Of a DNA stretch of 64,000 nucleotides, positions 1 to 64,000 are shown piece after piece (within the stretch, counting starts at the first letter, position 1; each line of letters begins with the position of its first letter). The DNA lies in contig NC_021490.2 in assembly GCF_000410535.2 (NCBI RefSeq), forward strand, positions 282,501 to 346,500, read 5' to 3'. The DNA is from Treponema pallidum subsp. pallidum str. Nichols. GTDB taxonomy: Bacteria; Spirochaetota; Spirochaetia; Treponematales; Treponemataceae. The notes beneath the pieces are model-generated. The model was given only the letters and a program-made list of their open reading frames with translations. It did no database searches and had not been told where the DNA came from. The translations under genes were made by a program, and so were the position numbers.

Positions 1-1995
<1,995 letters not shown>

Positions 1996-2043
1996 TATTA
2001 TTCATCCTTCTCCTTCACCCTACCCCTTTGCGTAAAATATTTC

Positions 2044-2155
2044 GCCTGGTTGCCATGGTGGAGAGGTCATACCCGTTCCCATCCCGAACACGGAAGTCAA
2101 GCTCTCCTACGCCGATGATACTGCTCCTTCGCGGGAAAGTAGGTAGTAGCCAGGC
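2044..2155 (+). rRNA. rrf: 5S ribosomal RNA
   Basis: About 110 bases with the 5S hallmarks: terminal helix CCTGGTTGCC pairing with the 3' GTAGCCAGG, the CCCATCCCGAACACGGAAGTC core, and the GGGAAAGTAGGT segment. It follows 23S by about 50 bases, the standard 23S-5S order. Ends are set by the terminal helix and are accurate to about two bases. No clear hairpin plus T-run terminator is visible between it and the next gene. Confidence 0.96.
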
Positions 2156-2176
2156 TCCCCTTTGCCCATCACTCGC

Positions 2177-2205
2177 TTGACAAAATATTATCCGAAACCT
2201 TAAAG
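2177..2205 (+). promoter_or_regulatory. Candidate promoter of the bactofilin operon
   Basis: A perfect TTGACA (2177-2182) is followed after 17 bases by TTAAAG (2200-2205, 3 of 6 matches to TATAAT). The GTG start at 2213 is only 7 bases after the -10, so transcription would begin at or next to the start codon. The -35 is strong and the -10 weak; this is a prediction. Confidence 0.45.
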
Positions 2206-2212
2206 TCCGCAG

Positions 2213-2578
2213 GTGGCTTCGGCGCATTCGTTTGACCTGGTAGATTTGGATGATGAGGATTACGGTACTATCCTTGCTGAGGATGTTGAGTTTTCAGGGA
2301 CGGTTCGCTTTGAAGAGCCCTTCATGGTACGTGGTGTTTTTGAAGGGAGCATCGAGTCCTCGGGTGATCTTATGGTTGAGGAGCAGGCGCGTGTTCGCGC
2401 TGAGATAGTTGCAGATCGTGTTGTCATTAAGGGAGAAGTAATCGGGAACGTCACGGCTATGTCTGTTGTTCGCGTCTTCCCATGTGGGAGGTTGATAGGG
2501 GATGTTACCGCGCCAGAAGTTGTGCTTGAGAGTGGGTGCTTTTTCAGTGGCGTGTGTAGTATGCCCGAATCGGGTTGA
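2213..2578 (+). CDS. Bactofilin family protein
   Basis: This 121-residue protein has the bactofilin (polymer-forming cytoskeletal) pattern: a short acidic N-terminus, then from about residue 25 to 115 a right-handed beta-helix repeat of short strands rich in V, I and G (GTVRFEEPFMVRGVFEGSI, GEVIGNVTA, GRLIGDVTAPEVVLESG). Bactofilins polymerise without nucleotide into membrane-associated filaments that localise cell-wall or envelope machinery; in spirochaetes a role in cell shape is plausible but not shown here. It starts with GTG, has no clear Shine-Dalgarno site, and its TGA overlaps the TTG start of the next gene (TTGA), so it heads a four-gene run. Family assignment is from the repeat pattern and length. 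Confidence 0.85.
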   Translation: MASAHSFDLVDLDDEDYGTILAEDVEFSGTVRFEEPFMVRGVFEGSIESSGDLMVEEQARVRAEIVADRVVIKGEVIGNVTAMSVVRVFPCGRLIGDVTAPEVVLESGCFFSGVCSMPESG

Positions 2579-3228
2579 TCGGTTTCCCTTGCAGACGGGT
2601 AGCTCTCTTGGTCGCTAGGTTTCTTTTGCCCGTTGTGTTCTGTTTCGTGTGTAGGGGGCTCTGTTCGCAGCAGTCTGGTCTTGCTTTCTACCGGGCGGGT
2701 AGTTACCGTGAGGCGATTAGATGCTGCGAGGAAGCTATCGCACAGGGGTCTAAGGACCTTGAGCATTATCTCGTGCTTGCCTGGGCGCTTGTTGCGGTTG
2801 GGAAGTACCATGAGGCTGCCCAGTGGGCCCTCGAGGGGCGCGCCGTTGCCGCCCATGATCCTCGCCTCATAGAGGCGCAGGCGGAGGCTTTCTGCCACTT
2901 GGGGAGAAATGAAGAAGCGCTTAGGTTGTTTCAAGACTACATTGCGTGTGCCCCGAATGGAGCGCGGCAGACCGCCGCGTATTATCTTATGGGGGAGATT
3001 TACCTGCGCACTTCGCGCTTCTTGCACGCAGATATCGCTTTTTCCGTCGCGCTCCAGTTAGATTCGCTTAACGATTTCTGGTGGGCCCGCTTGGGCTATG
3101 CACGCGAGCGCGCGGGGGACTATCGCTATGCGTTACAGGCCTACGACCGAGCGCTCCAGCTGAATAGAGATCTGGCTGATGCTCGCCGGGGCAGGGAGCG
3201 GGTGCTGAGGTACGTGTTCCGTAGGTAG
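2575..3228 (+). CDS. Exported TPR-repeat protein
   Basis: A 217-residue protein with a hydrophobic N-terminal segment (about residues 8-28, signal peptide or anchor) followed by about five tetratricopeptide repeats, for example AFYRAGSYREAIRCCEEAI, ALVAVGKYHEAAQWALEG, CHLGRNEEALRLFQDYI, YLRTSRFLHADIAFSVALQ and ARERAGDYRYALQAYDRAL. TPRs form helical protein-binding scaffolds, so it probably acts in or facing the periplasm; its partner is unknown. The TTG start overlaps the stop of the bactofilin gene by four bases, implying coupled translation and perhaps a joint function. Confidence 0.8.
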   Translation: MIGFPCRRVALLVARFLLPVVFCFVCRGLCSQQSGLAFYRAGSYREAIRCCEEAIAQGSKDLEHYLVLAWALVAVGKYHEAAQWALEGRAVAAHDPRLIEAQAEAFCHLGRNEEALRLFQDYIACAPNGARQTAAYYLMGEIYLRTSRFLHADIAFSVALQLDSLNDFWWARLGYARERAGDYRYALQAYDRALQLNRDLADARRGRERVLRYVFRR

Positions 3229-3237
3229 GTTTTCTTC

Positions 3238-4686
3238 GTGTTTTCCGTTCGCATCGAGACGCTTGGCTGTCGTCTGAATCATGTCGAGTCTGAGTCGCTG
3301 GCAGCGCTCTTCTTGCAGGAGGGCTTTGCGGTATGCCGTGGCAATACCTCCACTGCCCCAGTGGTTCTGTGTGTGATCAACACCTGCACGGTCACAAGTA
3401 AGGCAGAGCAAAAGGCGCGGCGCCTCGTTCGTCTCCTGTTGCGCACATATCCTACTGCAATAGCGCTTGTCACTGGATGTTATGCGCAGCTTGAGCCTGC
3501 TTCTCTTGAAGCCATGGATGATCGTGTCCTTGCTTTTCCAGGAAAACAAAAAGATGCCCTCAGCCTTCTGCCCTCGTGTCTCCGTGCGTTACTTGTGCAG
3601 CGTGGTCCTGCGCCGATAGATCAGTATGTATGCGGTATGCGTGCGCTGCTCGCTTCTTTGAAGAAAAAAATTATTTCTTTGGAACTAACGTCTGAGTTTC
3701 CATCGCAGACGCATATGCCCACAAGGAATGCCCTTCCTCAGTTAACCGGTGTGCCTCATGCGCCGCGCGTTTCTGTATCTTCGTTTTCAGAACCTACAGC
3801 CGTTCCCCGTTTTGCTTTGTATGCCCCTCGTTTTTTGTTCCACTCACGCGCAAGCATTAAGGTGCAGGACGGTTGTAACAGTGGATGCGCTTTTTGTCGC
3901 ATTCGTTTTGCACGCGGTCGCGCTGTATCACTTGAAACACACGAGGTAATTGGGCGGGTGCAGGCCCTTGAAGCTCGTGGTATGAGCGAGGTTGTACTTA
4001 CAGGGGTGAACTTGTCTCAGTATAGAAGTGGCAGTATAGATTTTGCGGGTTTATTAGAGTTGATTGTGCAGGAAACGCATACGATTCATATTAGAATTTC
4101 GAGTTTGTACCCAGAAAGCGTAACATCTGCTTTTTTGCGTGCTATTGCGCACACGCGCGTGTCGCCTCATTTTCATTTATCGGTTCAGTCGGGCAGTGAT
4201 CGCGTGTTACGACGCATGCGACGCGCTTACACACGTGCGGACATTTATCAGGCAGTTTCCGATTTACGGAGTGTGCGTGAAGAACCCTTTTTGGGTTGTG
4301 ACATAATCGTCGGCTTTCCAGGGGAAACAGAGGAAGATTTTGCAGACACCCAGCGTATGTGCAAAACTTTGCGTTTTGCAGGTATTCATGTATTTCCGTT
4401 TTCTGCACGCCCCGGTACAGAGGCGTTTGCTATGGATGCAAAAGTGCCTCAGCGTATTGCAGGAGAACGCGTTGCTGCAATGCAGCAACTGGCAGAGAAA
4501 AACTACCGTGCGTATTTGGAATATTGGAATGGGAGGGAACTATGTGCGGTGGTAGAACAGTCCGTCGCACGTGTTTTGACAGAAAATTATTTGAGCCTCC
4601 CAATCATTGAACGGGGTGGCGTCGCTGCCTCAGCAGGATCACACGTAAGGATTAGAGTTCATAACGAGGGTGCTATCCTCTTGTGA
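3238..4686 (+). CDS. mtaB: MtaB-like tRNA methylthiotransferase (radical SAM)
   Basis: 482 residues with the three-part architecture of the MiaB/MtaB/RimO family. The N-terminal UPF0004 domain has its three cluster cysteines (TLGCRLN, INTCTVTS, VTGCYAQ). The radical SAM domain has CNSGCAFC (CxxxCxxC) near residue 220. A short TRAM-like tail follows. The TLGCRLN start and CTVTSKAEQKAR are most like MtaB, which adds a methylthio group to t6A37 of tRNAs reading ANN codons. A low-complexity insert of about 60 residues separates the two cluster domains (near residues 130-195) and is longer than usual. The start is GTG; the 3' end overlaps the next gene by 17 bases. MiaB or RimO specificity cannot be excluded from sequence alone. 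Confidence 0.85.
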   Translation: MFSVRIETLGCRLNHVESESLAALFLQEGFAVCRGNTSTAPVVLCVINTCTVTSKAEQKARRLVRLLLRTYPTAIALVTGCYAQLEPASLEAMDDRVLAFPGKQKDALSLLPSCLRALLVQRGPAPIDQYVCGMRALLASLKKKIISLELTSEFPSQTHMPTRNALPQLTGVPHAPRVSVSSFSEPTAVPRFALYAPRFLFHSRASIKVQDGCNSGCAFCRIRFARGRAVSLETHEVIGRVQALEARGMSEVVLTGVNLSQYRSGSIDFAGLLELIVQETHTIHIRISSLYPESVTSAFLRAIAHTRVSPHFHLSVQSGSDRVLRRMRRAYTRADIYQAVSDLRSVREEPFLGCDIIVGFPGETEEDFADTQRMCKTLRFAGIHVFPFSARPGTEAFAMDAKVPQRIAGERVAAMQQLAEKNYRAYLEYWNGRELCAVVEQSVARVLTENYLSLPIIERGGVAASAGSHVRIRVHNEGAILL

Positions 4687-6196
4687 GTTTCTGATTCGCA
4701 GTGGAGATTCATTGTTGTTAGAAAAAAACGAGCATGCAGTAGAGCGTGAGGAAGGGTCTGTGCGCGTGTTTCCTGTCTGTCCGCTGCTGCGTGAAGTGAG
4801 TGAGCGTTTCATCCGTGCAGGATTTTGCATTTATGTTGTCGGGGGTGCTGTGCGTGACTTTCTCCTGAACCGCAGTGCTCATGATTGGGATCTTGCAACT
4901 GACGCTCCCCCTGAGCGTGTGCGTATGCTTTTTAGACGCACGGTTCCTACTGGTATTGAACACGGCACTGTTACAATTCTTTTCAGAGGGCATTCTATTG
5001 AGTGCACTACGTTCCGTGTTGAGTCGGATTATTCCGATAGGAGACATCCGGATTCTGTTTGCTTTGCCGCGCGCATTGAGGACGATTTGGCAAGGCGCGA
5101 CTTCACTGTCAATGCTTTCGCTGCCGCGCTCCCCTCGGGGGAAATCATCGACGTATGTGGCGGTTACGCCGATTTGCGTAACGGTCTTATCTGTAGCGTT
5201 GGGGATGCACATGCTAGATTTTCTGAAGATGCGTTGCGTCCTTTGCGTGCTGTGCGTTTTGCAGCGCAGTTATCTTTTTCCATCGAAGCGCGCACGCGTG
5301 AAGCAATTATCGCGCTACGCGCTCATACTGCACGTATTTCTCGTGAGCGGGTGCGTGATGAACTTTCTAAGATGCTTTGTACTCCCCGTCCGAGTATTGC
5401 GCTCCGCCTAATGGAAGAGACTGGATTGCTGCACACACTTTTTCCTGCGCTGGCGCAGGTGTGTGGGAGAAACGAAGGGGAGGAGAAGGAGACGCAGGAC
5501 AGTCTGCAGGTTTCACCGCAGCAACGACGTGACGCTCGCACCTTTGCTGCGTGCGCGTTTGCTGCGTGCGATCGGGTGCCTGCAGAGCTTGCGGTCCGCC
5601 TTGCAGCACTTCTCTTTCCGCTGGCTCACTATCGTACGCTTCCTGCTTCAGGAACGGGGGCAGCGTTGTTTATATGCCCTCCTGCACTTGCTGAAGCGCG
5701 CGAGCTTTTGCGTGGCCTGAAGTACCCGAATTACCTGACGGCTCAGGTGTGTCACTTGGTTGCACACGCGCGTTTTACTCCACACGAATGTTGGTCTGAA
5801 GGAACGCTCCGTCGTTTCGTTGTGACGGTAGGTACTACTCAGCTAGAATCGCTGTGTGTCCTGCGGCGTGCCTATCTTGCTGATGACGATTACCGCATAT
5901 CTGCTCAGCCTGGAGTGTCCTGCGAGAATGCGCGGGAAGGAAAAAAAATGCAGGAACAGTTTGAAATATTCGTAACACGCGTGCGCAGGGTCGCCGCACA
6001 ATTGCCTGTGCACGGCATACGCGACCTTGCGGTGAACGGACGCGACTTGATAGCGCAGGGCATTCCCCCAGGTCCCACCATAGGGCACATCCTGAACGCA
6101 CTGTTTGATATGGTCCTCATGCAACCGTCGCGCAACACGCGTCCGCAGCTTTTGGAACATGCGCAGGAGATTGTGCGCACCATGGCGCAGAATTAG
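4670..6196 (+). CDS. cca: CCA tRNA nucleotidyltransferase / poly(A) polymerase family
   Basis: 508 residues of the class II nucleotidyltransferase superfamily. Visible motifs are GGAVRD (about residues 56-61), the metal-binding DWD in AHDWDLATDA, RRDFTVNA, and EDALRPLRAVRFAAQL, which starts the primer-binding neck. The enzyme adds or repairs the 3' CCA of tRNAs; poly(A) polymerases share this fold, so PcnB is the alternative. The GTG start overlaps mtaB by 17 bases and both act on tRNA, so they are probably co-transcribed. Its TAG stop overlaps the convergent parB stop. A poorly conserved segment near residues 265-285 (charged, Q- and E-rich) lies between the head and C-terminal helical parts. 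Confidence 0.88.
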   Translation: MLSSCEFLIRSGDSLLLEKNEHAVEREEGSVRVFPVCPLLREVSERFIRAGFCIYVVGGAVRDFLLNRSAHDWDLATDAPPERVRMLFRRTVPTGIEHGTVTILFRGHSIECTTFRVESDYSDRRHPDSVCFAARIEDDLARRDFTVNAFAAALPSGEIIDVCGGYADLRNGLICSVGDAHARFSEDALRPLRAVRFAAQLSFSIEARTREAIIALRAHTARISRERVRDELSKMLCTPRPSIALRLMEETGLLHTLFPALAQVCGRNEGEEKETQDSLQVSPQQRRDARTFAACAFAACDRVPAELAVRLAALLFPLAHYRTLPASGTGAALFICPPALAEARELLRGLKYPNYLTAQVCHLVAHARFTPHECWSEGTLRRFVVTVGTTQLESLCVLRRAYLADDDYRISAQPGVSCENAREGKKMQEQFEIFVTRVRRVAAQLPVHGIRDLAVNGRDLIAQGIPPGPTIGHILNALFDMVLMQPSRNTRPQLLEHAQEIVRTMAQN

Positions 6197-7167
6197 TGCG
6201 CCTTGAGCAACCCGTAGAGTCTTTCTAATTCTGCTTGGGAGAAATACGTGATCTCAATTCTCCCCCGTTGTAAATTCCCACTGATGCGCACCTTGGTTCC
6301 CAGTTGTTCCAACAATTGCTGTTCAATGTCTGCGATGTCTGCGTTACGTATGCGCGCATCTAATTGCGCATCCGTCGATGGGGAAGAAGGAGGAAGGCGG
6401 GTGATGTCTGTAGCAGAACCGCCGGGTGAAGGGGAAGACGCCGCCGTGTGCGCGCGAGCTCCAGCGTAATCGTGCAAACTTCCGCCACGATTAAGACATG
6501 CAACGCACTCCTCTGCGGCACGTACAGACAACGCATGGGTAACTACATACTGAGCAACGCTTACACACAACTGCATGTCGGTGAGTGACAGAAGTGCGCG
6601 CGCATGCCCTGCGCTCAGCGTTCGAGACGAAAGCGACTGCTGAACTTCAGGAGGCAGTTTTAAAAGACGCAGCGCATTGGTAATGGTACTGCGGTTTTTT
6701 CCAACCCGCTGTGCGAGCTCTTCATGACTTAAATTACCCAGATCCATGATATGTTGATAGGCGCGCGCCTCTTCCAGGGGATTCAGGTTTTCTCGCTGAA
6801 CATTTTCAATGAGCGCGATGGCAAGCTTTTTTTCATGATCGCAGGTGCGCACGATAACAGGTATCCGATTCAACCCCGCAAGGATGGCAGCGCGTGTTCT
6901 ACGCTCCCCCGCGATAATGACCCAGCTTCCGTCCTGGTTTTTTTCCGCAAGGACTGGCTGGATTACCCCGTGCTCACGAATAGACGCGGCAAGCTCCTCG
7001 AGAGATTCCTGCGCAAAGGTGCGACGCGCCTGATGTGGATTCGCCTGCAGCAGCGTGGGATCAAGATAGTGTACAGTCTGCACACCGCCTGAATCACGAA
7101 CATCGTATCGATCTGAGCTTTCTTGCAGCAGCGCGTCAATGCCTTTGCCTAATTTATCTTTGCCCAT
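6193..7167 (-). CDS. parB: Chromosome partitioning protein ParB
   Basis: 324 residues with ParB architecture. The N-terminal MGKDKLGKGIDALL is the ParA-interacting type of motif. The sulfiredoxin-like CTP-binding domain contains NPHQARRTF and GERRTRAA. The helix-turn-helix HEELAQRVGKNRSTITNALRLL recognises parS. The C-terminal dimerisation segment ends ELERLYGLLKAH. A spacer rich in A, S, P and T (about residues 235-265) precedes the C-terminal domain. ParB loads on parS sites and acts with ParA to segregate the origin. It overlaps parA by 14 bases. I found no parS-like palindrome nearby. Confidence 0.95.
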   Translation of the reverse strand: MGKDKLGKGIDALLQESSDRYDVRDSGGVQTVHYLDPTLLQANPHQARRTFAQESLEELAASIREHGVIQPVLAEKNQDGSWVIIAGERRTRAAILAGLNRIPVIVRTCDHEKKLAIALIENVQRENLNPLEEARAYQHIMDLGNLSHEELAQRVGKNRSTITNALRLLKLPPEVQQSLSSRTLSAGHARALLSLTDMQLCVSVAQYVVTHALSVRAAEECVACLNRGGSLHDYAGARAHTAASSPSPGGSATDITRLPPSSPSTDAQLDARIRNADIADIEQQLLEQLGTKVRISGNLQRGRIEITYFSQAELERLYGLLKAH

Positions 7168-7915
7168 CGCGTGCCACTATTTCCCGTGCAAGCTTCTCAT
7201 AACTCCGTGCCCCTGCGCACTGTGCATCGTAAGAACTAATGGGTAACCCGTGCGAAGGGGCTTCGGATAACTTTACGTTGCGAGGAATGATAGTATTGAA
7301 CACCTTGTCCCCAAAATAGGTTGTCACTTGCTTAACCACTTCTTGCGCCAGCTTAGTTCTAGTATCATACATGGTAAAGAAGATGCCTCCGATCGAAAGC
7401 GCGGTATTCAGACCACTTTGTACACGCTTTACCGTCTGCAGTAAGAGTGTGAGGCCTTCAAGTGCAAAATACTCACACTGCAATGGGATGAACACCTCGT
7501 TTGCCGCTGCAAGTCCATTCAATGTGAGGATACCCAGCGAGGGCGGACAATCAATCAGGATAAAGTCGTACGTGTCTTTTACTTCTGCCAATATCTTTTT
7601 AAGGTAGAGCTCGCGGTCTTGTTCATCTACTAGTTCCACCGTCGCGCCAGAAAGATCGATGGAAGCGGGGATAGCAAAAAGGTTATGCACTGGTGTAGTG
7701 CGCAGCACGCTGTTGATGTGTGCCTTACCTGCAAGAAGATCATACACGGTCAACCCTCTAGCTAAGCCGAGACCCGAGGACATGTTCCCTTGAGGATCAA
7801 AATCAACGAGCAAGGTTTTCTTTCCTGCAAGCGCTAAATACGCACCCAAGTTAATGGCAGAGGTTGTCTTACCCACCCCTCCCTTTTGATTTACGAACAC
7901 CAAGGTTTTACCCAT
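7154..7915 (-). CDS. parA: Chromosome partitioning ATPase ParA (Soj)
   Basis: 253 residues with the deviant Walker A motif KGGVGKTTSAINLG (about residues 10-23), the A' motif LLVDFDPQGN and the Walker B-like FILIDCPPSLG. The short length without an N-terminal DNA-binding domain places it with chromosomal Soj/ParA proteins. It binds DNA as an ATP dimer and is released by ParB. It is the first gene of the parA-parB pair. A TACACT hexamer lies 8 bases before its ATG, so the transcript may be leaderless. Confidence 0.96.
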   Translation of the reverse strand: MGKTLVFVNQKGGVGKTTSAINLGAYLALAGKKTLLVDFDPQGNMSSGLGLARGLTVYDLLAGKAHINSVLRTTPVHNLFAIPASIDLSGATVELVDEQDRELYLKKILAEVKDTYDFILIDCPPSLGILTLNGLAAANEVFIPLQCEYFALEGLTLLLQTVKRVQSGLNTALSIGGIFFTMYDTRTKLAQEVVKQVTTYFGDKVFNTIIPRNVKLSEAPSHGLPISSYDAQCAGARSYEKLAREIVARDGQR

Positions 7916-7923
7916 GGTGCCGG

Positions 7924-7929
7924 AGTGTA
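7924..7929 (-). promoter_or_regulatory. Candidate -10 element of parAB
   Basis: On the minus strand TACACT lies 8 bases upstream of the parA ATG, preceded by an A/T-rich stretch (7940-7955). The same hexamer at the same distance occurs before pyrG and almost the same before tamB. No good -35 is seen. Confidence 0.35.
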
Positions 7930-8047
7930 CTCCACTTTCTAAATAAATAAAAGGACTTCGAAAGCGCGTCTGAATGGGAAGCTATGCGATGGGGTAAATC
8001 CTGGTAAGGAGATACGGTGTGCAAAAGCTAGAGTGATACGATGAACT

Positions 8048-8839
8048 GTGCTACCTTACGCGGAGGTGATCCTTTTTCTTATAAAAAAACATTGCATTGA
8101 TTGTGGTGAAGCGTTTTTCGGTATTGTAGTGCTCAATGCGTTGTGTCTTGCAGGGGTAGGGTACAGTCTGTTATGGCACCAAGGGCCTGGTCGGAGCGTG
8201 TTGTTTGTCTTAGTACTGGCTACGCTGTACGCATGTCTGTGCGCGTTCTGTGTCGTTCGCGGAGAACGGGGATGTGATACTCTGGCAGATACGAATCTAC
8301 GCGTCTTCACACACGCACTGCGCGAGGTGTGGCTCCAGAGCCTGTGGTGTGCACTGCTACAGTGTGTGTTGTTTCGAACTGGAAAATACGTGTGTACATA
8401 TTACTTTGCACGCACGCATTCTGTATTTACCGCGTGCGGTATACTCAGTGCCTGGACATACGCGCTCGCGTGCGGTGCACTCCTGTGGTTTGTGCCGGTG
8501 CGTGCACGCTACAGAACGCATTTTCGCCAATGCGTATATCTCTCGGCACGAGTATTTTTTGAGCACCCGTGTATTACCTTCCTTATGGTTTTGTACAGCA
8601 TGGGTGTGCTCGCGCTGAGTGTACCAATGGCTTTTTTATTTCCAGGACCGTGCGGCATTGTGCTTCTGTGGCAGGATGTGCTGCGCACGCTCTGTTTTCG
8701 TCGTGCATGGCTTGCTGCACACGAGGGGCGCAAGGCGGCGTGCGCACCGCCTATTCCCTGGGAGCAGCTCATGTGCCAGATGCGTGCACAATCCCGCGCG
8801 CACACCGTCGGCGAGCTCTTCTCTCCGTGGAAATCGTAA
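8048..8839 (+). CDS. Polytopic membrane protein, function unknown
   Basis: 263 residues, strongly hydrophobic, with roughly five to six membrane segments (for example about residues 22-42, 48-70, 100-115, 130-152, 175-205) and a basic cytoplasmic-type C-terminus ([20 protein letters not shown]). It is unusually rich in cysteine. The layout resembles small YesL-like membrane proteins, but I do not recognise a family motif. It starts with GTG and stands alone between the divergent parA and the convergent dCMP deaminase gene. A purine-rich GGAG lies well upstream at 8009-8012, too far to act as a ribosome site for this start. Confidence 0.7.
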
Positions 8840-8876
8840 TGTTCATTGTGTTCGAGAGAAATAACAACCCCGCAGT

Positions 8877-9377
8877 CTATGAGGGGGTGCCGTACTCAGC
8901 AGGATTTTGGTATATGTGCTCAAGCGCGATCTGTGCTTGTGCAAACAGCATGATACTTTCTGTCGCAGTCTGATAACGCTTCTCAGCAACGACACGCACA
9001 ATGCCGCAGTTAATGATGAGCATTGCACAGGTGCGGCACGGTGTCATGGTACAGTAGAGTGTTGCGCCCTCTAGACCGATGCCCAAACGCGCTGCCTGGC
9101 AGAGGGCGTTTTGCTCTGCGTGCACGGTGCGAACGCAATGCTGCGTGCACGTCCCGTCTTCATGCTGCACCGTGCGTAGCTGGTGTCCATGTTCGTCACA
9201 ATGCAGGAGACCTCGCGGTGCGCCTGCATACCCAGTTACAAGCAGATGGTGATCGCGCGCTATGACGCAGCCTGCGCGTCCGCGATCGCAGGTGGCACGC
9301 TTGGCAATTGCATGACACACTTCCATAAAATACTCATCCCAACTCGGTCGCGTAACCAACTCCTCACGTTGTCCCAT
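8877..9377 (-). CDS. Deoxycytidylate (dCMP) deaminase family protein
   Basis: 166 residues with the cytidine/dCMP deaminase zinc site: HAEQNAL (His ligand and catalytic Glu) and PCRTCAM (PCxxC ligands). The segment CDRGRAGCVIARDHHLLVTGYAGAP matches ComEB/dCMP deaminases, which make dUMP for thymidylate synthesis. A longer reading frame extends upstream, but its first 115 codons overlap the glycosyltransferase gene in another frame, so I start at the ATG giving MGQREELV. An ATG 14 codons earlier (MCIFKGK) is the main alternative. It is the last gene of the ctp operon. Confidence 0.88.
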   Translation of the reverse strand: MGQREELVTRPSWDEYFMEVCHAIAKRATCDRGRAGCVIARDHHLLVTGYAGAPRGLLHCDEHGHQLRTVQHEDGTCTQHCVRTVHAEQNALCQAARLGIGLEGATLYCTMTPCRTCAMLIINCGIVRVVAEKRYQTATESIMLFAQAQIALEHIYQNPAEYGTPS

Positions 9378-9465
9378 TATCGTATGCTCCCTTTTTCCCT
9401 TAAAGATGCACATGCCCTTGTGCTGCGGTGCGCAGCACACTCTGGCGGGTGAGTTTAAACATCGC

Positions 9466-10215
9466 TCACTTCGTGCGGAATATACGGTAGAAAAGCAAGA
9501 GAAAGATATACCATACGTATCGCACGCTCCTGTGCCAGCGCAATGGATGCAGTGTTTGTCCCCAGGGACTGCGTCCGTGTAACAGTTCTTTTGCGCGTGG
9601 TCGTTTGCGCCGTTTTGAGAAAATGTCGATAACCTCGCTGTCTTGCACAAAAATGCCACCGGCGAAGTGTGCGCGATTGCGCGCAATCCATCGTACGCCT
9701 CCTGGTACCCCATTGCCGACAATTACCAGCGATGCGTTGGATTTTACAATTGCCGTGATAATGTTGTTTTCTAACGTCTTACGATAAAAGCCGTGAAATC
9801 GACCTACCACGCTCAGTCCGGGAAAGGTAGAATGCACGTTACGCTCCGCCTCGAGCAGACTCTGTCCCCGACCGCCGAACAAGTAGAGTGATTTGTAGTG
9901 CGTGTCCATAACGTTGAGCAAGGTGATGATGAATTGAAACGGGTGCCGAAAGATAGGTGTCGGCAATCCCAAAAAGCGTGCACCGCGCACAATACTGTAG
10001 GATGTGGGCAGACACAACGCTGCGCGGCCTACCATGGTGCGGAACTCGTGATTATGCCGTGCCTTTAGCACGTCCCAGAGAGAAAGAAATATAATGTGCT
10101 GCGGCTCTTTTTTTTCTAACAGGGAGAGAATGACGGTGCACAGATACTCTTCACGCACCACATCAAGGGGTACGGAAAGGAACTCAATGCGCGTTACCAG
10201 CTGCGTTTGTTCCAT
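9466..10215 (-). CDS. WecG/TagA/CpsF family glycosyltransferase
   Basis: 249 residues with the GT26 layout: LCLPTSYSIVRGARFLG for the usual ADG-xP...xxG entry, the LYLFGGRGQSLLEAERN nucleotide-loop region, and ASLVIVGNGVPGGVRWIARNR, equivalent to the family's VxxGxPkqE segment. Known members transfer N-acetylmannosamine or related sugars to undecaprenyl-linked intermediates in wall teichoic acid or ECA synthesis. The C-terminus (RYVWYIFLLLFYRIFRTK) is a hydrophobic and basic tail that should hold it at the inner membrane. T. pallidum lacks LPS and teichoic acid, so the acceptor is unknown. It overlaps rsmE by 22 bases. Confidence 0.85.
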   Translation of the reverse strand: MEQTQLVTRIEFLSVPLDVVREEYLCTVILSLLEKKEPQHIIFLSLWDVLKARHNHEFRTMVGRAALCLPTSYSIVRGARFLGLPTPIFRHPFQFIITLLNVMDTHYKSLYLFGGRGQSLLEAERNVHSTFPGLSVVGRFHGFYRKTLENNIITAIVKSNASLVIVGNGVPGGVRWIARNRAHFAGGIFVQDSEVIDIFSKRRKRPRAKELLHGRSPWGQTLHPLRWHRSVRYVWYIFLLLFYRIFRTK

Positions 10216-11033
10216 AGTGCTGCCTCACTAAGAAGGAGATGTGCGCCTGCAAGAGCATAGAGCGCGGCCGTTTCTACGCGCAGCACATTCGTGCGAAAGT
10301 GCAGGGGTGCAAAGTGCGCGTCATGAAGCGTGCGCTCTTCTGTATCAGAAAAACCGCCTTCAGCGCCTACTGCAAGTATAACCGCCTGCGCGCGCACATC
10401 CGGCGTGTTGTGCGGCGCATTTGGCTCTGTGGGCGTACGGTGCGCGGTGCAGTGTGTAGAACGTCCTGTCCAAAGCAGTTCGTGAAAGGAACCTCCCACG
10501 TGTTTTTCACTGCAATAGATACGCACTGCAGAAGGATAAGGAAATTCCTGCTCGAGCATATGCAGTGCGCCAAGGAGGCTGTGGAGCGTGTCCACACGGG
10601 TGTTCACGGCAGAACCAGACTGTTGACGCGCTTCCCGCACGATGCGCTGCAAGCGTGCATGCTGGGTGTCTTTTTCATCGCGGATGAGCGAACGTTCTCC
10701 TCGAATCGGTATGATGCGCGCAGTTCCAAGTTCTGTCGCATGCCGAACGATCGCGTCAAAGACGCGCGCACGGGGCATCCACTGAAGCAACACAAGCGTT
10801 ACCTGCGTTTTCTCATCCACTGGGGGCATGGGCGTGCAGTGGAGGATTAGTGAACGCGTATGTATGTCGAGAGCGGATACTACTGCGCTGTACTGCGCAC
10901 CGGCCTGCGTACGCAGGGTGAATGTATCCCCCACGCGTGCGCGTCGAACACGCACCATGTAATGAAAATCCTTGCCTGAAAGCTGCACATACCCGCCGGA
11001 ATCCGGTTCTGCGGTTATCAGCAATTGTTTCAT
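10194..11033 (-). CDS. rsmE: 16S rRNA m3U1498 methyltransferase RsmE
   Basis: 279 residues. The N-terminal PUA-like domain (HYMVRVRRARVGDTFTL) and C-terminal SPOUT trefoil knot (ILAVGAEGGFSDTEE and LRVETAALYALAGAHLL) are typical. The enzyme methylates U1498 of 16S rRNA using SAM. I chose the ATG giving MKQLLITAEP because it forms an ATGA overlap with the TGA of the preceding 74-codon ORF; the upstream in-frame extension adds 15 non-conserved residues. An insert of about 30 residues (THCTAHRTPTEPNAPHNTP) lies before the knot. Confidence 0.93.
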   Translation of the reverse strand: MKQLLITAEPDSGGYVQLSGKDFHYMVRVRRARVGDTFTLRTQAGAQYSAVVSALDIHTRSLILHCTPMPPVDEKTQVTLVLLQWMPRARVFDAIVRHATELGTARIIPIRGERSLIRDEKDTQHARLQRIVREARQQSGSAVNTRVDTLHSLLGALHMLEQEFPYPSAVRIYCSEKHVGGSFHELLWTGRSTHCTAHRTPTEPNAPHNTPDVRAQAVILAVGAEGGFSDTEERTLHDAHFAPLHFRTNVLRVETAALYALAGAHLLLSEAALWNKRSW

Positions 11034-11254
11034 AATATCCACGCGCTGAGCGCGCCGGACGCTGTGCGACAACACCACCGTAAGGAACTTCTCTCACCGT
11101 AAACCCTATACATATCTGAAAGTAGTGCGGCGCCGAGCACGCACAGTCTGGCTCCCATAGCCTGGGCAGCGGGACCGACCTGATAAGGGCCACACTCACC
11201 AAGTCTTTGCAAGGGGTATAACAAGGGCGCACGCGTAGCGAACTGGACGTTCAA
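11030..11254 (-). CDS. Small 74-residue ORF bridging ctp and rsmE
   Basis: This ORF fits exactly between its neighbours. Its TTG start overlaps the ctp TGA (TTGA) and its TGA overlaps the rsmE ATG (ATGA). Four-base overlaps at both ends are the usual sign of translational coupling in this genome, and without it the ctp-rsmE gap of 217 bases would be odd for this operon. The product has a moderately hydrophobic centre (QAMGARLCVLGAALLSDMYRV) and a basic tail. I recognise no family. It could also be decayed coding sequence that happens to stay open. Confidence 0.5.
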   Translation of the reverse strand: MNVQFATRAPLLYPLQRLGECGPYQVGPAAQAMGARLCVLGAALLSDMYRVYGERSSLRWCCRTASGALSAWIL

Positions 11255-12711
11255 GATACCTTCTTTTTTTCCTGTATTCCCTCTTGCAATTCTTTGACCG
11301 TTTTAGTACGCGCCACCAGCGCGTGAATATCCTGTGTGCGTATCAACTCCACCGCCTTTCGCAGCTGTTCATCATATTCTAAGTCATATACAAAAGACGC
11401 ATTGTGCCGGTGATACTCCTGTGCGATGAGCTTTTCCACCAGTATTGATCGGAGTTTAAATTCGCGTGCCAGGCCACGTGCATACTGTTTTATGCGTTCG
11501 GAGTTCATGGTACGGTTCTGCTCTGCAAAGAGTTTCACTTTTTCAGACTTAAATAGACTGACAAGTGCCTCTTCTTCCTCGGGAGTAAACTCTGTTTCTC
11601 GTACCTCGAGGTCCGGCGGAATGCCGCTCTTATCGATATTTGCGTCGCTTGGGGTGTAGTAGCGTGAGATAGTCATTTTCAAACTCTCCCGTTCATTGAG
11701 GTCAAAGACTTGCTGCACGACTCCCTTTCCGTATGTGGTTTGGCCGACCAGATATGCGCGCTTGTGGTCTTTTAGCGCACCTGAAACGATTTCTGAAGCG
11801 GACGCAGAATCCCTGTTGATGAGAACAATCACAGGCATAGACGGAGGTAGCTTCTGCGCACGTGCGTTAACGCTGAACGTTATGGAGTGTCCCTGCACGC
11901 GTGACTTAGTGGTTACAACGGTTCCGGAGGGAATGAATGAGCTGGTAACGTCCACTGCGGCGGTGATAAGGCCGCCTGGATTGTTGCGCAGGTCGAGAAT
12001 GAGACGGTCGCAACCTTGCCTACGCAGTTCGGTAACGGTTTCTACCATGCGGGTAGCGGTGACTGGGTTGAACTCTATGAGGCGCACGTACGCGATGTTT
12101 GGATCGATTTTTGCGTACTTAACAGTGGGAATTTCAATTTTCGCACGGGTGAGGGTGAATGGTCGGAAAATCTTTGTACCCCGTTTGACAACAAGAGTCA
12201 CCTTGGTGCCTATCGGCCCCCGTAGTTTCTTTAAAACCTCGTCCATAGTCATGGTGTCAGTGCTCATGGTGCCGATTTTGACGATGAGGTCCCTCGGTCT
12301 GATTCCTCCTTTCCAGGAAGGAGTGTCTTCAATGGCGGCGGTCACTTCCACGTAGGCGGGTTTGCCCGGAGTGGATGTTCTGGACTTAGAAATGACAACG
12401 CCGATGCCGCCAAAGAAACCCTTGGTAGTGTCTTGGAGATTAACGCCGCTGATGCTGTCGCTTTCGACGAAGGTTGTGTAAGGGTCCTGAAGAGAGTTAA
12501 TCATGCCTTCTAGTGCCCCCTTGTAGAGGATGTGGGGGTCTACCTCGTCGACGTAGTATTTGCGGAGGAATTCGTAGACATCCTGCACCGTCTGCATGCG
12601 CTCGTCTTCCTCGGAAGACTGTGGCAAATAAGCGGCAGTCCATGTGGGGAAGGGAGCTGCGCTGGTGATCAGACAACAGACGAGGAGCGCAAACAGTCTC
12701 AGAACACTCAT
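11251..12711 (-). CDS. ctp: Carboxy-terminal processing protease (S41)
   Basis: 486 residues: signal peptide or anchor (about 1-26), a helical N-domain, a PDZ domain (about 95-190; GGIGVVI, GGIRPRDLIVKIG), and the S41 catalytic domain. The nucleophile Ser sits in RDSASASEIVSGAL and the general-base Lys in TTYGKGVVQ. CtpA proteases act in the periplasm on C-termini of envelope proteins and on peptidoglycan hydrolases. It heads a minus-strand operon and has a good promoter (TTGACA, 17 bp, CATCAT) placed so that the mRNA would start at the ATG. Confidence 0.95.
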   Translation of the reverse strand: MSVLRLFALLVCCLITSAAPFPTWTAAYLPQSSEEDERMQTVQDVYEFLRKYYVDEVDPHILYKGALEGMINSLQDPYTTFVESDSISGVNLQDTTKGFFGGIGVVISKSRTSTPGKPAYVEVTAAIEDTPSWKGGIRPRDLIVKIGTMSTDTMTMDEVLKKLRGPIGTKVTLVVKRGTKIFRPFTLTRAKIEIPTVKYAKIDPNIAYVRLIEFNPVTATRMVETVTELRRQGCDRLILDLRNNPGGLITAAVDVTSSFIPSGTVVTTKSRVQGHSITFSVNARAQKLPPSMPVIVLINRDSASASEIVSGALKDHKRAYLVGQTTYGKGVVQQVFDLNERESLKMTISRYYTPSDANIDKSGIPPDLEVRETEFTPEEEEALVSLFKSEKVKLFAEQNRTMNSERIKQYARGLAREFKLRSILVEKLIAQEYHRHNASFVYDLEYDEQLRKAVELIRTQDIHALVARTKTVKELQEGIQEKKKVS

Positions 12712-12717
12712 GGGCGG

Positions 12718-12746
12718 ATGATGGAATGCGTGCCCGTCTGTGTCAA
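12718..12746 (-). promoter_or_regulatory. Candidate promoter of the ctp operon
   Basis: On the minus strand, TTGACA (12746-12741), 17 bases, then CATCAT (12723-12718, 4 of 6), then six bases (CCGCCC) and the ATG at 12711. This is one of the best -35 matches in the window. The implied transcription start is at or within one or two bases of the ATG. Confidence 0.5.
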
Positions 12747-12905
12747 GAATCTGCGTTGGACAGTTTCCTTTCCATGCGACTAGACGGAGGAGGGCACTGG
12801 GGGAGGTGCAGGCGCGCCCCAGACCCGCTCTGGGAGGAGCAGGATATAGCGTGACTTCCGTTTTCTGCCCTGTACTTCCCTTCTTCGTTTTTCACCCCTG
12901 TGCAT

Positions 12906-12915
12906 GGGGGGGGGG
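12906..12915 (+). repeat. Poly-G tract (G10) followed by GA repeats
   Basis: Ten consecutive Gs (12906-12915) run into about five AG dinucleotides (12916-12926). It lies between the divergent ctp and cmk-rpsA genes, 77 bases before the cmk ATG. Such tracts are slippage-prone, and tracts of this length in T. pallidum vary in length near tpr genes. No promoter with the tract in its spacer is evident here. Confidence 0.8.
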
Positions 12916-12954
12916 AGAGAGAGAGAAGTTTCGTTCATCCTCGCACCCGTTGCG

Positions 12955-12984
12955 TTGCGGTGCGTGCAAGGACTGTGCTACAGT
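12955..12984 (+). promoter_or_regulatory. Candidate promoter of cmk-rpsA
   Basis: TTGCGG (12955-12960) and TACAGT (12979-12984) are 18 bases apart. The ATG at 12993 comes 8 bases after the -10, where transcription should begin. Matches are moderate (4 of 6 each). Confidence 0.4.
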
Positions 12985-12992
12985 GCCGGCCG

Positions 12993-15491
12993 ATGGGGAC
13001 CGTGATCATCGCTCTTGATGGACCTGCAGGCTCTGGGAAGAGCAGCGTCTGTCGTCTGCTCGCGTCTCGCCTTGGCGCGCAATGTTTGAACACGGGTTCT
13101 TTCTACCGTGCATTTACCCTCGCCGCATTGCGTAGGGTATCGGAGTTGGCCGTGCAAGCGTGCTCTCCTTCTCCGGACCCTGATGCGGCGGTCGGGTGCG
13201 CGGCTGTTCCACACGCAACAAATCTGGACACATCATATGCTCCTCTGACGGCCCAGAAGAAGGTTGCACTTTTTGATGAAGCGTATTGGGTTTCGTTTGC
13301 GCGCACAGTTGCGCTTTCTTATCGTGCGGGTGTGATGTACGTGGGCGAAGAGAACGTGGAGTCACTGCTGCGTTCGGATGAGGTGGAGTCGGCAGTCTCG
13401 TACTTCGCGGCAATGCCGGCTATTCGGGCAATTATGACGGGGAAGATCCGGTCGGCCGTTTGTGGTGCGCGGGTAGTTTGTGAAGGGCGTGATCTAACGA
13501 CGGTTGTGTTTGTGGATGCGGACTTGAAGTGCTACCTTGACGCTTCTATTGAGGCGCGTGTGGCGCGTCGTTGGGCGCAGGGAACGAGCCGGTTATCGAA
13601 GCAGGAACTCGAGCAGCGCATGCGCGCGCGTGACGCACACGACAGGGCGCGCACCGTGGGGGGGCTCAGGTGTGCGCCTGATGCGCTGTACGTGGATACT
13701 TCTTGCTTGACCATTGAGGAGGTTTGTGAAAGAATCGCGCGCGAGGCGCACCGCAGAGCTTTGTGGGGAGGAGAGCGTTCAGTGGAAAATCAGGAGGGGA
13801 AGGGTACACCATTGGTGCCGCGGCAGCTGCAGGAGCGGTATTCGTTTGAGGCTCCGGAACCTGGTTCTGTTAGGATGGGGACGGTGGTTCAGGTTAATGC
13901 GGGGACGGTGTTTGTAGACATCGGGGGAAAATCTGAAGGGCGCGTTCCAGTGGAAGAGTTTGAGGCGCCGCCGAAGGCAGGGGATGGCGTTCGGGTGTAT
14001 GTGGAGCGCGTGACGCCTTATGGCCCTGAGCTTTCCAAGACGAAGGCCGATCGCTTGGGTTTGAAAGTTAAGTTACGTGATGCGGAGCGAGACGGGACTC
14101 CGGTTGAGGGGAGGATCGTCCGTCTAACGGAAAAGAAGAGTGGTTTTGAAGTGGACTTGGGTGCGGGGATGATGGCCTTTTTACCTATCAGCCAGTCGGA
14201 CTGTCAGAAAGTCGACGCGCCTGAGAGTCTCATTGGGCTTACGTCTAAGTTCTATATCGAGCGTATATCCCAAAGCAAACAGCATCGCGGCAACGACAAC
14301 ATTGTCATTAATCGACGCCGGTATTTGGAGGAGCGTGCGCGGCAGGCGCGCGAGGAGTTCTTCAATTCGGTTCATATTGAAGATTCCGTATCCGGAGTGG
14401 TTAAGAGCTTTACGAGTTTTGGTGCTTTCATTGACTTGGGCGGTTTCGATGGCCTCCTGCATGTGAATGACATGAGCTGGGGGCACGTGGCGCGGCCGCG
14501 CGAGTTTGTGAAGAAAGGACAAACCATTGAGTTGAAGGTTATCCGCCTGGATCAGGCGGAGAAGCGTATCAATTTGTCCCTGAAGCATTTTCAGCCGGAT
14601 CCGTGGCTTGAGTTTGAAAACAAGTTCGGCGTGAATGATGTGGTCAAGGGGCGTGTAACGAAAATCGCTGATTTCGGTGCGTTCATTGAACTTGCTGAGG
14701 GTATCGAGGGGCTTGCGCATATTAGTGAGTTCAGCTGGGTAAAGAAAACGAGTAAACCCAGTGACATGGTTAAAATTGGGGATGAAGTGGAGTGTATGAT
14801 CCTCGGGTATGATATCCAGGCGGGACGGGTGTCTCTGGGGCTTAAGCAGGTAACGGCGAATCCTTGGGAGGAAATAGAGGCTCGTTATCCTGTGGGTGCG
14901 CGCTTTACGCGCCGTATCGTAAAGGTTACGAACGCAGGTGCTTTCATTGAAATGGAAGAGGGAATAGACGGCTTTTTGCACGTCGATGATCTGTCCTGGG
15001 TTAAGCGGACGCGTCCTGCAGACCATGAGCTTGAGGTAGGTAAAGAAATCGAGTGTATGGTTATCGAGTGTGATCCGCAAGCGCGCCGTATTCGGCTTGG
15101 TGTTAAGCAGTTGAGCGACAATCCGTGGCAGGTGTTTGCGAACGCCTATGGGGTAGGGTCTACCGTGGAGGGGGAAGTATCTTCCGTGACGGATTTTGGG
15201 ATTTTCGTGCGTGTTCCCGGTGGCGTTGAGGGGCTTGTTCGCAAGCAGCATCTGGTTGAGAATCGGGATGGGGATCCGGGTGAAGCGCTAAGGAAATACG
15301 CAGTGGGGGACCGGGTCAAGGCAGTGATCGTAGATATGAACGTGAAGGACAGGAAGGTTGCTTTTTCTGTTAGAGACTATCAAAGAAAGGTACAGCGTGA
15401 CGAGCTTTCTCGGTATATGTCCGCCCCGCGGGGGGAGGACGAAGGCTCGTTTACGCTCGGTGATTTGATGAGGCAAACGTCTGGAAAGTGA
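12993..15491 (+). CDS. cmk-rpsA: Cytidylate kinase fused to ribosomal protein S1
   Basis: 832 residues carrying two proteins that are often adjacent genes in bacteria. The N-terminal 230 or so are CMP kinase: P-loop ALDGPAGSGKSS, acceptor site VVCEGRDLTTVVF, and the lid RMRARDAHDRARTVGGL. From about residue 290 there are six S1 RNA-binding repeats (for example GVVKSFTSFGAFIDLGGFDG, GRVTKIADFGAFIELAEGIEG, GEVSSVTDFGIFVRVPGGVEG). S1 brings structured mRNAs to the 30S subunit. I start at the ATG giving MGTVIIALDGPAGSG; an in-frame upstream ATG adds 31 unlike residues encoded by the poly-G/GA region. A CMP kinase insert (about residues 45-95) is rich in A, P and S. Confidence 0.95.
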   Translation: MGTVIIALDGPAGSGKSSVCRLLASRLGAQCLNTGSFYRAFTLAALRRVSELAVQACSPSPDPDAAVGCAAVPHATNLDTSYAPLTAQKKVALFDEAYWVSFARTVALSYRAGVMYVGEENVESLLRSDEVESAVSYFAAMPAIRAIMTGKIRSAVCGARVVCEGRDLTTVVFVDADLKCYLDASIEARVARRWAQGTSRLSKQELEQRMRARDAHDRARTVGGLRCAPDALYVDTSCLTIEEVCERIAREAHRRALWGGERSVENQEGKGTPLVPRQLQERYSFEAPEPGSVRMGTVVQVNAGTVFVDIGGKSEGRVPVEEFEAPPKAGDGVRVYVERVTPYGPELSKTKADRLGLKVKLRDAERDGTPVEGRIVRLTEKKSGFEVDLGAGMMAFLPISQSDCQKVDAPESLIGLTSKFYIERISQSKQHRGNDNIVINRRRYLEERARQAREEFFNSVHIEDSVSGVVKSFTSFGAFIDLGGFDGLLHVNDMSWGHVARPREFVKKGQTIELKVIRLDQAEKRINLSLKHFQPDPWLEFENKFGVNDVVKGRVTKIADFGAFIELAEGIEGLAHISEFSWVKKTSKPSDMVKIGDEVECMILGYDIQAGRVSLGLKQVTANPWEEIEARYPVGARFTRRIVKVTNAGAFIEMEEGIDGFLHVDDLSWVKRTRPADHELEVGKEIECMVIECDPQARRIRLGVKQLSDNPWQVFANAYGVGSTVEGEVSSVTDFGIFVRVPGGVEGLVRKQHLVENRDGDPGEALRKYAVGDRVKAVIVDMNVKDRKVAFSVRDYQRKVQRDELSRYMSAPRGEDEGSFTLGDLMRQTSGK

Positions 15492-15753
15492 GTGGGTCGG
15501 TGTGTTGCGCGTGTGATACGCGGTTCTTTCGGGCGCAGTGGGTTGACTGCGGTTTTGGTGGCTCCTCCTCGGTTGTTGTGGGTGCTTCTCCGCAAGGTCT
15601 TTTGCGTGTGAGGTAGGTGCCCGAGCCTCCGTGTGTATCTTGCGGTAGTTCCGGTGTGCTGTTCTTTCCCTTGGGCAGGTGTGGGGCTTCGCTGCTCGCG
15701 CCTGTCGGTGAGGGTTCTCGAGTTGAGTGATTCTGTGAGGGGAGGAGGGATCC
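15492..15753 (+). other. 262-base intergenic stretch, nothing recognised
   Basis: Between cmk-rpsA and the TPR protein gene. No tRNA, terminator hairpin with T-run, or conserved small ORF was found. A purine-rich GGGGAGGAGGG (15738-15748) close to the next ATG is a strong ribosome-binding site, so this stretch probably holds an untranslated leader or promoter. Confidence 0.5.
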
Positions 15754-16473
15754 ATGCATGAGCAGCGGCGTGGGATAGTGCGGGTTGATCGGTTCTTGGA
15801 ACTGCACCGGCGGTTGCTTGTGGGTGTGCTCGTCGCTATCCTCGGGGGGCTAGGGCTAAGTGCAGGGTGTTTGCTGGTTATGACGCGTTTACGCGCGCGT
15901 GCTTCAGCAGAGGTAACGCGCATAGCGCGTGAGTGGGACGTATTGCGTAAACCGGATAATACAGTGAGCGCTTCTGGTCATGAAGTGGAGGGGCGGGGAG
16001 GGTCTTCCATACGTGCGAAGGAGGATGCGCTTTTGGCGCGCCTTGAGTCGTGCGCCAGTTCGCCGTGGCGGGACGGCTTTGCATATGCGTACGCACAGGC
16101 CTGTGTCGCGGACATTTTCTTTGCGCGTAAGGAGTGGGAGAAGGCACAGCAGGCCTATGTCCGTGCAGCGTATGGTGCTCGTAGGAGCTACGTGGCCGGC
16201 GTGTATTATTTTAATGCAGCGTCTTGCGCGGATGAGCGTGGTCGCTTCGAGGAGGCGCGTGAGCTGTATCAGAGGAGTGCACGCGTGCAGGATTTTCCAC
16301 TCGTTCCCCGTGCTCTCTTTAACGTTGGTCGCATGGAAGAGGCGTTAGGGCGCGCGGCTGCTGCTACAGCTGCCTACATGCAGCTGTATGAGCGCTTTCC
16401 GCTCAATGGATGGGCGGCGCTCGGGAAGTCGCGTGCTATTGCGATCTCAGTGGGTGGGGGAAGAGCACAGTAG
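15754..16473 (+). CDS. Membrane-anchored TPR-repeat protein
   Basis: 239 residues: a short basic N-terminus, one membrane segment (about residues 21-45, LLVGVLVAILGGLGLSAGCLLVM), a charged linker, then helical repeats of TPR type (FARKEWEKAQQAYVRAA, CADERGRFEEARELYQRSA, NVGRMEEALGRAAAATAAYMQLYERFP). The arrangement recalls YfgM/BamD-like periplasmic adaptors, but a direct family match cannot be claimed. The ATG has a strong ribosome site (GGAGGAGGG) ending five bases before it. Confidence 0.75.
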   Translation: MHEQRRGIVRVDRFLELHRRLLVGVLVAILGGLGLSAGCLLVMTRLRARASAEVTRIAREWDVLRKPDNTVSASGHEVEGRGGSSIRAKEDALLARLESCASSPWRDGFAYAYAQACVADIFFARKEWEKAQQAYVRAAYGARRSYVAGVYYFNAASCADERGRFEEARELYQRSARVQDFPLVPRALFNVGRMEEALGRAAAATAAYMQLYERFPLNGWAALGKSRAIAISVGGGRAQ

Positions 16474-16650
16474 GAGGAGAAGCGTTCGCGCCGTGCGGTG
16501 CGCACGTTGTGTAGCTAGGAAGCGTAGAGAGCTCGCGTGAACACCGATTTTCCGCGAGGAGTTGACGGAGTGGGTGCGAATATAAATAGTGCTGCCTGTT
16601 TTTTGTGTAGTTCGCCGCATGTTCCTGAACAACGTGAGGGGTTGCCGTGC

Positions 16651-17130
16651 GTGAAGGCGATTTTCGCCGGTTCTTTTGATCCGCCTACCTTTGGGCATTT
16701 AGATCTTGTTCTGCGCGCGCGTAGTCTTTTTGCAGAGGTCCACGTGTTGGTTGCGGTCAATGTTCAGAAAAGGTATTTGCTTTCAGAATGTGAGCGCGTT
16801 GATTTGATGCGGCAAGTCCTTGGGGATCGTCCGGGTGTGTACGTCTTTCCTTGGCGTTCGCTTGTGGTTACGTACGCTCGAGATGTTGGTGCGCGTGTGC
16901 TGGTTCGCGGTGTGAGAAATGCTACTGATTTCTGTCAGGAGTTTGATCTTGCATGGGTTCATCGTGCGCTCGACGCTGGTTTAGAAACAGTTTTTTTGGC
17001 GGCAAAGCCCTGCTATGCTGCGCTTCGTTCCAGCATGGTACGCGAGGTTGCTTCTTTCGGTGGTGATGTGTCTACTTTTGTCCCCCGTGTAGTTGCCCGC
17101 CTTTTGCAAGAGAAGTTTACGCAGGCGTGA
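16651..17130 (+). CDS. coaD: Phosphopantetheine adenylyltransferase
   Basis: 159 residues from the GTG at 16651, matching the usual 155-165 length. Motifs: AGSFDPPTFGHLDLV (nucleotidyltransferase GxxxPxTxGH), VLVRGVRNATDF, and the C-terminal SSMVREVASFGGDV (ISSTxVR type). It makes dephospho-CoA from 4'-phosphopantetheine and ATP, the step before CoaE, which is also in this window. An in-frame ATG-type start 38 codons upstream gives a non-conserved N-terminus. A TATAAAT at 16581-16587 could be a -10. Confidence 0.92.
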   Translation: MKAIFAGSFDPPTFGHLDLVLRARSLFAEVHVLVAVNVQKRYLLSECERVDLMRQVLGDRPGVYVFPWRSLVVTYARDVGARVLVRGVRNATDFCQEFDLAWVHRALDAGLETVFLAAKPCYAALRSSMVREVASFGGDVSTFVPRVVARLLQEKFTQA

Positions 17131-17234
17131 ATTGCATGAGCTGAGTATGTGATGATTCTTTTTCTCACTCGGTTGAGTGATCTTCGGGGCTGTGCTTTTA
17201 AAGTTCAGAAAAGTTTTGAGCAAGGTTCTCCTGC

Positions 17235-18914
17235 ATGCGTGCCGATAAAGGGGCGGTGGGAACGGTTGCTGTGGTCTGTGCCTTTGATCTGAGCGATTAT
17301 GCCTTTGTGCCCTTGTGTGGCACGCGTGAGCAGTCGTGTATGAAAGCAGTGCCGGGGTTCGTGCCGTGCGTGGAGGTGAGGGGCTGTGAGAGTACAGCCG
17401 GGGTGGGGCGGCGTTGCGCTTTCGAGCGTGCTGTTACAGCTGCTTACGCGTTGCCTGGTTGCCATCAGGTGTGTGTGTACGCGGATGCGGCGAGCGCCGC
17501 GAAGGTTGCGCGTTTTATGCAGTGCGCTACGCCTATTTTTCCGTCGCTGCGCGTGAACGTTCTGGATGACATGCGAGTGAGCGCCTTCTTCGCGCATGTT
17601 GCACGCGTATGTGCGGAATACGCGCAATTGGGTGAAGAACCTGAGGCTGTCTTTGTTCTGCGCGCAGACGCGCCCTTTATTGATAGTGTGGCGAGCGCCC
17701 AGTTATACGCGCAGCATCGCGAATATCTTGCAGAGTATAGTTTTGCAGATGGCTACCCGGAGGGGTTATTTGCTGCAGTTGTTGCGCCAGGACTTTTCCC
17801 CATCCTTGCTACTTTGACTCAGGATGCACATATTTGTTTTGACACTTCGTTCATTTTTGAGAGCATTAAAACAGACATTAATTCTTTTGATCTAGAAACT
17901 ATGATTGCGCCGGTTGATGTGCGGCATCTGCGTCTGGAATTTTATACGAGTTCTAAGGCGCAGTTCTTGCAGTGTGCTGCATTTACCGATATCACTGCAG
18001 AAAATTACGCACAGCTTATCAGCGCACGTGAGCATGCGTTGCGCACAGTTCCTGCGTACTATGCGCTTGAGTTGACGCGTGCGTATCCGCTTTCTTCGTT
18101 GTATCGGCCAGTATCTTTTCCTGCGCAGGTGGAGAATGCTTCACTGATGCCAAAAGAGGAAGCGTGTGCGTTGATCCGGCGCATTGCAGACTTTTCAGAA
18201 CGTGCGGTCATTTCGCTTTCGGTATTTGGGGATCCGGTGTTGTATCCTGCACTGTGTGACGTCGTACGTGAGATTCTCAAGTATCCGGGTTTGTCGGTGC
18301 TCATTGAGACAAGTGGGTTGGGGTGGCAGGAGTCTGTAGTGCGTGATTTGTGCGAATGTGCGCGCAACAGTGCGCGCACTCCTTTTGCCATTGGCTGGAT
18401 TGTGTTTTTAGATGCGGTGAGTTCAGGCATGTACAGTCAGGTACACCGTGTGTCGCTGTCAGAAGCGGAATTTTTTCTAAAAGAAGCGACGGAATTTGCA
18501 ATGCAGGTACATGCGCAATGTCCGGGCGTGCTGTGGCCACAGATTTTCCGTATGAATGAAAACGAAAAAGAGCTCGAGCCCTTTTACCGCACGTGGAAGG
18601 AGCGTGTGGGGCAGGTGATTGTTCAAAAGTATGATCATGTGTGCGGATTGCTTCCCGATCGGCGGGTTGCAGATCTATCTCCTTTGGAGAGGTATCCGTG
18701 TTGGCATCTAAAACGAGATATGATTATTTTCACTGATGGTCGAGTTCCGCTGTGCAAAGAAGATGTGCACTGTCGCCACGCGCTGGGCAATGCTTTCCAG
18801 CAGGATCTTGCACAGATTTGGCGGCGGGGACAGGATGTGTATCTTCAGCACGTTCGTGCAGTACATGAAGGATTATGTGGGCAGTGTGATGAGTACTATA
18901 CCTATAATTTTTAA
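17235..18914 (+). CDS. Spiro-SPASM protein
   Basis: 559 residues. The C-terminal part has a SPASM-type iron-sulfur binding segment with several cysteines (YPCWHLKRDMIIFTDGRVPL followed by CKEDVHC, and GLCGQCDEYYTY). The upstream part looks like a radical-SAM barrel (AVISLSVFGDPVLYPAL, LSVLIETSGLGW) but has no CxxxCxxC SAM-cluster motif, so it is probably not a normal radical SAM enzyme. The N-terminal 230 residues resemble a nucleotide-sugar transferase fold (AVFVLRADAPFIDS). Proteins of this design are known from spirochaetes and named spiro-SPASM; their reaction is not established. It heads a cluster with two sugar-related genes and overlaps the next gene by 26 bases. Confidence 0.8.
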   Translation: MRADKGAVGTVAVVCAFDLSDYAFVPLCGTREQSCMKAVPGFVPCVEVRGCESTAGVGRRCAFERAVTAAYALPGCHQVCVYADAASAAKVARFMQCATPIFPSLRVNVLDDMRVSAFFAHVARVCAEYAQLGEEPEAVFVLRADAPFIDSVASAQLYAQHREYLAEYSFADGYPEGLFAAVVAPGLFPILATLTQDAHICFDTSFIFESIKTDINSFDLETMIAPVDVRHLRLEFYTSSKAQFLQCAAFTDITAENYAQLISAREHALRTVPAYYALELTRAYPLSSLYRPVSFPAQVENASLMPKEEACALIRRIADFSERAVISLSVFGDPVLYPALCDVVREILKYPGLSVLIETSGLGWQESVVRDLCECARNSARTPFAIGWIVFLDAVSSGMYSQVHRVSLSEAEFFLKEATEFAMQVHAQCPGVLWPQIFRMNENEKELEPFYRTWKERVGQVIVQKYDHVCGLLPDRRVADLSPLERYPCWHLKRDMIIFTDGRVPLCKEDVHCRHALGNAFQQDLAQIWRRGQDVYLQHVRAVHEGLCGQCDEYYTYNF

Positions 18915-19842
18915 CGAGAAAAATGTTGCACACACGGTGGTGGGTGGTCAACTCTGTCCGGTGGCGTCTGCTTTTTTAGGTGCAGTAGTACTCAATCGGG
19001 GAGTGCGGTGGAATCGGGCAGAGTTTTTTGCGCAACTGACTACCCTTGGCATCGCGCCCATTGTATCGGTGGAGCGGAGTGCAGCAGCTCCAGATGTTAC
19101 CGGTCTTGCTGAGCGTTTCCCCTTCGTTAAGTTTATCACACCGCTTGAGTGTATTTCGGTTGGAGAAATGATCAATTTAGGTGTTGCAGAACTTGATGTC
19201 ATGTATGTTTTAGTTCTGTGGAGCGACATGCGCATAGATCCGCAGGGTATGAGCCAGCACATACAGGATATCTTGCGCACGAATACGCACATGTGTATTG
19301 CGCCGCAATTGTGTTCTTCCCACAGTACTGTACTCCCAACGCAAATTGTCCCTGCCTTGCGAAAAAGTGACTTCTTTACACAGCCTACGGAATGTACGAC
19401 TAACCATACGCCTACGATATACCCGTATGATTTTGTTGGAATATACCATCGGGACCGGTTTATCCAATGCGGAGGTTTTGATTTTACCATCGCGAATGCA
19501 TATTGGCAAAATCTTGATTTTGGATTGCGTTCTTATTTGTGGGGGGAGTGCATAGAGGTTAATACGCAAATAAGACTGTTTTATGAGGCTCTTCCCCCGC
19601 AAGAGGATGCAAGTGCAGATGGTTCGTACCGCATCTTTTATCTGAAAAACCTTGCGCCACTCCTAGAGAAGGATAGGGCCTTTATTTCGGGCACGCAGTT
19701 TTTTTCATTTTTTAGAAATTCTGGTCTGCATCTAATAGAGGCGTACCGTCTCTTTCGGGACGCTCAGAAATGGGTGGCGGTGAATAGATACCGTTTTAAA
19801 AAAACTGCCGCGCGTTTAGTAAGTGAGTGGGAACCACGTTAA
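18889..19842 (+). CDS. Glycosyltransferase family 2-like protein
   Basis: 317 residues from the ATG giving MSTIPIIFNEKN; the in-frame extension upstream lies inside the spiro-SPASM gene. The fold signs are GT-A like: LDVMYVLVLWSDMRIDPQG (in the place of the DxD loop) and FIQCGGFDFTIANAYWQNLDFGLRSYLWG, which matches the GGFDE...WxxxDxxxR pattern of GT2 enzymes. The canonical DxD is not clear, so activity is uncertain. It sits between the spiro-SPASM gene and a SpsF-SpsG-methyltransferase gene, with overlap on both sides (26 bases; TAATG). Confidence 0.7.
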   Translation: MSTIPIIFNEKNVAHTVVGGQLCPVASAFLGAVVLNRGVRWNRAEFFAQLTTLGIAPIVSVERSAAAPDVTGLAERFPFVKFITPLECISVGEMINLGVAELDVMYVLVLWSDMRIDPQGMSQHIQDILRTNTHMCIAPQLCSSHSTVLPTQIVPALRKSDFFTQPTECTTNHTPTIYPYDFVGIYHRDRFIQCGGFDFTIANAYWQNLDFGLRSYLWGECIEVNTQIRLFYEALPPQEDASADGSYRIFYLKNLAPLLEKDRAFISGTQFFSFFRNSGLHLIEAYRLFRDAQKWVAVNRYRFKKTAARLVSEWEPR

Positions 19843-22415
19843 TGGAGCAGGATCGTTCCGGTGTTGCAGTTATTGTGCAAGCACGCGTTGATTCTACGCG
19901 GTTACCAGGAAAGGCGCTGTTGCCCCTTATGGGGGAGCCGCTGATACATTACGTGTTGCAGGCAACGCGGGTCATCCCTGCAGAAACGTATATTCTTGCG
20001 TGTGATGAACATTCTAAAAAAGATTTTGAACCCGTTGCGCGCGCGCATGGGTTCTACTGTATTTCAGGATCGGCAGAAGATGTGCTCCACCGCTTTTGTA
20101 TCGCAGTTAAGGCTTTTGAGCATTCGTTCCCAATTCGAACCGTCGTGCGGGTTACCGGAGATAACCCTTTTTTGTTTCACGAAGCAGCTGCTGCAGCGCT
20201 CCTGCGTTATGCGGAACTGGACGAGCCAGATTATTTTACCTTCACTGGTCTTCCCTACGGCAGCGGAGTGGAAATATTAAAGGCGCGCTCGTTGCTTTTA
20301 GCAGATCGTCTTCCTTTGGAGGCGTACGACCGTGAGCATGTAGGACCTGCCTTACATCGCCGCCCGGGTATTTTCGTGTGTGTGCGTGAACCTGCCGCTG
20401 CCGCATGGTATCACCCTGATGTGCGAGTAACGGTGGACACGCAGGAAGACTTTCAGCGAGCGCAGCATATGATGGAGTACGTGTGCACGTTGCAGTGTCC
20501 GTTTCCGCTCTCTTCCGATGTTATTTTAGATGCGTATGCGTACGCGCGGCAGGTGGTGGTATTTGTACCCTCAGTGAAAATAGGACAGGGAGCGGGGCAT
20601 TTATATCGGGCGGCGTATTTAGTCTTGCGACTGCAAGGACGTGTGCGCTGTTGCTTGTATGTGCCCGATCGTAGTTTGCTGTGCAAACTGTCTACTCCCT
20701 TTCCTGAGGAACTGATAGTGGACACGGTTCCTGCGGATGCATCACTGATAGTGGTCGACAACTTCCGTACTTCTACGTGCGAGATTGAATTACTTCAGCG
20801 TACTGCACCAGTGCTTGCTCTGGATGAGGGGGGATCTGGACGTCTGAATGCGGATTACTTGATAGATGTATTTCCCGTCTTGCAAAGTCCGGGTCGAAGG
20901 TCGCTGGCCGCTCTTACGAATGTACGTGATAGTGCGTTTATCCCACTTCCAGAGACGAGAAAGGAGCAGGATCTGCCTGTGGCAAACGGCAGATTTTTTC
21001 CTATACCTGGCGTCACCACCGTATTGGTGGTGTATGGGGCAGAAGATACACACGGCCGCGCGCGTTCGTGTGCTGAGCGGATAGCTGCATTAGGTTTTGA
21101 CACCTCAGTGGTAGTTCCTGGTGAAGCGTCTGAACGGACGGACGGTAAGGTGCACATATACCCTTCTTTGCCTCATTTGAAAGAGCATCTCCACCGCTGG
21201 GACGTGGTAGTTACCCATTTTGGTTTTACCGCATTTGAGGCTGCAGCTGCAGGGGCGGCGGTGTTGCTTGTTTCACCAACGCCCTATCATTTTTTACTCT
21301 CGAGTGCAGTGGGTTTTTCTGTTATTCGATCTGCTGATCCTGCTGCGCATGAGTTGTGGTCTCAGATGCAGCAGGGAATTATTATACCCGATGTTGTGAC
21401 GCGACATTCGCAGTGTCGTGATCTGGCAGATGAAATCATGCGCGTTGCGCGGGGGAAAAAACACTGCTGTCCTTTTTGTGGAGAAATGGTAGCGGTGGAT
21501 GTTGTCGGTCGTGCATTACATAAAACCTTTCAGCGCTGTAATGAATGCGATATGATTTTTCTCTCCTTTGTAATTTCAGATCCAGTTCGATACTCCGAGT
21601 CATATTTTTTTGAAGAATACAAGGCACAGTATGGCAAGACTTACCTTGAGGACTTTGACCAAATTCGAATGCATGGTGCGCGCAGGATGGAGGAGATCGA
21701 ACGCTTATATGCAGAAGTTTTTTGTGCAGATGAAGGTAATTCGTTTGCAGTTGATAAAAAGGTTTTAGATGTTGGCTGTGCATATGGCGCTTTCTTGTCT
21801 GCGGCAAAGGCTGCGGGGTGGAATGCTGTTGGGGTTGATGTCTGTGAATTTGCGGTGCGTCATGTGCGAGACACACTCTGCATTCCTGCTTGTGTTGCAA
21901 CGTTTCCATTACTTCCTGAGTGTTTTGACTTTGTGATTCGGCACAGCTTTGCCACGAATCGTCCCCAACAAGTATCTGTTTACATTCGAGAGTGTACGTT
22001 CTCCGCCGTTACCCTGTGGTTTGTGATAGAGCATTTTCAGGACCTGGAGGCGGTACTCAGGAAGGTGGCAGATCTTTTAGTGCCTGGAGGTATTCTTGCC
22101 TTTTCTACCCCTAATTTTGCAGGTGTCACTGGTATGCGTTTTCCGCATCTTTTTTTTGCGCAGAGTCCTTGCGATCATTTTACAATATGGGATGCGCGCA
22201 CGGTAAAAAAGCAGCTCTTGCGCTACGGTTTTACGGTAAAGAAAATAGTGGTGACTGGTCATCATCCCGAGCGATTTTATCCTCACAAGCATTTAAAATC
22301 TGGTGGGTTGAAATGGAAGATGCTGATGGCATTGAGCAAATGGTTCCAATTAGGAGACACTATGGAGGTGTACGCGATAAAGCAAGGAGACGCGCATGGA
22401 TCTGCGAGTAAGTGA
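19842..22415 (+). CDS. Three-domain SpsF / SpsG-like / methyltransferase fusion
   Basis: 857 residues. Residues 1-236: SpsF/CMP-sugar cytidylyltransferase-like domain (VIVQARVDSTRLPGKALLPL, VVRVTGDNPF). About 237-540: SpsG/PseG-like domain with a GHLYRA motif (VKIGQGAGHLYRAAYLV) and a late helix typical of GT-B folds (VVTHFGFTAFEAAAAGAAVL). About 541-857: a zinc ribbon (CCPFCGE and CNECDM) then a class I SAM methyltransferase (VLDVGCAYGAFLSAAKAAG, WFVIEHF). The methyltransferase has an in-frame insert near residues 704-728. Such domains are usually separate genes in polysaccharide or flagellin-glycan loci. Start chosen at the ATG overlapping the previous TAA (TAATG); a GTG five codons earlier is possible. 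Confidence 0.85.
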   Translation: MEQDRSGVAVIVQARVDSTRLPGKALLPLMGEPLIHYVLQATRVIPAETYILACDEHSKKDFEPVARAHGFYCISGSAEDVLHRFCIAVKAFEHSFPIRTVVRVTGDNPFLFHEAAAAALLRYAELDEPDYFTFTGLPYGSGVEILKARSLLLADRLPLEAYDREHVGPALHRRPGIFVCVREPAAAAWYHPDVRVTVDTQEDFQRAQHMMEYVCTLQCPFPLSSDVILDAYAYARQVVVFVPSVKIGQGAGHLYRAAYLVLRLQGRVRCCLYVPDRSLLCKLSTPFPEELIVDTVPADASLIVVDNFRTSTCEIELLQRTAPVLALDEGGSGRLNADYLIDVFPVLQSPGRRSLAALTNVRDSAFIPLPETRKEQDLPVANGRFFPIPGVTTVLVVYGAEDTHGRARSCAERIAALGFDTSVVVPGEASERTDGKVHIYPSLPHLKEHLHRWDVVVTHFGFTAFEAAAAGAAVLLVSPTPYHFLLSSAVGFSVIRSADPAAHELWSQMQQGIIIPDVVTRHSQCRDLADEIMRVARGKKHCCPFCGEMVAVDVVGRALHKTFQRCNECDMIFLSFVISDPVRYSESYFFEEYKAQYGKTYLEDFDQIRMHGARRMEEIERLYAEVFCADEGNSFAVDKKVLDVGCAYGAFLSAAKAAGWNAVGVDVCEFAVRHVRDTLCIPACVATFPLLPECFDFVIRHSFATNRPQQVSVYIRECTFSAVTLWFVIEHFQDLEAVLRKVADLLVPGGILAFSTPNFAGVTGMRFPHLFFAQSPCDHFTIWDARTVKKQLLRYGFTVKKIVVTGHHPERFYPHKHLKSGGLKWKMLMALSKWFQLGDTMEVYAIKQGDAHGSASK

Positions 22416-22469
22416 AGTTGCCGTGTTGTTTTTTGGGTGTGCACTTGTTCAAGTTCAGAGGTGATGTTG

Positions 22470-23303
22470 ATGTCAGGCGCACAGGTTAGGTTGGTGGTTA
22501 CCGATATGGACGGTACTTTTTTGGATAGCGAAAATAACATTCCACCTGAGAATAAGCAGGCGGTAAAGTGTCTGCACGAGAAGAATATCCCTTTTGTTAT
22601 TGCAACTGGTAGGATGCTGCCTATGGTGCAGGAGTATGTGCGGCAGTTGCAGTTGGTTGGACCGGTTGTTGGGTATAACGGGGGAATGATCCGTGAAATT
22701 AAGACGGGCAAAACTATTTTTCAAAAATGTTTTGCTGCTGAAGCATTTGCTCGTGTTTTGGAATACGGCATGGCGCATCGCCTAGATTACCTAGTTTATA
22801 CGTCTGACAGTGTATATGCACCGGACTACAGTGTCCGTATACGGGCGTTCCATGAATACAATCGTTTGGCCCGTCGTGGGGGGAGCGCGCTTATCCCTAT
22901 CTTTCCCATAGAAGCACTATCAGGCGATCGGCAGCGACAGGTTATGAAAATCCTTGTGCAAAATTTTTCTCCCTCAGATCTTGAAACAGCAGCTGAGTTT
23001 ATTGGCAGTTTGCATGGAGTGCACTGTGAACACTCCATGCCGCACCTGATTGATGTAATGCCCGAGGGAGTGGATAAAGGGAATGCCCTGCATATATTGT
23101 GCCAGTACTACGGCATTTCTTTGGAACAAGTATGCGTGTTTGGTGATCAGAGGAATGATATCGTCATGTTCAAAGCAGCGGGCGTTTCCTTTTGTATGCG
23201 TAATGGTCATGAGGAAGCAAAAAAACACGCAACGTATATTGCCGAATCTAATGATGATGCAGGTTTTGCACAGGCTTTGAAGCGCTATGGGGTGGTAGAG
23301 TAA
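22470..23303 (+). CDS. Cof-type HAD superfamily phosphatase
   Basis: 277 residues with the HAD motifs of the Cof/YidA subfamily: VVTDMDGTFLD (nucleophile Asp), FVIATGRML, and VCVFGDQRNDIVMFKAAG (acidic motif GDxxND). These enzymes remove phosphate from sugar phosphates or nucleotides, including FMN; specificity cannot be read from sequence. The ATG at 22470 has AGAGG eight bases upstream; in-frame starts at 22437 and 22464 exist but lack such spacing. Confidence 0.88.
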   Translation: MSGAQVRLVVTDMDGTFLDSENNIPPENKQAVKCLHEKNIPFVIATGRMLPMVQEYVRQLQLVGPVVGYNGGMIREIKTGKTIFQKCFAAEAFARVLEYGMAHRLDYLVYTSDSVYAPDYSVRIRAFHEYNRLARRGGSALIPIFPIEALSGDRQRQVMKILVQNFSPSDLETAAEFIGSLHGVHCEHSMPHLIDVMPEGVDKGNALHILCQYYGISLEQVCVFGDQRNDIVMFKAAGVSFCMRNGHEEAKKHATYIAESNDDAGFAQALKRYGVVE

Positions 23304-23339
23304 AGAGGGCAGTGCTTTTTTAGGGAAAAGGAAGATCGC

Positions 23340-24221
23340 ATGGTGCGTTCTGCGCGTTCAGAGTACAAGTGTCGCCTGTGTGCCCGTTGTGATGGATACG
23401 GGTGTCGTGGTCAGTTACCAGGGATGGGGGGTGTTTTTAACAGTGCGAATTTTATCGCGAACTGCCTTGCATGGAAAAAATATGTTCCGCAAAGGCATGA
23501 ACTACCGGTCGTGCGTCTTGCGCCTATGACGGGTGCAGTTGAAAACGTCGGATATCCTGACGAGGTCTCGTTTTATTATCGGCTCATCGAAGCGGTGTCC
23601 GGAACGGGTGTCCTGTTGAGTGTGGGAGATGGTTGTCCGGACATCAAACTGCAGTCGGGTATTGCTGCGTTGCGTTCCTTCAAAAAGAAGGCTGCAGTGT
23701 TTATCAAACCGTATGTGAACAAAAAAATTTTTGAACGTATCGAGTGGGGTCGGGACGTTGCGGAGTTTGTGGGTGTGGATATCGATGCGTACCATATTGT
23801 GACCATGAGAGATAAAGTGCAGTTAGAGAAAAAGACTCCTACGCACCTTCGTGCAGTCAGACGTTTTGCAAAACTTCCTATCGTGGTGAAAGGAATTTTT
23901 GCGCCGCGCGATGTCGAATTAGTCAGAGAGTTGAAACCGGATGTCGCTATCGTATCAAATCATGGAGGCAGGGTTGAAACTGCGCGCGGAAGCACAGCGG
24001 ACTTTCTTTTTGAATACGGTGGAGAGTTAGCGCGCTGTGCCGGTGAAGTGTGGGTAGACGGTGGTATTCGCAGTTATGCGCATTTGTGCGCAGCACGGGA
24101 GTTGGGTGCGCAGCAGGTGCTGATAGGGCGTCCTTTTATCACAGCTCTTCTCAAAGGAGGAAAGGGTGGGGTGCAACTTCTCGTGCGGAATATGACGGAT
24201 AGGTCCGTTCGGTGTGTATGA
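23340..24221 (+). CDS. FMN-dependent alpha-hydroxy acid dehydrogenase family
   Basis: 293 residues with a TIM-barrel FMN site: [24 protein letters not shown] (catalytic His and substrate Arg), [20 protein letters not shown] and QVLIGRPF. This is the lactate/glycolate oxidase-dehydrogenase fold. It is shorter than the usual 350-400 residues and begins with a compact cysteine cluster ([14 protein letters not shown], residues 11-24) not found in classic members, suggesting a metal or cluster site. Substrate unknown. A good ribosome site (GGAAG, 23330-23334) precedes the ATG. The stop overlaps the next gene start (ATGA). Confidence 0.82.
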
Positions 24222-25465
24222 TGGGAAGTGTGTTTTCTAGGAAGGGAATGCTGTGTGTTCTTGCAGTCTGGTGCGCGGCAAGTGCGGCGTACCCTCTGCG
24301 CTTGCGCTACAAGTTTCGTAAGGGGGATACGCACCGTATCAACTCGCTGATACGCGAGGATGTGTTTGTGAACGATACGCTTGCTCACACGGCGGAGATT
24401 ACGAATCGAATCACGGTGCATGTTTCCGAAGTACGTGTTGCACACGGGTCGGCGCCTGATGCGGCGCGGTATGTGTGTCACTTCATGACATCCGAGAAAA
24501 GTCCCAATAATACGTTTCGTTGGGGGAGGCACTACGAAAGTATTTTCTGGCGCGACGCATTTGGTGTGTATGATATTGATCGTTCATTCTTCATGCCGGT
24601 AGTACGGAATGTGCCGGTGTTTCCTGATTATGATATCGAAGTTGGAGATACCTGGGAGCATGAAGCAGAAGAAGCGCATGATCTGCGTGACGGCTTTGGT
24701 ATCCAAACGCCCTTCATTGTGCCGTTTACCGTGTCGTATACCTACCGTGGTGAAGTTCAGCGTGGTAGTCGGCGCTATCATCACATTACTGCGGCGTATT
24801 CTATGAGTTATGAGTCGCCCAAACGGACACATGGCGTGCAGCGCAATGCAAAAGAAGGAATGTATCCGGTGCGTACTACGGGCGTTTCTAAGCAAAATTT
24901 GTATTGGGATAACGAACTTGGGAACATAGCTGAGTACGACGATGAGTTTCGCATTCTCTTATACCTGAGTGGAGGAACGGTTTTGAGATATCAGGGTACT
25001 GCGACGGCAAAGAATTTTGCACCTGAGCGCTTTGATCCTGCACGCACGGTGGTGGAACTGCAAGAAACGCTCAAGGACTTGCATATGCCTGATGCGAAGG
25101 TGCGTGAAACAGAAGAGGGAGTAACCATCAGTATAGAAAATGTTCAATTTGACGCAGACTCTGCATCCCTTGCACCTTCTGAGTACGAGAAGCTGCGCAA
25201 AATAGCAGAACTTTTGCGCGCGTTTCCCGATCGAGAGTTGTTGGTGTCTGGACATGCGGCACGACGGGGGTCTGTGCAGGATCAACAGAGGATTTCTGAA
25301 GAGCGTGCTGATGTGGTTGCACGTTACCTGCAGGAATTAGGTGTTGTGGATGCAGCGCATGTATATACGCGCGGTTGTGGTGCGCAGCAGTCTATTGCGC
25401 CAAATGATTCAGAGGATGGTCGTAGAAAAAACCGACGGGTAGAAATCACTATCATAAGTAAGTAA
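24218..25465 (+). CDS. OmpA-domain envelope protein (TP0292-type)
   Basis: 415 residues: signal peptide (about 1-27, ending ASAAYPLRL), a beta-rich central domain (about 30-285), and a C-terminal OmpA-like peptidoglycan-binding domain (about 300-413; [50 protein letters not shown]). The conserved Asp and Arg that grip diaminopimelate-type peptides have counterparts ([14 protein letters not shown]). It should sit in the periplasm and tie the envelope to peptidoglycan. The ATG overlaps the preceding stop (ATGA); the next ATG (24221) is also possible. Confidence 0.88.
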
Positions 25466-25630
25466 AGTGTTGCCCTGTGCGCATGACGCGTGTGCGTTCG
25501 CTGTGCCTTGCGTATGCAAGGTGTGTTCGCTTGGGTGTGTTTCGTTGTATTAGCCTGCGCGGATGGGCTCCCTATCGTGCGGTTGAGACGGTGCTTGTCC
25601 AGTCCGCGTTGACAAGTGTGGAGAGATTGC

Positions 25631-26896
25631 ATGAGATGTTCAGGGTTTACTGATTTGGCGATCGTCGCCTGTCCTGGTGGCGAGCACTTCGCGGACGAAA
25701 CTATCAAACATTTGACGCGTGTGTGTGAACGCAAGTTTCACCAGAGAATGGACCGTTTGACGGACCGCTACGGTCTTGACTCGGGGTCGGTGATACGAGA
25801 TGCGAACTTTTACCGGGACCTTTTTTCCACAGAGTTGTGTGCGCACGATGACGTACGTCGTTTTAATCCACCGCATTTTAAGGTGGATGCACAGTTTATC
25901 TGTTTTCTAAATGGTGAGTTAAAAACGCAAATTAATGAATGTATTCGTGGCAAGGACGTTTTTATTTTCCAAGATGTAGAAAATCATCAACCAGTCCTGG
26001 TGAATAACGGAAAAAGTAAAAAAATATTCTCCGTGAATGATCACGTGATGATGCTCATTGTGACCATAGATGCAGTTCGGCACGCGGGAGCTGGGCGCGT
26101 TACCTTGGTTTTACCCACTTATCCGTATAGCCGTCAGCACAAAAAGTGTGGACGTGAGGGACTGACGGCGGGTTTGCTCGGGAGTGTATATGAGTATCTT
26201 GGCGTGAGTCACATTGTCACTCTTGATTTGCATTCACGTGAGATTGAAAATGCCTTTCATCGCACGCGGCTTGAAAACTTACACGCCAGTTATCAGATTA
26301 TCCGGGAGTTGGCAAAGATTGAAAATCTTTCTGACCCCGATATCCCTTTTGTAGTAGTGGCGCCGGACAGCGGGGCGGTTGAACGGAATAAATTTTATTC
26401 TTCTGGTTTAAAAAAGCCACTCGCGATGATTTATAAGGTGCGTGATTATTCGGTGGTCGCGCAAAATGCAAAGCAGAGCAATATTGTAGAAATTAACTTG
26501 CTCGGCGATGTGGAGGGGAAGACGGCGTTTATTGCTGACGATATGCTTGGCAGCGGAGGTACGATGCTAAAGGCGATGGAATTTTTGAAAAGTCGCGGAG
26601 CAAAGCAGGTGATCGCGGCAGTGAGTTTACCTTTCTTTACGGGAAATGCACTTGAGTTATTTGATGAAGCGTACGAGAAACGGTATTTCTCTCGGATTAT
26701 TGGCACAAATGCGGTGTTCCACACACAGCTTTCGCACAAGCAGTGGTATACTGAAACCGATGTGTCAGGGTTGTTCGCGCGCGTCATCGCGCGCATTCAT
26801 CATAATCAATCGTTGAGCAGTCTCTTGGATGATCGCAGTATCATCGAGCGACTCCTACACGCTCGCTTGTCCGTTGCGGGGACACCGCGCGCATAG
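25631..26896 (+). CDS. prs: Ribose-phosphate pyrophosphokinase (PRPP synthetase)
   Basis: 421 residues, longer than the usual 310-320. Recognisable parts are KDVFIFQDVENHQP, a divergent active-site region with Arg, Gln and His in TYPYSRQHKKCGREG, HIVTLDLHSREIENAF, VVVAPDSGAVERNKFYSSGL and the PRPP loop AFIADDMLGSGGTMLKA. It makes PRPP from ribose 5-phosphate, the entry to purine salvage and nucleotide synthesis. The extra length is mainly an N-terminal 90 residues and an internal extension. The ATG at 25631 has GGAGAG five bases upstream. Confidence 0.87.
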   Translation: MRCSGFTDLAIVACPGGEHFADETIKHLTRVCERKFHQRMDRLTDRYGLDSGSVIRDANFYRDLFSTELCAHDDVRRFNPPHFKVDAQFICFLNGELKTQINECIRGKDVFIFQDVENHQPVLVNNGKSKKIFSVNDHVMMLIVTIDAVRHAGAGRVTLVLPTYPYSRQHKKCGREGLTAGLLGSVYEYLGVSHIVTLDLHSREIENAFHRTRLENLHASYQIIRELAKIENLSDPDIPFVVVAPDSGAVERNKFYSSGLKKPLAMIYKVRDYSVVAQNAKQSNIVEINLLGDVEGKTAFIADDMLGSGGTMLKAMEFLKSRGAKQVIAAVSLPFFTGNALELFDEAYEKRYFSRIIGTNAVFHTQLSHKQWYTETDVSGLFARVIARIHHNQSLSSLLDDRSIIERLLHARLSVAGTPRA

Positions 26897-26914
26897 GGTA
26901 GCGTCGCAACGGAC

Positions 26915-28159
26915 ATGGGTTCGGGGATCTTTGTCGCGGACATCGGTACGTCTTCCCTAAAAGCGGCGATTATTTCCCAAGATGGAAAGGTGTTACAGTA
27001 CCAGCGCGTGTTCTTTCCTCAGCCGGTGAAGGCCCAGGATTGGGTGCGTTCATTTTTTACGGTGTTTGAGCGGTTGCGTGCCGTGCATCACGTTATTGCC
27101 ATTACTATTTCGGGCAATGGACCGAGCGTCGTTGCCGTGCACAAGAAGAGTCATGCCGAGGATCAACTGATTTTGTGGAATCAAGCGGGGGCGTCTGATC
27201 CCCGGTGCGGTGTTTCTCTTTTTTTGCCAAAGGTTTTGCTCCTTTTGCAGCGATTGCATTTTTGTGCGCGTGATGTACAGTTTTTTCTTTCTTCTCACGA
27301 ATACTTGATATATCGACTCACGGGGTGTGCGGTTACGGTATTACCAGAGCGACGTTACATGCCGACGTACTGGACGTCTGAGAGTTTACGCGCGTGTGCG
27401 TTACCTGAAACGCTCTTTGCGCCGTTCGTGGCTCCTGGCTCAATTGTTGCCTCCTATCGGGGAATACCGGTAGTCTGCGGCGCGCCGGACTTTGCGGCAG
27501 CACTCATTGGAACAAATACGTTACATGCAGGGAGCGGATGCGATCGGGCAGGATCCAGCGAGGGGTTAAATGTATGTGTTCGTCTGCCTCCTGCGATCAG
27601 GTCTGCGGATGCAAGGGTCCGCGTGTTACCGTCTTTGAGAGCAGATTTTTGGAATGTCTCGTTTTTAATTGCGGATTCAGGGAGTCGTTTTGCCTCTTAT
27701 ATGCGGCGCACCCATGCTCAAGGGTTTGGGGAACGGATGGGTCAAATTATGGCGTTACCTTTTCAGCTGCATGATGCGTATCCCCCCACCGTGGTGGGAG
27801 AAGGGAGACAGCTGGTAGAGGATCTTGCCTTTGAGGTGTGTGCAGGTCTGGAGTATCTGGAGTCTGTGACCCAGTTGCAACCGGTATACACCGTTTCAGG
27901 TGGACAGGCAAAGGATAGTCGTTGGTTGCAGCTTAAGGCTGATGTCAGTGGGCGTTGTTTTGTGTTACCAGAAATTCATGACGCAGAACTGACAGGAAAC
28001 GCGGCGCTCGCGTGTGTTGCCTTGGATTTTGATGCGGATATGCAAACAGCAGCGCAACGGCTGTGTCGTCTCAAGCGTGAGTTTATTCCCAACCGTGCCA
28101 GACACGAACAGTATGCACAGAAGCGTCTTTTGCGTGCTGCGCGTGAGGCACAGGGGTAG
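26915..28159 (+). CDS. FGGY-family carbohydrate kinase
   Basis: 414 residues of the FGGY (xylulokinase/glycerol kinase) family: N-terminal phosphate loop VADIGTSSLKAAII, IAITISGNGPSVV, and the second domain motif YTVSGGQAKDSRWLQLKADV followed by AELTGNAALACVAL. Usual members have 480-520 residues, so this is a shortened form; several middle segments are missing or divergent (it has LNVCVRLPPAIRS where a conserved ATP-site segment is expected). Substrate cannot be assigned. It follows prs by 18 bases and is probably in the same transcript. Confidence 0.8.
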   Translation: MGSGIFVADIGTSSLKAAIISQDGKVLQYQRVFFPQPVKAQDWVRSFFTVFERLRAVHHVIAITISGNGPSVVAVHKKSHAEDQLILWNQAGASDPRCGVSLFLPKVLLLLQRLHFCARDVQFFLSSHEYLIYRLTGCAVTVLPERRYMPTYWTSESLRACALPETLFAPFVAPGSIVASYRGIPVVCGAPDFAAALIGTNTLHAGSGCDRAGSSEGLNVCVRLPPAIRSADARVRVLPSLRADFWNVSFLIADSGSRFASYMRRTHAQGFGERMGQIMALPFQLHDAYPPTVVGEGRQLVEDLAFEVCAGLEYLESVTQLQPVYTVSGGQAKDSRWLQLKADVSGRCFVLPEIHDAELTGNAALACVALDFDADMQTAAQRLCRLKREFIPNRARHEQYAQKRLLRAAREAQG

Positions 28160-28186
28160 TCAGCGCAAGATACGCAGGAATATCGG

Positions 28187-28208
28187 GTGTTCAGCACATT
28201 CTGAACAC
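28187..28208 (+). repeat. Perfect inverted repeat between sugar kinase and coaE
   Basis: GTGTTCAG (28187-28194) pairs with CTGAACAC (28201-28208) around a 6-base loop. There is no T-run after it, so a rho-independent terminator is unlikely. It directly abuts the candidate coaE -35 (TTGAGG, 28209-28214), so it could be an operator or a transcript-end hairpin. Confidence 0.5.
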
Positions 28209-28238
28209 TTGAGGACGGTGCGTGTTTGACGTTACGCT
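28209..28238 (+). promoter_or_regulatory. Candidate promoter of coaE
   Basis: TTGAGG (28209-28214, 4 of 6) and TACGCT (28233-28238, 3 of 6) with an 18-base spacer; the GTG start follows six bases later. Weak by itself, but the placement matches other operon-head genes in the window. Confidence 0.3.
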
Positions 28239-28244
28239 CTCGCT

Positions 28245-28880
28245 GTGCGCGAGTTTTGTCCACTAATTGGTGTCATCGGTCGAAGTGGTGCGGGGAAGAA
28301 TGTGGTCTCGCGCCTGCTTGCAGAACGGGGATGTTACTGTATTGACGCGGATGCGCGCACGCGTGAACTTTTGGAATCTTATGGCGACTCTATAGTAGAG
28401 CGGTTTCAAGTGGCTGCGGCTGCGCGCGGCCTTTCGTTACGGCGTAAAGATGGCGGCCTGCACTCTGCGCATTTGGGTGTGTTACTGTTCTCTGAGCCTA
28501 AACTACTGCAGCAGCACGAAGAGTTTTTGTTACCGAAAGTTACCCGTCTTTTGTGTGAAGACATAGCGCGCGCGCAGGCTGCGCGTCCAAAAGCGATAGT
28601 ACTGAATGCGCCGACATTGCATAAAACAGAACTGTTACAAGCCTGTAGTTTTGTTTTGTACATATGGGCGCCAAGCATACTGCGCATGTGGCGATGTAAG
28701 AAACGGGAACGAGTATCTTTTACTCACCTTTTACGCAGGTTTTCTGCGCAGAAGGGTTTCTATGCTCAAAGCATCGCGCAAAACGCCGATACCTACACGG
28801 TGGCCAACTGTGGGCGTGTTGCGTCATTGGCGCGAAAAGTCGATTGCATTCTGACGCGCAGGGGTGTTTTAGGCGAGTAA
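28245..28880 (+). CDS. coaE: Dephospho-CoA kinase
   Basis: 211 residues: P-loop IGVIGRSGAGKNVVSRLL (with Asn in place of the usual Ser/Thr after the Lys), CIDADARTRELLES, the substrate-lid region FSEPKLLQQHEEFLLPKV and APTLHKTELLQACSFVLYI. The enzyme phosphorylates the ribose 3'-OH of dephospho-CoA. Together with coaD it supplies the last two steps of CoA synthesis. It starts with GTG and has no clear ribosome site; the stop is two bases before the next start region. Confidence 0.9.
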   Translation: MREFCPLIGVIGRSGAGKNVVSRLLAERGCYCIDADARTRELLESYGDSIVERFQVAAAARGLSLRRKDGGLHSAHLGVLLFSEPKLLQQHEEFLLPKVTRLLCEDIARAQAARPKAIVLNAPTLHKTELLQACSFVLYIWAPSILRMWRCKKRERVSFTHLLRRFSAQKGFYAQSIAQNADTYTVANCGRVASLARKVDCILTRRGVLGE

Positions 28881-28882
28881 AT

Positions 28883-29656
28883 ATGGAACAGAAGAGAATT
28901 TTGTGGATTGTCATCTCCCTGAGTGTGTTTATGCTCATTATTTTTGGCGTCGCGCTTTTGTTGTACTCTCCTACCTATTCTTCTAATTCTGCAGGAGTGA
29001 CCGACGTGTCCTCTTATGTTGAGCGTGGTGACGTACCTGAGCACCCGTCAGTGGATCCGAGCTTATGGCTAAAAAATCCTGAAAAAATTCCTGAGCTGGG
29101 GAAGACTCCTGCGCCAACACAGAGGGCAATTCCTGATCTCACGGTGGTAAAGGATGTCCCTACCGCTCGTGCGAAAAGTCTTGATGTTTCTCCTCCGGCG
29201 CGTGCTGAGCGCACAGACGCGGCGCAGGACAGGAAAACTTCTCCTGCCTCTGACACTCGGGAATCTGCAGAGTCAAAGGGTGCGTCAAAGCATGCACGGA
29301 GTGACCGAGCGTCTGCCAAGTCGCCTCCCGCTACTCGTACCCGTGCTCCGCTTGTTGCACAGCGGGATGCGCGCGTGCGCGGTGCGTCCACGCAGCCTGC
29401 TGCTCCTTCTGTCCTTTTCTGGGTGCAAGCCGCTTCGCTCTCAAGTAAGCTCAACGCCGAGCGTGCTCGGGGTGTGCTTGCAGCTAGACACATGAAGGCA
29501 GAAATCTTCACGAAACGCACGGGTGCAGGCTTGCGTCACCGTGTGCGTGTCGGTCCTTTTACTAATCGTACAGAAGCGGTATATTGGATGAAGAGCATCC
29601 GTGAGATCGCAGAGTTTAGCGGATGCTACGTTTTTCAAGAACGCGTGAAAAACTAG
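28883..29656 (+). CDS. Membrane-anchored SPOR-domain protein
   Basis: 257 residues: one membrane segment near the N-terminus (about residues 6-29, WIVISLSVFMLIIFGVALLL), a long low-complexity linker rich in A, S, P, T, K and R (about 40-175), then a C-terminal SPOR domain (about 178-257; VLFWVQAASLSSKLNAERA, RHRVRVGPFTNRTEAVYWM). SPOR domains bind denuded peptidoglycan strands at the division septum, so a role in division is likely. The ATG at 28883 is preferred to an upstream in-frame start that overlaps coaE. Confidence 0.87.
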   Translation: MEQKRILWIVISLSVFMLIIFGVALLLYSPTYSSNSAGVTDVSSYVERGDVPEHPSVDPSLWLKNPEKIPELGKTPAPTQRAIPDLTVVKDVPTARAKSLDVSPPARAERTDAAQDRKTSPASDTRESAESKGASKHARSDRASAKSPPATRTRAPLVAQRDARVRGASTQPAAPSVLFWVQAASLSSKLNAERARGVLAARHMKAEIFTKRTGAGLRHRVRVGPFTNRTEAVYWMKSIREIAEFSGCYVFQERVKN

Positions 29657-29742
29657 TCTTTCTCCTTCTCTCTGGGTGGTGCAATGCGTTTGGGGGCAGG
29701 GGTGAGGAGTAGTGCTCTGGTCTTTTCAGGCTGTGGGTGCCG

Positions 29743-30819
<1,077 letters not shown>

Positions 30820-30820
<1 letters not shown>

Positions 30821-32577
30821 TGATAGCTGAGCGCGGCGTTAGGGCATCTGCGCGCGGTGTGCTCTCGCTTCACCATATTGGGAAAACCTACCCGCGCGTG
30901 ATGCCGCGTTCAAAGCGCGGGGTCTGGGGTATGTTCGGTCACCCTGGCAGGCGCGCAGTCGACGATGCGCACACAGCGCATGGCCCGTGTTCGGGCGCGC
31001 GTGAGACGGACGCCGCTGAGCACAGCGTGCTCAGCGATGTGAATCTTTCCTTTTTTACCGGTGAAATTCACGCGTTGTTGGGAAAAAATGGTGCAGGAAA
31101 ATCCACGCTTGCGCATATTCTTTCGGGCTTTTGCGTGCCGACGCATGGGCAGCTCCGTCTGGATGGAAAGGAGCAGCGCTTCTCCGTACCCTTCGATGCG
31201 CTCCGTGCAGGAATTGGCATAGTGCACCAGCAACCGGTATTTGCAGAACGCGCAACAGTATTTGAAAATGTAGTGATGGGTAGTGCTGCACTCACCGGCG
31301 TGCGGTGGGTGCGCCGTGCACAGGTGAGAGAACGCATAGATCGCATTATCGCCCAGTGGCGTATGCCCTTGAAGAAGGAAGAATACGTTGCATGTTTGAG
31401 TGCAGACAAGCGGTTTTTTGTATCGTTGCTCTGTGTATTGTTTCGCAATCCGCGTTTCATCATCCTGGATGAGCCGCGGTGTGCTCCGGCGCAATCGCGT
31501 GCGGTTTTCTTTTCTCATCTTGAAGAGTTTTTTGTGCGTTCTTCGCACGCGCCCCGGTGTGGTGGCGGAGTGATAGTAGTGACGCACCGATTTGCTGATG
31601 CATTGCGATGGGCACAGCGTATTTCTTTGATAGAAGGGGGAAAAGCGTGCAGTTTTCTGCGTACGGATCTTTTAGACGAATACTGTTCTGCGCATCAGGT
31701 GAATGAATGTATTCAGAAAGTGTCCTGTGCGCTCATGTCCGCATCAACGGTGACTTCTTCTGCCGTAAGTTCTTTTTCCTCTCTGTCAGATACCCAGTCG
31801 TGCGCAACTGTGCCGCGCACATCTTCTGCTCGTCCTTGGGTGTTGCGCGTTGAGTCGCTGCAGGTGAGTAAACACGCAGACGTTCCGCTCACAGATATTT
31901 CGTTTTCTGTGGCCGCATCTGCTATCATAGGGATAGTCGGTACGCCAGAAGATGGTGTGCACGTATTGGAAGATATACTGTGTGATATGCACGCTGGGGC
32001 GTCGCGTACGCACTGCACCGGGAATATTCTTTTGCAGGAGCACGATCAGGTGTGGTGTCTCCCCCTCCAGCGCAATACGCCCTCGCTGCTGCGGGCACAC
32101 GGGGTTGCGTGTGTGCCGTCTAATTGCATACAGCGCGGTGCCTCAATGCAGTTAACTCTTTTTGATTTGCTCGTTCCCTACACGTTGCGTACGTGGCGCA
32201 CGCGTGTGCGCGCCCAGATGCGCTTTGTTGCTCGTCTTCTTGCAGAAGAAGAAATTTACTGCGATCCGTTGCAGCCTGCCTGTACGCTTTCAGGCGGACA
32301 GTTGCAGCGCGTTATTTTAGCGCGTGAGCTTGCAACGCGTCCACGTCTTCTCATTTTGGCAGAACCTGCAGAAGGATTGGATAGCGCCAGTGAACAGCGC
32401 TTGCTTGCACGTCTGCGCCAGGTAGCACAGGCAGGAACTGCTCTTGTGCTCCTTGCGCGAGAACAGCATCAGGCACAGTGGCGTGCGTTGTGCACAGAAC
32501 GTTTCTTGCTACGTGCAGGTACGTTGTGTGCTGAAGTGTCAGGCACTCCGTCTCCGTCTCAGGATTCTCATACGTGA
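30820..32577 (+). CDS. rfuB: Riboflavin ABC transporter ATP-binding protein RfuB
   Basis: 585 residues with two ABC cassettes in one chain, as in XylG/PnrC-type ATPases. The first has a good Walker A (GKNGAGKSTL) and Walker B (FIILDEPRCAP) but its signature is replaced by CLSADKR. The second has lost Walker A (GTPEDGVHVLED) but keeps a canonical signature LSGGQLQRVILARELA and LLILAEPAEGLD. So one composite site is expected to work. About 35 residues rich in R, G and A are inserted early in domain 1 (about 25-60). Start ATG overlaps the rfuA stop. Confidence 0.9.
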
Positions 32578-33707
32578 AACGGGTGATCAATTCGTGTATC
32601 GCAGTGTTGCTCGGTGTTGCAGTTATGAGTGCTGTGATTGTTCTGTGCTCGGAAAATCCATCCGTATCTTTGGCAGCGTTTTTTCTCAAACCTTTTTCTA
32701 CCCGTGGCTACATACGTGCCCTGTTTCACAAAGCAGGACTGTTTGTCTGTATGGCACTGGGGGCGAGCTGCGCGCTAAAAACAGGAATGATCAATTTAGG
32801 TGGTGATGGCCAGATCTATGCTGCAGGTTTTGTCACCGCATTGTTGCTCCGTGAGTACTGGGGTGTGGGCTTTTTGTTGCAATGGAGTGTTGCGCTCCTC
32901 TGTGCGCTGTCGGTCGCGGGGATATTAGCCTGTGTTTCTGGGATACTAAAAGCATGGCTGGCAACTAGCGAAATGATTACTTCCTTTTTGTTATCCACCG
33001 CATGCGTGCCTCTCATCGATGCGTTGATTATAACGGTTACGCGTGATCCTGCGGGGAACTTGCTGGCAACTGCGCCGGTTCATTCGCATTTTATATTGCA
33101 GCAACAGACGTCTTTGTTCGGTGTGCCGGCCGTATTGACCTATGCGTCCTTAGTAGCACTCGCAGTTGGGTGTTTTTTTTCGTACACCCGCGTAGGATAT
33201 CAGTTTCGCATATGCGGAAAGGCCCCCGAATTTGGGCGTTTTGTAGGGTTTCCCGTATGGGCCACCTATGTGTGGGGAATGGTGCTTTCAGGGGCGCTGT
33301 TTGGGCTTACCGGATTTTTTTCTGTAGTTGGGCTGTTTGGCACCTGCTATGTGGGTTTTTCTGTGGGGATGGGTTACGCAGCCTTAGCGCACGCGTTAAT
33401 TGCCCATGCACACATTACGGTACTCGTACCGCTTGCGTTCTTTTTCGCGTGGATGGAGACAGCCTCTGAAGCTGCAGTACTTGGTGCGCACCTGACGGTA
33501 AATGTGGTGCTATTTTTACAGGCGGCGATCTTTTTGCTTATTTCTGCACAATGGTCCGCACCGTGGAATGCAGTGCGGCGAGGCGCACGCCGGGTATATC
33601 GATTCCTTGTCACCGTTTTTTGTTTTCGTGGGGAAAAGCACAGAACTCGCAGACGTCATGCGCTTTCTGTACATGATACACATCATAGGCGGTCTCGATG
33701 GGAGTGA
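32574..33707 (+). CDS. rfuC: Riboflavin ABC transporter permease RfuC
   Basis: 377 residues, about nine membrane segments, BPD_transp_2 (LivH/RbsC-like) family: [24 protein letters not shown] (the permease NxGxEGQ signature), [42 protein letters not shown]. The C-terminal 35 residues are basic and low-complexity ([20 protein letters not shown]). The GTG start overlaps rfuB by four bases (GTGA) and the end overlaps rfuD by 10 bases. Confidence 0.9.
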
Positions 33708-34639
33708 TAGGCACCACAGTGATAGCAATATTACATCGCGCAGCACCGCTTGCATGCGCTGCAGCAGGAGCGCTCGCAACAGAATACGCGGGAGTGTTGG
33801 GAATTTTTATGGAAGGGGTGATTACCTTCTCGTCCTTTTGCATAGCGTTTTTCGCACTGGTATGGGGAAGTTATTGGGGTGGACTGGGTATTACCGTGTG
33901 TGTGGTGCCGCTGTGTTTATTTTTTGTGGCCGTGGGTACGGAGCGTATGCGGGCAAATCCGTTTTTAACGGGCATAGCAGTGCACTTTTCTGCAATGGGG
34001 ATGAGCGCATTTGGTGCGTCCAGCATGTTTGCACGCGCTGCAGCTTCTGCGATGCAGATGGACACGGCAGCGCATGGTGTCTCTTTCACTCATGTTTCTC
34101 TTGCACATACCCGCGTTTTACCTCACCCCCTGTGGGGGACTGCGGTGGCCTTTGCACTGGTGTGGGTTTTTCACCTGTATCTGTACTCTACAAACGTGGG
34201 TATCAATTTTATGCACTCTGGGGAAGGTGCGTTAGCCTTGCAGGTGCGGGGAACTGACGCGGCGCGGTATCGGATGGTGTCGTGGGCGGTAGCAGGCGTG
34301 TGTGCGGTGTGTGCGGGGGGACTGTTAGTATTGCGTGTCGGTACGTACACCCCGCAGATGGCTGCAGGCAGAGGATGGACGGCACTTGCAATTGTTTTTC
34401 TTGCACGCAAGCGGATGATGTGGTGTGTGCCGGCGGCGATTTTTTTCTCCGGTATTGAACACATGTGTGACGTATTGCAGGGCACTCACGTGGTGCCCAC
34501 CGGTGTACTGTTTGCGCTGCCGTACATCCTCTCACTGGTGGTGTTTGTGTGCACACGGCGCACCTCCCCGTGCCGACGCGGAGAGCGCAGACGTAGCAGG
34601 CTTCTTTTTGCGTATCTGCAGCGCGTTACGTGCGCTTGA
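33698..34639 (+). CDS. rfuD: Riboflavin ABC transporter permease RfuD
   Basis: 313 residues, the second BPD_transp_2 permease, with about eight membrane segments. Motifs: [21 protein letters not shown] and [29 protein letters not shown] are the paired counterparts of the RfuC motifs. It should form the heterodimeric channel with RfuC. The 3' end overlaps the convergent mutL gene by 14 bases, so the two transcripts meet tail to tail without an intergenic terminator. Confidence 0.9.
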
Positions 34640-36488
34640 TCCGTTTGAACAATTCGTCTCGGCCAATGACAATCCAAATGGGCCGTCCGTGGGGACACCT
34701 CGATTGTGGTAATGCAAAAGCCTGCTCCACTAACGAGTGGAGCGTTGCGTCATCCAGGATGGTGCCGTCTTTACACGCAGACCGGCAGGCACAGGTAGCG
34801 AGGACGTGGCGCAGGATGTCGTGCGCGTTTTTTCCTGAGTAGAGGATATCGTGTGCAAGTTGCTCTTCGCTCCCCCGCCAGTGGAGCGGCACCGCAGTTA
34901 CGTGCCACGAACCGTCTGGTTCTTCGTGAAATCGAAATCCTGCAGGAGAAAGTTCTGTGCAGGCGCGGTGCATGATGCGCGCCTCTTCATCCGAGCGTGG
35001 GTGAATGTGGTAGGGAATAAGAAGTATTTGTGCAGTGCCAAGGTTCCGCTGTAGCGTATCAAAAATAATGCGTTCATGTGCTGCGTGCTGATCGATAAGG
35101 TAGAGAGCGTTGTTGCGTTCTACGGCGATGAATGTTCCTGCTACCTGTCCGAGTACTTTGAATGCACCTGTATGGGTATGGTTGTGCACAGGCGCATCTC
35201 CTTCGGCAGCGGGGGCTGGGTGAGTGCAATCGCGCGCGTGTTCGCACGAGATGTGAGGAGGTGACGGAGGAAGCAGGTGCGCATGCTGCACGGGTAGAGG
35301 GAACAGGGATTCGTACCGGGGTGTGTGCGCGCAGGGAGCGGCGGGTTCTTCTCGTACGCCGGTGCAGGGGGGTGAGGAATGTGTTGGCGCGTTGCCCTGA
35401 GTGGCAGGTGCGTGGGCAGGTTCTGCACGTACGTAGTGAGCAATAGTGCACTGACGGTAGAAGTGCGCAACGCTGCGGCTGAGTGTGTGGCGGATGTGAG
35501 CATAGTCCTGTAAGTGAACCTCCTTTTTGGCAGGGTGGATATTAAAATCAATACGTTCGCTGTTAACGGTGAGGAAAAGGCAGGCGACCGGAAAGGTGCC
35601 ATTGGGGAAGTATCCCTCGCTTCCTAACACAAGTGCCTGGACAAGACCGTAATCAAAAATGCGTCGTCCGTTGACGAAGGTAAAAATACCGCGGCGTTCT
35701 CTGCGGCAGATGGCGGGTTCTGAAAGTACAAGGTGAAAGTGAAACGAGCAGTCACCTCCTTCTATGGTGTGGAAGAGCGCAGGATCTCCTTTGAGCATTT
35801 GCGTTTCAAGACACCGATCCTTCCGGGTTTGCTGACTGAGCAGGGTGAGCTTGTGCGTTCCGTCGACGGTGAAGCGAAACTCCACGGGGTGATGTGCGAG
35901 GGAGACGTCGATGAGTGCGCTGCGGCACAGGGTGGTCTCTGCGCTTTGGCGTCCGAGAAAGCGTTTGCGCGCAGGAAAGTTTTCAAAAAGCTGCTCGACG
36001 CGTACGACGGTGCCTCGCTCAAGACTTGCAGGCTCTAGCACGCCTGCTTCGGTGCCCTGCGGCACCGGCGGTACGTGCGCTGCAGTGCCTGCAGCCTTTG
36101 GCTGGTAGTGCCACGCGAGGGGCCCTGATCGGGTGCTCGTAAGGTGCAGGCGGCTGACTGCGGCGATGGAGGCGAGTGCTTCTCCCCGGAAGCCTAACGT
36201 GCGCAGCTGCAATAAGTCGTCTGCAGACGATATTTTGCTCGTGGTGTGTGCTTCAGCGCATAGCAACAAATCCTGGGGGGACATGCCGTGGCCGTTATCG
36301 CTCACGCGGATGAGCGCGCAGCCGCCTGCGTTAATTTCCAGATGGATTTTGGTGGCGCCTGCATCGAGTGCGTTCTCGAGCAATTCGCGCACGACGGAGG
36401 CGGGCCGCTCGATGACTTCTCCTGCGGCGATTTTTTTAGCGGTGTCAGGGGACAGCCGGTGGATAGGTTTGTAGGACGTTTCATGCAT
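34626..36488 (-). CDS. mutL: DNA mismatch repair protein MutL
   Basis: 620 residues from the ATG giving [12 protein letters not shown]. The N-terminal GHKL ATPase has [34 protein letters not shown]. The C-terminal half has the endonuclease features [11 protein letters not shown] (DQHAxxER; the later acidic residue is D instead of E) and CPHGRPIW, so this is an endonuclease-type MutL, as expected where no MutH exists. The linker (about 350-430) is P-, H- and T-rich. It lies 96 bases downstream of the large metallopeptidase-like gene, with a strong hairpin in between. Confidence 0.95.
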
Positions 36489-36544
36489 AGAAAAACCCTT
36501 GCCAGAGCGTAGACAGCCAGCTCCCGCGTTTTGCCGAAGCGCTG

Positions 36545-36577
36545 CCCCCGTAGCGCGCTTTGCACACGCCACGGGGG
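36545..36577 (-). terminator. GC-rich hairpin between the HExxH-protein gene and mutL
   Basis: CCCCCGT (minus strand, 36577-36571) pairs with ACGGGGG (36551-36545); part of the inner loop can pair further. It lies 8 bases after the stop of the upstream gene. There is no T-run, so it may be a factor-dependent terminator, an mRNA 3' stabiliser or an attenuator for mutL. Confidence 0.4.
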
Positions 36578-36584
36578 AACCTTC

Positions 36585-39506
36585 CTACACGGCCATGGAA
36601 AAAATCGGGCTGAAACCGGGGGTTGTGGCGCTCTGCGTCTCTGCAAGTTGGAAGCCGTACTGAACCCCGGCCCGTACTTTTACATCCGCCAGGTCAAACT
36701 CCAAAACCAGTGATGTGCTTGCAACGCACAGGTGTTTGGGTGAGGAAAAGTCTGGCGCATTGAGCACGTACTCGCAGCTTACGTTCCAAACAATATTTCG
36801 GTAGAAGACGGGCAGATAGGGATCATATATGCTGATGTCGTAGTCCAAGATGGTGAGCACTGCTTCAGCGCCGAACCCTGCACTCTTGCTTTTTTTACAC
36901 GAGCCCTCCATACCACCAACCCCTGCGAGCTTGGGTAAATACGTAGGACCGGGAAAGCCGTACACTGGGTGCTCCGCCAGAATGTTTCCTTTGCCCCCGC
37001 GCCACCCGGCGTTATACCCAACGTACGCGCTGACGCCCACCCGTAGGGGCACCACCGGCAGGCGGAATGACCCTTTCGTTTGCACGAGCACCGCGTCTTT
37101 TGTTTTACCGGTGTCAAAACTATTTGCAACGTGTAACTTCAGGCTCACCCCCGTGACGTCCGCCACGAACCAGTTTGTTCCCGTGCGCTCTGCACGCTGA
37201 GAAAAGCTATACCCCATTTCCACCTGTGCCTGAATGAAGGGGCTTTCAAGGCTCTTGTAATAATGTGGTCCGTTTGCGCCCTGTCCATTGCAGGCGCAGC
37301 ACTGCTGCCCCCCGTTGTTGCCGCAGCAATTCCCGTTACCCCCGCCGTTGGCGCACAGGCAGGAGTAGGAGTCTACCCCCACGGCAGTTCGCACAAAAAA
37401 CGCGTTTCGGTCATCCTGCATAGGAAAGTTTGTCAGCGTTTCAAAGGCCCCGCCGAGCTTAGTGTACCGGAACCCTCCGGTGTCTATCTCGTGATACGCA
37501 CGTAGGGCGTACGTGGTTTTGCCCACATAAAAAGAGCTTTTCAGCCCCAGCGAGGTAAAAAACGGATAGAAATGAGAAACCGACTGGAGATTCACCTCCA
37601 CGAGCCCAAACGGATCGGCAAACTTCATGTTCACCCCCAGTCCGGTGTGTCCAAGGTCTTTGAGGCTGCTGAAGCTGTTTGGCGGCACAAAGCGGGGTGA
37701 GAACGTGGGAGGCCACATCCACTGAGCTGCGCGGTACCGTCTGCCGCGGTCGGCTTCGTGCACGTCTGCTATGAACTCTCCGTTAACCATGAGCGTGGCG
37801 GGGCGCGACTGCTCCTCCGCCTCTGCCGGGTGCAAGGGAACCAGCGACACCCGCCGCTCGCGCAGGGCGCGGTCATCCCGCTGGTATTGGCTCATGTGCA
37901 TGCGGTGTCTGCCGGTGTAGGCCACACGCACAACCGGCTCTTCACCGCGTATGGTCGCCTCTGCTGCAGACTCTTCGTGCACCGCAGCAGGCAGTGCCTC
38001 GTACACCACCGGTGCAAACACCCCCCCTGACACGTCCTGGTCCATTAGTCTGAAGGTATGGCGGGACACGTCGTAAAAACCTAGGCGAGAGAGCATGTTC
38101 ATATTTGCCCAGCTAAAGGTGAGCGTCCACGAGCCTTTGATCTTTTGCGACTGCAGTTCCCGCATTGCGTGTGGCATCTGCTCGCGCGGAACCTGCATCA
38201 TTGGCCTGTCGTCCACCGGGATGAAAAGCAAGTTACGCTCCATACCGCGTGCGCCAATAATGGCGACGGTGCCATCACCGGCGTACGCCGGCGCGTACAG
38301 CGCACCGAATGGCAAACCAGGACCTGCTTCGTATAACACCTTCTCGAAGGTAGGGTCTGTGCGGTCCTTGAGCGTGAGGCGCGAGTATTGCCCCTGCACC
38401 CGGACGAATACTATTTTCTGCCCGTTCCCCACAAAGCAAGCTTCGGACGCGCCAGTGTACACCTCCGGCGAGAACGAGCCTGAGTGTGTGTCAAAAACGC
38501 GTACTCGGTGCGTGCGCTCGCTCCACGTGTCAATGGTGTCTGATACTGCCAAATAGCGTCCGTCCTCGGAGAAGTTCAGATGATGCAGCGTGTTGTCATG
38601 AGAGAACAGCGTGCGCACCCCACCTGCTTTGTCACGGAAACGCACCGCGTGACGGTCACGGTCATAATAGGCGAAGCCCGTCGGCGCAGCGCTGCGTGCA
38701 CCGTAGTGACCCTGCGCTTCCCGTTCAGAAAGGAGTTGCGGCTGTGCCACCTTCTCCGGGATTGGAATGCTGTCGATGAACTCATTCCACGCAGTTCCCA
38801 GATTCTTTTGAAAAACGTCCCAAAAACGGTGTCGAATAAAGAGACGCCAGGAGTTCTGCCACAGCCGGGCGCACCGCTCCTTGCCGTATATTTTCTGCAG
38901 GTATTCGGTGAATTTTCCCCCATACACGTAGGGCATACCGTGGGGGTAGTTGTATCTGAGCTCGGCAACCTCCCTCCAGGAGGGGGAGACGTTTTCCAGT
39001 TTGTTCTGAATTAAGTAATGCATTGTCAGCGGGTCGTGCAGTCGCCCTTGCGTGCCGTCGTTGCTTTCAAAGGCGACGGCAACCCCTTCGGTAAAGAGGG
39101 GAGGGAGTAGCGGCATGAAGAAATCGAGAGAAATCTTATGCGTAAGCTCGTGGTAAAAAATGCTCAGCAGCGAATCCTTAAAACTGCCTAAACCCAGATT
39201 GGGAACGCGCGTATCGTTGATGATTATTTTCCTTGACGGTTTGGAAGAGAAAGACCCGCCTGCATCCTGTGTGTGGGCATACAGGACGACGGTGGTGCGC
39301 TTTTTCTTGTCAGGAACCCGATTGAGCATGAGGCTGATTTGTTCTTCGTACCGGTCAGCGTGCTTCGCCAGTATACGCGCAGACTCAGTCGAGGCCTCGG
39401 TGTAGATGATGTCGAAGTATTCAGTGGAGATAACGAAACGTTCTTCTGCGCACAACCTCTGGAAAGTGAAGACCATGGCAAGAGCGAGGGCAGCGCGCGC
39501 GTTCAT
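36585..39506 (-). CDS. Large exported HExxH / beta-propeller / barrel-like protein
   Basis: 973 residues. After a signal peptide (about 1-19) there is a gluzincin-type metallopeptidase region with YHELTHKISLDF (HExxH) and, about 20 residues later, FTEGVAVAFES (possible Glu ligand). The middle (about 275-560) reads as TolB-like propeller blades (LHHLNFSEDGRYLAVSDT, EACFVGNGQKIVFVRVQ). The C-terminal 350 residues are beta-rich (LEFDLADVKVRAGVQYGFQLA near the end) and could form an outer-membrane barrel. A Cys/Gly/Asn-rich loop with eight cysteines lies near residues 746-779. I know of no assigned function. The ATG at 39506 is chosen because a candidate -10 (39514-39519) excludes earlier starts. 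Confidence 0.75.
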   Translation of the reverse strand: MNARAALALAMVFTFQRLCAEERFVISTEYFDIIYTEASTESARILAKHADRYEEQISLMLNRVPDKKKRTTVVLYAHTQDAGGSFSSKPSRKIIINDTRVPNLGLGSFKDSLLSIFYHELTHKISLDFFMPLLPPLFTEGVAVAFESNDGTQGRLHDPLTMHYLIQNKLENVSPSWREVAELRYNYPHGMPYVYGGKFTEYLQKIYGKERCARLWQNSWRLFIRHRFWDVFQKNLGTAWNEFIDSIPIPEKVAQPQLLSEREAQGHYGARSAAPTGFAYYDRDRHAVRFRDKAGGVRTLFSHDNTLHHLNFSEDGRYLAVSDTIDTWSERTHRVRVFDTHSGSFSPEVYTGASEACFVGNGQKIVFVRVQGQYSRLTLKDRTDPTFEKVLYEAGPGLPFGALYAPAYAGDGTVAIIGARGMERNLLFIPVDDRPMMQVPREQMPHAMRELQSQKIKGSWTLTFSWANMNMLSRLGFYDVSRHTFRLMDQDVSGGVFAPVVYEALPAAVHEESAAEATIRGEEPVVRVAYTGRHRMHMSQYQRDDRALRERRVSLVPLHPAEAEEQSRPATLMVNGEFIADVHEADRGRRYRAAQWMWPPTFSPRFVPPNSFSSLKDLGHTGLGVNMKFADPFGLVEVNLQSVSHFYPFFTSLGLKSSFYVGKTTYALRAYHEIDTGGFRYTKLGGAFETLTNFPMQDDRNAFFVRTAVGVDSYSCLCANGGGNGNCCGNNGGQQCCACNGQGANGPHYYKSLESPFIQAQVEMGYSFSQRAERTGTNWFVADVTGVSLKLHVANSFDTGKTKDAVLVQTKGSFRLPVVPLRVGVSAYVGYNAGWRGGKGNILAEHPVYGFPGPTYLPKLAGVGGMEGSCKKSKSAGFGAEAVLTILDYDISIYDPYLPVFYRNIVWNVSCEYVLNAPDFSSPKHLCVASTSLVLEFDLADVKVRAGVQYGFQLAETQSATTPGFSPIFSMAV

Positions 39507-39513
39507 GGGGCCC

Positions 39514-39542
39514 ATGGTATTCGAAAGCAATGTTCGATGCAA
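39514..39542 (-). promoter_or_regulatory. Candidate promoter of the HExxH-protein/mutL operon
   Basis: On the minus strand TTGCAT (39542-39537), 17 bases, TACCAT (39519-39514), then seven bases and the ATG at 39506. Moderate matches; the start codon falls at the expected transcription start. Confidence 0.35.
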
Positions 39543-39593
39543 GCCGATGGGACAGTCCACCCTACAGGCGCAGGGGAGAGGCAGGGTGCTCCC

Positions 39594-39622
39594 TTTTAAA
39601 AAACGCATGGACACGCTACACT
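39594..39622 (+). promoter_or_regulatory. Candidate promoter of pyrG
   Basis: TTTTAA (39594-39599), 17 bases, TACACT (39617-39622), then 8 bases to the ATG at 39631. The -35 is poor (3 of 6), the -10 is the same hexamer seen before parA and tamB. Confidence 0.35.
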
Positions 39623-39630
39623 CGTGCCGT

Positions 39631-41364
39631 ATGGATCCGGCTTTTATCTTTATTACAGGCGGTGTAGTTTCCTCGCTGGGCAAGGGTATTGCCGCAGGTG
39701 CCATCGGACTTTTGCTTAAGAGCCGGGGTATATCCGTGGTGAATCAAAAGTTTGATCCCTACCTGAATGGGGATCCCGGTACCATGAATCCCTATCAGCA
39801 CGGGGAGGTGTTTGTCACGCAAGATGGCGGCGAAACGGACCTGGATCTGGGCCATTACGAGCGCTTCACGGACGTGCCTTCAAGTAGATTCAATAGCACG
39901 ACTGCGGGGAGCGTGTACCGGGCTATTTTGGACCGTGAACGCGCGGGAGGATACGGAGGTGCTACCGTACAGGTTATTCCTCACGTTACGGATGAAATCC
40001 AGGCGCGAATTCGCGCCGCTGCTGCTACCACGGGGGCTCGGGTGGTTATCACCGAAATCGGTGGTACCGTCGGTGACATAGAGTCGCTTCCGTTCATCGA
40101 GGCGATTCGTCAAATCAGGCGTGTTCTGGGGAAGGAGCGCTGTCTTTTTATTCATTTGGGTTTAGTTCCCTACTTACCCAGTTGTGGTGAAATGAAAACC
40201 AAGCCGCTACAGCACAGCGTAAAGGAGCTGCTAGGACTTGGTGTGCAGCCGGATGTCATCCTGTGCCGCAGCGAGCGTCACATCACGGATGCGGTGCGCG
40301 AAAAGCTGAGCCTTTTTTGCAATGTTGAGCGGCGTGCTATTGTCGAGAACGTGACGGCTCGTTCTATCTATGAGGTGCCGCTCCTTTTGGAAGCAGAAGG
40401 GCTGGGAGCGCTCTTGTGTGAGCGTTTGCGTCTTTTTGATACCTGCTGCGGGGGGCAGGTGGCGCGTAATCTCGGTGCAGGAGGCGCGCAGTCGGCTGTG
40501 TTGGGAGCGGGGGGGACGGTCCGTACAGACGGTGGTCTGCATCCTGCAGCAGGGCAGGGGGCAGAGCCAGATCTTACGGCGTGGCGCGCAATGGTCCGTG
40601 CACTGTACTATCCGCGGCGGGAGCTTACGGTGGCGCTGGTGGGTAAGTATGTGTCGCTTGCGGACGCGTATTTGAGCGTGAGCGAAGCGTTGACGGCGGC
40701 GGGTATTTGCCATCGTGCGCGAGTGGACATGCGCTGGATAGACGCAGAGGAAATCTGCAGCGTGCAGGACGCTGGGCACGCTCTTGCGGACGCAGATGCG
40801 CTGGTAATTCCAGGTGGCTTTGGCGTGCGGGGGATTGAAGGGATGATCTGTGCAGTTTCGCACGCGCGTGTGCAGAACCTGCCCTATCTTGGCATTTGCT
40901 TGGGGATGCAGATTGCAGTCATTGAATTTGCGCGCAATGTACTGTTGCTGGCAAGTGCACACTCTCGAGAATTTGCGGTAGACACCCCTCACCCGGTTGT
41001 TGATCTTTTGCCCGGTTGTGTAGATACCCCAACGGGTGGAAGCCTGCGTCTGGGACAGTATCGCTGTCTGCTTGCGGAAGGTTCGCGCGCGCGTGCACTG
41101 TACGGTAGGGGGGAGGTCTGGGAGCGGCACCGGCACCGCTATGGGTTGAACGCGGCGTATCGAGCGCGCTTTGAGGCGAGCGCGTTGCGTCCGGTGGGAG
41201 TGGATTCAGACTGTGGCGCAGTGGAGGTGGTGGAGCACGGGGAGCATCCGTGGTTTTTCGGCGTGCAGTTCCACCCGGAATTTTGTTCTCGACCGAACCG
41301 GGCTCACCCTTTGTTCCGGGCGCTGGTGGCGGCGGGCTTGGAGCGAAAAGACAGTCGTTCTTGA
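39631..41364 (+). CDS. pyrG: CTP synthase
   Basis: 577 residues. Amidoligase domain: FIFITGGVVSSLGKGIAAGAIG, KFDPYLNGDPGTMNPYQHGEVFV, EIGGTVGDIESLPFIEAIRQ. Glutaminase domain: PGGFGVRG, YLGICLGMQIAVIEFARN (nucleophile Cys) and FGVQFHPEF (His, Glu). The linker between domains (about 275-320) carries a Gly/Ala-rich insert (ARNLGAGGAQSAVLGAGG) longer than usual. It makes CTP from UTP and glutamine. The annotated start is the ATG giving MDPAFIFITGG; a much longer in-frame extension overlaps the divergent gene. Confidence 0.96.
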   Translation: MDPAFIFITGGVVSSLGKGIAAGAIGLLLKSRGISVVNQKFDPYLNGDPGTMNPYQHGEVFVTQDGGETDLDLGHYERFTDVPSSRFNSTTAGSVYRAILDRERAGGYGGATVQVIPHVTDEIQARIRAAAATTGARVVITEIGGTVGDIESLPFIEAIRQIRRVLGKERCLFIHLGLVPYLPSCGEMKTKPLQHSVKELLGLGVQPDVILCRSERHITDAVREKLSLFCNVERRAIVENVTARSIYEVPLLLEAEGLGALLCERLRLFDTCCGGQVARNLGAGGAQSAVLGAGGTVRTDGGLHPAAGQGAEPDLTAWRAMVRALYYPRRELTVALVGKYVSLADAYLSVSEALTAAGICHRARVDMRWIDAEEICSVQDAGHALADADALVIPGGFGVRGIEGMICAVSHARVQNLPYLGICLGMQIAVIEFARNVLLLASAHSREFAVDTPHPVVDLLPGCVDTPTGGSLRLGQYRCLLAEGSRARALYGRGEVWERHRHRYGLNAAYRARFEASALRPVGVDSDCGAVEVVEHGEHPWFFGVQFHPEFCSRPNRAHPLFRALVAAGLERKDSRS

Positions 41365-41528
41365 CGCGCGCAGGTATTTTTTCTAGACTCCTCTGTCCTT
41401 CTCAGCCGGTTGAAAGAGCTTTGTGTGGGCGTGCGGGTTTTGTTTGCGCGCGCTCCGATGCGGTTGCAGGTTTGAGGGAGTGGATATCCGTTTTGTGGGG
41501 AGGGATGCGGCATGCAGGGAGTTATGCG

Positions 41529-42143
41529 ATGGCAGTGAAGCGGGCACGGGGAAAGATTGTACGTCGGCTGGGGATTAACATTTTTGGGAATCCAAAGTAC
41601 ACGCGGCTTTTGGGCAAGAAGCCCGCGCCTCCAGGCAAGGAGCATGGGGTGAAGCAGCGGGCAAAGGTGTCTGTGTACGGGGAGCAGCTAAAGGAAAAGC
41701 AGAAGTTTCGCTTTGCGTATGGAATGTCCGAGCGACAATTCCGTAATCTTTTTGCTCAGGCACATCGGATGAAGGGCGTGACGGGTAACAATATGCTGTC
41801 GCTAATGGAGCGGCGGCTGGATAACACGGTGTTCAGGATGGGCTTTGCGATCAGTCGTGTGCAGGCGCGGCAGATGGTGTCACATCGTTACTTCCTTATC
41901 AATGGGAAGACGGCCAATATCCCTTCCATGCGCATTAGCGCGCATGATGTCATCACTACTAAGAACCGGAAAGGTATTCATAGCATCATTCGTCACAACC
42001 TGACCCTTTCTCAGGGGCAGCGCGGTTCCTGGCTAAACGTGGATGAGGAGCAGCTTTCGGCAACTGTCTCTGAGCTGCCGCGTGCGCAGGATATCCATCC
42101 GGTGGGGAATATCCAACATATCGTGGAGTACTACTCGCGGTAG
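41529..42143 (+). CDS. rpsD: 30S ribosomal protein S4
   Basis: 204 residues: MAVKRARGKIVRRLGIN start (a spirochaete variant of the usual MARYxGP), the S4 central region (GKKPAPPGKEHG, YGEQLKEKQKFRFAYGMSERQFRNLF), and the S4 RNA-binding domain (MLSLMERRLDNTVFRMGFA, ARQMVSHRYFLINGKTANIPS). It nucleates 30S assembly and usually represses its own operon. GGGAG lies eight bases before the ATG. An in-frame upstream extension exists but has no S4 similarity. Confidence 0.97.
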   Translation: MAVKRARGKIVRRLGINIFGNPKYTRLLGKKPAPPGKEHGVKQRAKVSVYGEQLKEKQKFRFAYGMSERQFRNLFAQAHRMKGVTGNNMLSLMERRLDNTVFRMGFAISRVQARQMVSHRYFLINGKTANIPSMRISAHDVITTKNRKGIHSIIRHNLTLSQGQRGSWLNVDEEQLSATVSELPRAQDIHPVGNIQHIVEYYSR

Positions 42144-42208
42144 GATCCTTTGCCACTTTAGCTGGCGTTGCTCAATTATCTCCCAAGTCTTACCAGGGAC
42201 TTTGGGGC

Positions 42209-43258
42209 GTGGAAGGATGGCGGCGGTGTATGGATGATGGTCCCTTGAGGGTTGTTGTGCTTACCTCATTTGTCATACTCGTAGTAGTCTGTGCCGTTGC
42301 GCTGTGTACTTTTTTTGTGTTCCTCAAAAGCCCTGATCAGGTGATGACTCCCCATATCGTGGGCAAGGACTTTGTGTCTGCTGCTATAGAGATGCAGGCA
42401 AAGGAGCTGTATCCCCGCGTTCAGTTGCGGTTTTCTACCCGTGAGAAGCCTGGTGTTGTTCTTGAACAGAACCCACCTGCGGGGGCCATCGTCAAGGCTG
42501 GGCGCTACGTGGACCTCGTAGTGAGCCAACAAGCAGTGACTACGCACGTTGAGGACTATCGGGGATTGCAGGTTGAAGAAGCGGTGGCGCGCATCGCTGC
42601 TGCTGAAGTTGAGCGCCGCATCTCAGTGAAAACACCCCACTTATATCGGTTCAGCACTGGCGCAGCTGGCACCATTTTGGAGCAGGACCCTGCTCCTGGC
42701 GCGGTTCTGTCTGCGGATGTAGAGTTGCGTTTTGTCGTCAGTAAGGGGTCTGAGCGCGAGCAGACTACAGTCCCCCTATTGGTAGGATATAGTTTGCCTG
42801 AGCTGTACCGTGTTATGGCGCAGACGGCGCTCACCTTGCAGTTTACCGTATCTCCCCCGTCTCCTTCTGGGGAGAGAAAAGACGGAGAAGCACGTGGAAG
42901 AACGCGTGCCAATGCGCAGGACTACGCGCGGGTTTCAGCACAGGATCATGACCCTGGTTCGCGCGTTGAAGCCTTTCGCGCCATGCAGGTGCAGGTGCTC
43001 TTTCCAGAGCGTGGAGAGGCTCACGAAATATACGGTATCTTAGCTCTCGATCTGCCGCGTTATCCGTATCCTATGTCCTGTGTGTTGGATGTACAGTATC
43101 CAGGGGGGGTGCGTACCGCGCTTGCAATGTTTCAGCATCCGGGGGGACGTTTCACCATCCCCTATGGATTGCCTGCAGGGGCGACGCTCTTCCTAACGGT
43201 GGGGGGGAAGGAATTGTTTTCTGGAGAGGTGGGTGCATTGCCTCATGCAGGTTCCTAG
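42209..43258 (+). CDS. Membrane-anchored PASTA-domain protein
   Basis: 349 residues: one membrane segment (about residues 14-36, VVVLTSFVILVVVCAVALCTFF) then two clear PASTA domains (about 43-112 with VLEQNPPAGAIVKAGRYVDLVVS, and about 115-185 with ILEQDPAPGAVLSADVELRFVVS) and part of a third (VPLLVGYSLPELYRVMAQT), followed by a beta-rich C-terminus. PASTA domains bind muropeptides or lipid II on the outer face of the membrane. There is no kinase or transpeptidase domain. The GTG start is uncertain; an ATG at 42230 (MDDGPLRVV) is equally good. Confidence 0.82.
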   Translation: MEGWRRCMDDGPLRVVVLTSFVILVVVCAVALCTFFVFLKSPDQVMTPHIVGKDFVSAAIEMQAKELYPRVQLRFSTREKPGVVLEQNPPAGAIVKAGRYVDLVVSQQAVTTHVEDYRGLQVEEAVARIAAAEVERRISVKTPHLYRFSTGAAGTILEQDPAPGAVLSADVELRFVVSKGSEREQTTVPLLVGYSLPELYRVMAQTALTLQFTVSPPSPSGERKDGEARGRTRANAQDYARVSAQDHDPGSRVEAFRAMQVQVLFPERGEAHEIYGILALDLPRYPYPMSCVLDVQYPGGVRTALAMFQHPGGRFTIPYGLPAGATLFLTVGGKELFSGEVGALPHAGS

Positions 43259-44198
43259 CAGACGTGATGGAGCACTGCGGGTGCAAAGGTGCGATGGCTG
43301 CGTGGTCTGGCGCAGCGTGTGTTGTGCACTGCTGGTGGCGCTTTTGTGTCTTGCCGTCGGCTGCGATTCCCCTGATTTGCTCGTAGATAGCGATCTGTCT
43401 CTTTCGCGCGTGCGCGTGGCAAAAACGCTGGTTATGGGAGTGAGCGATCGTACGCCGCCGATGTGTTTTCGCTATCCGAATGGGGAGATTGTTGGTTTTG
43501 ATGTTGATCTTGCGCGCGCGGTCTGTCGTGTATTGGGGGTACGCCTTATCATTCGTCCCATAAAGTGGACGCTGAAAAGGAATGCGCTGCGCTGTGGTCT
43601 TGTCGATTGCGTTTGGACGGCGTTTGCCGTAACGGCTCGGCGCCGCACTGAGTTTTTACTTTCCGAGCCATATCTGCGTACTGCGCAGGTACTCCTTGTG
43701 CGTGAGGGCAGGTTGCATCCGGATTTGGCACACGTGGAACGGGAATTGGGGCAGCGTATGACAGGTGTTTCGGCTGTGCATACGCGCGGTGATATTTTGC
43801 CTATGCGCTCGTCGCATAGACAGGCTCGCATCGCCGTGTTGCGCGGTGGTCCGGTACCGGGAAATGAGAAGTGGCAGTTTGGATTTGAACCACACGGGAA
43901 GGTTGTGTGGTACCGACACCGGAGTGCCATGCTTGAGGCGCTGCGCACCCGGGCGGTGGACGCGGCACTTGTGGATCTGGTTGAGGCTCATGACGCAGTG
44001 CATCGTCAGGGTGCGCCTCTGAGGGTGATGCGGGTACCGCTTGGGTTGAGCCAGTATGCGGTTGCATTTCGGCGTGAGGATCGTGCGTTGCGTGACGAAA
44101 TTCAGCGAATCTTGTATCGTATTGCTGCCTCCGGTGAGGCATACCGTATTGCAGAAAAATGGTTTGGTGTTGGTCAGTCGGTTATTGGGATAGAATAA
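43233..44198 (+). CDS. Amino-acid-type solute-binding lipoprotein (SBP family 3)
   Basis: 321 residues, PBPb/SBP_bac_3 family: lipoprotein signal ending LLCLAVGC (lipidated Cys about residue 44), then VMGVSDRTPPMCFRYPNGEIVGFDVDLARAVCRVLG, LVDCVWTAFAVTARRRTEFLLSEPYLRTAQVLL and the C-terminal YRIAEKWFGVG. These bind polar amino acids or related ligands for an ABC importer, but no permease or ATPase is next to it. The start overlaps the PASTA gene; GGAGAGG at 43223-43229 supports the GTG at 43233, though ATG 43245 is possible. Confidence 0.88.
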   Translation: MHCLMQVPSRRDGALRVQRCDGCVVWRSVCCALLVALLCLAVGCDSPDLLVDSDLSLSRVRVAKTLVMGVSDRTPPMCFRYPNGEIVGFDVDLARAVCRVLGVRLIIRPIKWTLKRNALRCGLVDCVWTAFAVTARRRTEFLLSEPYLRTAQVLLVREGRLHPDLAHVERELGQRMTGVSAVHTRGDILPMRSSHRQARIAVLRGGPVPGNEKWQFGFEPHGKVVWYRHRSAMLEALRTRAVDAALVDLVEAHDAVHRQGAPLRVMRVPLGLSQYAVAFRREDRALRDEIQRILYRIAASGEAYRIAEKWFGVGQSVIGIE

Positions 44199-44200
44199 AG

Positions 44201-45082
44201 GTGCAAGGCAGCGGTGCGTTTTTTGCACTGCGCTTTTTTTGCGTGTGTGCAGGGGTGGGGGGGATGCTCTGGTCGTGTACTCCTCGTGCAAGGGTGTTTC
44301 ACGCGCAGGATGCGTCGTTCGATGAGGCGCGCGTGCGGGGTACACTTGTGGTGGGCGTCGGTCGGGGCTTGGCACCCTTGGTGGATGCTGCCACTTTCTC
44401 TGCCTTCTCTCTTCCTTCTTCGGTTGTTCCTCCTCCTGCGCGGTGTTCGTTGCTTTTGCAGGAGGCGCGCGGCTACGATGTTGAGCTGTTAGCTCAAGTG
44501 GCACGTCGTCTCCATATGGACGTGCAGGTGAAAGTCGTTCATTGGGATGAAAAGGAGCGCGCCCTCCATGCGGGGGTAATTGACTGTATCGCAGACGGAT
44601 TCACCTATACTGCAGATCACGCGCGCAGATTTGCACTGACGCAGCCGTACGTACGCGATGTGCGCGTCTTTGCGGTGTTGCGCCAAGCCCCGTACGCAAC
44701 GGTTGCAGACCTGCATGGAAAGCGGCTCGGGGTCCACGCAGTGACCGATGTGGAAGAAAATGATGCATACCACGCGTTGTTTGGGCAGGTGAAAACGTAT
44801 GCCCACTATGTTCAGGCACTCACTGCTTTGTCGCGAGCGGAAGTAGATGTGGTGGCGCTGAATTTGGTGACGCTCTGCGCAGTGACGCCGCACCTGCGGC
44901 GCTTGTATCGAATTTTGGATGAACCGATAGACACGTGTGAATACGTGTTTGCGTTTCGTGCGGATGCGCGTGCTTTGCGCGACATGGTTGTGCGCACTCT
45001 GTCGCAGCTGCAGCGAGAGGGTTTTGTGTCAGCGCTCTCAAAGCGGTGGTTTGGCAGCGATATGTCCATCATCGACCGCTAA
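44201..45082 (+). CDS. Second solute-binding lipoprotein (SBP family 3)
   Basis: About 293 residues from the GTG at 44201; an ATG at 44159 overlapping the upstream gene is the alternative. Lipobox MLWSC. Family signature in RGTLVVGVGRGLAPLVDAA, YDVELLAQVARRLHMDVQVKVV, VIDCIADGFTYTADHARRFALTQPYVRDVRVFAVL and LSKRWFGSD. It is a diverged paralogue of the preceding gene, with an insert of about 30 residues rich in F, S and P after the first strand. A tandem pair with no transporter partner nearby may share a permease elsewhere. Confidence 0.85.
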   Translation: MQGSGAFFALRFFCVCAGVGGMLWSCTPRARVFHAQDASFDEARVRGTLVVGVGRGLAPLVDAATFSAFSLPSSVVPPPARCSLLLQEARGYDVELLAQVARRLHMDVQVKVVHWDEKERALHAGVIDCIADGFTYTADHARRFALTQPYVRDVRVFAVLRQAPYATVADLHGKRLGVHAVTDVEENDAYHALFGQVKTYAHYVQALTALSRAEVDVVALNLVTLCAVTPHLRRLYRILDEPIDTCEYVFAFRADARALRDMVVRTLSQLQREGFVSALSKRWFGSDMSIIDR

Positions 45083-45104
45083 GGCGGGTGGAGGGGGAAT
45101 ATCG

Positions 45105-45434
45105 GTGGATCCGTTGAATGCCGTTATTGTGGAGGGAAATGTCGTTCCATCTGCTTCCGCGCGCGTGCCGGAGGCGGCCGTGTGTGCGTTTTGCATTCAA
45201 ACGCAACGGCGCGTGCAAGGGGAGGGGAGGGTGCACACAGAGGTTTCGTATTTTGAAGTTGAGGCATGGGATGCACTTGCGCGCGTGTGTGCGCAACAGG
45301 TGCGGCCAGGAGTGGGGTTGCGGGTGGTCGGCCGTCTCAAGCAGGATCGTTGGCAGCAGGAGGACGGGGTGCGAGTGCAGCGGGTAAAGATTGTCGCTGA
45401 GCATGTAGAGTTTCAGACTCCTTTTGTATGGTGA
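45105..45434 (+). CDS. Small OB-fold (SSB/PriB-like) protein
   Basis: 109 residues resembling a single-strand DNA-binding OB-fold: NAVIVEGNVVPSASAR, then HTEVSYFEVEAWDALARVCAQQ and LRVVGRLKQDRWQQEDGVRVQRVKIVAEHVEF, the strand pattern of SSB. It lacks the acidic C-terminal tail of true SSB and is shorter than usual, so PriB-like or an accessory SSB is more apt. The GTG start at 45105 has GGAGGGGG eight bases upstream. Confidence 0.75.
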   Translation: MDPLNAVIVEGNVVPSASARVPEAAVCAFCIQTQRRVQGEGRVHTEVSYFEVEAWDALARVCAQQVRPGVGLRVVGRLKQDRWQQEDGVRVQRVKIVAEHVEFQTPFVW

Positions 45435-45539
45435 GGGTGTGTTGCGCATGCGATGGACGCGGTTGAACTGAGAGAAGTGCCCGGATGAAGGGGAGGGTGC
45501 GTTTTTTCGCAGAAAGAAGACCAGCAGGGGAGGCGGAGC

Positions 45540-46553
45540 ATGAGTTCACCGGTCATGCACGTGTGGATAGGAATGTTAATAGGAGCGGCAAACGTGGTAC
45601 CGGGTCTTTCGGGGGGTACGGTTGCGCTGCTCTGTGGCACGTGGGAATTACTGATTGCAGCAATAGCATTGGATAGAGCGCATCTGTGCCGTCAGTGGCG
45701 ACGCTTGCTTGCCCTTGCGGGGGGAATAGTGGTGGGGATAGGGGTGTGCGCACGCTTTATGCGTGCGTTGTACGAAGCATTTCCTCATCTTACGAATGCC
45801 TTTTTGGCCGGGGTGCTGTTAGCAAGTGTGCCGTCTTTGCGCAATCGGGTGCGTGCCGCCAGTGTTGCCGCGGAGCACTCAGTGCAGGCGGAAGGCACAG
45901 CGCGCGGGCATGTGGGGGACGCGGCACGCCGCGTGTGGTGTGCAGTTAGAATTATTTTCTTTGTGCTGCTTGGGTTTGTGGCAGTGTGTGCGTTTTCTCG
46001 CATGCAGCACGCGCGTGACGCATCCTCTGCGACCGCCCCTGCGTCTGTTCAGACTACGGCGGTCCTTACTACTGCACACACGCGCGGATTTGTGGCGACC
46101 GTGTGCGCAGGGGCGCTAGCGGCGGCGGCAATGCTCACGCCAGGATTTTCCGGTTCATTGGTATTGCTGCTGGCGGGGGTGTACCAACCGCTTTTGAGCG
46201 TGTTGTCTTTGCGCGCGGTGGAGCAGGGGGGAGGAGTGACTGGCGCGTCGGTAATAAGCAGGTTGTGTTCTGCGCACGTGTGGGGGCTCCTGTTTCCACT
46301 CTGTGTGGGAATGGGGATAGGGTTGCTGGGGGCGGCGCGGGTGCTCCGCGCATGGTTTCGGTTGTACCCGGTGTCCGCGCATGCGTGTGTGTGTGGGCTC
46401 GTGCTGGGATCGAGCGTGACGTTGTTCCCACGGGGAACTGCAGCCGGGATGCAGGATCAGTTTACGCTTTTTATGGGATGTGTGGCTGGGTGTGTCGGTG
46501 CGTTTGCGCTCGCAAAGGTCTGCGCCTGGGGTGCGCGCGATGCGGGCGGGTAG
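45540..46553 (+). CDS. DUF368 membrane protein (polyprenyl-phosphate flippase candidate)
   Basis: 337 residues, about eight to nine membrane segments, with the two repeated DUF368 motifs: GAANVVPGLSGGTVALLCGTWE near the N-terminus and AAAMLTPGFSGSLVLLLAGVYQ in the second half. DUF368 proteins have recently been linked to undecaprenyl-phosphate recycling across the membrane, which would serve peptidoglycan synthesis. The middle loop (about residues 110-165) is A- and S-rich. The ATG has GGGGAGGCGGAGC immediately upstream. Confidence 0.87.
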   Translation: MSSPVMHVWIGMLIGAANVVPGLSGGTVALLCGTWELLIAAIALDRAHLCRQWRRLLALAGGIVVGIGVCARFMRALYEAFPHLTNAFLAGVLLASVPSLRNRVRAASVAAEHSVQAEGTARGHVGDAARRVWCAVRIIFFVLLGFVAVCAFSRMQHARDASSATAPASVQTTAVLTTAHTRGFVATVCAGALAAAAMLTPGFSGSLVLLLAGVYQPLLSVLSLRAVEQGGGVTGASVISRLCSAHVWGLLFPLCVGMGIGLLGAARVLRAWFRLYPVSAHACVCGLVLGSSVTLFPRGTAAGMQDQFTLFMGCVAGCVGAFALAKVCAWGARDAGG

Positions 46554-46612
46554 GCAGGTGCAAGGAGTGGTGAGTTTTTGCGTGTGTGCAGGTGGCAGGG
46601 TGAGGGGGCTAC

Positions 46613-46645
46613 TAGACAGGGCCGGGGGGGGGGGTGAGGTAGCAT
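46613..46645 (+). promoter_or_regulatory. tprE promoter with poly-G spacer
   Basis: TAGACA (46613-46618, one mismatch to TTGACA) and TAGCAT (46640-46645, 4 of 6) enclose a spacer of 21 bases: GGGCC, G11, TGAGG. Each G changes spacing by one, so a 17-base spacer needs G7 and 18 needs G8. The published finding that short G tracts (about 8 or fewer) favour subfamily II tpr promoter activity fits. At G11 this promoter should be poor. The -10 overlaps the annotated ATG; the next in-frame ATG (46653) is seven bases after it. Confidence 0.6.
46624..46634 (+). repeat. Poly-G tract (G11) before tprE
   Basis: Eleven consecutive Gs, one more than the matching tract at tprG. Homopolymeric, slippage-prone, and placed between the -35-like and -10-like hexamers. 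Confidence 0.95.
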
Positions 46646-48932
46646 GGGGTGCATGCGGTGGGGGAGTGTGCTGTGTGTGGTGGTGGGGGTAGGAGCGAGC
46701 GGGGGAGTGCTCGGACAGGAGTTTTCCCCGAAGCTAACTGGCTCTGCCACACTTGAGTGGGGCATCAGCTATGGCAAGGGGGTAGGCAGTCATGGCCAGG
46801 CCCCTGGTGCAGTTATGGGCACCGGTCCCTACAATCTGAAGCACGGGTTTCGTACTACCAACACGGTGGGAGTATCCTTTCCCCTGGTTATGCGCACCAC
46901 CCACACGCGCCGTGGGCAGCACCCGGCACTGTATGCGGAGCTGAAGGTGGCGGACCTGCAGGCGGACCTGAGTCAGGGGAAGGCAGGTTTTGCCGTTAAG
47001 CGCAAGGGGAAGGTAGAGGCGACACTACACTGTTATGGGGCCTACCTGACGATTGGGAAGAACCCCACGTTTCTGACGAACTTTGCCCGGCTGTGGAAGC
47101 CGTGGGTGACAGCGCAGTACCAGGAGGATGCGGTACAGTATGCGCCGGGGTTTGGGGGTTTAGGCGGCAAGGTTGGGTATCGGGCACAGGACATTGGGGG
47201 CAGTGGGGTCAGCCTTGATGTGGGGTTTCTCTCCTTTGCCTCTAACGGTGCCTGGGATAGTACTGACCCCACGCACAGTAAGTATGGCTTTGGGGCAGAC
47301 TTGAAGCTAATGTATGCGCGTGCAGGACACCCTCTGTGCACGGTAGAGCTTGCCAGCAATGTTACGCTAGAAGACGGATACCTCATCGGTGCACAGAAGG
47401 ACGCAAACAATCAGAACAAGGATAAACTGCTGTGGAATGTAGGGGGCCGACTCACCCTCGAACCAGGCGCCGGCTTCCGCTTCTCCTTCGCCCTCGACGC
47501 CGGTAACCAACACCAGAGTGAGGCTACCGCGGCGATGAGGACCGAAAGGACACGCGAGCGTGCACAGGAGGTTGCACTGGCAATTTTTACGCACGCTGCG
47601 CAGGAACAGGCTAAACAGGCGGCTGATACGGTTGGTAGCACCATAGATAACTCGGTGCAGGTGGCAAGATCAGTTATTACTCAGATCGCTGAAGGAGCGG
47701 TGAAGCAGGCACACGATCAGATTAAACGCACCAATGGAACACAAGTAGTGAATATTGACGTGACCGTTCCGGTGAACGTCCGGCAAAGTCCTGTTCGGCA
47801 ACCTGACTTGCCTTCACTTACCGCAATCGCAGCGCAATTGCCAAATGTAACCAAGCTCTTCTTCCTTAGTGCCGGGGCGGCCGCCGCGAGGCCCATTATC
47901 GGGCAGATTACTGGCGTGGTGCAGAACGTTATCACCCAGCAGGTACAGGCCCGGGTTGCGCAGTCGACCGCGGTTGCAATCCAGCAAGTTCTTGTGTTCA
48001 ACCAGCAAACCGTCGCTGCAGAAAAAGCGAATACGCAAAAGCATACGATAAATGGCAAGTCATACGCGGCTCATATCGGCTCGTTGGTAAGTCTCGCTAC
48101 CAACAGGGCGCTGCCTACTATACGACAGCGTGTTGAGCAAGCTGTTCAGGAAAATATACGGAGGATCAACGCTGTGGTGCAGCAAAAAGCGCAAACGCTC
48201 ACCTCTTCCCAGGAACTGGAAAAGGCAGTGTATTCGTTGTTCGTTCCCACGTTTGAAAACCTGGTGTTGGGTGCAGGCGCGCTGCTGGCTCTTTTGGATA
48301 TGCATCAGATTGCGGTGGACGCGCTGTTTACGGCGCAGTGGAAGTGGCTGTCTTCTGGCATATACTTTGCCACAGCACCGGCAAACGTTTTTGGCACCAG
48401 GGTGTTAGATAACACCATCGCAAGCTGTGGCGACTTTGCCGGATTCCTTAAGCTCGAAACTAAGAGCGGTGACCCCTACACCCACCTGCTCACCGGCCTG
48501 GACGCCGGCGTTGAAACACGCGTGTACATCCCCCTCACCTATGCGCTATACAAAAATAACGGGGGGACGGCTGTGCGTGGCATTCAGGAAAAGGAGTATA
48601 TCCGTCCACCGGTGGTGGGGAAGGCGTGGTGTAGCTATCGCATCCCGGTGCAGGATTACGGCTGGGTGAAGCCAAGCGTTACGGTCCATGCCTCTACCAA
48701 CCGTGCACACCTGAATGCCCCTGCTGCAGGTGGAGCAGTAGGAGCTACCTATCTAACCAAGGAGTACTGTGCACAGCTGCGTGCTGGTATTTCAGCCAGT
48801 CTCATAGAGAAGACGGTATTCTCCCTTGATTGGGAACAGGGTATGCTCTCTGATGTCCCGTACCTGCTGGTGTCCGAGTGCCTCACCCAGGGAATCGGCC
48901 GCATCGTGTGCGGCGTCACCCTCTCCTGGTAG
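46644..48932 (+). CDS. tprE: Tpr outer-membrane protein TprE (subfamily II)
   Basis: 762 residues: signal peptide (about 1-24, ending GGVLGQEF), a conserved MOSP-N domain (about 25-292), a central variable region (about 293-560, Q-, A- and V-rich with heptad-like stretches), and a conserved C-terminal MOSP-C barrel domain (about 560-762, ending RIVCGVTLSW with a terminal aromatic typical of BAM substrates). Tpr proteins are T. pallidum outer-membrane/porin-like proteins under antigenic and phase variation. N- and C-terminal parts are identical to TprG; only the centre differs. The annotated ATG lies inside a candidate -10, so the true start may be Met4 (46653). Confidence 0.95.
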   Translation: MGCMRWGSVLCVVVGVGASGGVLGQEFSPKLTGSATLEWGISYGKGVGSHGQAPGAVMGTGPYNLKHGFRTTNTVGVSFPLVMRTTHTRRGQHPALYAELKVADLQADLSQGKAGFAVKRKGKVEATLHCYGAYLTIGKNPTFLTNFARLWKPWVTAQYQEDAVQYAPGFGGLGGKVGYRAQDIGGSGVSLDVGFLSFASNGAWDSTDPTHSKYGFGADLKLMYARAGHPLCTVELASNVTLEDGYLIGAQKDANNQNKDKLLWNVGGRLTLEPGAGFRFSFALDAGNQHQSEATAAMRTERTRERAQEVALAIFTHAAQEQAKQAADTVGSTIDNSVQVARSVITQIAEGAVKQAHDQIKRTNGTQVVNIDVTVPVNVRQSPVRQPDLPSLTAIAAQLPNVTKLFFLSAGAAAARPIIGQITGVVQNVITQQVQARVAQSTAVAIQQVLVFNQQTVAAEKANTQKHTINGKSYAAHIGSLVSLATNRALPTIRQRVEQAVQENIRRINAVVQQKAQTLTSSQELEKAVYSLFVPTFENLVLGAGALLALLDMHQIAVDALFTAQWKWLSSGIYFATAPANVFGTRVLDNTIASCGDFAGFLKLETKSGDPYTHLLTGLDAGVETRVYIPLTYALYKNNGGTAVRGIQEKEYIRPPVVGKAWCSYRIPVQDYGWVKPSVTVHASTNRAHLNAPAAGGAVGATYLTKEYCAQLRAGISASLIEKTVFSLDWEQGMLSDVPYLLVSECLTQGIGRIVCGVTLSW
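48321..48932 (+). repeat. Inverted repeat arm 2a (tprE 3' part)
   Basis: 612 bases identical, inverted, to 51052-51663 (tprG 3' part), starting at the GCGCTGTTTACGGCGCAG segment and ending exactly at the stop codon. Confidence 0.93.
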
Positions 48933-48988
48933 CTACTACCCGCCGCAGGGCGCCTTCCGGCAGGACTCTTTCCTCCCAGCGCCGTCCC

Positions 48989-49700
48989 CTAGGTGCGGAA
49001 GACGGGGCCAAAGCGCAACGTATACGGGATGCGGAACTTAGCCAGCTTGGTGTCAATGCCAAACGAAACGGTAGCCGTCGCGTCTATCCCCCAGTGCGCG
49101 CTAAAATAGTGCTGTACCCCCAGCTGCACCGGCACCGCATAGTTCTGACAGACCCCTTTAATACGCCGACTCTTCGTGTATGGCGCCTACCTCCTTGGCA
49201 GTGCACGTTAGCACGCCAAGCAATGAACGTGGGCGGTGCCAGTTACCGGCTGAATAAGACGAGCTGCTCGGCTGCAGTAAGCCCTGCCCAAGAACCGAAA
49301 GAAAGTGCTGGCTATCGTAGATGAGCGCGGTGCACTCAAAACCCGCCGCTACCGACAGATGCGTACTACCTTCCCCCGGTCTGAACGAATAACCGGCCAA
49401 ACACCGGCCGCAGAACATTAAACGCGTGAGTGCCGCGTCCACCGTCAGTTGGAGCAGGAAGCCATTTTCCGCACGGAACGCCACGTCCAGCCCCACCAAC
49501 GGTGTCTCCGGCGCATAGCGCGGAGGCGCCTGGTTCTCTGTATCTGGCATTGTGGGAGCTTGTATGCAGATGCCCCACAGGTCAGAACCGCCGCGTGCGT
49601 CCCCGTACACCCCGAGCTTGGGGGAGAGAGAAACACGCGCCGCCACACCCGGCAACATACACCCGAGCACCATCACTTTACCCAGACGCTTCCCGCACAT
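48989..49700 (-). pseudogene. Frameshifted DUF2715/OmpW-like outer-membrane protein gene
   Basis: From the ATG giving MCGKRLGKVMVLGCMLPG there is a signal peptide and beta-strand-rich sequence up to about 49180, where the frame closes with HEESAY. In another frame the natural continuation is open: APYTKSRRIKGVCQNYAVPV, then HYFSAHWGIDATATVSFG and the end TLRFGPVFRT at 48989. A single-base change around GGTAGGCGCC (near 49180-49190) would join them. The tail pattern (GIDATATVSFGIDTKLAKF, terminal aromatic-basic strand) matches the DUF2715 family including the OmpW-like Tp0126. It could be a true pseudogene, a slippage-dependent gene, or a sequence error. Confidence 0.7.
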
Positions 49701-49798
49701 ACCCCTGCAATCCCTCGCCTGTAAACTGAGCGCGCACAGCCCCACGGGGAAAACGCGCACCCCCACCGTACCCGTTCTCTGGCCCACACGACAACCCC

Positions 49799-49929
49799 TC
49801 ACCAAACCACCTTCACCCCACAGATAAACGTGCCAAAGTAACGCTCAGACCACATACTCTCGGCAATACCCATGTAAGGAGCGTCAGCAAGCACCCCCTG
49901 TTCCCACTGGGCGCTGAGCTCCACTATCA
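49799..49929 (-). pseudogene. Out-of-frame C-terminal remnant of tprF
   Basis: Read in a frame different from the tprF ORF, this gives VELSAQWEQGVLADAPYMG... ending FICGVKVVW and a stop at 49799. That is the last 43 residues or so of a Tpr MOSP-C barrel (compare FSLDWEQGMLSDVPYLLV ... VCGVTLSW in TprE/G). It directly adjoins the tprF ORF, which stops early in the other frame, so tprF has lost most of its C-terminal domain and the frame. Confidence 0.8.
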
Positions 49930-50993
49930 GTGGCAACCTTCGTCAGCGTAGAGACGAGCGTACCGTCCTGCAGCGTGAGGGCAAGCCCCACCCGCTCGAG
50001 AATCGAGGACTCCGCCATCTGTCCCAGCAAAAATTCAAGATACTTATCCTTTACACGGTATTGCTCCACCCTGAGGGCATCGAACGCGCTGTCAAACTTC
50101 TCCCGTGAGCTCCCCGTTGCCAGAAGGCGATTACCTGCATCGGCAGGGTCCTGGTGTTGGTTACCGGCGTCGAGGGCGAAGGAGAAGCGGAAGCCGGCGC
50201 CTGGTTCGAGGGTGAGTCGGCCTCCTACTCCCCACAGGAGTGCTGTTTTGTTTTCGTTCGTGGAGTCTTCGGTACCCTTACGGTAGTGCTGCTCCAGTGT
50301 GGCATTCCCTGCCAGCTCCAACGTAAGCAGCCGCTGACGGTCGACGCCATAGGAAAGCGTTGCATCGGCCCCGAAGCCATACTTGCTGTGCGTGGTGTCA
50401 GTACTATCCCAGGCACCATTGGAAAGGAAGGAGAGGAAACCGATGTCCACATCTACTCCGCTGTTTCCCACATTGTGGGCCTGGTAGCCGAGTTTTGCCC
50501 CGGAGCCGGAGAAACCAGGGGCATAGCGAGTGTCCTTTTCTGAATAGGCACGGGTGACAAAGGGTTTCCACAGCTGGGCAAAGTTAACCACACAGGAAGG
50601 ACTGGTACCCACTGTCAGGTAGGCCCCATAACAGTGCAGGGTTGCCTGGAAGGAAGCGGTAGGTTTGGTAAAGGACAGGGCCGTTGAGCTTTTAGAAGAC
50701 GCAAGCTCTACTGCCAGGTCCTTCAGCTGCAGCTGTGCCCACACCCCTGAGCGTGCCTCCCCTCGGCGGGTGTGGGTGTGCTTTGACACCAACGGCAGGG
50801 AAATAGTCAGACTATTGGTAGTGCGAAACCCATGGGTGTGCTTGCCCGGGCCAGTGCGTGGATTCTTCTGGAACGCAATGCCCCACTGGAGCTGGGCTGT
50901 GCCACTGACCTGCGGAGTGAGTACGCCTGCATAACCAGAAGCAGCACATACCATGCCCGCAAGTACCCCCGCTTGCATCACCTGCCTGCCCAC
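49884..50993 (-). CDS. tprF: TprF, truncated Tpr protein
   Basis: 369 residues: signal peptide (about 6-28, MQAGVLAGMVCAASGYAGV), conserved MOSP-N domain (about 29-275), then a short unique stretch ending GLALTLQDGTLVSTLTKVATD and a frameshifted tail GAQRPVGTGGAC. Full-length relatives have about 600 residues with a C-terminal barrel domain; here the coding sequence jumps almost directly to the last part of that domain out of frame. Whether the product folds or is exported is unknown. The GTG start has GAGGAGGGGG upstream; ATG 50978 is possible. Confidence 0.9.
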   Translation of the reverse strand: MGRQVMQAGVLAGMVCAASGYAGVLTPQVSGTAQLQWGIAFQKNPRTGPGKHTHGFRTTNSLTISLPLVSKHTHTRRGEARSGVWAQLQLKDLAVELASSKSSTALSFTKPTASFQATLHCYGAYLTVGTSPSCVVNFAQLWKPFVTRAYSEKDTRYAPGFSGSGAKLGYQAHNVGNSGVDVDIGFLSFLSNGAWDSTDTTHSKYGFGADATLSYGVDRQRLLTLELAGNATLEQHYRKGTEDSTNENKTALLWGVGGRLTLEPGAGFRFSFALDAGNQHQDPADAGNRLLATGSSREKFDSAFDALRVEQYRVKDKYLEFLLGQMAESSILERVGLALTLQDGTLVSTLTKVATDSGAQRPVGTGGAC

Positions 50994-51011
50994 TCACTCC
51001 CCCTCCTCTCA

Positions 51012-51040
51012 CTTCTACCTCACCCCCCCCCACCCGTCTA
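51012..51040 (-). promoter_or_regulatory. tprF promoter with poly-G spacer
   Basis: On the minus strand TAGACG (51040-51035) and TAGAAG (51017-51012) enclose GGT, G9 and TGAGG: exactly 17 bases. Unlike tprE/tprG the fixed flank is two bases shorter, so nine Gs give the optimal spacing. The leader would hold a real ribosome site (GAGGAGGGGG). Confidence 0.5.
51023..51031 (-). repeat. Poly-G tract (G9, minus strand) before tprF
   Basis: Nine Cs on the plus strand, so nine Gs on the coding strand of tprF, about 30 bases before its GTG. Confidence 0.95.
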
Positions 51041-51051
51041 GCCGCGTGTGA

Positions 51052-51663
51052 CTACCAGGAGAGGGTGACGCCGCACACGATGCGGCCGATTCCCTGGGTG
51101 AGGCACTCGGACACCAGCAGGTACGGGACATCAGAGAGCATACCCTGTTCCCAATCAAGGGAGAATACCGTCTTCTCTATGAGACTGGCTGAAATACCAG
51201 CACGCAGCTGTGCACAGTACTCCTTGGTTAGATAGGTAGCTCCTACTGCTCCACCTGCAGCAGGGGCATTCAGGTGTGCACGGTTGGTAGAGGCATGGAC
51301 CGTAACGCTTGGCTTCACCCAGCCGTAATCCTGCACCGGGATGCGATAGCTACACCACGCCTTCCCCACCACCGGTGGACGGATATACTCCTTTTCCTGA
51401 ATGCCACGCACAGCCGTCCCCCCGTTATTTTTGTATAGCGCATAGGTGAGGGGGATGTACACGCGTGTTTCAACGCCGGCGTCCAGGCCGGTGAGCAGGT
51501 GGGTGTAGGGGTCACCGCTCTTAGTTTCGAGCTTAAGGAATCCGGCAAAGTCGCCACAGCTTGCGATGGTGTTATCTAACACCCTGGTGCCAAAAACGTT
51601 TGCCGGTGCTGTGGCAAAGTATATGCCAGAAGACAGCCACTTCCACTGCGCCGTAAACAGCGC
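51052..51663 (-). repeat. Inverted repeat arm 2b (tprG 3' part)
   Basis: 612-base copy of the tprE 3' part (48321-48932) on the opposite strand. Confidence 0.93.
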
Positions 51664-53322
51664 ATCGAAGGCGACATTGTAGGTGTCAAGATACAGACAC
51701 ACGGCGCTGACTCCCATTAGAAAGGCACGCCATGCAGACGCACGCAGGTTCTGTATAGCCTGACGTATCTGCTGCCCCGCGTCCAACGCATCCGTCTTCT
51801 TCTTCACTTCTTCGGTTACAAACGTCTGACCCTCAGTGAAAAACTTTGTAGCCTCAGCCGTAAGCTTTGGAATAAGATCGGCGAGATCGTCCTTCAGTAA
51901 TTTTTGTTGATCCGGAAGGTTGAAGAGGCTCATCGGATTTCCCTTATGCGGTGCAAGCAACGCATCAGCCACGTCTTCTATTGCCTTGGTAAGACCGTTG
52001 ATGAATGCCTGTGCTGCAGCCTTGCTCTGAGCCACAGCCGCTTGCACTTTCTGGTTAATTTCAGCAACGATTTGCGTCTGTACCTGCTCAAACCCCTTCA
52101 CCACCTGCTCCGCATCGTACTGCAGCAAAACCTGCCCCATCAGGGAAAATGCAGGAAGCGCGGGAAGCGGTGACGGTGTAGGAGGGTCGGTAATGAACAC
52201 CTTCAGGTTCGTCAAAAGCGTGGCAGCTACCGGAGGGGTGACTTTTACGTTTGACACTGCCGTTATGTACGCGTTTCCCCTCGACTGAAGGGCGGTTTCG
52301 GTGGCTGCCGTTACGGCATCAAGCACCTTCTTTGCATATTCGTCCAGCCAGGCTTCCTGTTTTTGACTTTCTCCCTGGAAGAGGTTATTTGAGAGGGCGG
52401 TGAGTTCACTCTGCGCCCTCTGTGTGCGATTTTGAAAGTCCTGTGCACTCTGGTGTTGGTTACCGGCGTCGAGGGCGAAGGAGAAGCGGAAGCCGGCGCC
52501 TGGTTCGAGGGTGAGTCGGCCCCCTACATTCCACAGCAGTTTATCCTTGTTCTGATTGTTTGCGTCCTTCTGTGCACCGATGAGGTATCCGTCTTCTAGC
52601 GTAACATTGCTGGCAAGCTCTACCGTGCACAGAGGGTGTCCTGCACGCGCATACATTAGCTTCAAGTCTGCCCCAAAGCCATACTTACTGTGCGTGGGGT
52701 CAGTACTATCCCAGGCACCGTTAGAGGCAAAGGAGAGAAACCCCACATCAAGGCTGACCCCACTGCCCCCAATGTCCTGTGCCCGATACCCAACCTTGCC
52801 GCCTAAACCCCCAAACCCCGGCGCATACTGTACCGCATCCTCCTGGTACTGCGCTGTCACCCACGGCTTCCACAGCCGGGCAAAGTTCGTCAGAAACGTG
52901 GGGTTCTTCCCAATCGTCAGGTAGGCCCCATAACAGTGTAGTGTCGCCTCTACCTTCCCCTTGCGCTTAACGGCAAAACCTGCCTTCCCCTGACTCAGGT
53001 CCGCCTGCAGGTCCGCCACCTTCAGCTCCGCATACAGTGCCGGGTGCTGCCCACGGCGCGTGTGGGTGGTGCGCATAACCAGGGGAAAGGATACTCCCAC
53101 CGTGTTGGTAGTACGAAACCCGTGCTTCAGATTGTAGGGACCGGTGCCCATAACTGCACCAGGGGCCTGGCCATGACTGCCTACCCCCTTGCCATAGCTG
53201 ATGCCCCACTCAAGTGTGGCAGAGCCAGTTAGCTTCGGGGAAAACTCCTGTCCGAGCACTCCCCCGCTCGCTCCTACCCCCACCACCACACACAGCACAC
53301 TCCCCCACCGCATGCACCCCAT
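51052..53322 (-). CDS. tprG: Tpr outer-membrane protein TprG (subfamily II)
   Basis: 756 residues with the same design as TprE: signal peptide, MOSP-N domain identical to TprE up to LDAGNQHQS, a different central region (about 293-555; rich in Q, A, V and T, for example TALSNNLFQGESQKQEAWLD), and a C-terminal barrel domain identical to TprE from DALFTAQWKW on. The sharp edges of identity (52446 and 51663) suggest gene conversion between copies with a retained variable core. As for tprE, a candidate -10 overlaps the first ATG; Met4 (53313) may be the true start. Confidence 0.95.
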   Translation of the reverse strand: MGCMRWGSVLCVVVGVGASGGVLGQEFSPKLTGSATLEWGISYGKGVGSHGQAPGAVMGTGPYNLKHGFRTTNTVGVSFPLVMRTTHTRRGQHPALYAELKVADLQADLSQGKAGFAVKRKGKVEATLHCYGAYLTIGKNPTFLTNFARLWKPWVTAQYQEDAVQYAPGFGGLGGKVGYRAQDIGGSGVSLDVGFLSFASNGAWDSTDPTHSKYGFGADLKLMYARAGHPLCTVELASNVTLEDGYLIGAQKDANNQNKDKLLWNVGGRLTLEPGAGFRFSFALDAGNQHQSAQDFQNRTQRAQSELTALSNNLFQGESQKQEAWLDEYAKKVLDAVTAATETALQSRGNAYITAVSNVKVTPPVAATLLTNLKVFITDPPTPSPLPALPAFSLMGQVLLQYDAEQVVKGFEQVQTQIVAEINQKVQAAVAQSKAAAQAFINGLTKAIEDVADALLAPHKGNPMSLFNLPDQQKLLKDDLADLIPKLTAEATKFFTEGQTFVTEEVKKKTDALDAGQQIRQAIQNLRASAWRAFLMGVSAVCLYLDTYNVAFDALFTAQWKWLSSGIYFATAPANVFGTRVLDNTIASCGDFAGFLKLETKSGDPYTHLLTGLDAGVETRVYIPLTYALYKNNGGTAVRGIQEKEYIRPPVVGKAWCSYRIPVQDYGWVKPSVTVHASTNRAHLNAPAAGGAVGATYLTKEYCAQLRAGISASLIEKTVFSLDWEQGMLSDVPYLLVSECLTQGIGRIVCGVTLSW

Positions 53323-53352
53323 GCTACCTCACCCCCCCCCCGGCCCTGTCTA
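53321..53352 (-). promoter_or_regulatory. tprG promoter with poly-G spacer
   Basis: Minus strand TAGACA (53352-53347) and TAGCAT (53326-53321) enclose GGGCC, G10 and TGAGG, a 20-base spacer. Optimal spacing would need G7. Otherwise identical to the tprE promoter. Confidence 0.6.
53332..53341 (-). repeat. Poly-G tract (G10, minus strand) before tprG
   Basis: Ten Cs on the plus strand; one G shorter than the tprE tract, the only difference seen between the two repeat arms. Confidence 0.95.
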
Positions 53353-53401
53353 GTAGCCCCCTCACCCTGCCACCTGCACACACGCAAAAACTCACCACTC
53401 C

Positions 53402-54542
<1,141 letters not shown>

Positions 54543-54553
54543 GGGGGAGAGGT

Positions 54554-54579
54554 GCCTCCCGTGCCTGCGCGCGGGAGGC
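54554..54579 (+). terminator. Hairpin between pnrA and the transporter genes
   Basis: GCCTCCCG (54554-54561) pairs perfectly with CGGGAGGC (54572-54579), 10-base loop, followed by CTTCTTCTTCATCTG rather than a pure T-run. Likely a partial terminator or 3' stabiliser giving more pnrA than transporter mRNA. The 240 bases between the two genes otherwise show no convincing gene. Confidence 0.55.
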
Positions 54580-54782
54580 CTTCTTCTTCATCTGATTTTT
54601 GTTTGTACGGCATGGCCGTCGTGAATGGCTTCTGTGTGCAGGACATTCCCTACGGGTCACGGGTTGTTTTGCCGGGGCGTATGCGTTCTTCTTCTGCGGG
54701 TGCGTAGAGTGGGGCGTGTGTCTCGACCCGCCCGTGGTCAGTGGGTATGGGGACGTCCAGTAATGAACTTGAGGGAGGGGCT

Positions 54783-56384
54783 ATGCCATACGCGGTGGAA
54801 ATGCGCGATGTAACTGTCCGGTTCCCAGGCGTTGTTGCCAATGACTGTGTTTCTTTCGGTGTGCAGACCGCGGAGGTGCATGCCTTGCTGGGAGAGAATG
54901 GTGCAGGCAAGTCTACGCTCATGGGAGTCCTTTTTGGTACGTGTCCGAAGCAATCTGGAGAGCTGTTTGTAGATGGCAGGAGTGTGTGCATCCGTAGTCC
55001 GCGCGATGCGGCGCGCCATGGCATTGGCATGGTGCACCAGCACTTTAATCTGGTTCACAATCTAACCGTTAGTGAGAATATCGTTCTTGGCGTCGAGCCT
55101 CGTGCGCGCTTTGCTCGCACGGATGTTCGTGCTGCGCATCGCGCAGTGGGAGAGCTGTGCGAGCGCTACGGACTTGCGGTGGACCCATACGCGAAAATTC
55201 AGGACATCACTGTTGGCATGCAGCAGCGTGTTGAGATTCTCAAAATGCTTTACCGCGATGCTCGGGTGCTCATTTTTGATGAACCTACCGCAGTTCTCGC
55301 TCCACAAGAAGTGCAGCAGCTGATGCAGGTGATCAGACGTCTTGCTCGTGAGGGTAAGGCGGTGGTGCTTATCACACACAAACTGAGTGAAATTAAGGCA
55401 ATCGCCGATCGCTGTACGGTACTGCGCAGGGGGGCGTGTATCGGTACGGTTTCTGTGGCTGAGGTGGGAGAAGAACGGTTGGTAGAAATGATGGTGGGCC
55501 ATGCGGTGGACTACGCGCTGCCTCGCGCTTCAAGGAAGGATGGGGCGTGTGTATTAGAGGTGCGTTCCTTGAGCGTGGGGGCGCGCCGCGTTACGTCTGG
55601 GCAGATGTGGGCTGACGCGTCTCCTTCTGCAGCGCCCCGCGCGTACGGCGTCCGAGCCGTAAGCTTTCAGGTGCGGTGCGGGGAGATCCTGTGTATCACC
55701 GGTGTAGACGGCAACGGTCAGTCACAGCTGCTCGAAGCAATTGCAGGTCTTGTGCCGGTGTCGGAAGGTCAGATTCTGCTTGACGGGTGCGAGATACAAC
55801 GCACTTCCGTGCGCGAGCGTGTTCTGCGTGGTGTCAGTTACATTCCTGAGGATCGGCGGAAGCACGGCCTTGTGCTCGATTTTTCTGTGGAAGAGAATAT
55901 GGTCTTGCGCTCGTATTTTCGCGCGCCGTTTGCGCGGCGTGGCATTCTCGATCGGCGTGTGATTGCGCAGCATGCGCACGCGTTGGCGAAAAAATTTGAG
56001 GTGCAATCCGGTGCGCTCGGGTGTGCGGTTCGTGCGCGTACCCTTTCAGGAGGTAATCAGCAAAAGGTTATCATTGCGCGCGAGTTGCACCGTGCACCGC
56101 GTCTTTTGATTGCCGCGCAGCCGACGCGCGGACTTGATTTGGGTGCGGTTCAGTATGTTCATCGCGCTATTGTCGCCGAACGTAATCGGGGGGGTGCAGT
56201 GCTCCTCTTTTCCCTTGATATGGATGAAGTGCTTGCACTGGCAGATTCTATTGCAGTTATGTACGAGGGAGAGATAGTGGGGACCGTGCACGCGTGCGAC
56301 GCAACAGAGCAAGAGCTCGGGCGTCTCATGAGTGGGATGCGGAAAAAAGAGACTGCGGGCAAAAAAACCGGGGTACAGGGGTGA
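54783..56384 (+). CDS. pnrC: Purine nucleoside ABC transporter ATP-binding protein
   Basis: 533 residues, two ABC cassettes. Domain 1: Walker A LLGENGAGKSTLM, a degenerate signature ITVGMQQRVEILKML, Walker B VLIFDEPTAVL. Domain 2: GVDGNGQSQLLEAIAG (Walker A without the Lys), good signature LSGGNQQKVIIAREL, and LLIAAQPTRGLD. This split is typical of the BMP/sugar-type ATPases. The ATG giving MPYAVEM has GGGAGGGG upstream; an earlier in-frame ATG adds 14 residues. The 3' end joins the permease gene by GTGA overlap. The symbol follows the published Pnr naming as I recall it. Confidence 0.9.
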   Translation: MPYAVEMRDVTVRFPGVVANDCVSFGVQTAEVHALLGENGAGKSTLMGVLFGTCPKQSGELFVDGRSVCIRSPRDAARHGIGMVHQHFNLVHNLTVSENIVLGVEPRARFARTDVRAAHRAVGELCERYGLAVDPYAKIQDITVGMQQRVEILKMLYRDARVLIFDEPTAVLAPQEVQQLMQVIRRLAREGKAVVLITHKLSEIKAIADRCTVLRRGACIGTVSVAEVGEERLVEMMVGHAVDYALPRASRKDGACVLEVRSLSVGARRVTSGQMWADASPSAAPRAYGVRAVSFQVRCGEILCITGVDGNGQSQLLEAIAGLVPVSEGQILLDGCEIQRTSVRERVLRGVSYIPEDRRKHGLVLDFSVEENMVLRSYFRAPFARRGILDRRVIAQHAHALAKKFEVQSGALGCAVRARTLSGGNQQKVIIARELHRAPRLLIAAQPTRGLDLGAVQYVHRAIVAERNRGGAVLLFSLDMDEVLALADSIAVMYEGEIVGTVHACDATEQELGRLMSGMRKKETAGKKTGVQG

Positions 56385-57496
56385 TTGCGCGTCTCCGGGG
56401 GTGCCTGGTTCACCCCAAATACCACGCGCTGCTTATTCCCTGCTTGGCGGTGATCTTGGGGTTTGCCGTAGGTGCGGTGGTAATGGCGGTGTCAGGTTTG
56501 CACCCTAAATACATTCTCATAGCTTTGGTACGTTCGATGTTTGGCGTGAATGTACAGGCTTTTGGCACCGGCAGGTCCGTGTGGAACTTCAGGTATATGG
56601 GCGAAGGAGTGGTGACGTGTCTGCCGCTGATACTCACAGGACTTGCGGTGGCATTTACGTCCCATATGGGATTGTTCAATATCGGGGCAGAAGGGCAGCT
56701 CGTAGTCGGTAGCGTGTGCGCAGTGTGTGTCGGTGTCCTTTGGCATGAGCACCTTTCTTTCTTTACCATTCCTGCGGCGGTTCTTGCAGGAATGGTAGGG
56801 GGAGGACTGTGGGGTTTGATACCAGGGGTGTTGCGCGCAGTGTGCGGGATCAGTGAGGTGGTGGTTACCATTATGCTCAACTACGTAGGACTGTATGGGG
56901 CGAATTTTGTAGTCACCGCTTTGCCTGGGAGCGACTTGATGCGTACGGTGTCTTTACCCCCAGCTGCGACGTTGCACAGTGATTTTCTCTCGCGTGTAAG
57001 CAATGGGTCGCGTCTGCATTGGGGCTTTTTGCTTGTGATAGCTGCACTGGTTAGCTTTAAGTTTCTCATTGAGAAAACAACGTTCGGCTATGAGCTCCGT
57101 GTCGTTGGTGCTAGTGCCGAAGCGGCCCGCTATGCGGGGATTCACATCAGGCGGCGTGTGATGCTTGCAACGAGCATTTCGGGTATGTATGCAGGGCTCG
57201 CCGGTGTGTTGCTAGCGATCGGTACTTTTTCGTACGGGCGGGTGTTACCCGGATTTGAAGGGTATGGATTTGAGGGGATTGTGGTGTCCTTGGTGGGCCG
57301 TAATACGGCGTGGGGGTGTGTGTTCGGCGGTTCGCTGCTCGGTTCGTTGCGCGCGGCAGGCCCACTCATGCAGTTGAACGGAGTGCCGAAGGAGGTGTCG
57401 GTAATTATCGTTTCGGCGATTATTGTCTTTCTTTCCATGCACAATGGAATCCGGGCGATGCTCGTCAGGTGGGGGAGGCAGGGTGCGCACGTATGA
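56381..57496 (+). CDS. pnrD: Purine nucleoside ABC transporter permease
   Basis: 371 residues with about nine membrane segments, BPD_transp_2 family: SHMGLFNIGAEGQLVVGSVCAV, VVVTIMLNYVGLYGANFVV and FGYELRVVGASAEAARYAGIHIRRRV. The GTG start overlaps the ATPase stop (GTGA); a longer in-frame extension inside the ATPase gene is ruled out. Its TGA overlaps the next ATG (ATGA). It should pair with PnrE as the membrane channel. Confidence 0.9.
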   Translation: MIARLRGCLVHPKYHALLIPCLAVILGFAVGAVVMAVSGLHPKYILIALVRSMFGVNVQAFGTGRSVWNFRYMGEGVVTCLPLILTGLAVAFTSHMGLFNIGAEGQLVVGSVCAVCVGVLWHEHLSFFTIPAAVLAGMVGGGLWGLIPGVLRAVCGISEVVVTIMLNYVGLYGANFVVTALPGSDLMRTVSLPPAATLHSDFLSRVSNGSRLHWGFLLVIAALVSFKFLIEKTTFGYELRVVGASAEAARYAGIHIRRRVMLATSISGMYAGLAGVLLAIGTFSYGRVLPGFEGYGFEGIVVSLVGRNTAWGCVFGGSLLGSLRAAGPLMQLNGVPKEVSVIIVSAIIVFLSMHNGIRAMLVRWGRQGAHV

Positions 57497-58443
57497 ACAC
57501 GTTTTATTCGATGGTGGCGCTGACGCTTGTGTTTTCAACCCCTATTTTGATTACTGCGTTGGGGGGGTTGTTTTCCGAGCGGAGCGGGGTGATAAATATT
57601 GCCCTTGAAGGGTTGATGATGTTTGGTGCTTTTTCCACTGCTACGGTGACGGTCCTGTGCGAGCCGTATACGATAGCTGCTCCGTGGATTGCACTGGGAG
57701 TTGGCATGGCAGTTGCCGCGTCGGTGGCGTTGTTTTACGCATATTTGAGTGTGCGCTTGTGCAGTGATCAGATCATCGCAGGCACTGCGATCAATTTGTG
57801 TGCAACAGGAATGACGGTTTTTTTCGCACAGGTTATTTTTGGGCAGCAGGGAACGCAGGCGTACTCTCGTGGGTTAGTTAAGACTAGTTACGGTTTTTTC
57901 AGTCGCATTCCGGTGCTTGGCCCGATGGTTTTCACCCATACGTACCCGACAGTATATCTAGGTTTTGTGCTAGTAGCATTGGCGTGGTACGTACTGTATC
58001 GCACGCCTTTCGGTGTGCACGTGCGTGCCACAGGGGATCAGCCGTATGCAGTAGACGGTGCGGGCTTGAGTGTGTTTCGTCTGCGGTCTGCGGCGGTGGT
58101 AATTTCAGGACTCTGTGCGGGACTTGGCGGCGGGGTGCTGATACTGACGCAGGATATCCAATACACCGTCTACAGCACGCATGGGACGGGGTTTATCGCA
58201 CTTGCAGCCTTGATTTCAGGACGGTGGCATCCTTTCGGGGTACTGGTGACAAGCGTTCTTTTTGGCTTTTCACAGATTTTGAACGTGTATGCCACGAGTG
58301 TTGAGTTGTTGAAACATTTGCCTATCGAGCTGTTTAGCGCGCTTCCGTACGCGCTGACGGTTGTGGTGCTGCTATTGTTTGGCGGCCGTGGGGAGGCACC
58401 GCGTGCCATCGGTCAGCCCTATGACCGTGCGCGGAGGTATTAA
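57493..58443 (+). CDS. pnrE: Purine nucleoside ABC transporter permease
   Basis: 316 residues, about eight membrane segments: FSERSGVINIALEGLMMFGAFS (the NIALEG form of the permease motif), DQIIAGTAINLCATGMTVFF and FGVHVRATGDQPYAVDGAGLSV. It is the second subunit of the PnrD-PnrE heterodimer. Start ATG overlaps pnrD by four bases. The gene ends 46 bases before a candidate terminator. Confidence 0.9.
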   Translation: MNTFYSMVALTLVFSTPILITALGGLFSERSGVINIALEGLMMFGAFSTATVTVLCEPYTIAAPWIALGVGMAVAASVALFYAYLSVRLCSDQIIAGTAINLCATGMTVFFAQVIFGQQGTQAYSRGLVKTSYGFFSRIPVLGPMVFTHTYPTVYLGFVLVALAWYVLYRTPFGVHVRATGDQPYAVDGAGLSVFRLRSAAVVISGLCAGLGGGVLILTQDIQYTVYSTHGTGFIALAALISGRWHPFGVLVTSVLFGFSQILNVYATSVELLKHLPIELFSALPYALTVVVLLLFGGRGEAPRAIGQPYDRARRY

Positions 58444-58489
58444 TTTTTGGAAGAAGGGTGAGTTGGGTGGCACCTATTCTTTGCAATGA

Positions 58490-58529
58490 GCACCCGGGTA
58501 GGGGGTTCTGTATTCCGGGCGCGTTTTTT
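58490..58529 (+). terminator. Candidate terminator of the pnr operon
   Basis: GCACCCGG (58490-58497) can pair with CCGGGCGC (58515-58522) with one A-C mismatch; loop of 17 bases; then G and six Ts (58524-58529). The long loop weakens it. It overlaps the region just before the tamB -10. Confidence 0.45.
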
Positions 58530-58531
58530 GC

Positions 58532-58537
58532 TACACT
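58532..58537 (+). promoter_or_regulatory. Candidate -10 element of tamB
   Basis: TACACT, nine bases before the tamB GTG. No clear -35 (a weak TGTATT at 58509-58514 gives a 17-base spacer). Confidence 0.35.
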
Positions 58538-58546
58538 TAGCGGGCT

Positions 58547-61500
58547 GTGGCTGTGCTTCCTTCGGTGCGTAGGTTTGAGTGCTCACTGTTTGTGGTGCTC
58601 GTGCTCTGCGCTCTGGCCGTCTTCGATCCGCTTTCTGGCTTTGTGCAGCAAAAGTTGGCCGGTGTGCAGCGCGTCTGGCTTGGCTTAGTTGAGGAGTATT
58701 CAGGTTTACGTTTTCAGTATGATTCTCTCTCCCCTTCTGTTCTCCGCGCAGTTACGCTGAGAAATGTTCGTGTTCGGGAAGCAGTTCGCGGTGAGCAGGT
58801 TGCCGTCTTTTCAAAAATAGTCGTTGCGTACAATATTTTCTCGCTTTTTGGTTCCAACCCTGTGCGGGGTATTCGGGCTCTTCATGTTCATGACGGAGCA
58901 GTGGACGTCGACCTGTACCGTCACCGTCATGTGAAAGAAAAGTTACAAAAACTGTTCTCGAAAGACGGGGAAATGGCTTCGTTCTTTGCCGATTTGCGCG
59001 AAATAGACGTGCGCGTCCATAACACTGCAGTTACGGTGCGCAGCGATTCCAGACGCGCGCACCTTTCTGTGCCGCAGGGTAGGTTTTCTTTTGCGGAAAC
59101 TGGCGCCTCGTTCGCTCTTTCTTGCGAAGCTGAGTATGTCGACACCCGTTCCTCTTCCTGGGGACCGCTGTACACACACCTGGACGCCTCAGGCGTGTTT
59201 GAAACGTCGTTTACGTCAGGTTCCGCCACCCTCGAGCTTGCACCCCCGAGCGGCTCTTTTTTCAGTGTGCCGACGCTTACTCTCGTGGCAATTTACGCAG
59301 ATGACCTGTTTAAGTTTCACACGGCGCGGGGCATCTACCCTATGGAAGTTTCTGGGCAATGGAATACTGCAACCGGCGCTTGTGAAGCTTCCGTGCGCTG
59401 TGAAAATTTTCGTCCCCTTAAGTGGGCGCGGCTCCGCGACACCCACGTGCCAGCACAGGGTATGCAGGAATTGTCTGTGAGCGGGAACGTTCAGGTTGGG
59501 TATACCCCCATAGAACAGTGGCGGTGGAGTGCGGATGTGCACGCGCACACCCCGTATGTAGTGCTTGCGCCGGGGTATCAGCTGGAAGACGTTGTCGCAA
59601 CGTTACAGGCGCACGGTGATCCTGCACGGATTCAGGTAGAAAAGATATGCGCACGAGGTAGTAATCTTGATGTGGACGGTGCGTTCGAGCTCACGCTGGA
59701 CCGCTGGATCCCTTCAGGGGTGCTTACGGTGCACAGGCTGCCGCTTCTTTCGGGGGCATACCTTTCAGCGCAGGTGCGTTTTCGCCCACAGGGGGTTGGT
59801 TTTGTGTGCACCGTCCCGCGGATACAGGTGGGGGAAGCGTTTCTGGAGGACGTGGCGCTCTCAGTACGTGTGGATCCGGCAAAAACGGATTTCCGCCTGG
59901 TGGCTGCAGACAGCACGGGGCGCTACGAGTGTGACGGATCATACCTTGCCGCGAATGCGGGGCAGTCTCGCTTTCTTGAGGCACACGTGGCGTTTGAATC
60001 GGTGAATGTCGGTGCGCTGTACCAAATGGTTGCTGCCTGTACGTCACCGCAGGGCGCTTCCACGCTCGTGACGCGCGCACTGGTGCCGTTACAGTCAACA
60101 GCAGATTTTTACGTTTCAAGTGATTTTCGTGATATTTCGTACAATTGTGTTCGTTTGGTGCTCGCATCGGATGAAATCGCTGACCTGTACGCCCTGCTGT
60201 CAGTGCAGGGGACGGCAGCTTCCTTTTCGGTCACGGATATTTCGCTGCTGTGTAAGGGACTTGAGGTACAGGGGAACGTGATGGCGAATTTTGAACACGG
60301 GGGAGACGCCCTCTTTGAAAGTGTCCTATCCATCAATTCGGTTCCGTATCGTACCAGGGGAGTATATGCCGACCGTACGCTGACGGTGTATGGCGACTAT
60401 GATTTTTCGGTGGTGGCATCGTTTGACGAGCGCGCAGGGGTTACCGGCACGTTTCAGGTGCAGAATCTGCCGGTTCCTCTCTCTCAGAGTCTTTTTGATT
60501 GTGACAGTTCTTTTGCAATGCGTAGTGCCCACTCGTGGGAGGTGCGCTTTCATCACCTGCACCTCCGTTCTGGGGCGGTCGCCGCAGGTGGATCGGAGCA
60601 AATAGAAACGGTCTTGCGCCTTGCTGGCGTGGCGAACCAGGCCGGTGCTCTGTTTGATCAGGTGTTTTTTGGTTCTCGCGATCGGTACTTGGCTGGAACG
60701 GCGAGCTTTGCCGTTGTGCCGAGAACAGGGCAGCACGAGCAGGCGCGGTATGAAACGGCCGTGCGCCTTGCATCTGAAGATGCGCAGGAGCAGGTGCAGC
60801 TTAACGCGCAGGTAACCGTGGGGGAACACGTCTATGTGGATAGCTCAGGGCGAATAGATAACGTAGACGTGGGGCGTTTTGTTGCAGGGCAGGGGGAGCG
60901 CAGTCGCGTCACCGGGTCGTGGACTGTGCTGGGTACGATGCAGGATATGTCTGGACAGGTGCAGGTAGATTCACTCGAGCTGATCGCCAAGGGAGTGCCC
61001 TTTCACCTGCGGGGAGGATGTGCACTTGATGACGGTACGCTTGCGCTTTTGCCCACCCAGGTGACGTGGGGGTCACATCAGTTTGCTGACCTTGCAGGAG
61101 AATGGGTGCCGGGTCAGGCGCGTGCGTGGGTGCGCACCACGTACTCAGGCGCGTTTGAAGGGCAGCCGACACATGCCACCTGTACGCTCACCCTTGCCGG
61201 ATCCCCTGTGGATTCGGGTAAGGCGACATCTGCACTGCGCACGTCGTTTCTCACGCCATTTTTGCAGACGCACAGTCAATACACGATTTCTGCGGAGTTT
61301 GAGCACTGGCGCATCGCCACATACGAGGGTGAAAAGAACCGCATACTGGTAGTGCGCGATCCGGGCGTATGGGCGCTGTACGCCGGTGAGCACGACGAAA
61401 TTACCGGATTTATGCTGGATGATGGTTCAGTGTCGTTGCAGGTGGCGCAGAGTTTGCCTGTTCATTTTTTCTTGAACGGGTCGTTGAGTGCACAGCAGGT

Positions 61501-62953
61501 AGACGTGCAGATTCAGGATATCTTTGTTGATTTGGCGCGCGTATGGGCGTTTACGGGCATACGGCATGTGCGCGTGCACGAAGGAGTTGCGGTAGGAAAC
61601 GTGACGGTATCTGGAACGCGTGCGCGCCCGGTGTTTGAAGGAAAGTTACGGGGAAAGGAGGTAGTTGCCAGCGCGCCTGGGTATGCACCTGAGCGCTTTG
61701 GGCCAGGTTCTATCGATATAGTAGCACACGGCAGCACGCTCATAGTGCCGTATACAGAGTTTCCCGGTCCGACGGCCCGTCTTTGGGGTGAGTGTGTTGC
61801 ACAGCTGAATGGATTTTACCCGGATGAGGTGGTTATCAAATGCGGGACGGTAGGAGACGCGCTGGGTGCGATTCAGACGGATAACCTGCTTTTTGCGATG
61901 GACGGGTCAGCCGGCTGCGATCTGGAGCTTCGTATAACGCCGCAGTTGTTATCGATAAACGGAAAGGCGCGCTTTGACCGCGGGTATTTTTTACTGAATT
62001 TCTCAGGGATTGAAGAGTTTTACACAAAATACGCGGACAGTGCGCAGAATTTTCAGATGAATCTTTTGCTGTCTGCGGGAAATAAAGTGGAGTTTCGTTG
62101 GCCGCGCTCTGATTTTCCTATTTTGCGGACGCTGCTGCACGCGCAGGAACCGTTTGAGTTCATAGCCGATCCGGTTTCCGGGTCATTTTATGTTCGCGGG
62201 TTTGCTCATCTTAAGGGGGGAGAGTTTTTTTGGATAAAACGAAACTTTTACCTCCGGGAGGGGACGATTCACTTTGCACGCGATACCCAAACGGCCGATC
62301 CGCGTATTTCGTTTCGTGCGGAGCTGAAGGACAGGGACACGCAGGGGAGGCCGGTGAGCTTGATTTTGTCCGCTGAGGACCAGGTGTTTTCTAAGCTTGC
62401 GCCAAAGCTCAGGTGTGATCCGCCGGTTTCTGAGCAAGAACTGGCGAAAATTTTAGGACAGGTGGTGCTGGGGGATTTGACAGAGGAGAATATTGAGCAG
62501 AACGTGGCGAGTATCGCTTCAGATATTCTTACGCAGTGGGGGATTATGAAGCGGGTGGAGGATAAAATCCGCTCATTTTTGGATTTGGACGCGTTTTCGT
62601 TCCGCACCTATGTTCTGCAGAACGCGATTTTTGGGAATTTGTTCAATAAGGACCGCAGCAAGCCGCTGACAGTGGGTAACTATTTTGACAATACCTCCCT
62701 CTACGTAGGGCGTCGTCTTGGCCGGGCGGTGTACGCGGATGCGCTGCTTCACTTGTCTCAGTATGATCCGCTTGCGCCAAATAATTTGGGGATTAAAAAG
62801 CCTGCGGCAGGGAGTTTGCTGTTCCGGCCGGAGCTGGGGCTAGAGTTTGCAACGCCCTTTTTTTCGTTGCGGTGGGCGTCGACGCCGACACGTCTTGATT
62901 CACTGTTTGTCTCTGATACTTCAATGCGGGTGTCGTGGAGTTTTGCGTATTGA
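58547..62953 (+). CDS. tamB: TamB-family translocation/assembly protein
   Basis: 1468 residues. N-terminal membrane anchor (about residues 9-27, [19 protein letters not shown]), then a very long repetitive beta-helix-like body, and the conserved C-terminal TamB domain (about 1130-1468; [65 protein letters not shown]) ending in an aromatic-rich strand ([10 protein letters not shown]). TamB-type proteins span the periplasm and work with BamA-family proteins in outer-membrane assembly or lipid transport. bamA follows 29 bases downstream, as in many bacteria lacking TamA. The GTG start is supported by the nearby -10-like TACACT. Confidence 0.9.
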
Positions 62954-62982
62954 GGCTCAAGGCAGCTCGTAAGGAGAAAGGA

Positions 62983-64000
62983 ATGCTCAAAAAAGCCAGT
63001 GCCTTCCTAATTGCAAGTTGTTGTGTGATGTCGCTGGCGTGGGCACAGGCAAACGACAATTGGTACGAGGGAAAGCCTATCTCTGCGATTAGTTTTGAGG
63101 GGCTCGAATATATTGCTCGCGGCCAGTTGGACACGATTTTTTCTCAATACAAGGGACAAAAGTGGACCTATGAGCTGTACCTGGAGATACTGCAAAAGGT
63201 CTATGACCTTGAGTACTTTTCTGAAGTTTCGCCTAAGGCGGTGCCCACCGATCCGGAGTATCAGTATGTGATGCTACAGTTCACGGTAAAGGAGCGTCCT
63301 TCGGTGAAGGGCATCAAGATGGTAGGGAACAGCCAAATCCGCAGTGGGGACCTTTTGTCTAAAATCCTCCTGAAAAAGGGAGACATTTACAATGAAGTAA
63401 AGATGAAGGTGGACCAAGAGTCGCTCAGGCGTCATTACCTGGACCAGGGCTATGCGGCGGTTAAGATATCCTGCGAGGCAAAAACTGAGGCGGGGGGCGT
63501 GGTGGTACAGTTTACCATCCAGGAAGGTAAGCAGACTGTTGTCTCGCGGATACAGTTTAAGGGAAATAAGGCGTTTACCGAGTCGGTGCTCAAGAAGGTG
63601 CTTTCCACGCAGGAGGCGCGTTTTTTGACCAGTGGGGTGTTCAAGGAGAATGCGCTGGAAGCGGATAAGGCGGCAGTCCACTCATACTATGCAGAGAGGG
63701 GATACATTGACGCGCGGGTAGAAGGCGTGGCAAAGACGGTTGATAAAAAAACTGACGCCAGTCGCAATCTGGTTACGCTTACGTACACTGTGGTGGAAGG
63801 TGAGCAGTACCGCTACGGCGGGGTTACCATTGTGGGTAACCAGATTTTTAGCACCGAGGAGCTGCAGGCAAAAATTAGGCTCAAGCGCGGGGCCATCATG
63901 AATATGGTGGCCTTTGAGCAGGGCTTTCAGGCGCTGGCGGATGCGTATTTTGAAAACGGATACACGTCAAATTACCTGAACAAAGAAGAACACCGGGACA
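62983..64000 (+). CDS. bamA: BamA outer-membrane assembly factor (Tp92), 5' part
   Basis: First 339 codons; the gene runs off the window. Signal peptide (about 1-21, ending SLAWAQ) then POTRA domains 1 to 4 or so: ISAISFEGLEYIARGQLDTI, RPSVKGIKMVGNSQIRSGD, VSRIQFKGNKAFTESVL and YRYGGVTIVGNQIFSTEE. POTRA domains take outer-membrane proteins, such as the Tprs, to the C-terminal barrel. The ATG has AAGGAG six bases upstream. This is the T. pallidum antigen Tp92/TP0326. Confidence 0.95.
   Translation, partial: MLKKASAFLIASCCVMSLAWAQANDNWYEGKPISAISFEGLEYIARGQLDTIFSQYKGQKWTYELYLEILQKVYDLEYFSEVSPKAVPTDPEYQYVMLQFTVKERPSVKGIKMVGNSQIRSGDLLSKILLKKGDIYNEVKMKVDQESLRRHYLDQGYAAVKISCEAKTEAGGVVVQFTIQEGKQTVVSRIQFKGNKAFTESVLKKVLSTQEARFLTSGVFKENALEADKAAVHSYYAERGYIDARVEGVAKTVDKKTDASRNLVTLTYTVVEGEQYRYGGVTIVGNQIFSTEELQAKIRLKRGAIMNMVAFEQGFQALADAYFENGYTSNYLNKEEHRD

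Follow-up and report, generated by a model that had tools for sequence, protein, structure and literature searches.

Three overlapping genes (Table 1) make up the cluster considered here, which lies in a window of 64,000 nucleotides (genome positions 282501-346500) from Treponema pallidum subsp. pallidum str. Nichols. The first-pass annotation of this DNA had described both overlaps, and the coordinates and junctions are confirmed: genes 1 and 2 share exactly 26 bases, while the TAA of gene 2 and the ATG of gene 3 have the last A of the stop in common (TAATG). Counted from this ATG, the whole of gene 3 (19842-22415) codes for 857 aa. The mechanical open reading frame of gene 2 starts further upstream, at 18736; the conserved start is used here. 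In older annotations each of the three genes was halved (TP0284/285, TP0286/287 and TP0288/289), and the halves were later merged as TP0284_285, TP0286_287 and TP0288_289 (PMC3265458). Judging by their order, these probably correspond to genes 1, 2 and 3.

Table 1. Genes and domains of the cluster, in window positions
Feature	Position	Strand	Remarks
Gene 1, spiro-SPASM protein	17235..18914	+	559 aa; TIGR04321
Gene 2, divergent GT-A-fold protein without canonical DxD	18889..19842	+	317 aa from conserved MSTIP start
Gene 3, SpsF/CMP-sugar cytidylyltransferase domain	19842..20546	+	residues ~1-235; motif VQARVDSTRLPGK intact
Gene 3, PseG-like UDP-sugar hydrolase domain	20547..21457	+	residues ~236-538; GxGHxxR (G250, G252, H253, R256)
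Gene 3, CxxC...CxxC ribbon (C543, C546, C566, C569) and class I SAM-dependent methyltransferase, motif I LDVGCAYGAF	21468..22415	+	

Domain architecture of genes 3 and 2

As had been proposed from the translation, gene 3 combines cytidylyltransferase-like, PseG-like and methyltransferase domains on a single chain. The N-terminal domain is recovered by the CTP_transf_3 profile (PF02348, E = 3e-54) and contains the R..S.RLPGK motif; it does not reach the NCBIfam equivalog cut-off for PseF. The middle domain gave no PseG match in a single-sequence NCBIfam search; a profile search matches it to the solved PseG structure 3hbm (E = 7e-5), and its four GxGHxxR residues are invariant in the alignment. 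The C-terminal domain belongs to the Methyltransf_23 family (PF13489, E = 2e-22, 80.1 bits), with motif I present. This three-domain fusion is found mainly in Treponema and its near kin, and SpsF is a separate gene in many deeper relatives. At one locus (L033:4514-7233, genome G287) gene 3 is present as two overlapping reading frames broken inside the PseG domain, by either a split or a frameshift; the gene of T. vincentii (L053) is whole. Some Spirochaetales (L063:5945, L068:5943 and L071:6058) have, about 4 kb upstream of spiro-SPASM, an additional stand-alone methyltransferase that resembles the C-terminal domain of gene 3.

Gene 2 gave no match in single-sequence Pfam and NCBIfam searches, nor in a profile search of the PDB. 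Its AF2 model (pLDDT 91.4) adopts a GT-A fold (Foldseek, 1.6e-12), and the earlier label of "GT2-like" is therefore correct as a statement of fold. In Foldseek the closest folds, with modest TM scores, are the GT27 protein O-glycosyltransferases. The GT-A fold is common to gene 2, the GT27 polypeptide GalNAc-transferases and GT2 (E ~1e-12), but gene 2 differs from these in its low identity (10-14%, TM ~0.54-0.63) and in the absence of DxD, an ED motif having become WQ..D. In the alignment the DxD metal/donor motif is not conserved (W111-x-D113, with D113 in 66 of 91 sequences); the invariant residues are G196, Q207, R214 and G219.

Operon context and phyletic pattern

Comparison of gene neighborhoods in relatives, which had been suggested as a check, revealed a conserved cluster order running into FlaA. 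The order in relatives is spiro-SPASM, gene 2, SpsF/PseG/methyltransferase, ATP-grasp, amidase, GerMN and FlaA, the last being a protein of the flagellar sheath. In counts from 80 named loci, gene 2 directly follows gene 1 in 75 of the 76 with room for it, and the ATP-grasp/LAL_C2, Amidase_3 and FlaA genes all lie downstream in 52 of the 55 with 9 kb of room. T. pallidum retains all parts of this operon, in three places, namely this cluster, an ATP-grasp orthologue at 764 kb and an amidase-GerMN-FlaA block (261-264 kb) that precedes the cluster by about 36 kb; linkage to FlaA is broken in T. putidum as well. Outside the class Spirochaetia, spiro-SPASM adjoins an SpsF-type cytidylyltransferase at three loci (L045, L046 and L048), two of which (L046 and L048) also have a PseG-like gene.

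The expected co-occurrence with flagellin was likewise recovered across 296 Spirochaetota genomes. Spiro-SPASM was matched in 247 of the 250 flagellin-bearing genomes outside family f6, the three misses being genomes that are 76-84% complete. It was found in none of the 31 genomes of f6, a family which we take to be Borrelia-like from its flagellin near 148 kb, and in two of the 15 flagellin-less genomes, both times weakly and under the curated cut-off; these absences are partly obtained by subtraction from the matches listed. Without the Borrelia-like family the association with flagellin has a Fisher p of ~1.5e-17, calculated over species that are not independent. NeuB is also missing from the Borrelia-like family (again partly by subtraction from the matches listed), and Maf-family genes are absent from all six of its genomes tested and from five of six flagellin-less genomes tested.

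The distribution of gene 2 tracks neither flagellin nor nonulosonate. Borrelia-like genomes contain clear orthologues (E ~1e-78) in the order gene 2-amidase-GerMN-FlaA, the flagellum-less f9 keeps gene 2-amidase-GerMN, and f12 keeps gene 2-amidase, with weaker matches. Gene 2 is an uncharacterised GT-A-like gene whose conservation next to the amidase-FlaA block extends from Treponema to Borrelia-like spirochetes, and it is not restricted to the nonulosonate route. Its conserved partner appears to be the amidase, a member of the same putative ancestral operon, and a link to the glycan would come from position only. In two Borrelia-like loci (L149:6741-10373 and L150:6760-10358) gene 2 overlaps the amidase gene and is followed by GerMN-like and FlaA genes, with neither spiro-SPASM nor gene 3 beside it.

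Given these arrangements and the missing DxD, the chances seem about even that gene 2 alone stands outside nonulosonate transfer, as a cell-wall or periplasmic-flagellum assembly factor acting with the amidase-GerMN-FlaA block; its overlap with gene 1 in T. pallidum, its place between genes 1 and 3 in nearly all relatives, and its resemblance in fold to protein O-glycosyltransferases, however, point the other way. Such a role would be compatible with the explanation preferred below for genes 1 and 3. Gene 2 was also considered as the sole flagellin transferase, and rejected in view of the Maf-like proteins present and its occurrence where gene 1 is absent. Literature searches found no relevant paper on BB0665, and TP0286 only in an annotation table.

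The radical SAM site of gene 1

Gene 1 was described earlier as an SPASM protein without the SAM-cluster motif, and this description holds. It is a member of the spiroSPASM family (E = 6e-155, 516.7 bits against a curated cut-off of 250) and matches Pfam SPASM (PF13186, 29.1 bits, cut-off 21.5); in the family alignment CX3CX2C is absent from the T. pallidum protein, which has YPLSSLYRP at the equivalent site, the cysteine triad being replaced by Y284, S288 and R291. A cytidylyltransferase-like domain (~1-240) is followed by a BtrN-like radical SAM/SPASM domain (~270-559), and the fold of the AF2 model (pLDDT 90.6) matches BtrN, SPASM maturases, DesII and cytidylyltransferases. A profile of 59 family members matches BtrN (E = 8e-14), and its N-terminal half gives a weak match (0.005) to a Leptospira cytidylyltransferase. 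Gene 1 has the radical SAM fold of BtrN and DesII, which act on aminocyclitol or sugar substrates, with BtrN related by sequence profile as well. It differs from them in that its family adds the N-terminal domain and has lost the triad in about half of its members, T. pallidum included.

CX3CX2C is intact in 53 of the 101 spiro-SPASM proteins and lost in 48, and the four cysteines of the SPASM region (489, 507, 548 and 551 in T. pallidum) are invariant in all 101. One triad-intact relative (L041) is a member of Pfam Radical_SAM; Brucepastera (L074) is another relative with the motif intact. When the motif columns are left out of tree building, the intact and lost states require at least 10 changes, five of them forced by well-supported branches, as against 32 with shuffled labels; the figure of 10 is an estimate, because the tree was built quickly and has some long branches. 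As regain of three cysteines is unlikely, most of these changes are read as losses. The clade that contains T. pallidum together with T. putidum and T. vincentii has one common loss, and its sister clade is intact. The T. pallidum protein is a radical SAM protein whose catalytic cluster site was lost, and we therefore infer that it serves as a structural or substrate-holding partner. It is unlikely that it remains catalytic in T. pallidum by way of its cytidylyltransferase-like domain or an unusual cluster: although its 559 aa are intact, with the conserved G177, D145, P147 and R233 and all four SPASM cysteines, the triad is gone and the SpsF-type R..S.RLPGK motif is not recognisable in its N-terminal domain.

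More broadly, spiro-SPASM might, on evenly balanced odds, be a sugar-tailoring enzyme of the radical SAM type which was repeatedly converted by spirochetes into a non-radical partner: the catalytic Fe-S site would have been dismantled many times, with the cysteines of the auxiliary cluster and the place in the operon retained, so that the chemistry of the flagellin sugar changed from one lineage to the next. Among the lineages converted in this way would be the T. pallidum/T. denticola type. The repeated dismantling of the radical SAM site is the most surprising feature of the system, and the conserved operon offers a natural series of radical SAM enzymes in intact and dismantled form. A literature search found no paper on spiro-SPASM.

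A probable nonulosonate route to the flagellin

Further candidate nonulosonate genes and Maf-like genes are dispersed over the T. pallidum genome. PseB-like and PseC-like genes are adjacent (84263-87122), a PseI/NeuB-like gene with a SAF domain lies at 610885-612240, and there are four MptE/Maf-like genes, all above the cut-off of the Maf family (PF01973) and one matching FlagModPseD. PseB, PseC and PseI are the best family matches yet fall under their equivalog cut-offs (172.9/407.75, 318/423.5 and 177/340 bits), and on the PseI/NeuB-like gene the PseI model (177 bits) is barely above NeuB (174.5); these scores therefore do not fix the stereochemistry of the sugar or the nonulosonate isomer. 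The PseH N-acetyltransferase had no match in the genome, leaving room for the ATP-grasp ligase as a possible acyl-attaching step.

The motifs VEVSQL and DRIAS, which PMC7431986 reports to be glycosylated in T. denticola, are present in all three T. pallidum FlaBs; one Borrelia-like flagellin has IEIEQL and NRVAD in their place. The T. denticola FlaBs carry a 450.2 Da glycan essential for filament assembly (PMC9481697), and glycosylation of T. pallidum flagellin is reported in a passage of PMC13144727 citing Wyss 1998. With flagellin glycosylation already published in both species, the target of the glycan is not the puzzle that it had been taken for. The modification being known biochemically, the new part is its linkage to this cluster: the literature search yielded no paper tying the two together and no gene assignment for the T. 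pallidum glycan. Candidate genes are proposed for a glycan on which filament assembly in T. denticola depends, and they become testable in a cultivable treponeme.

FlaA synteny, co-occurrence with flagellin and the NeuB/PseI and Maf-like genes strongly support the flagellar filament as the target, one of the candidates named by the first-pass annotation. We consider it highly probable that the cluster represents the upstream section of an ancestral spirochete operon whose products make and tailor the nonulosonic acid, of pseudaminic or legionaminic type, that is O-linked to FlaB flagellins. The same evidence strongly supports the activation and modification parts of the nucleotide-sugar route claimed earlier; the three genes do not form one closed route, as gene 2 persists beside the amidase in Borrelia-like and flagellum-less spirochetes, which essentially lack gene 1 and Maf. 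That the cluster instead makes a lipid-linked or envelope/peptidoglycan-associated glycan, with WecG/TagA and the amidase as functional partners and FlaA synteny reflecting shared periplasmic assembly, is improbable: the amidase is part of the operon and even the Borrelia-like and flagellum-less relatives have gene 2 next to the Amidase_3 gene, but gene 1, NeuB and Maf track flagellin and are missing from the Borrelia-like family, and the supposed partner WecG/TagA (9466-10215), named earlier as a possible member of the nucleotide-sugar route, has no homologue near the cluster in 20 relatives and was rejected.

For the flagellin nonulosonate, the gene content and domain families suggest the following order of reactions, substrates and target. 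The PseB/PseC-like enzymes would produce a 4-amino-6-deoxy UDP-sugar, from which the PseG-like domain of gene 3 would strip UDP; the PseI/NeuB-like synthase would condense the sugar with PEP, and the SpsF domain would form the CMP-sugar. The methyltransferase domain and the ATP-grasp ligase may produce an O-methylated acyl group and add it, replacing PseH, with gene 1 probably as a structural or substrate-holding partner. The Maf-like proteins would finally move the sugar onto FlaB ahead of export. The T. denticola glycan is said, in work by Kurniyati from 2017, to be a pseudaminic-type nonulosonic acid with a 2-methoxy-4,5,6-trihydroxyhexanoyl amide; its methyl and amide-linked acyl groups would fit the methyltransferase and amide ligase of the operon.

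The closest known system is the Pse pathway with Maf flagellin glycosylation in Campylobacter, Helicobacter and Aeromonas, to which the putative PseB/C/G/I/F-like steps, the Maf-like proteins and flagellin as the probable target would correspond. In contrast to that system, PseF-like, PseG-like and methyltransferase domains are here on one chain, an ATP-grasp ligase and spiro-SPASM are part of the operon, PseH was not found, and the operon is linked to the FlaA sheath protein. Maf-dependent glycosylation in Aeromonas is cytoplasmic and precedes export (PMC4065374). At one T. pallidum locus (L142, G000:C1:190000-200000) two tandem Maf/MptE-like proteins are encoded amid same-strand genes, beside neighbors of 308 and 627 aa that belong to no family.
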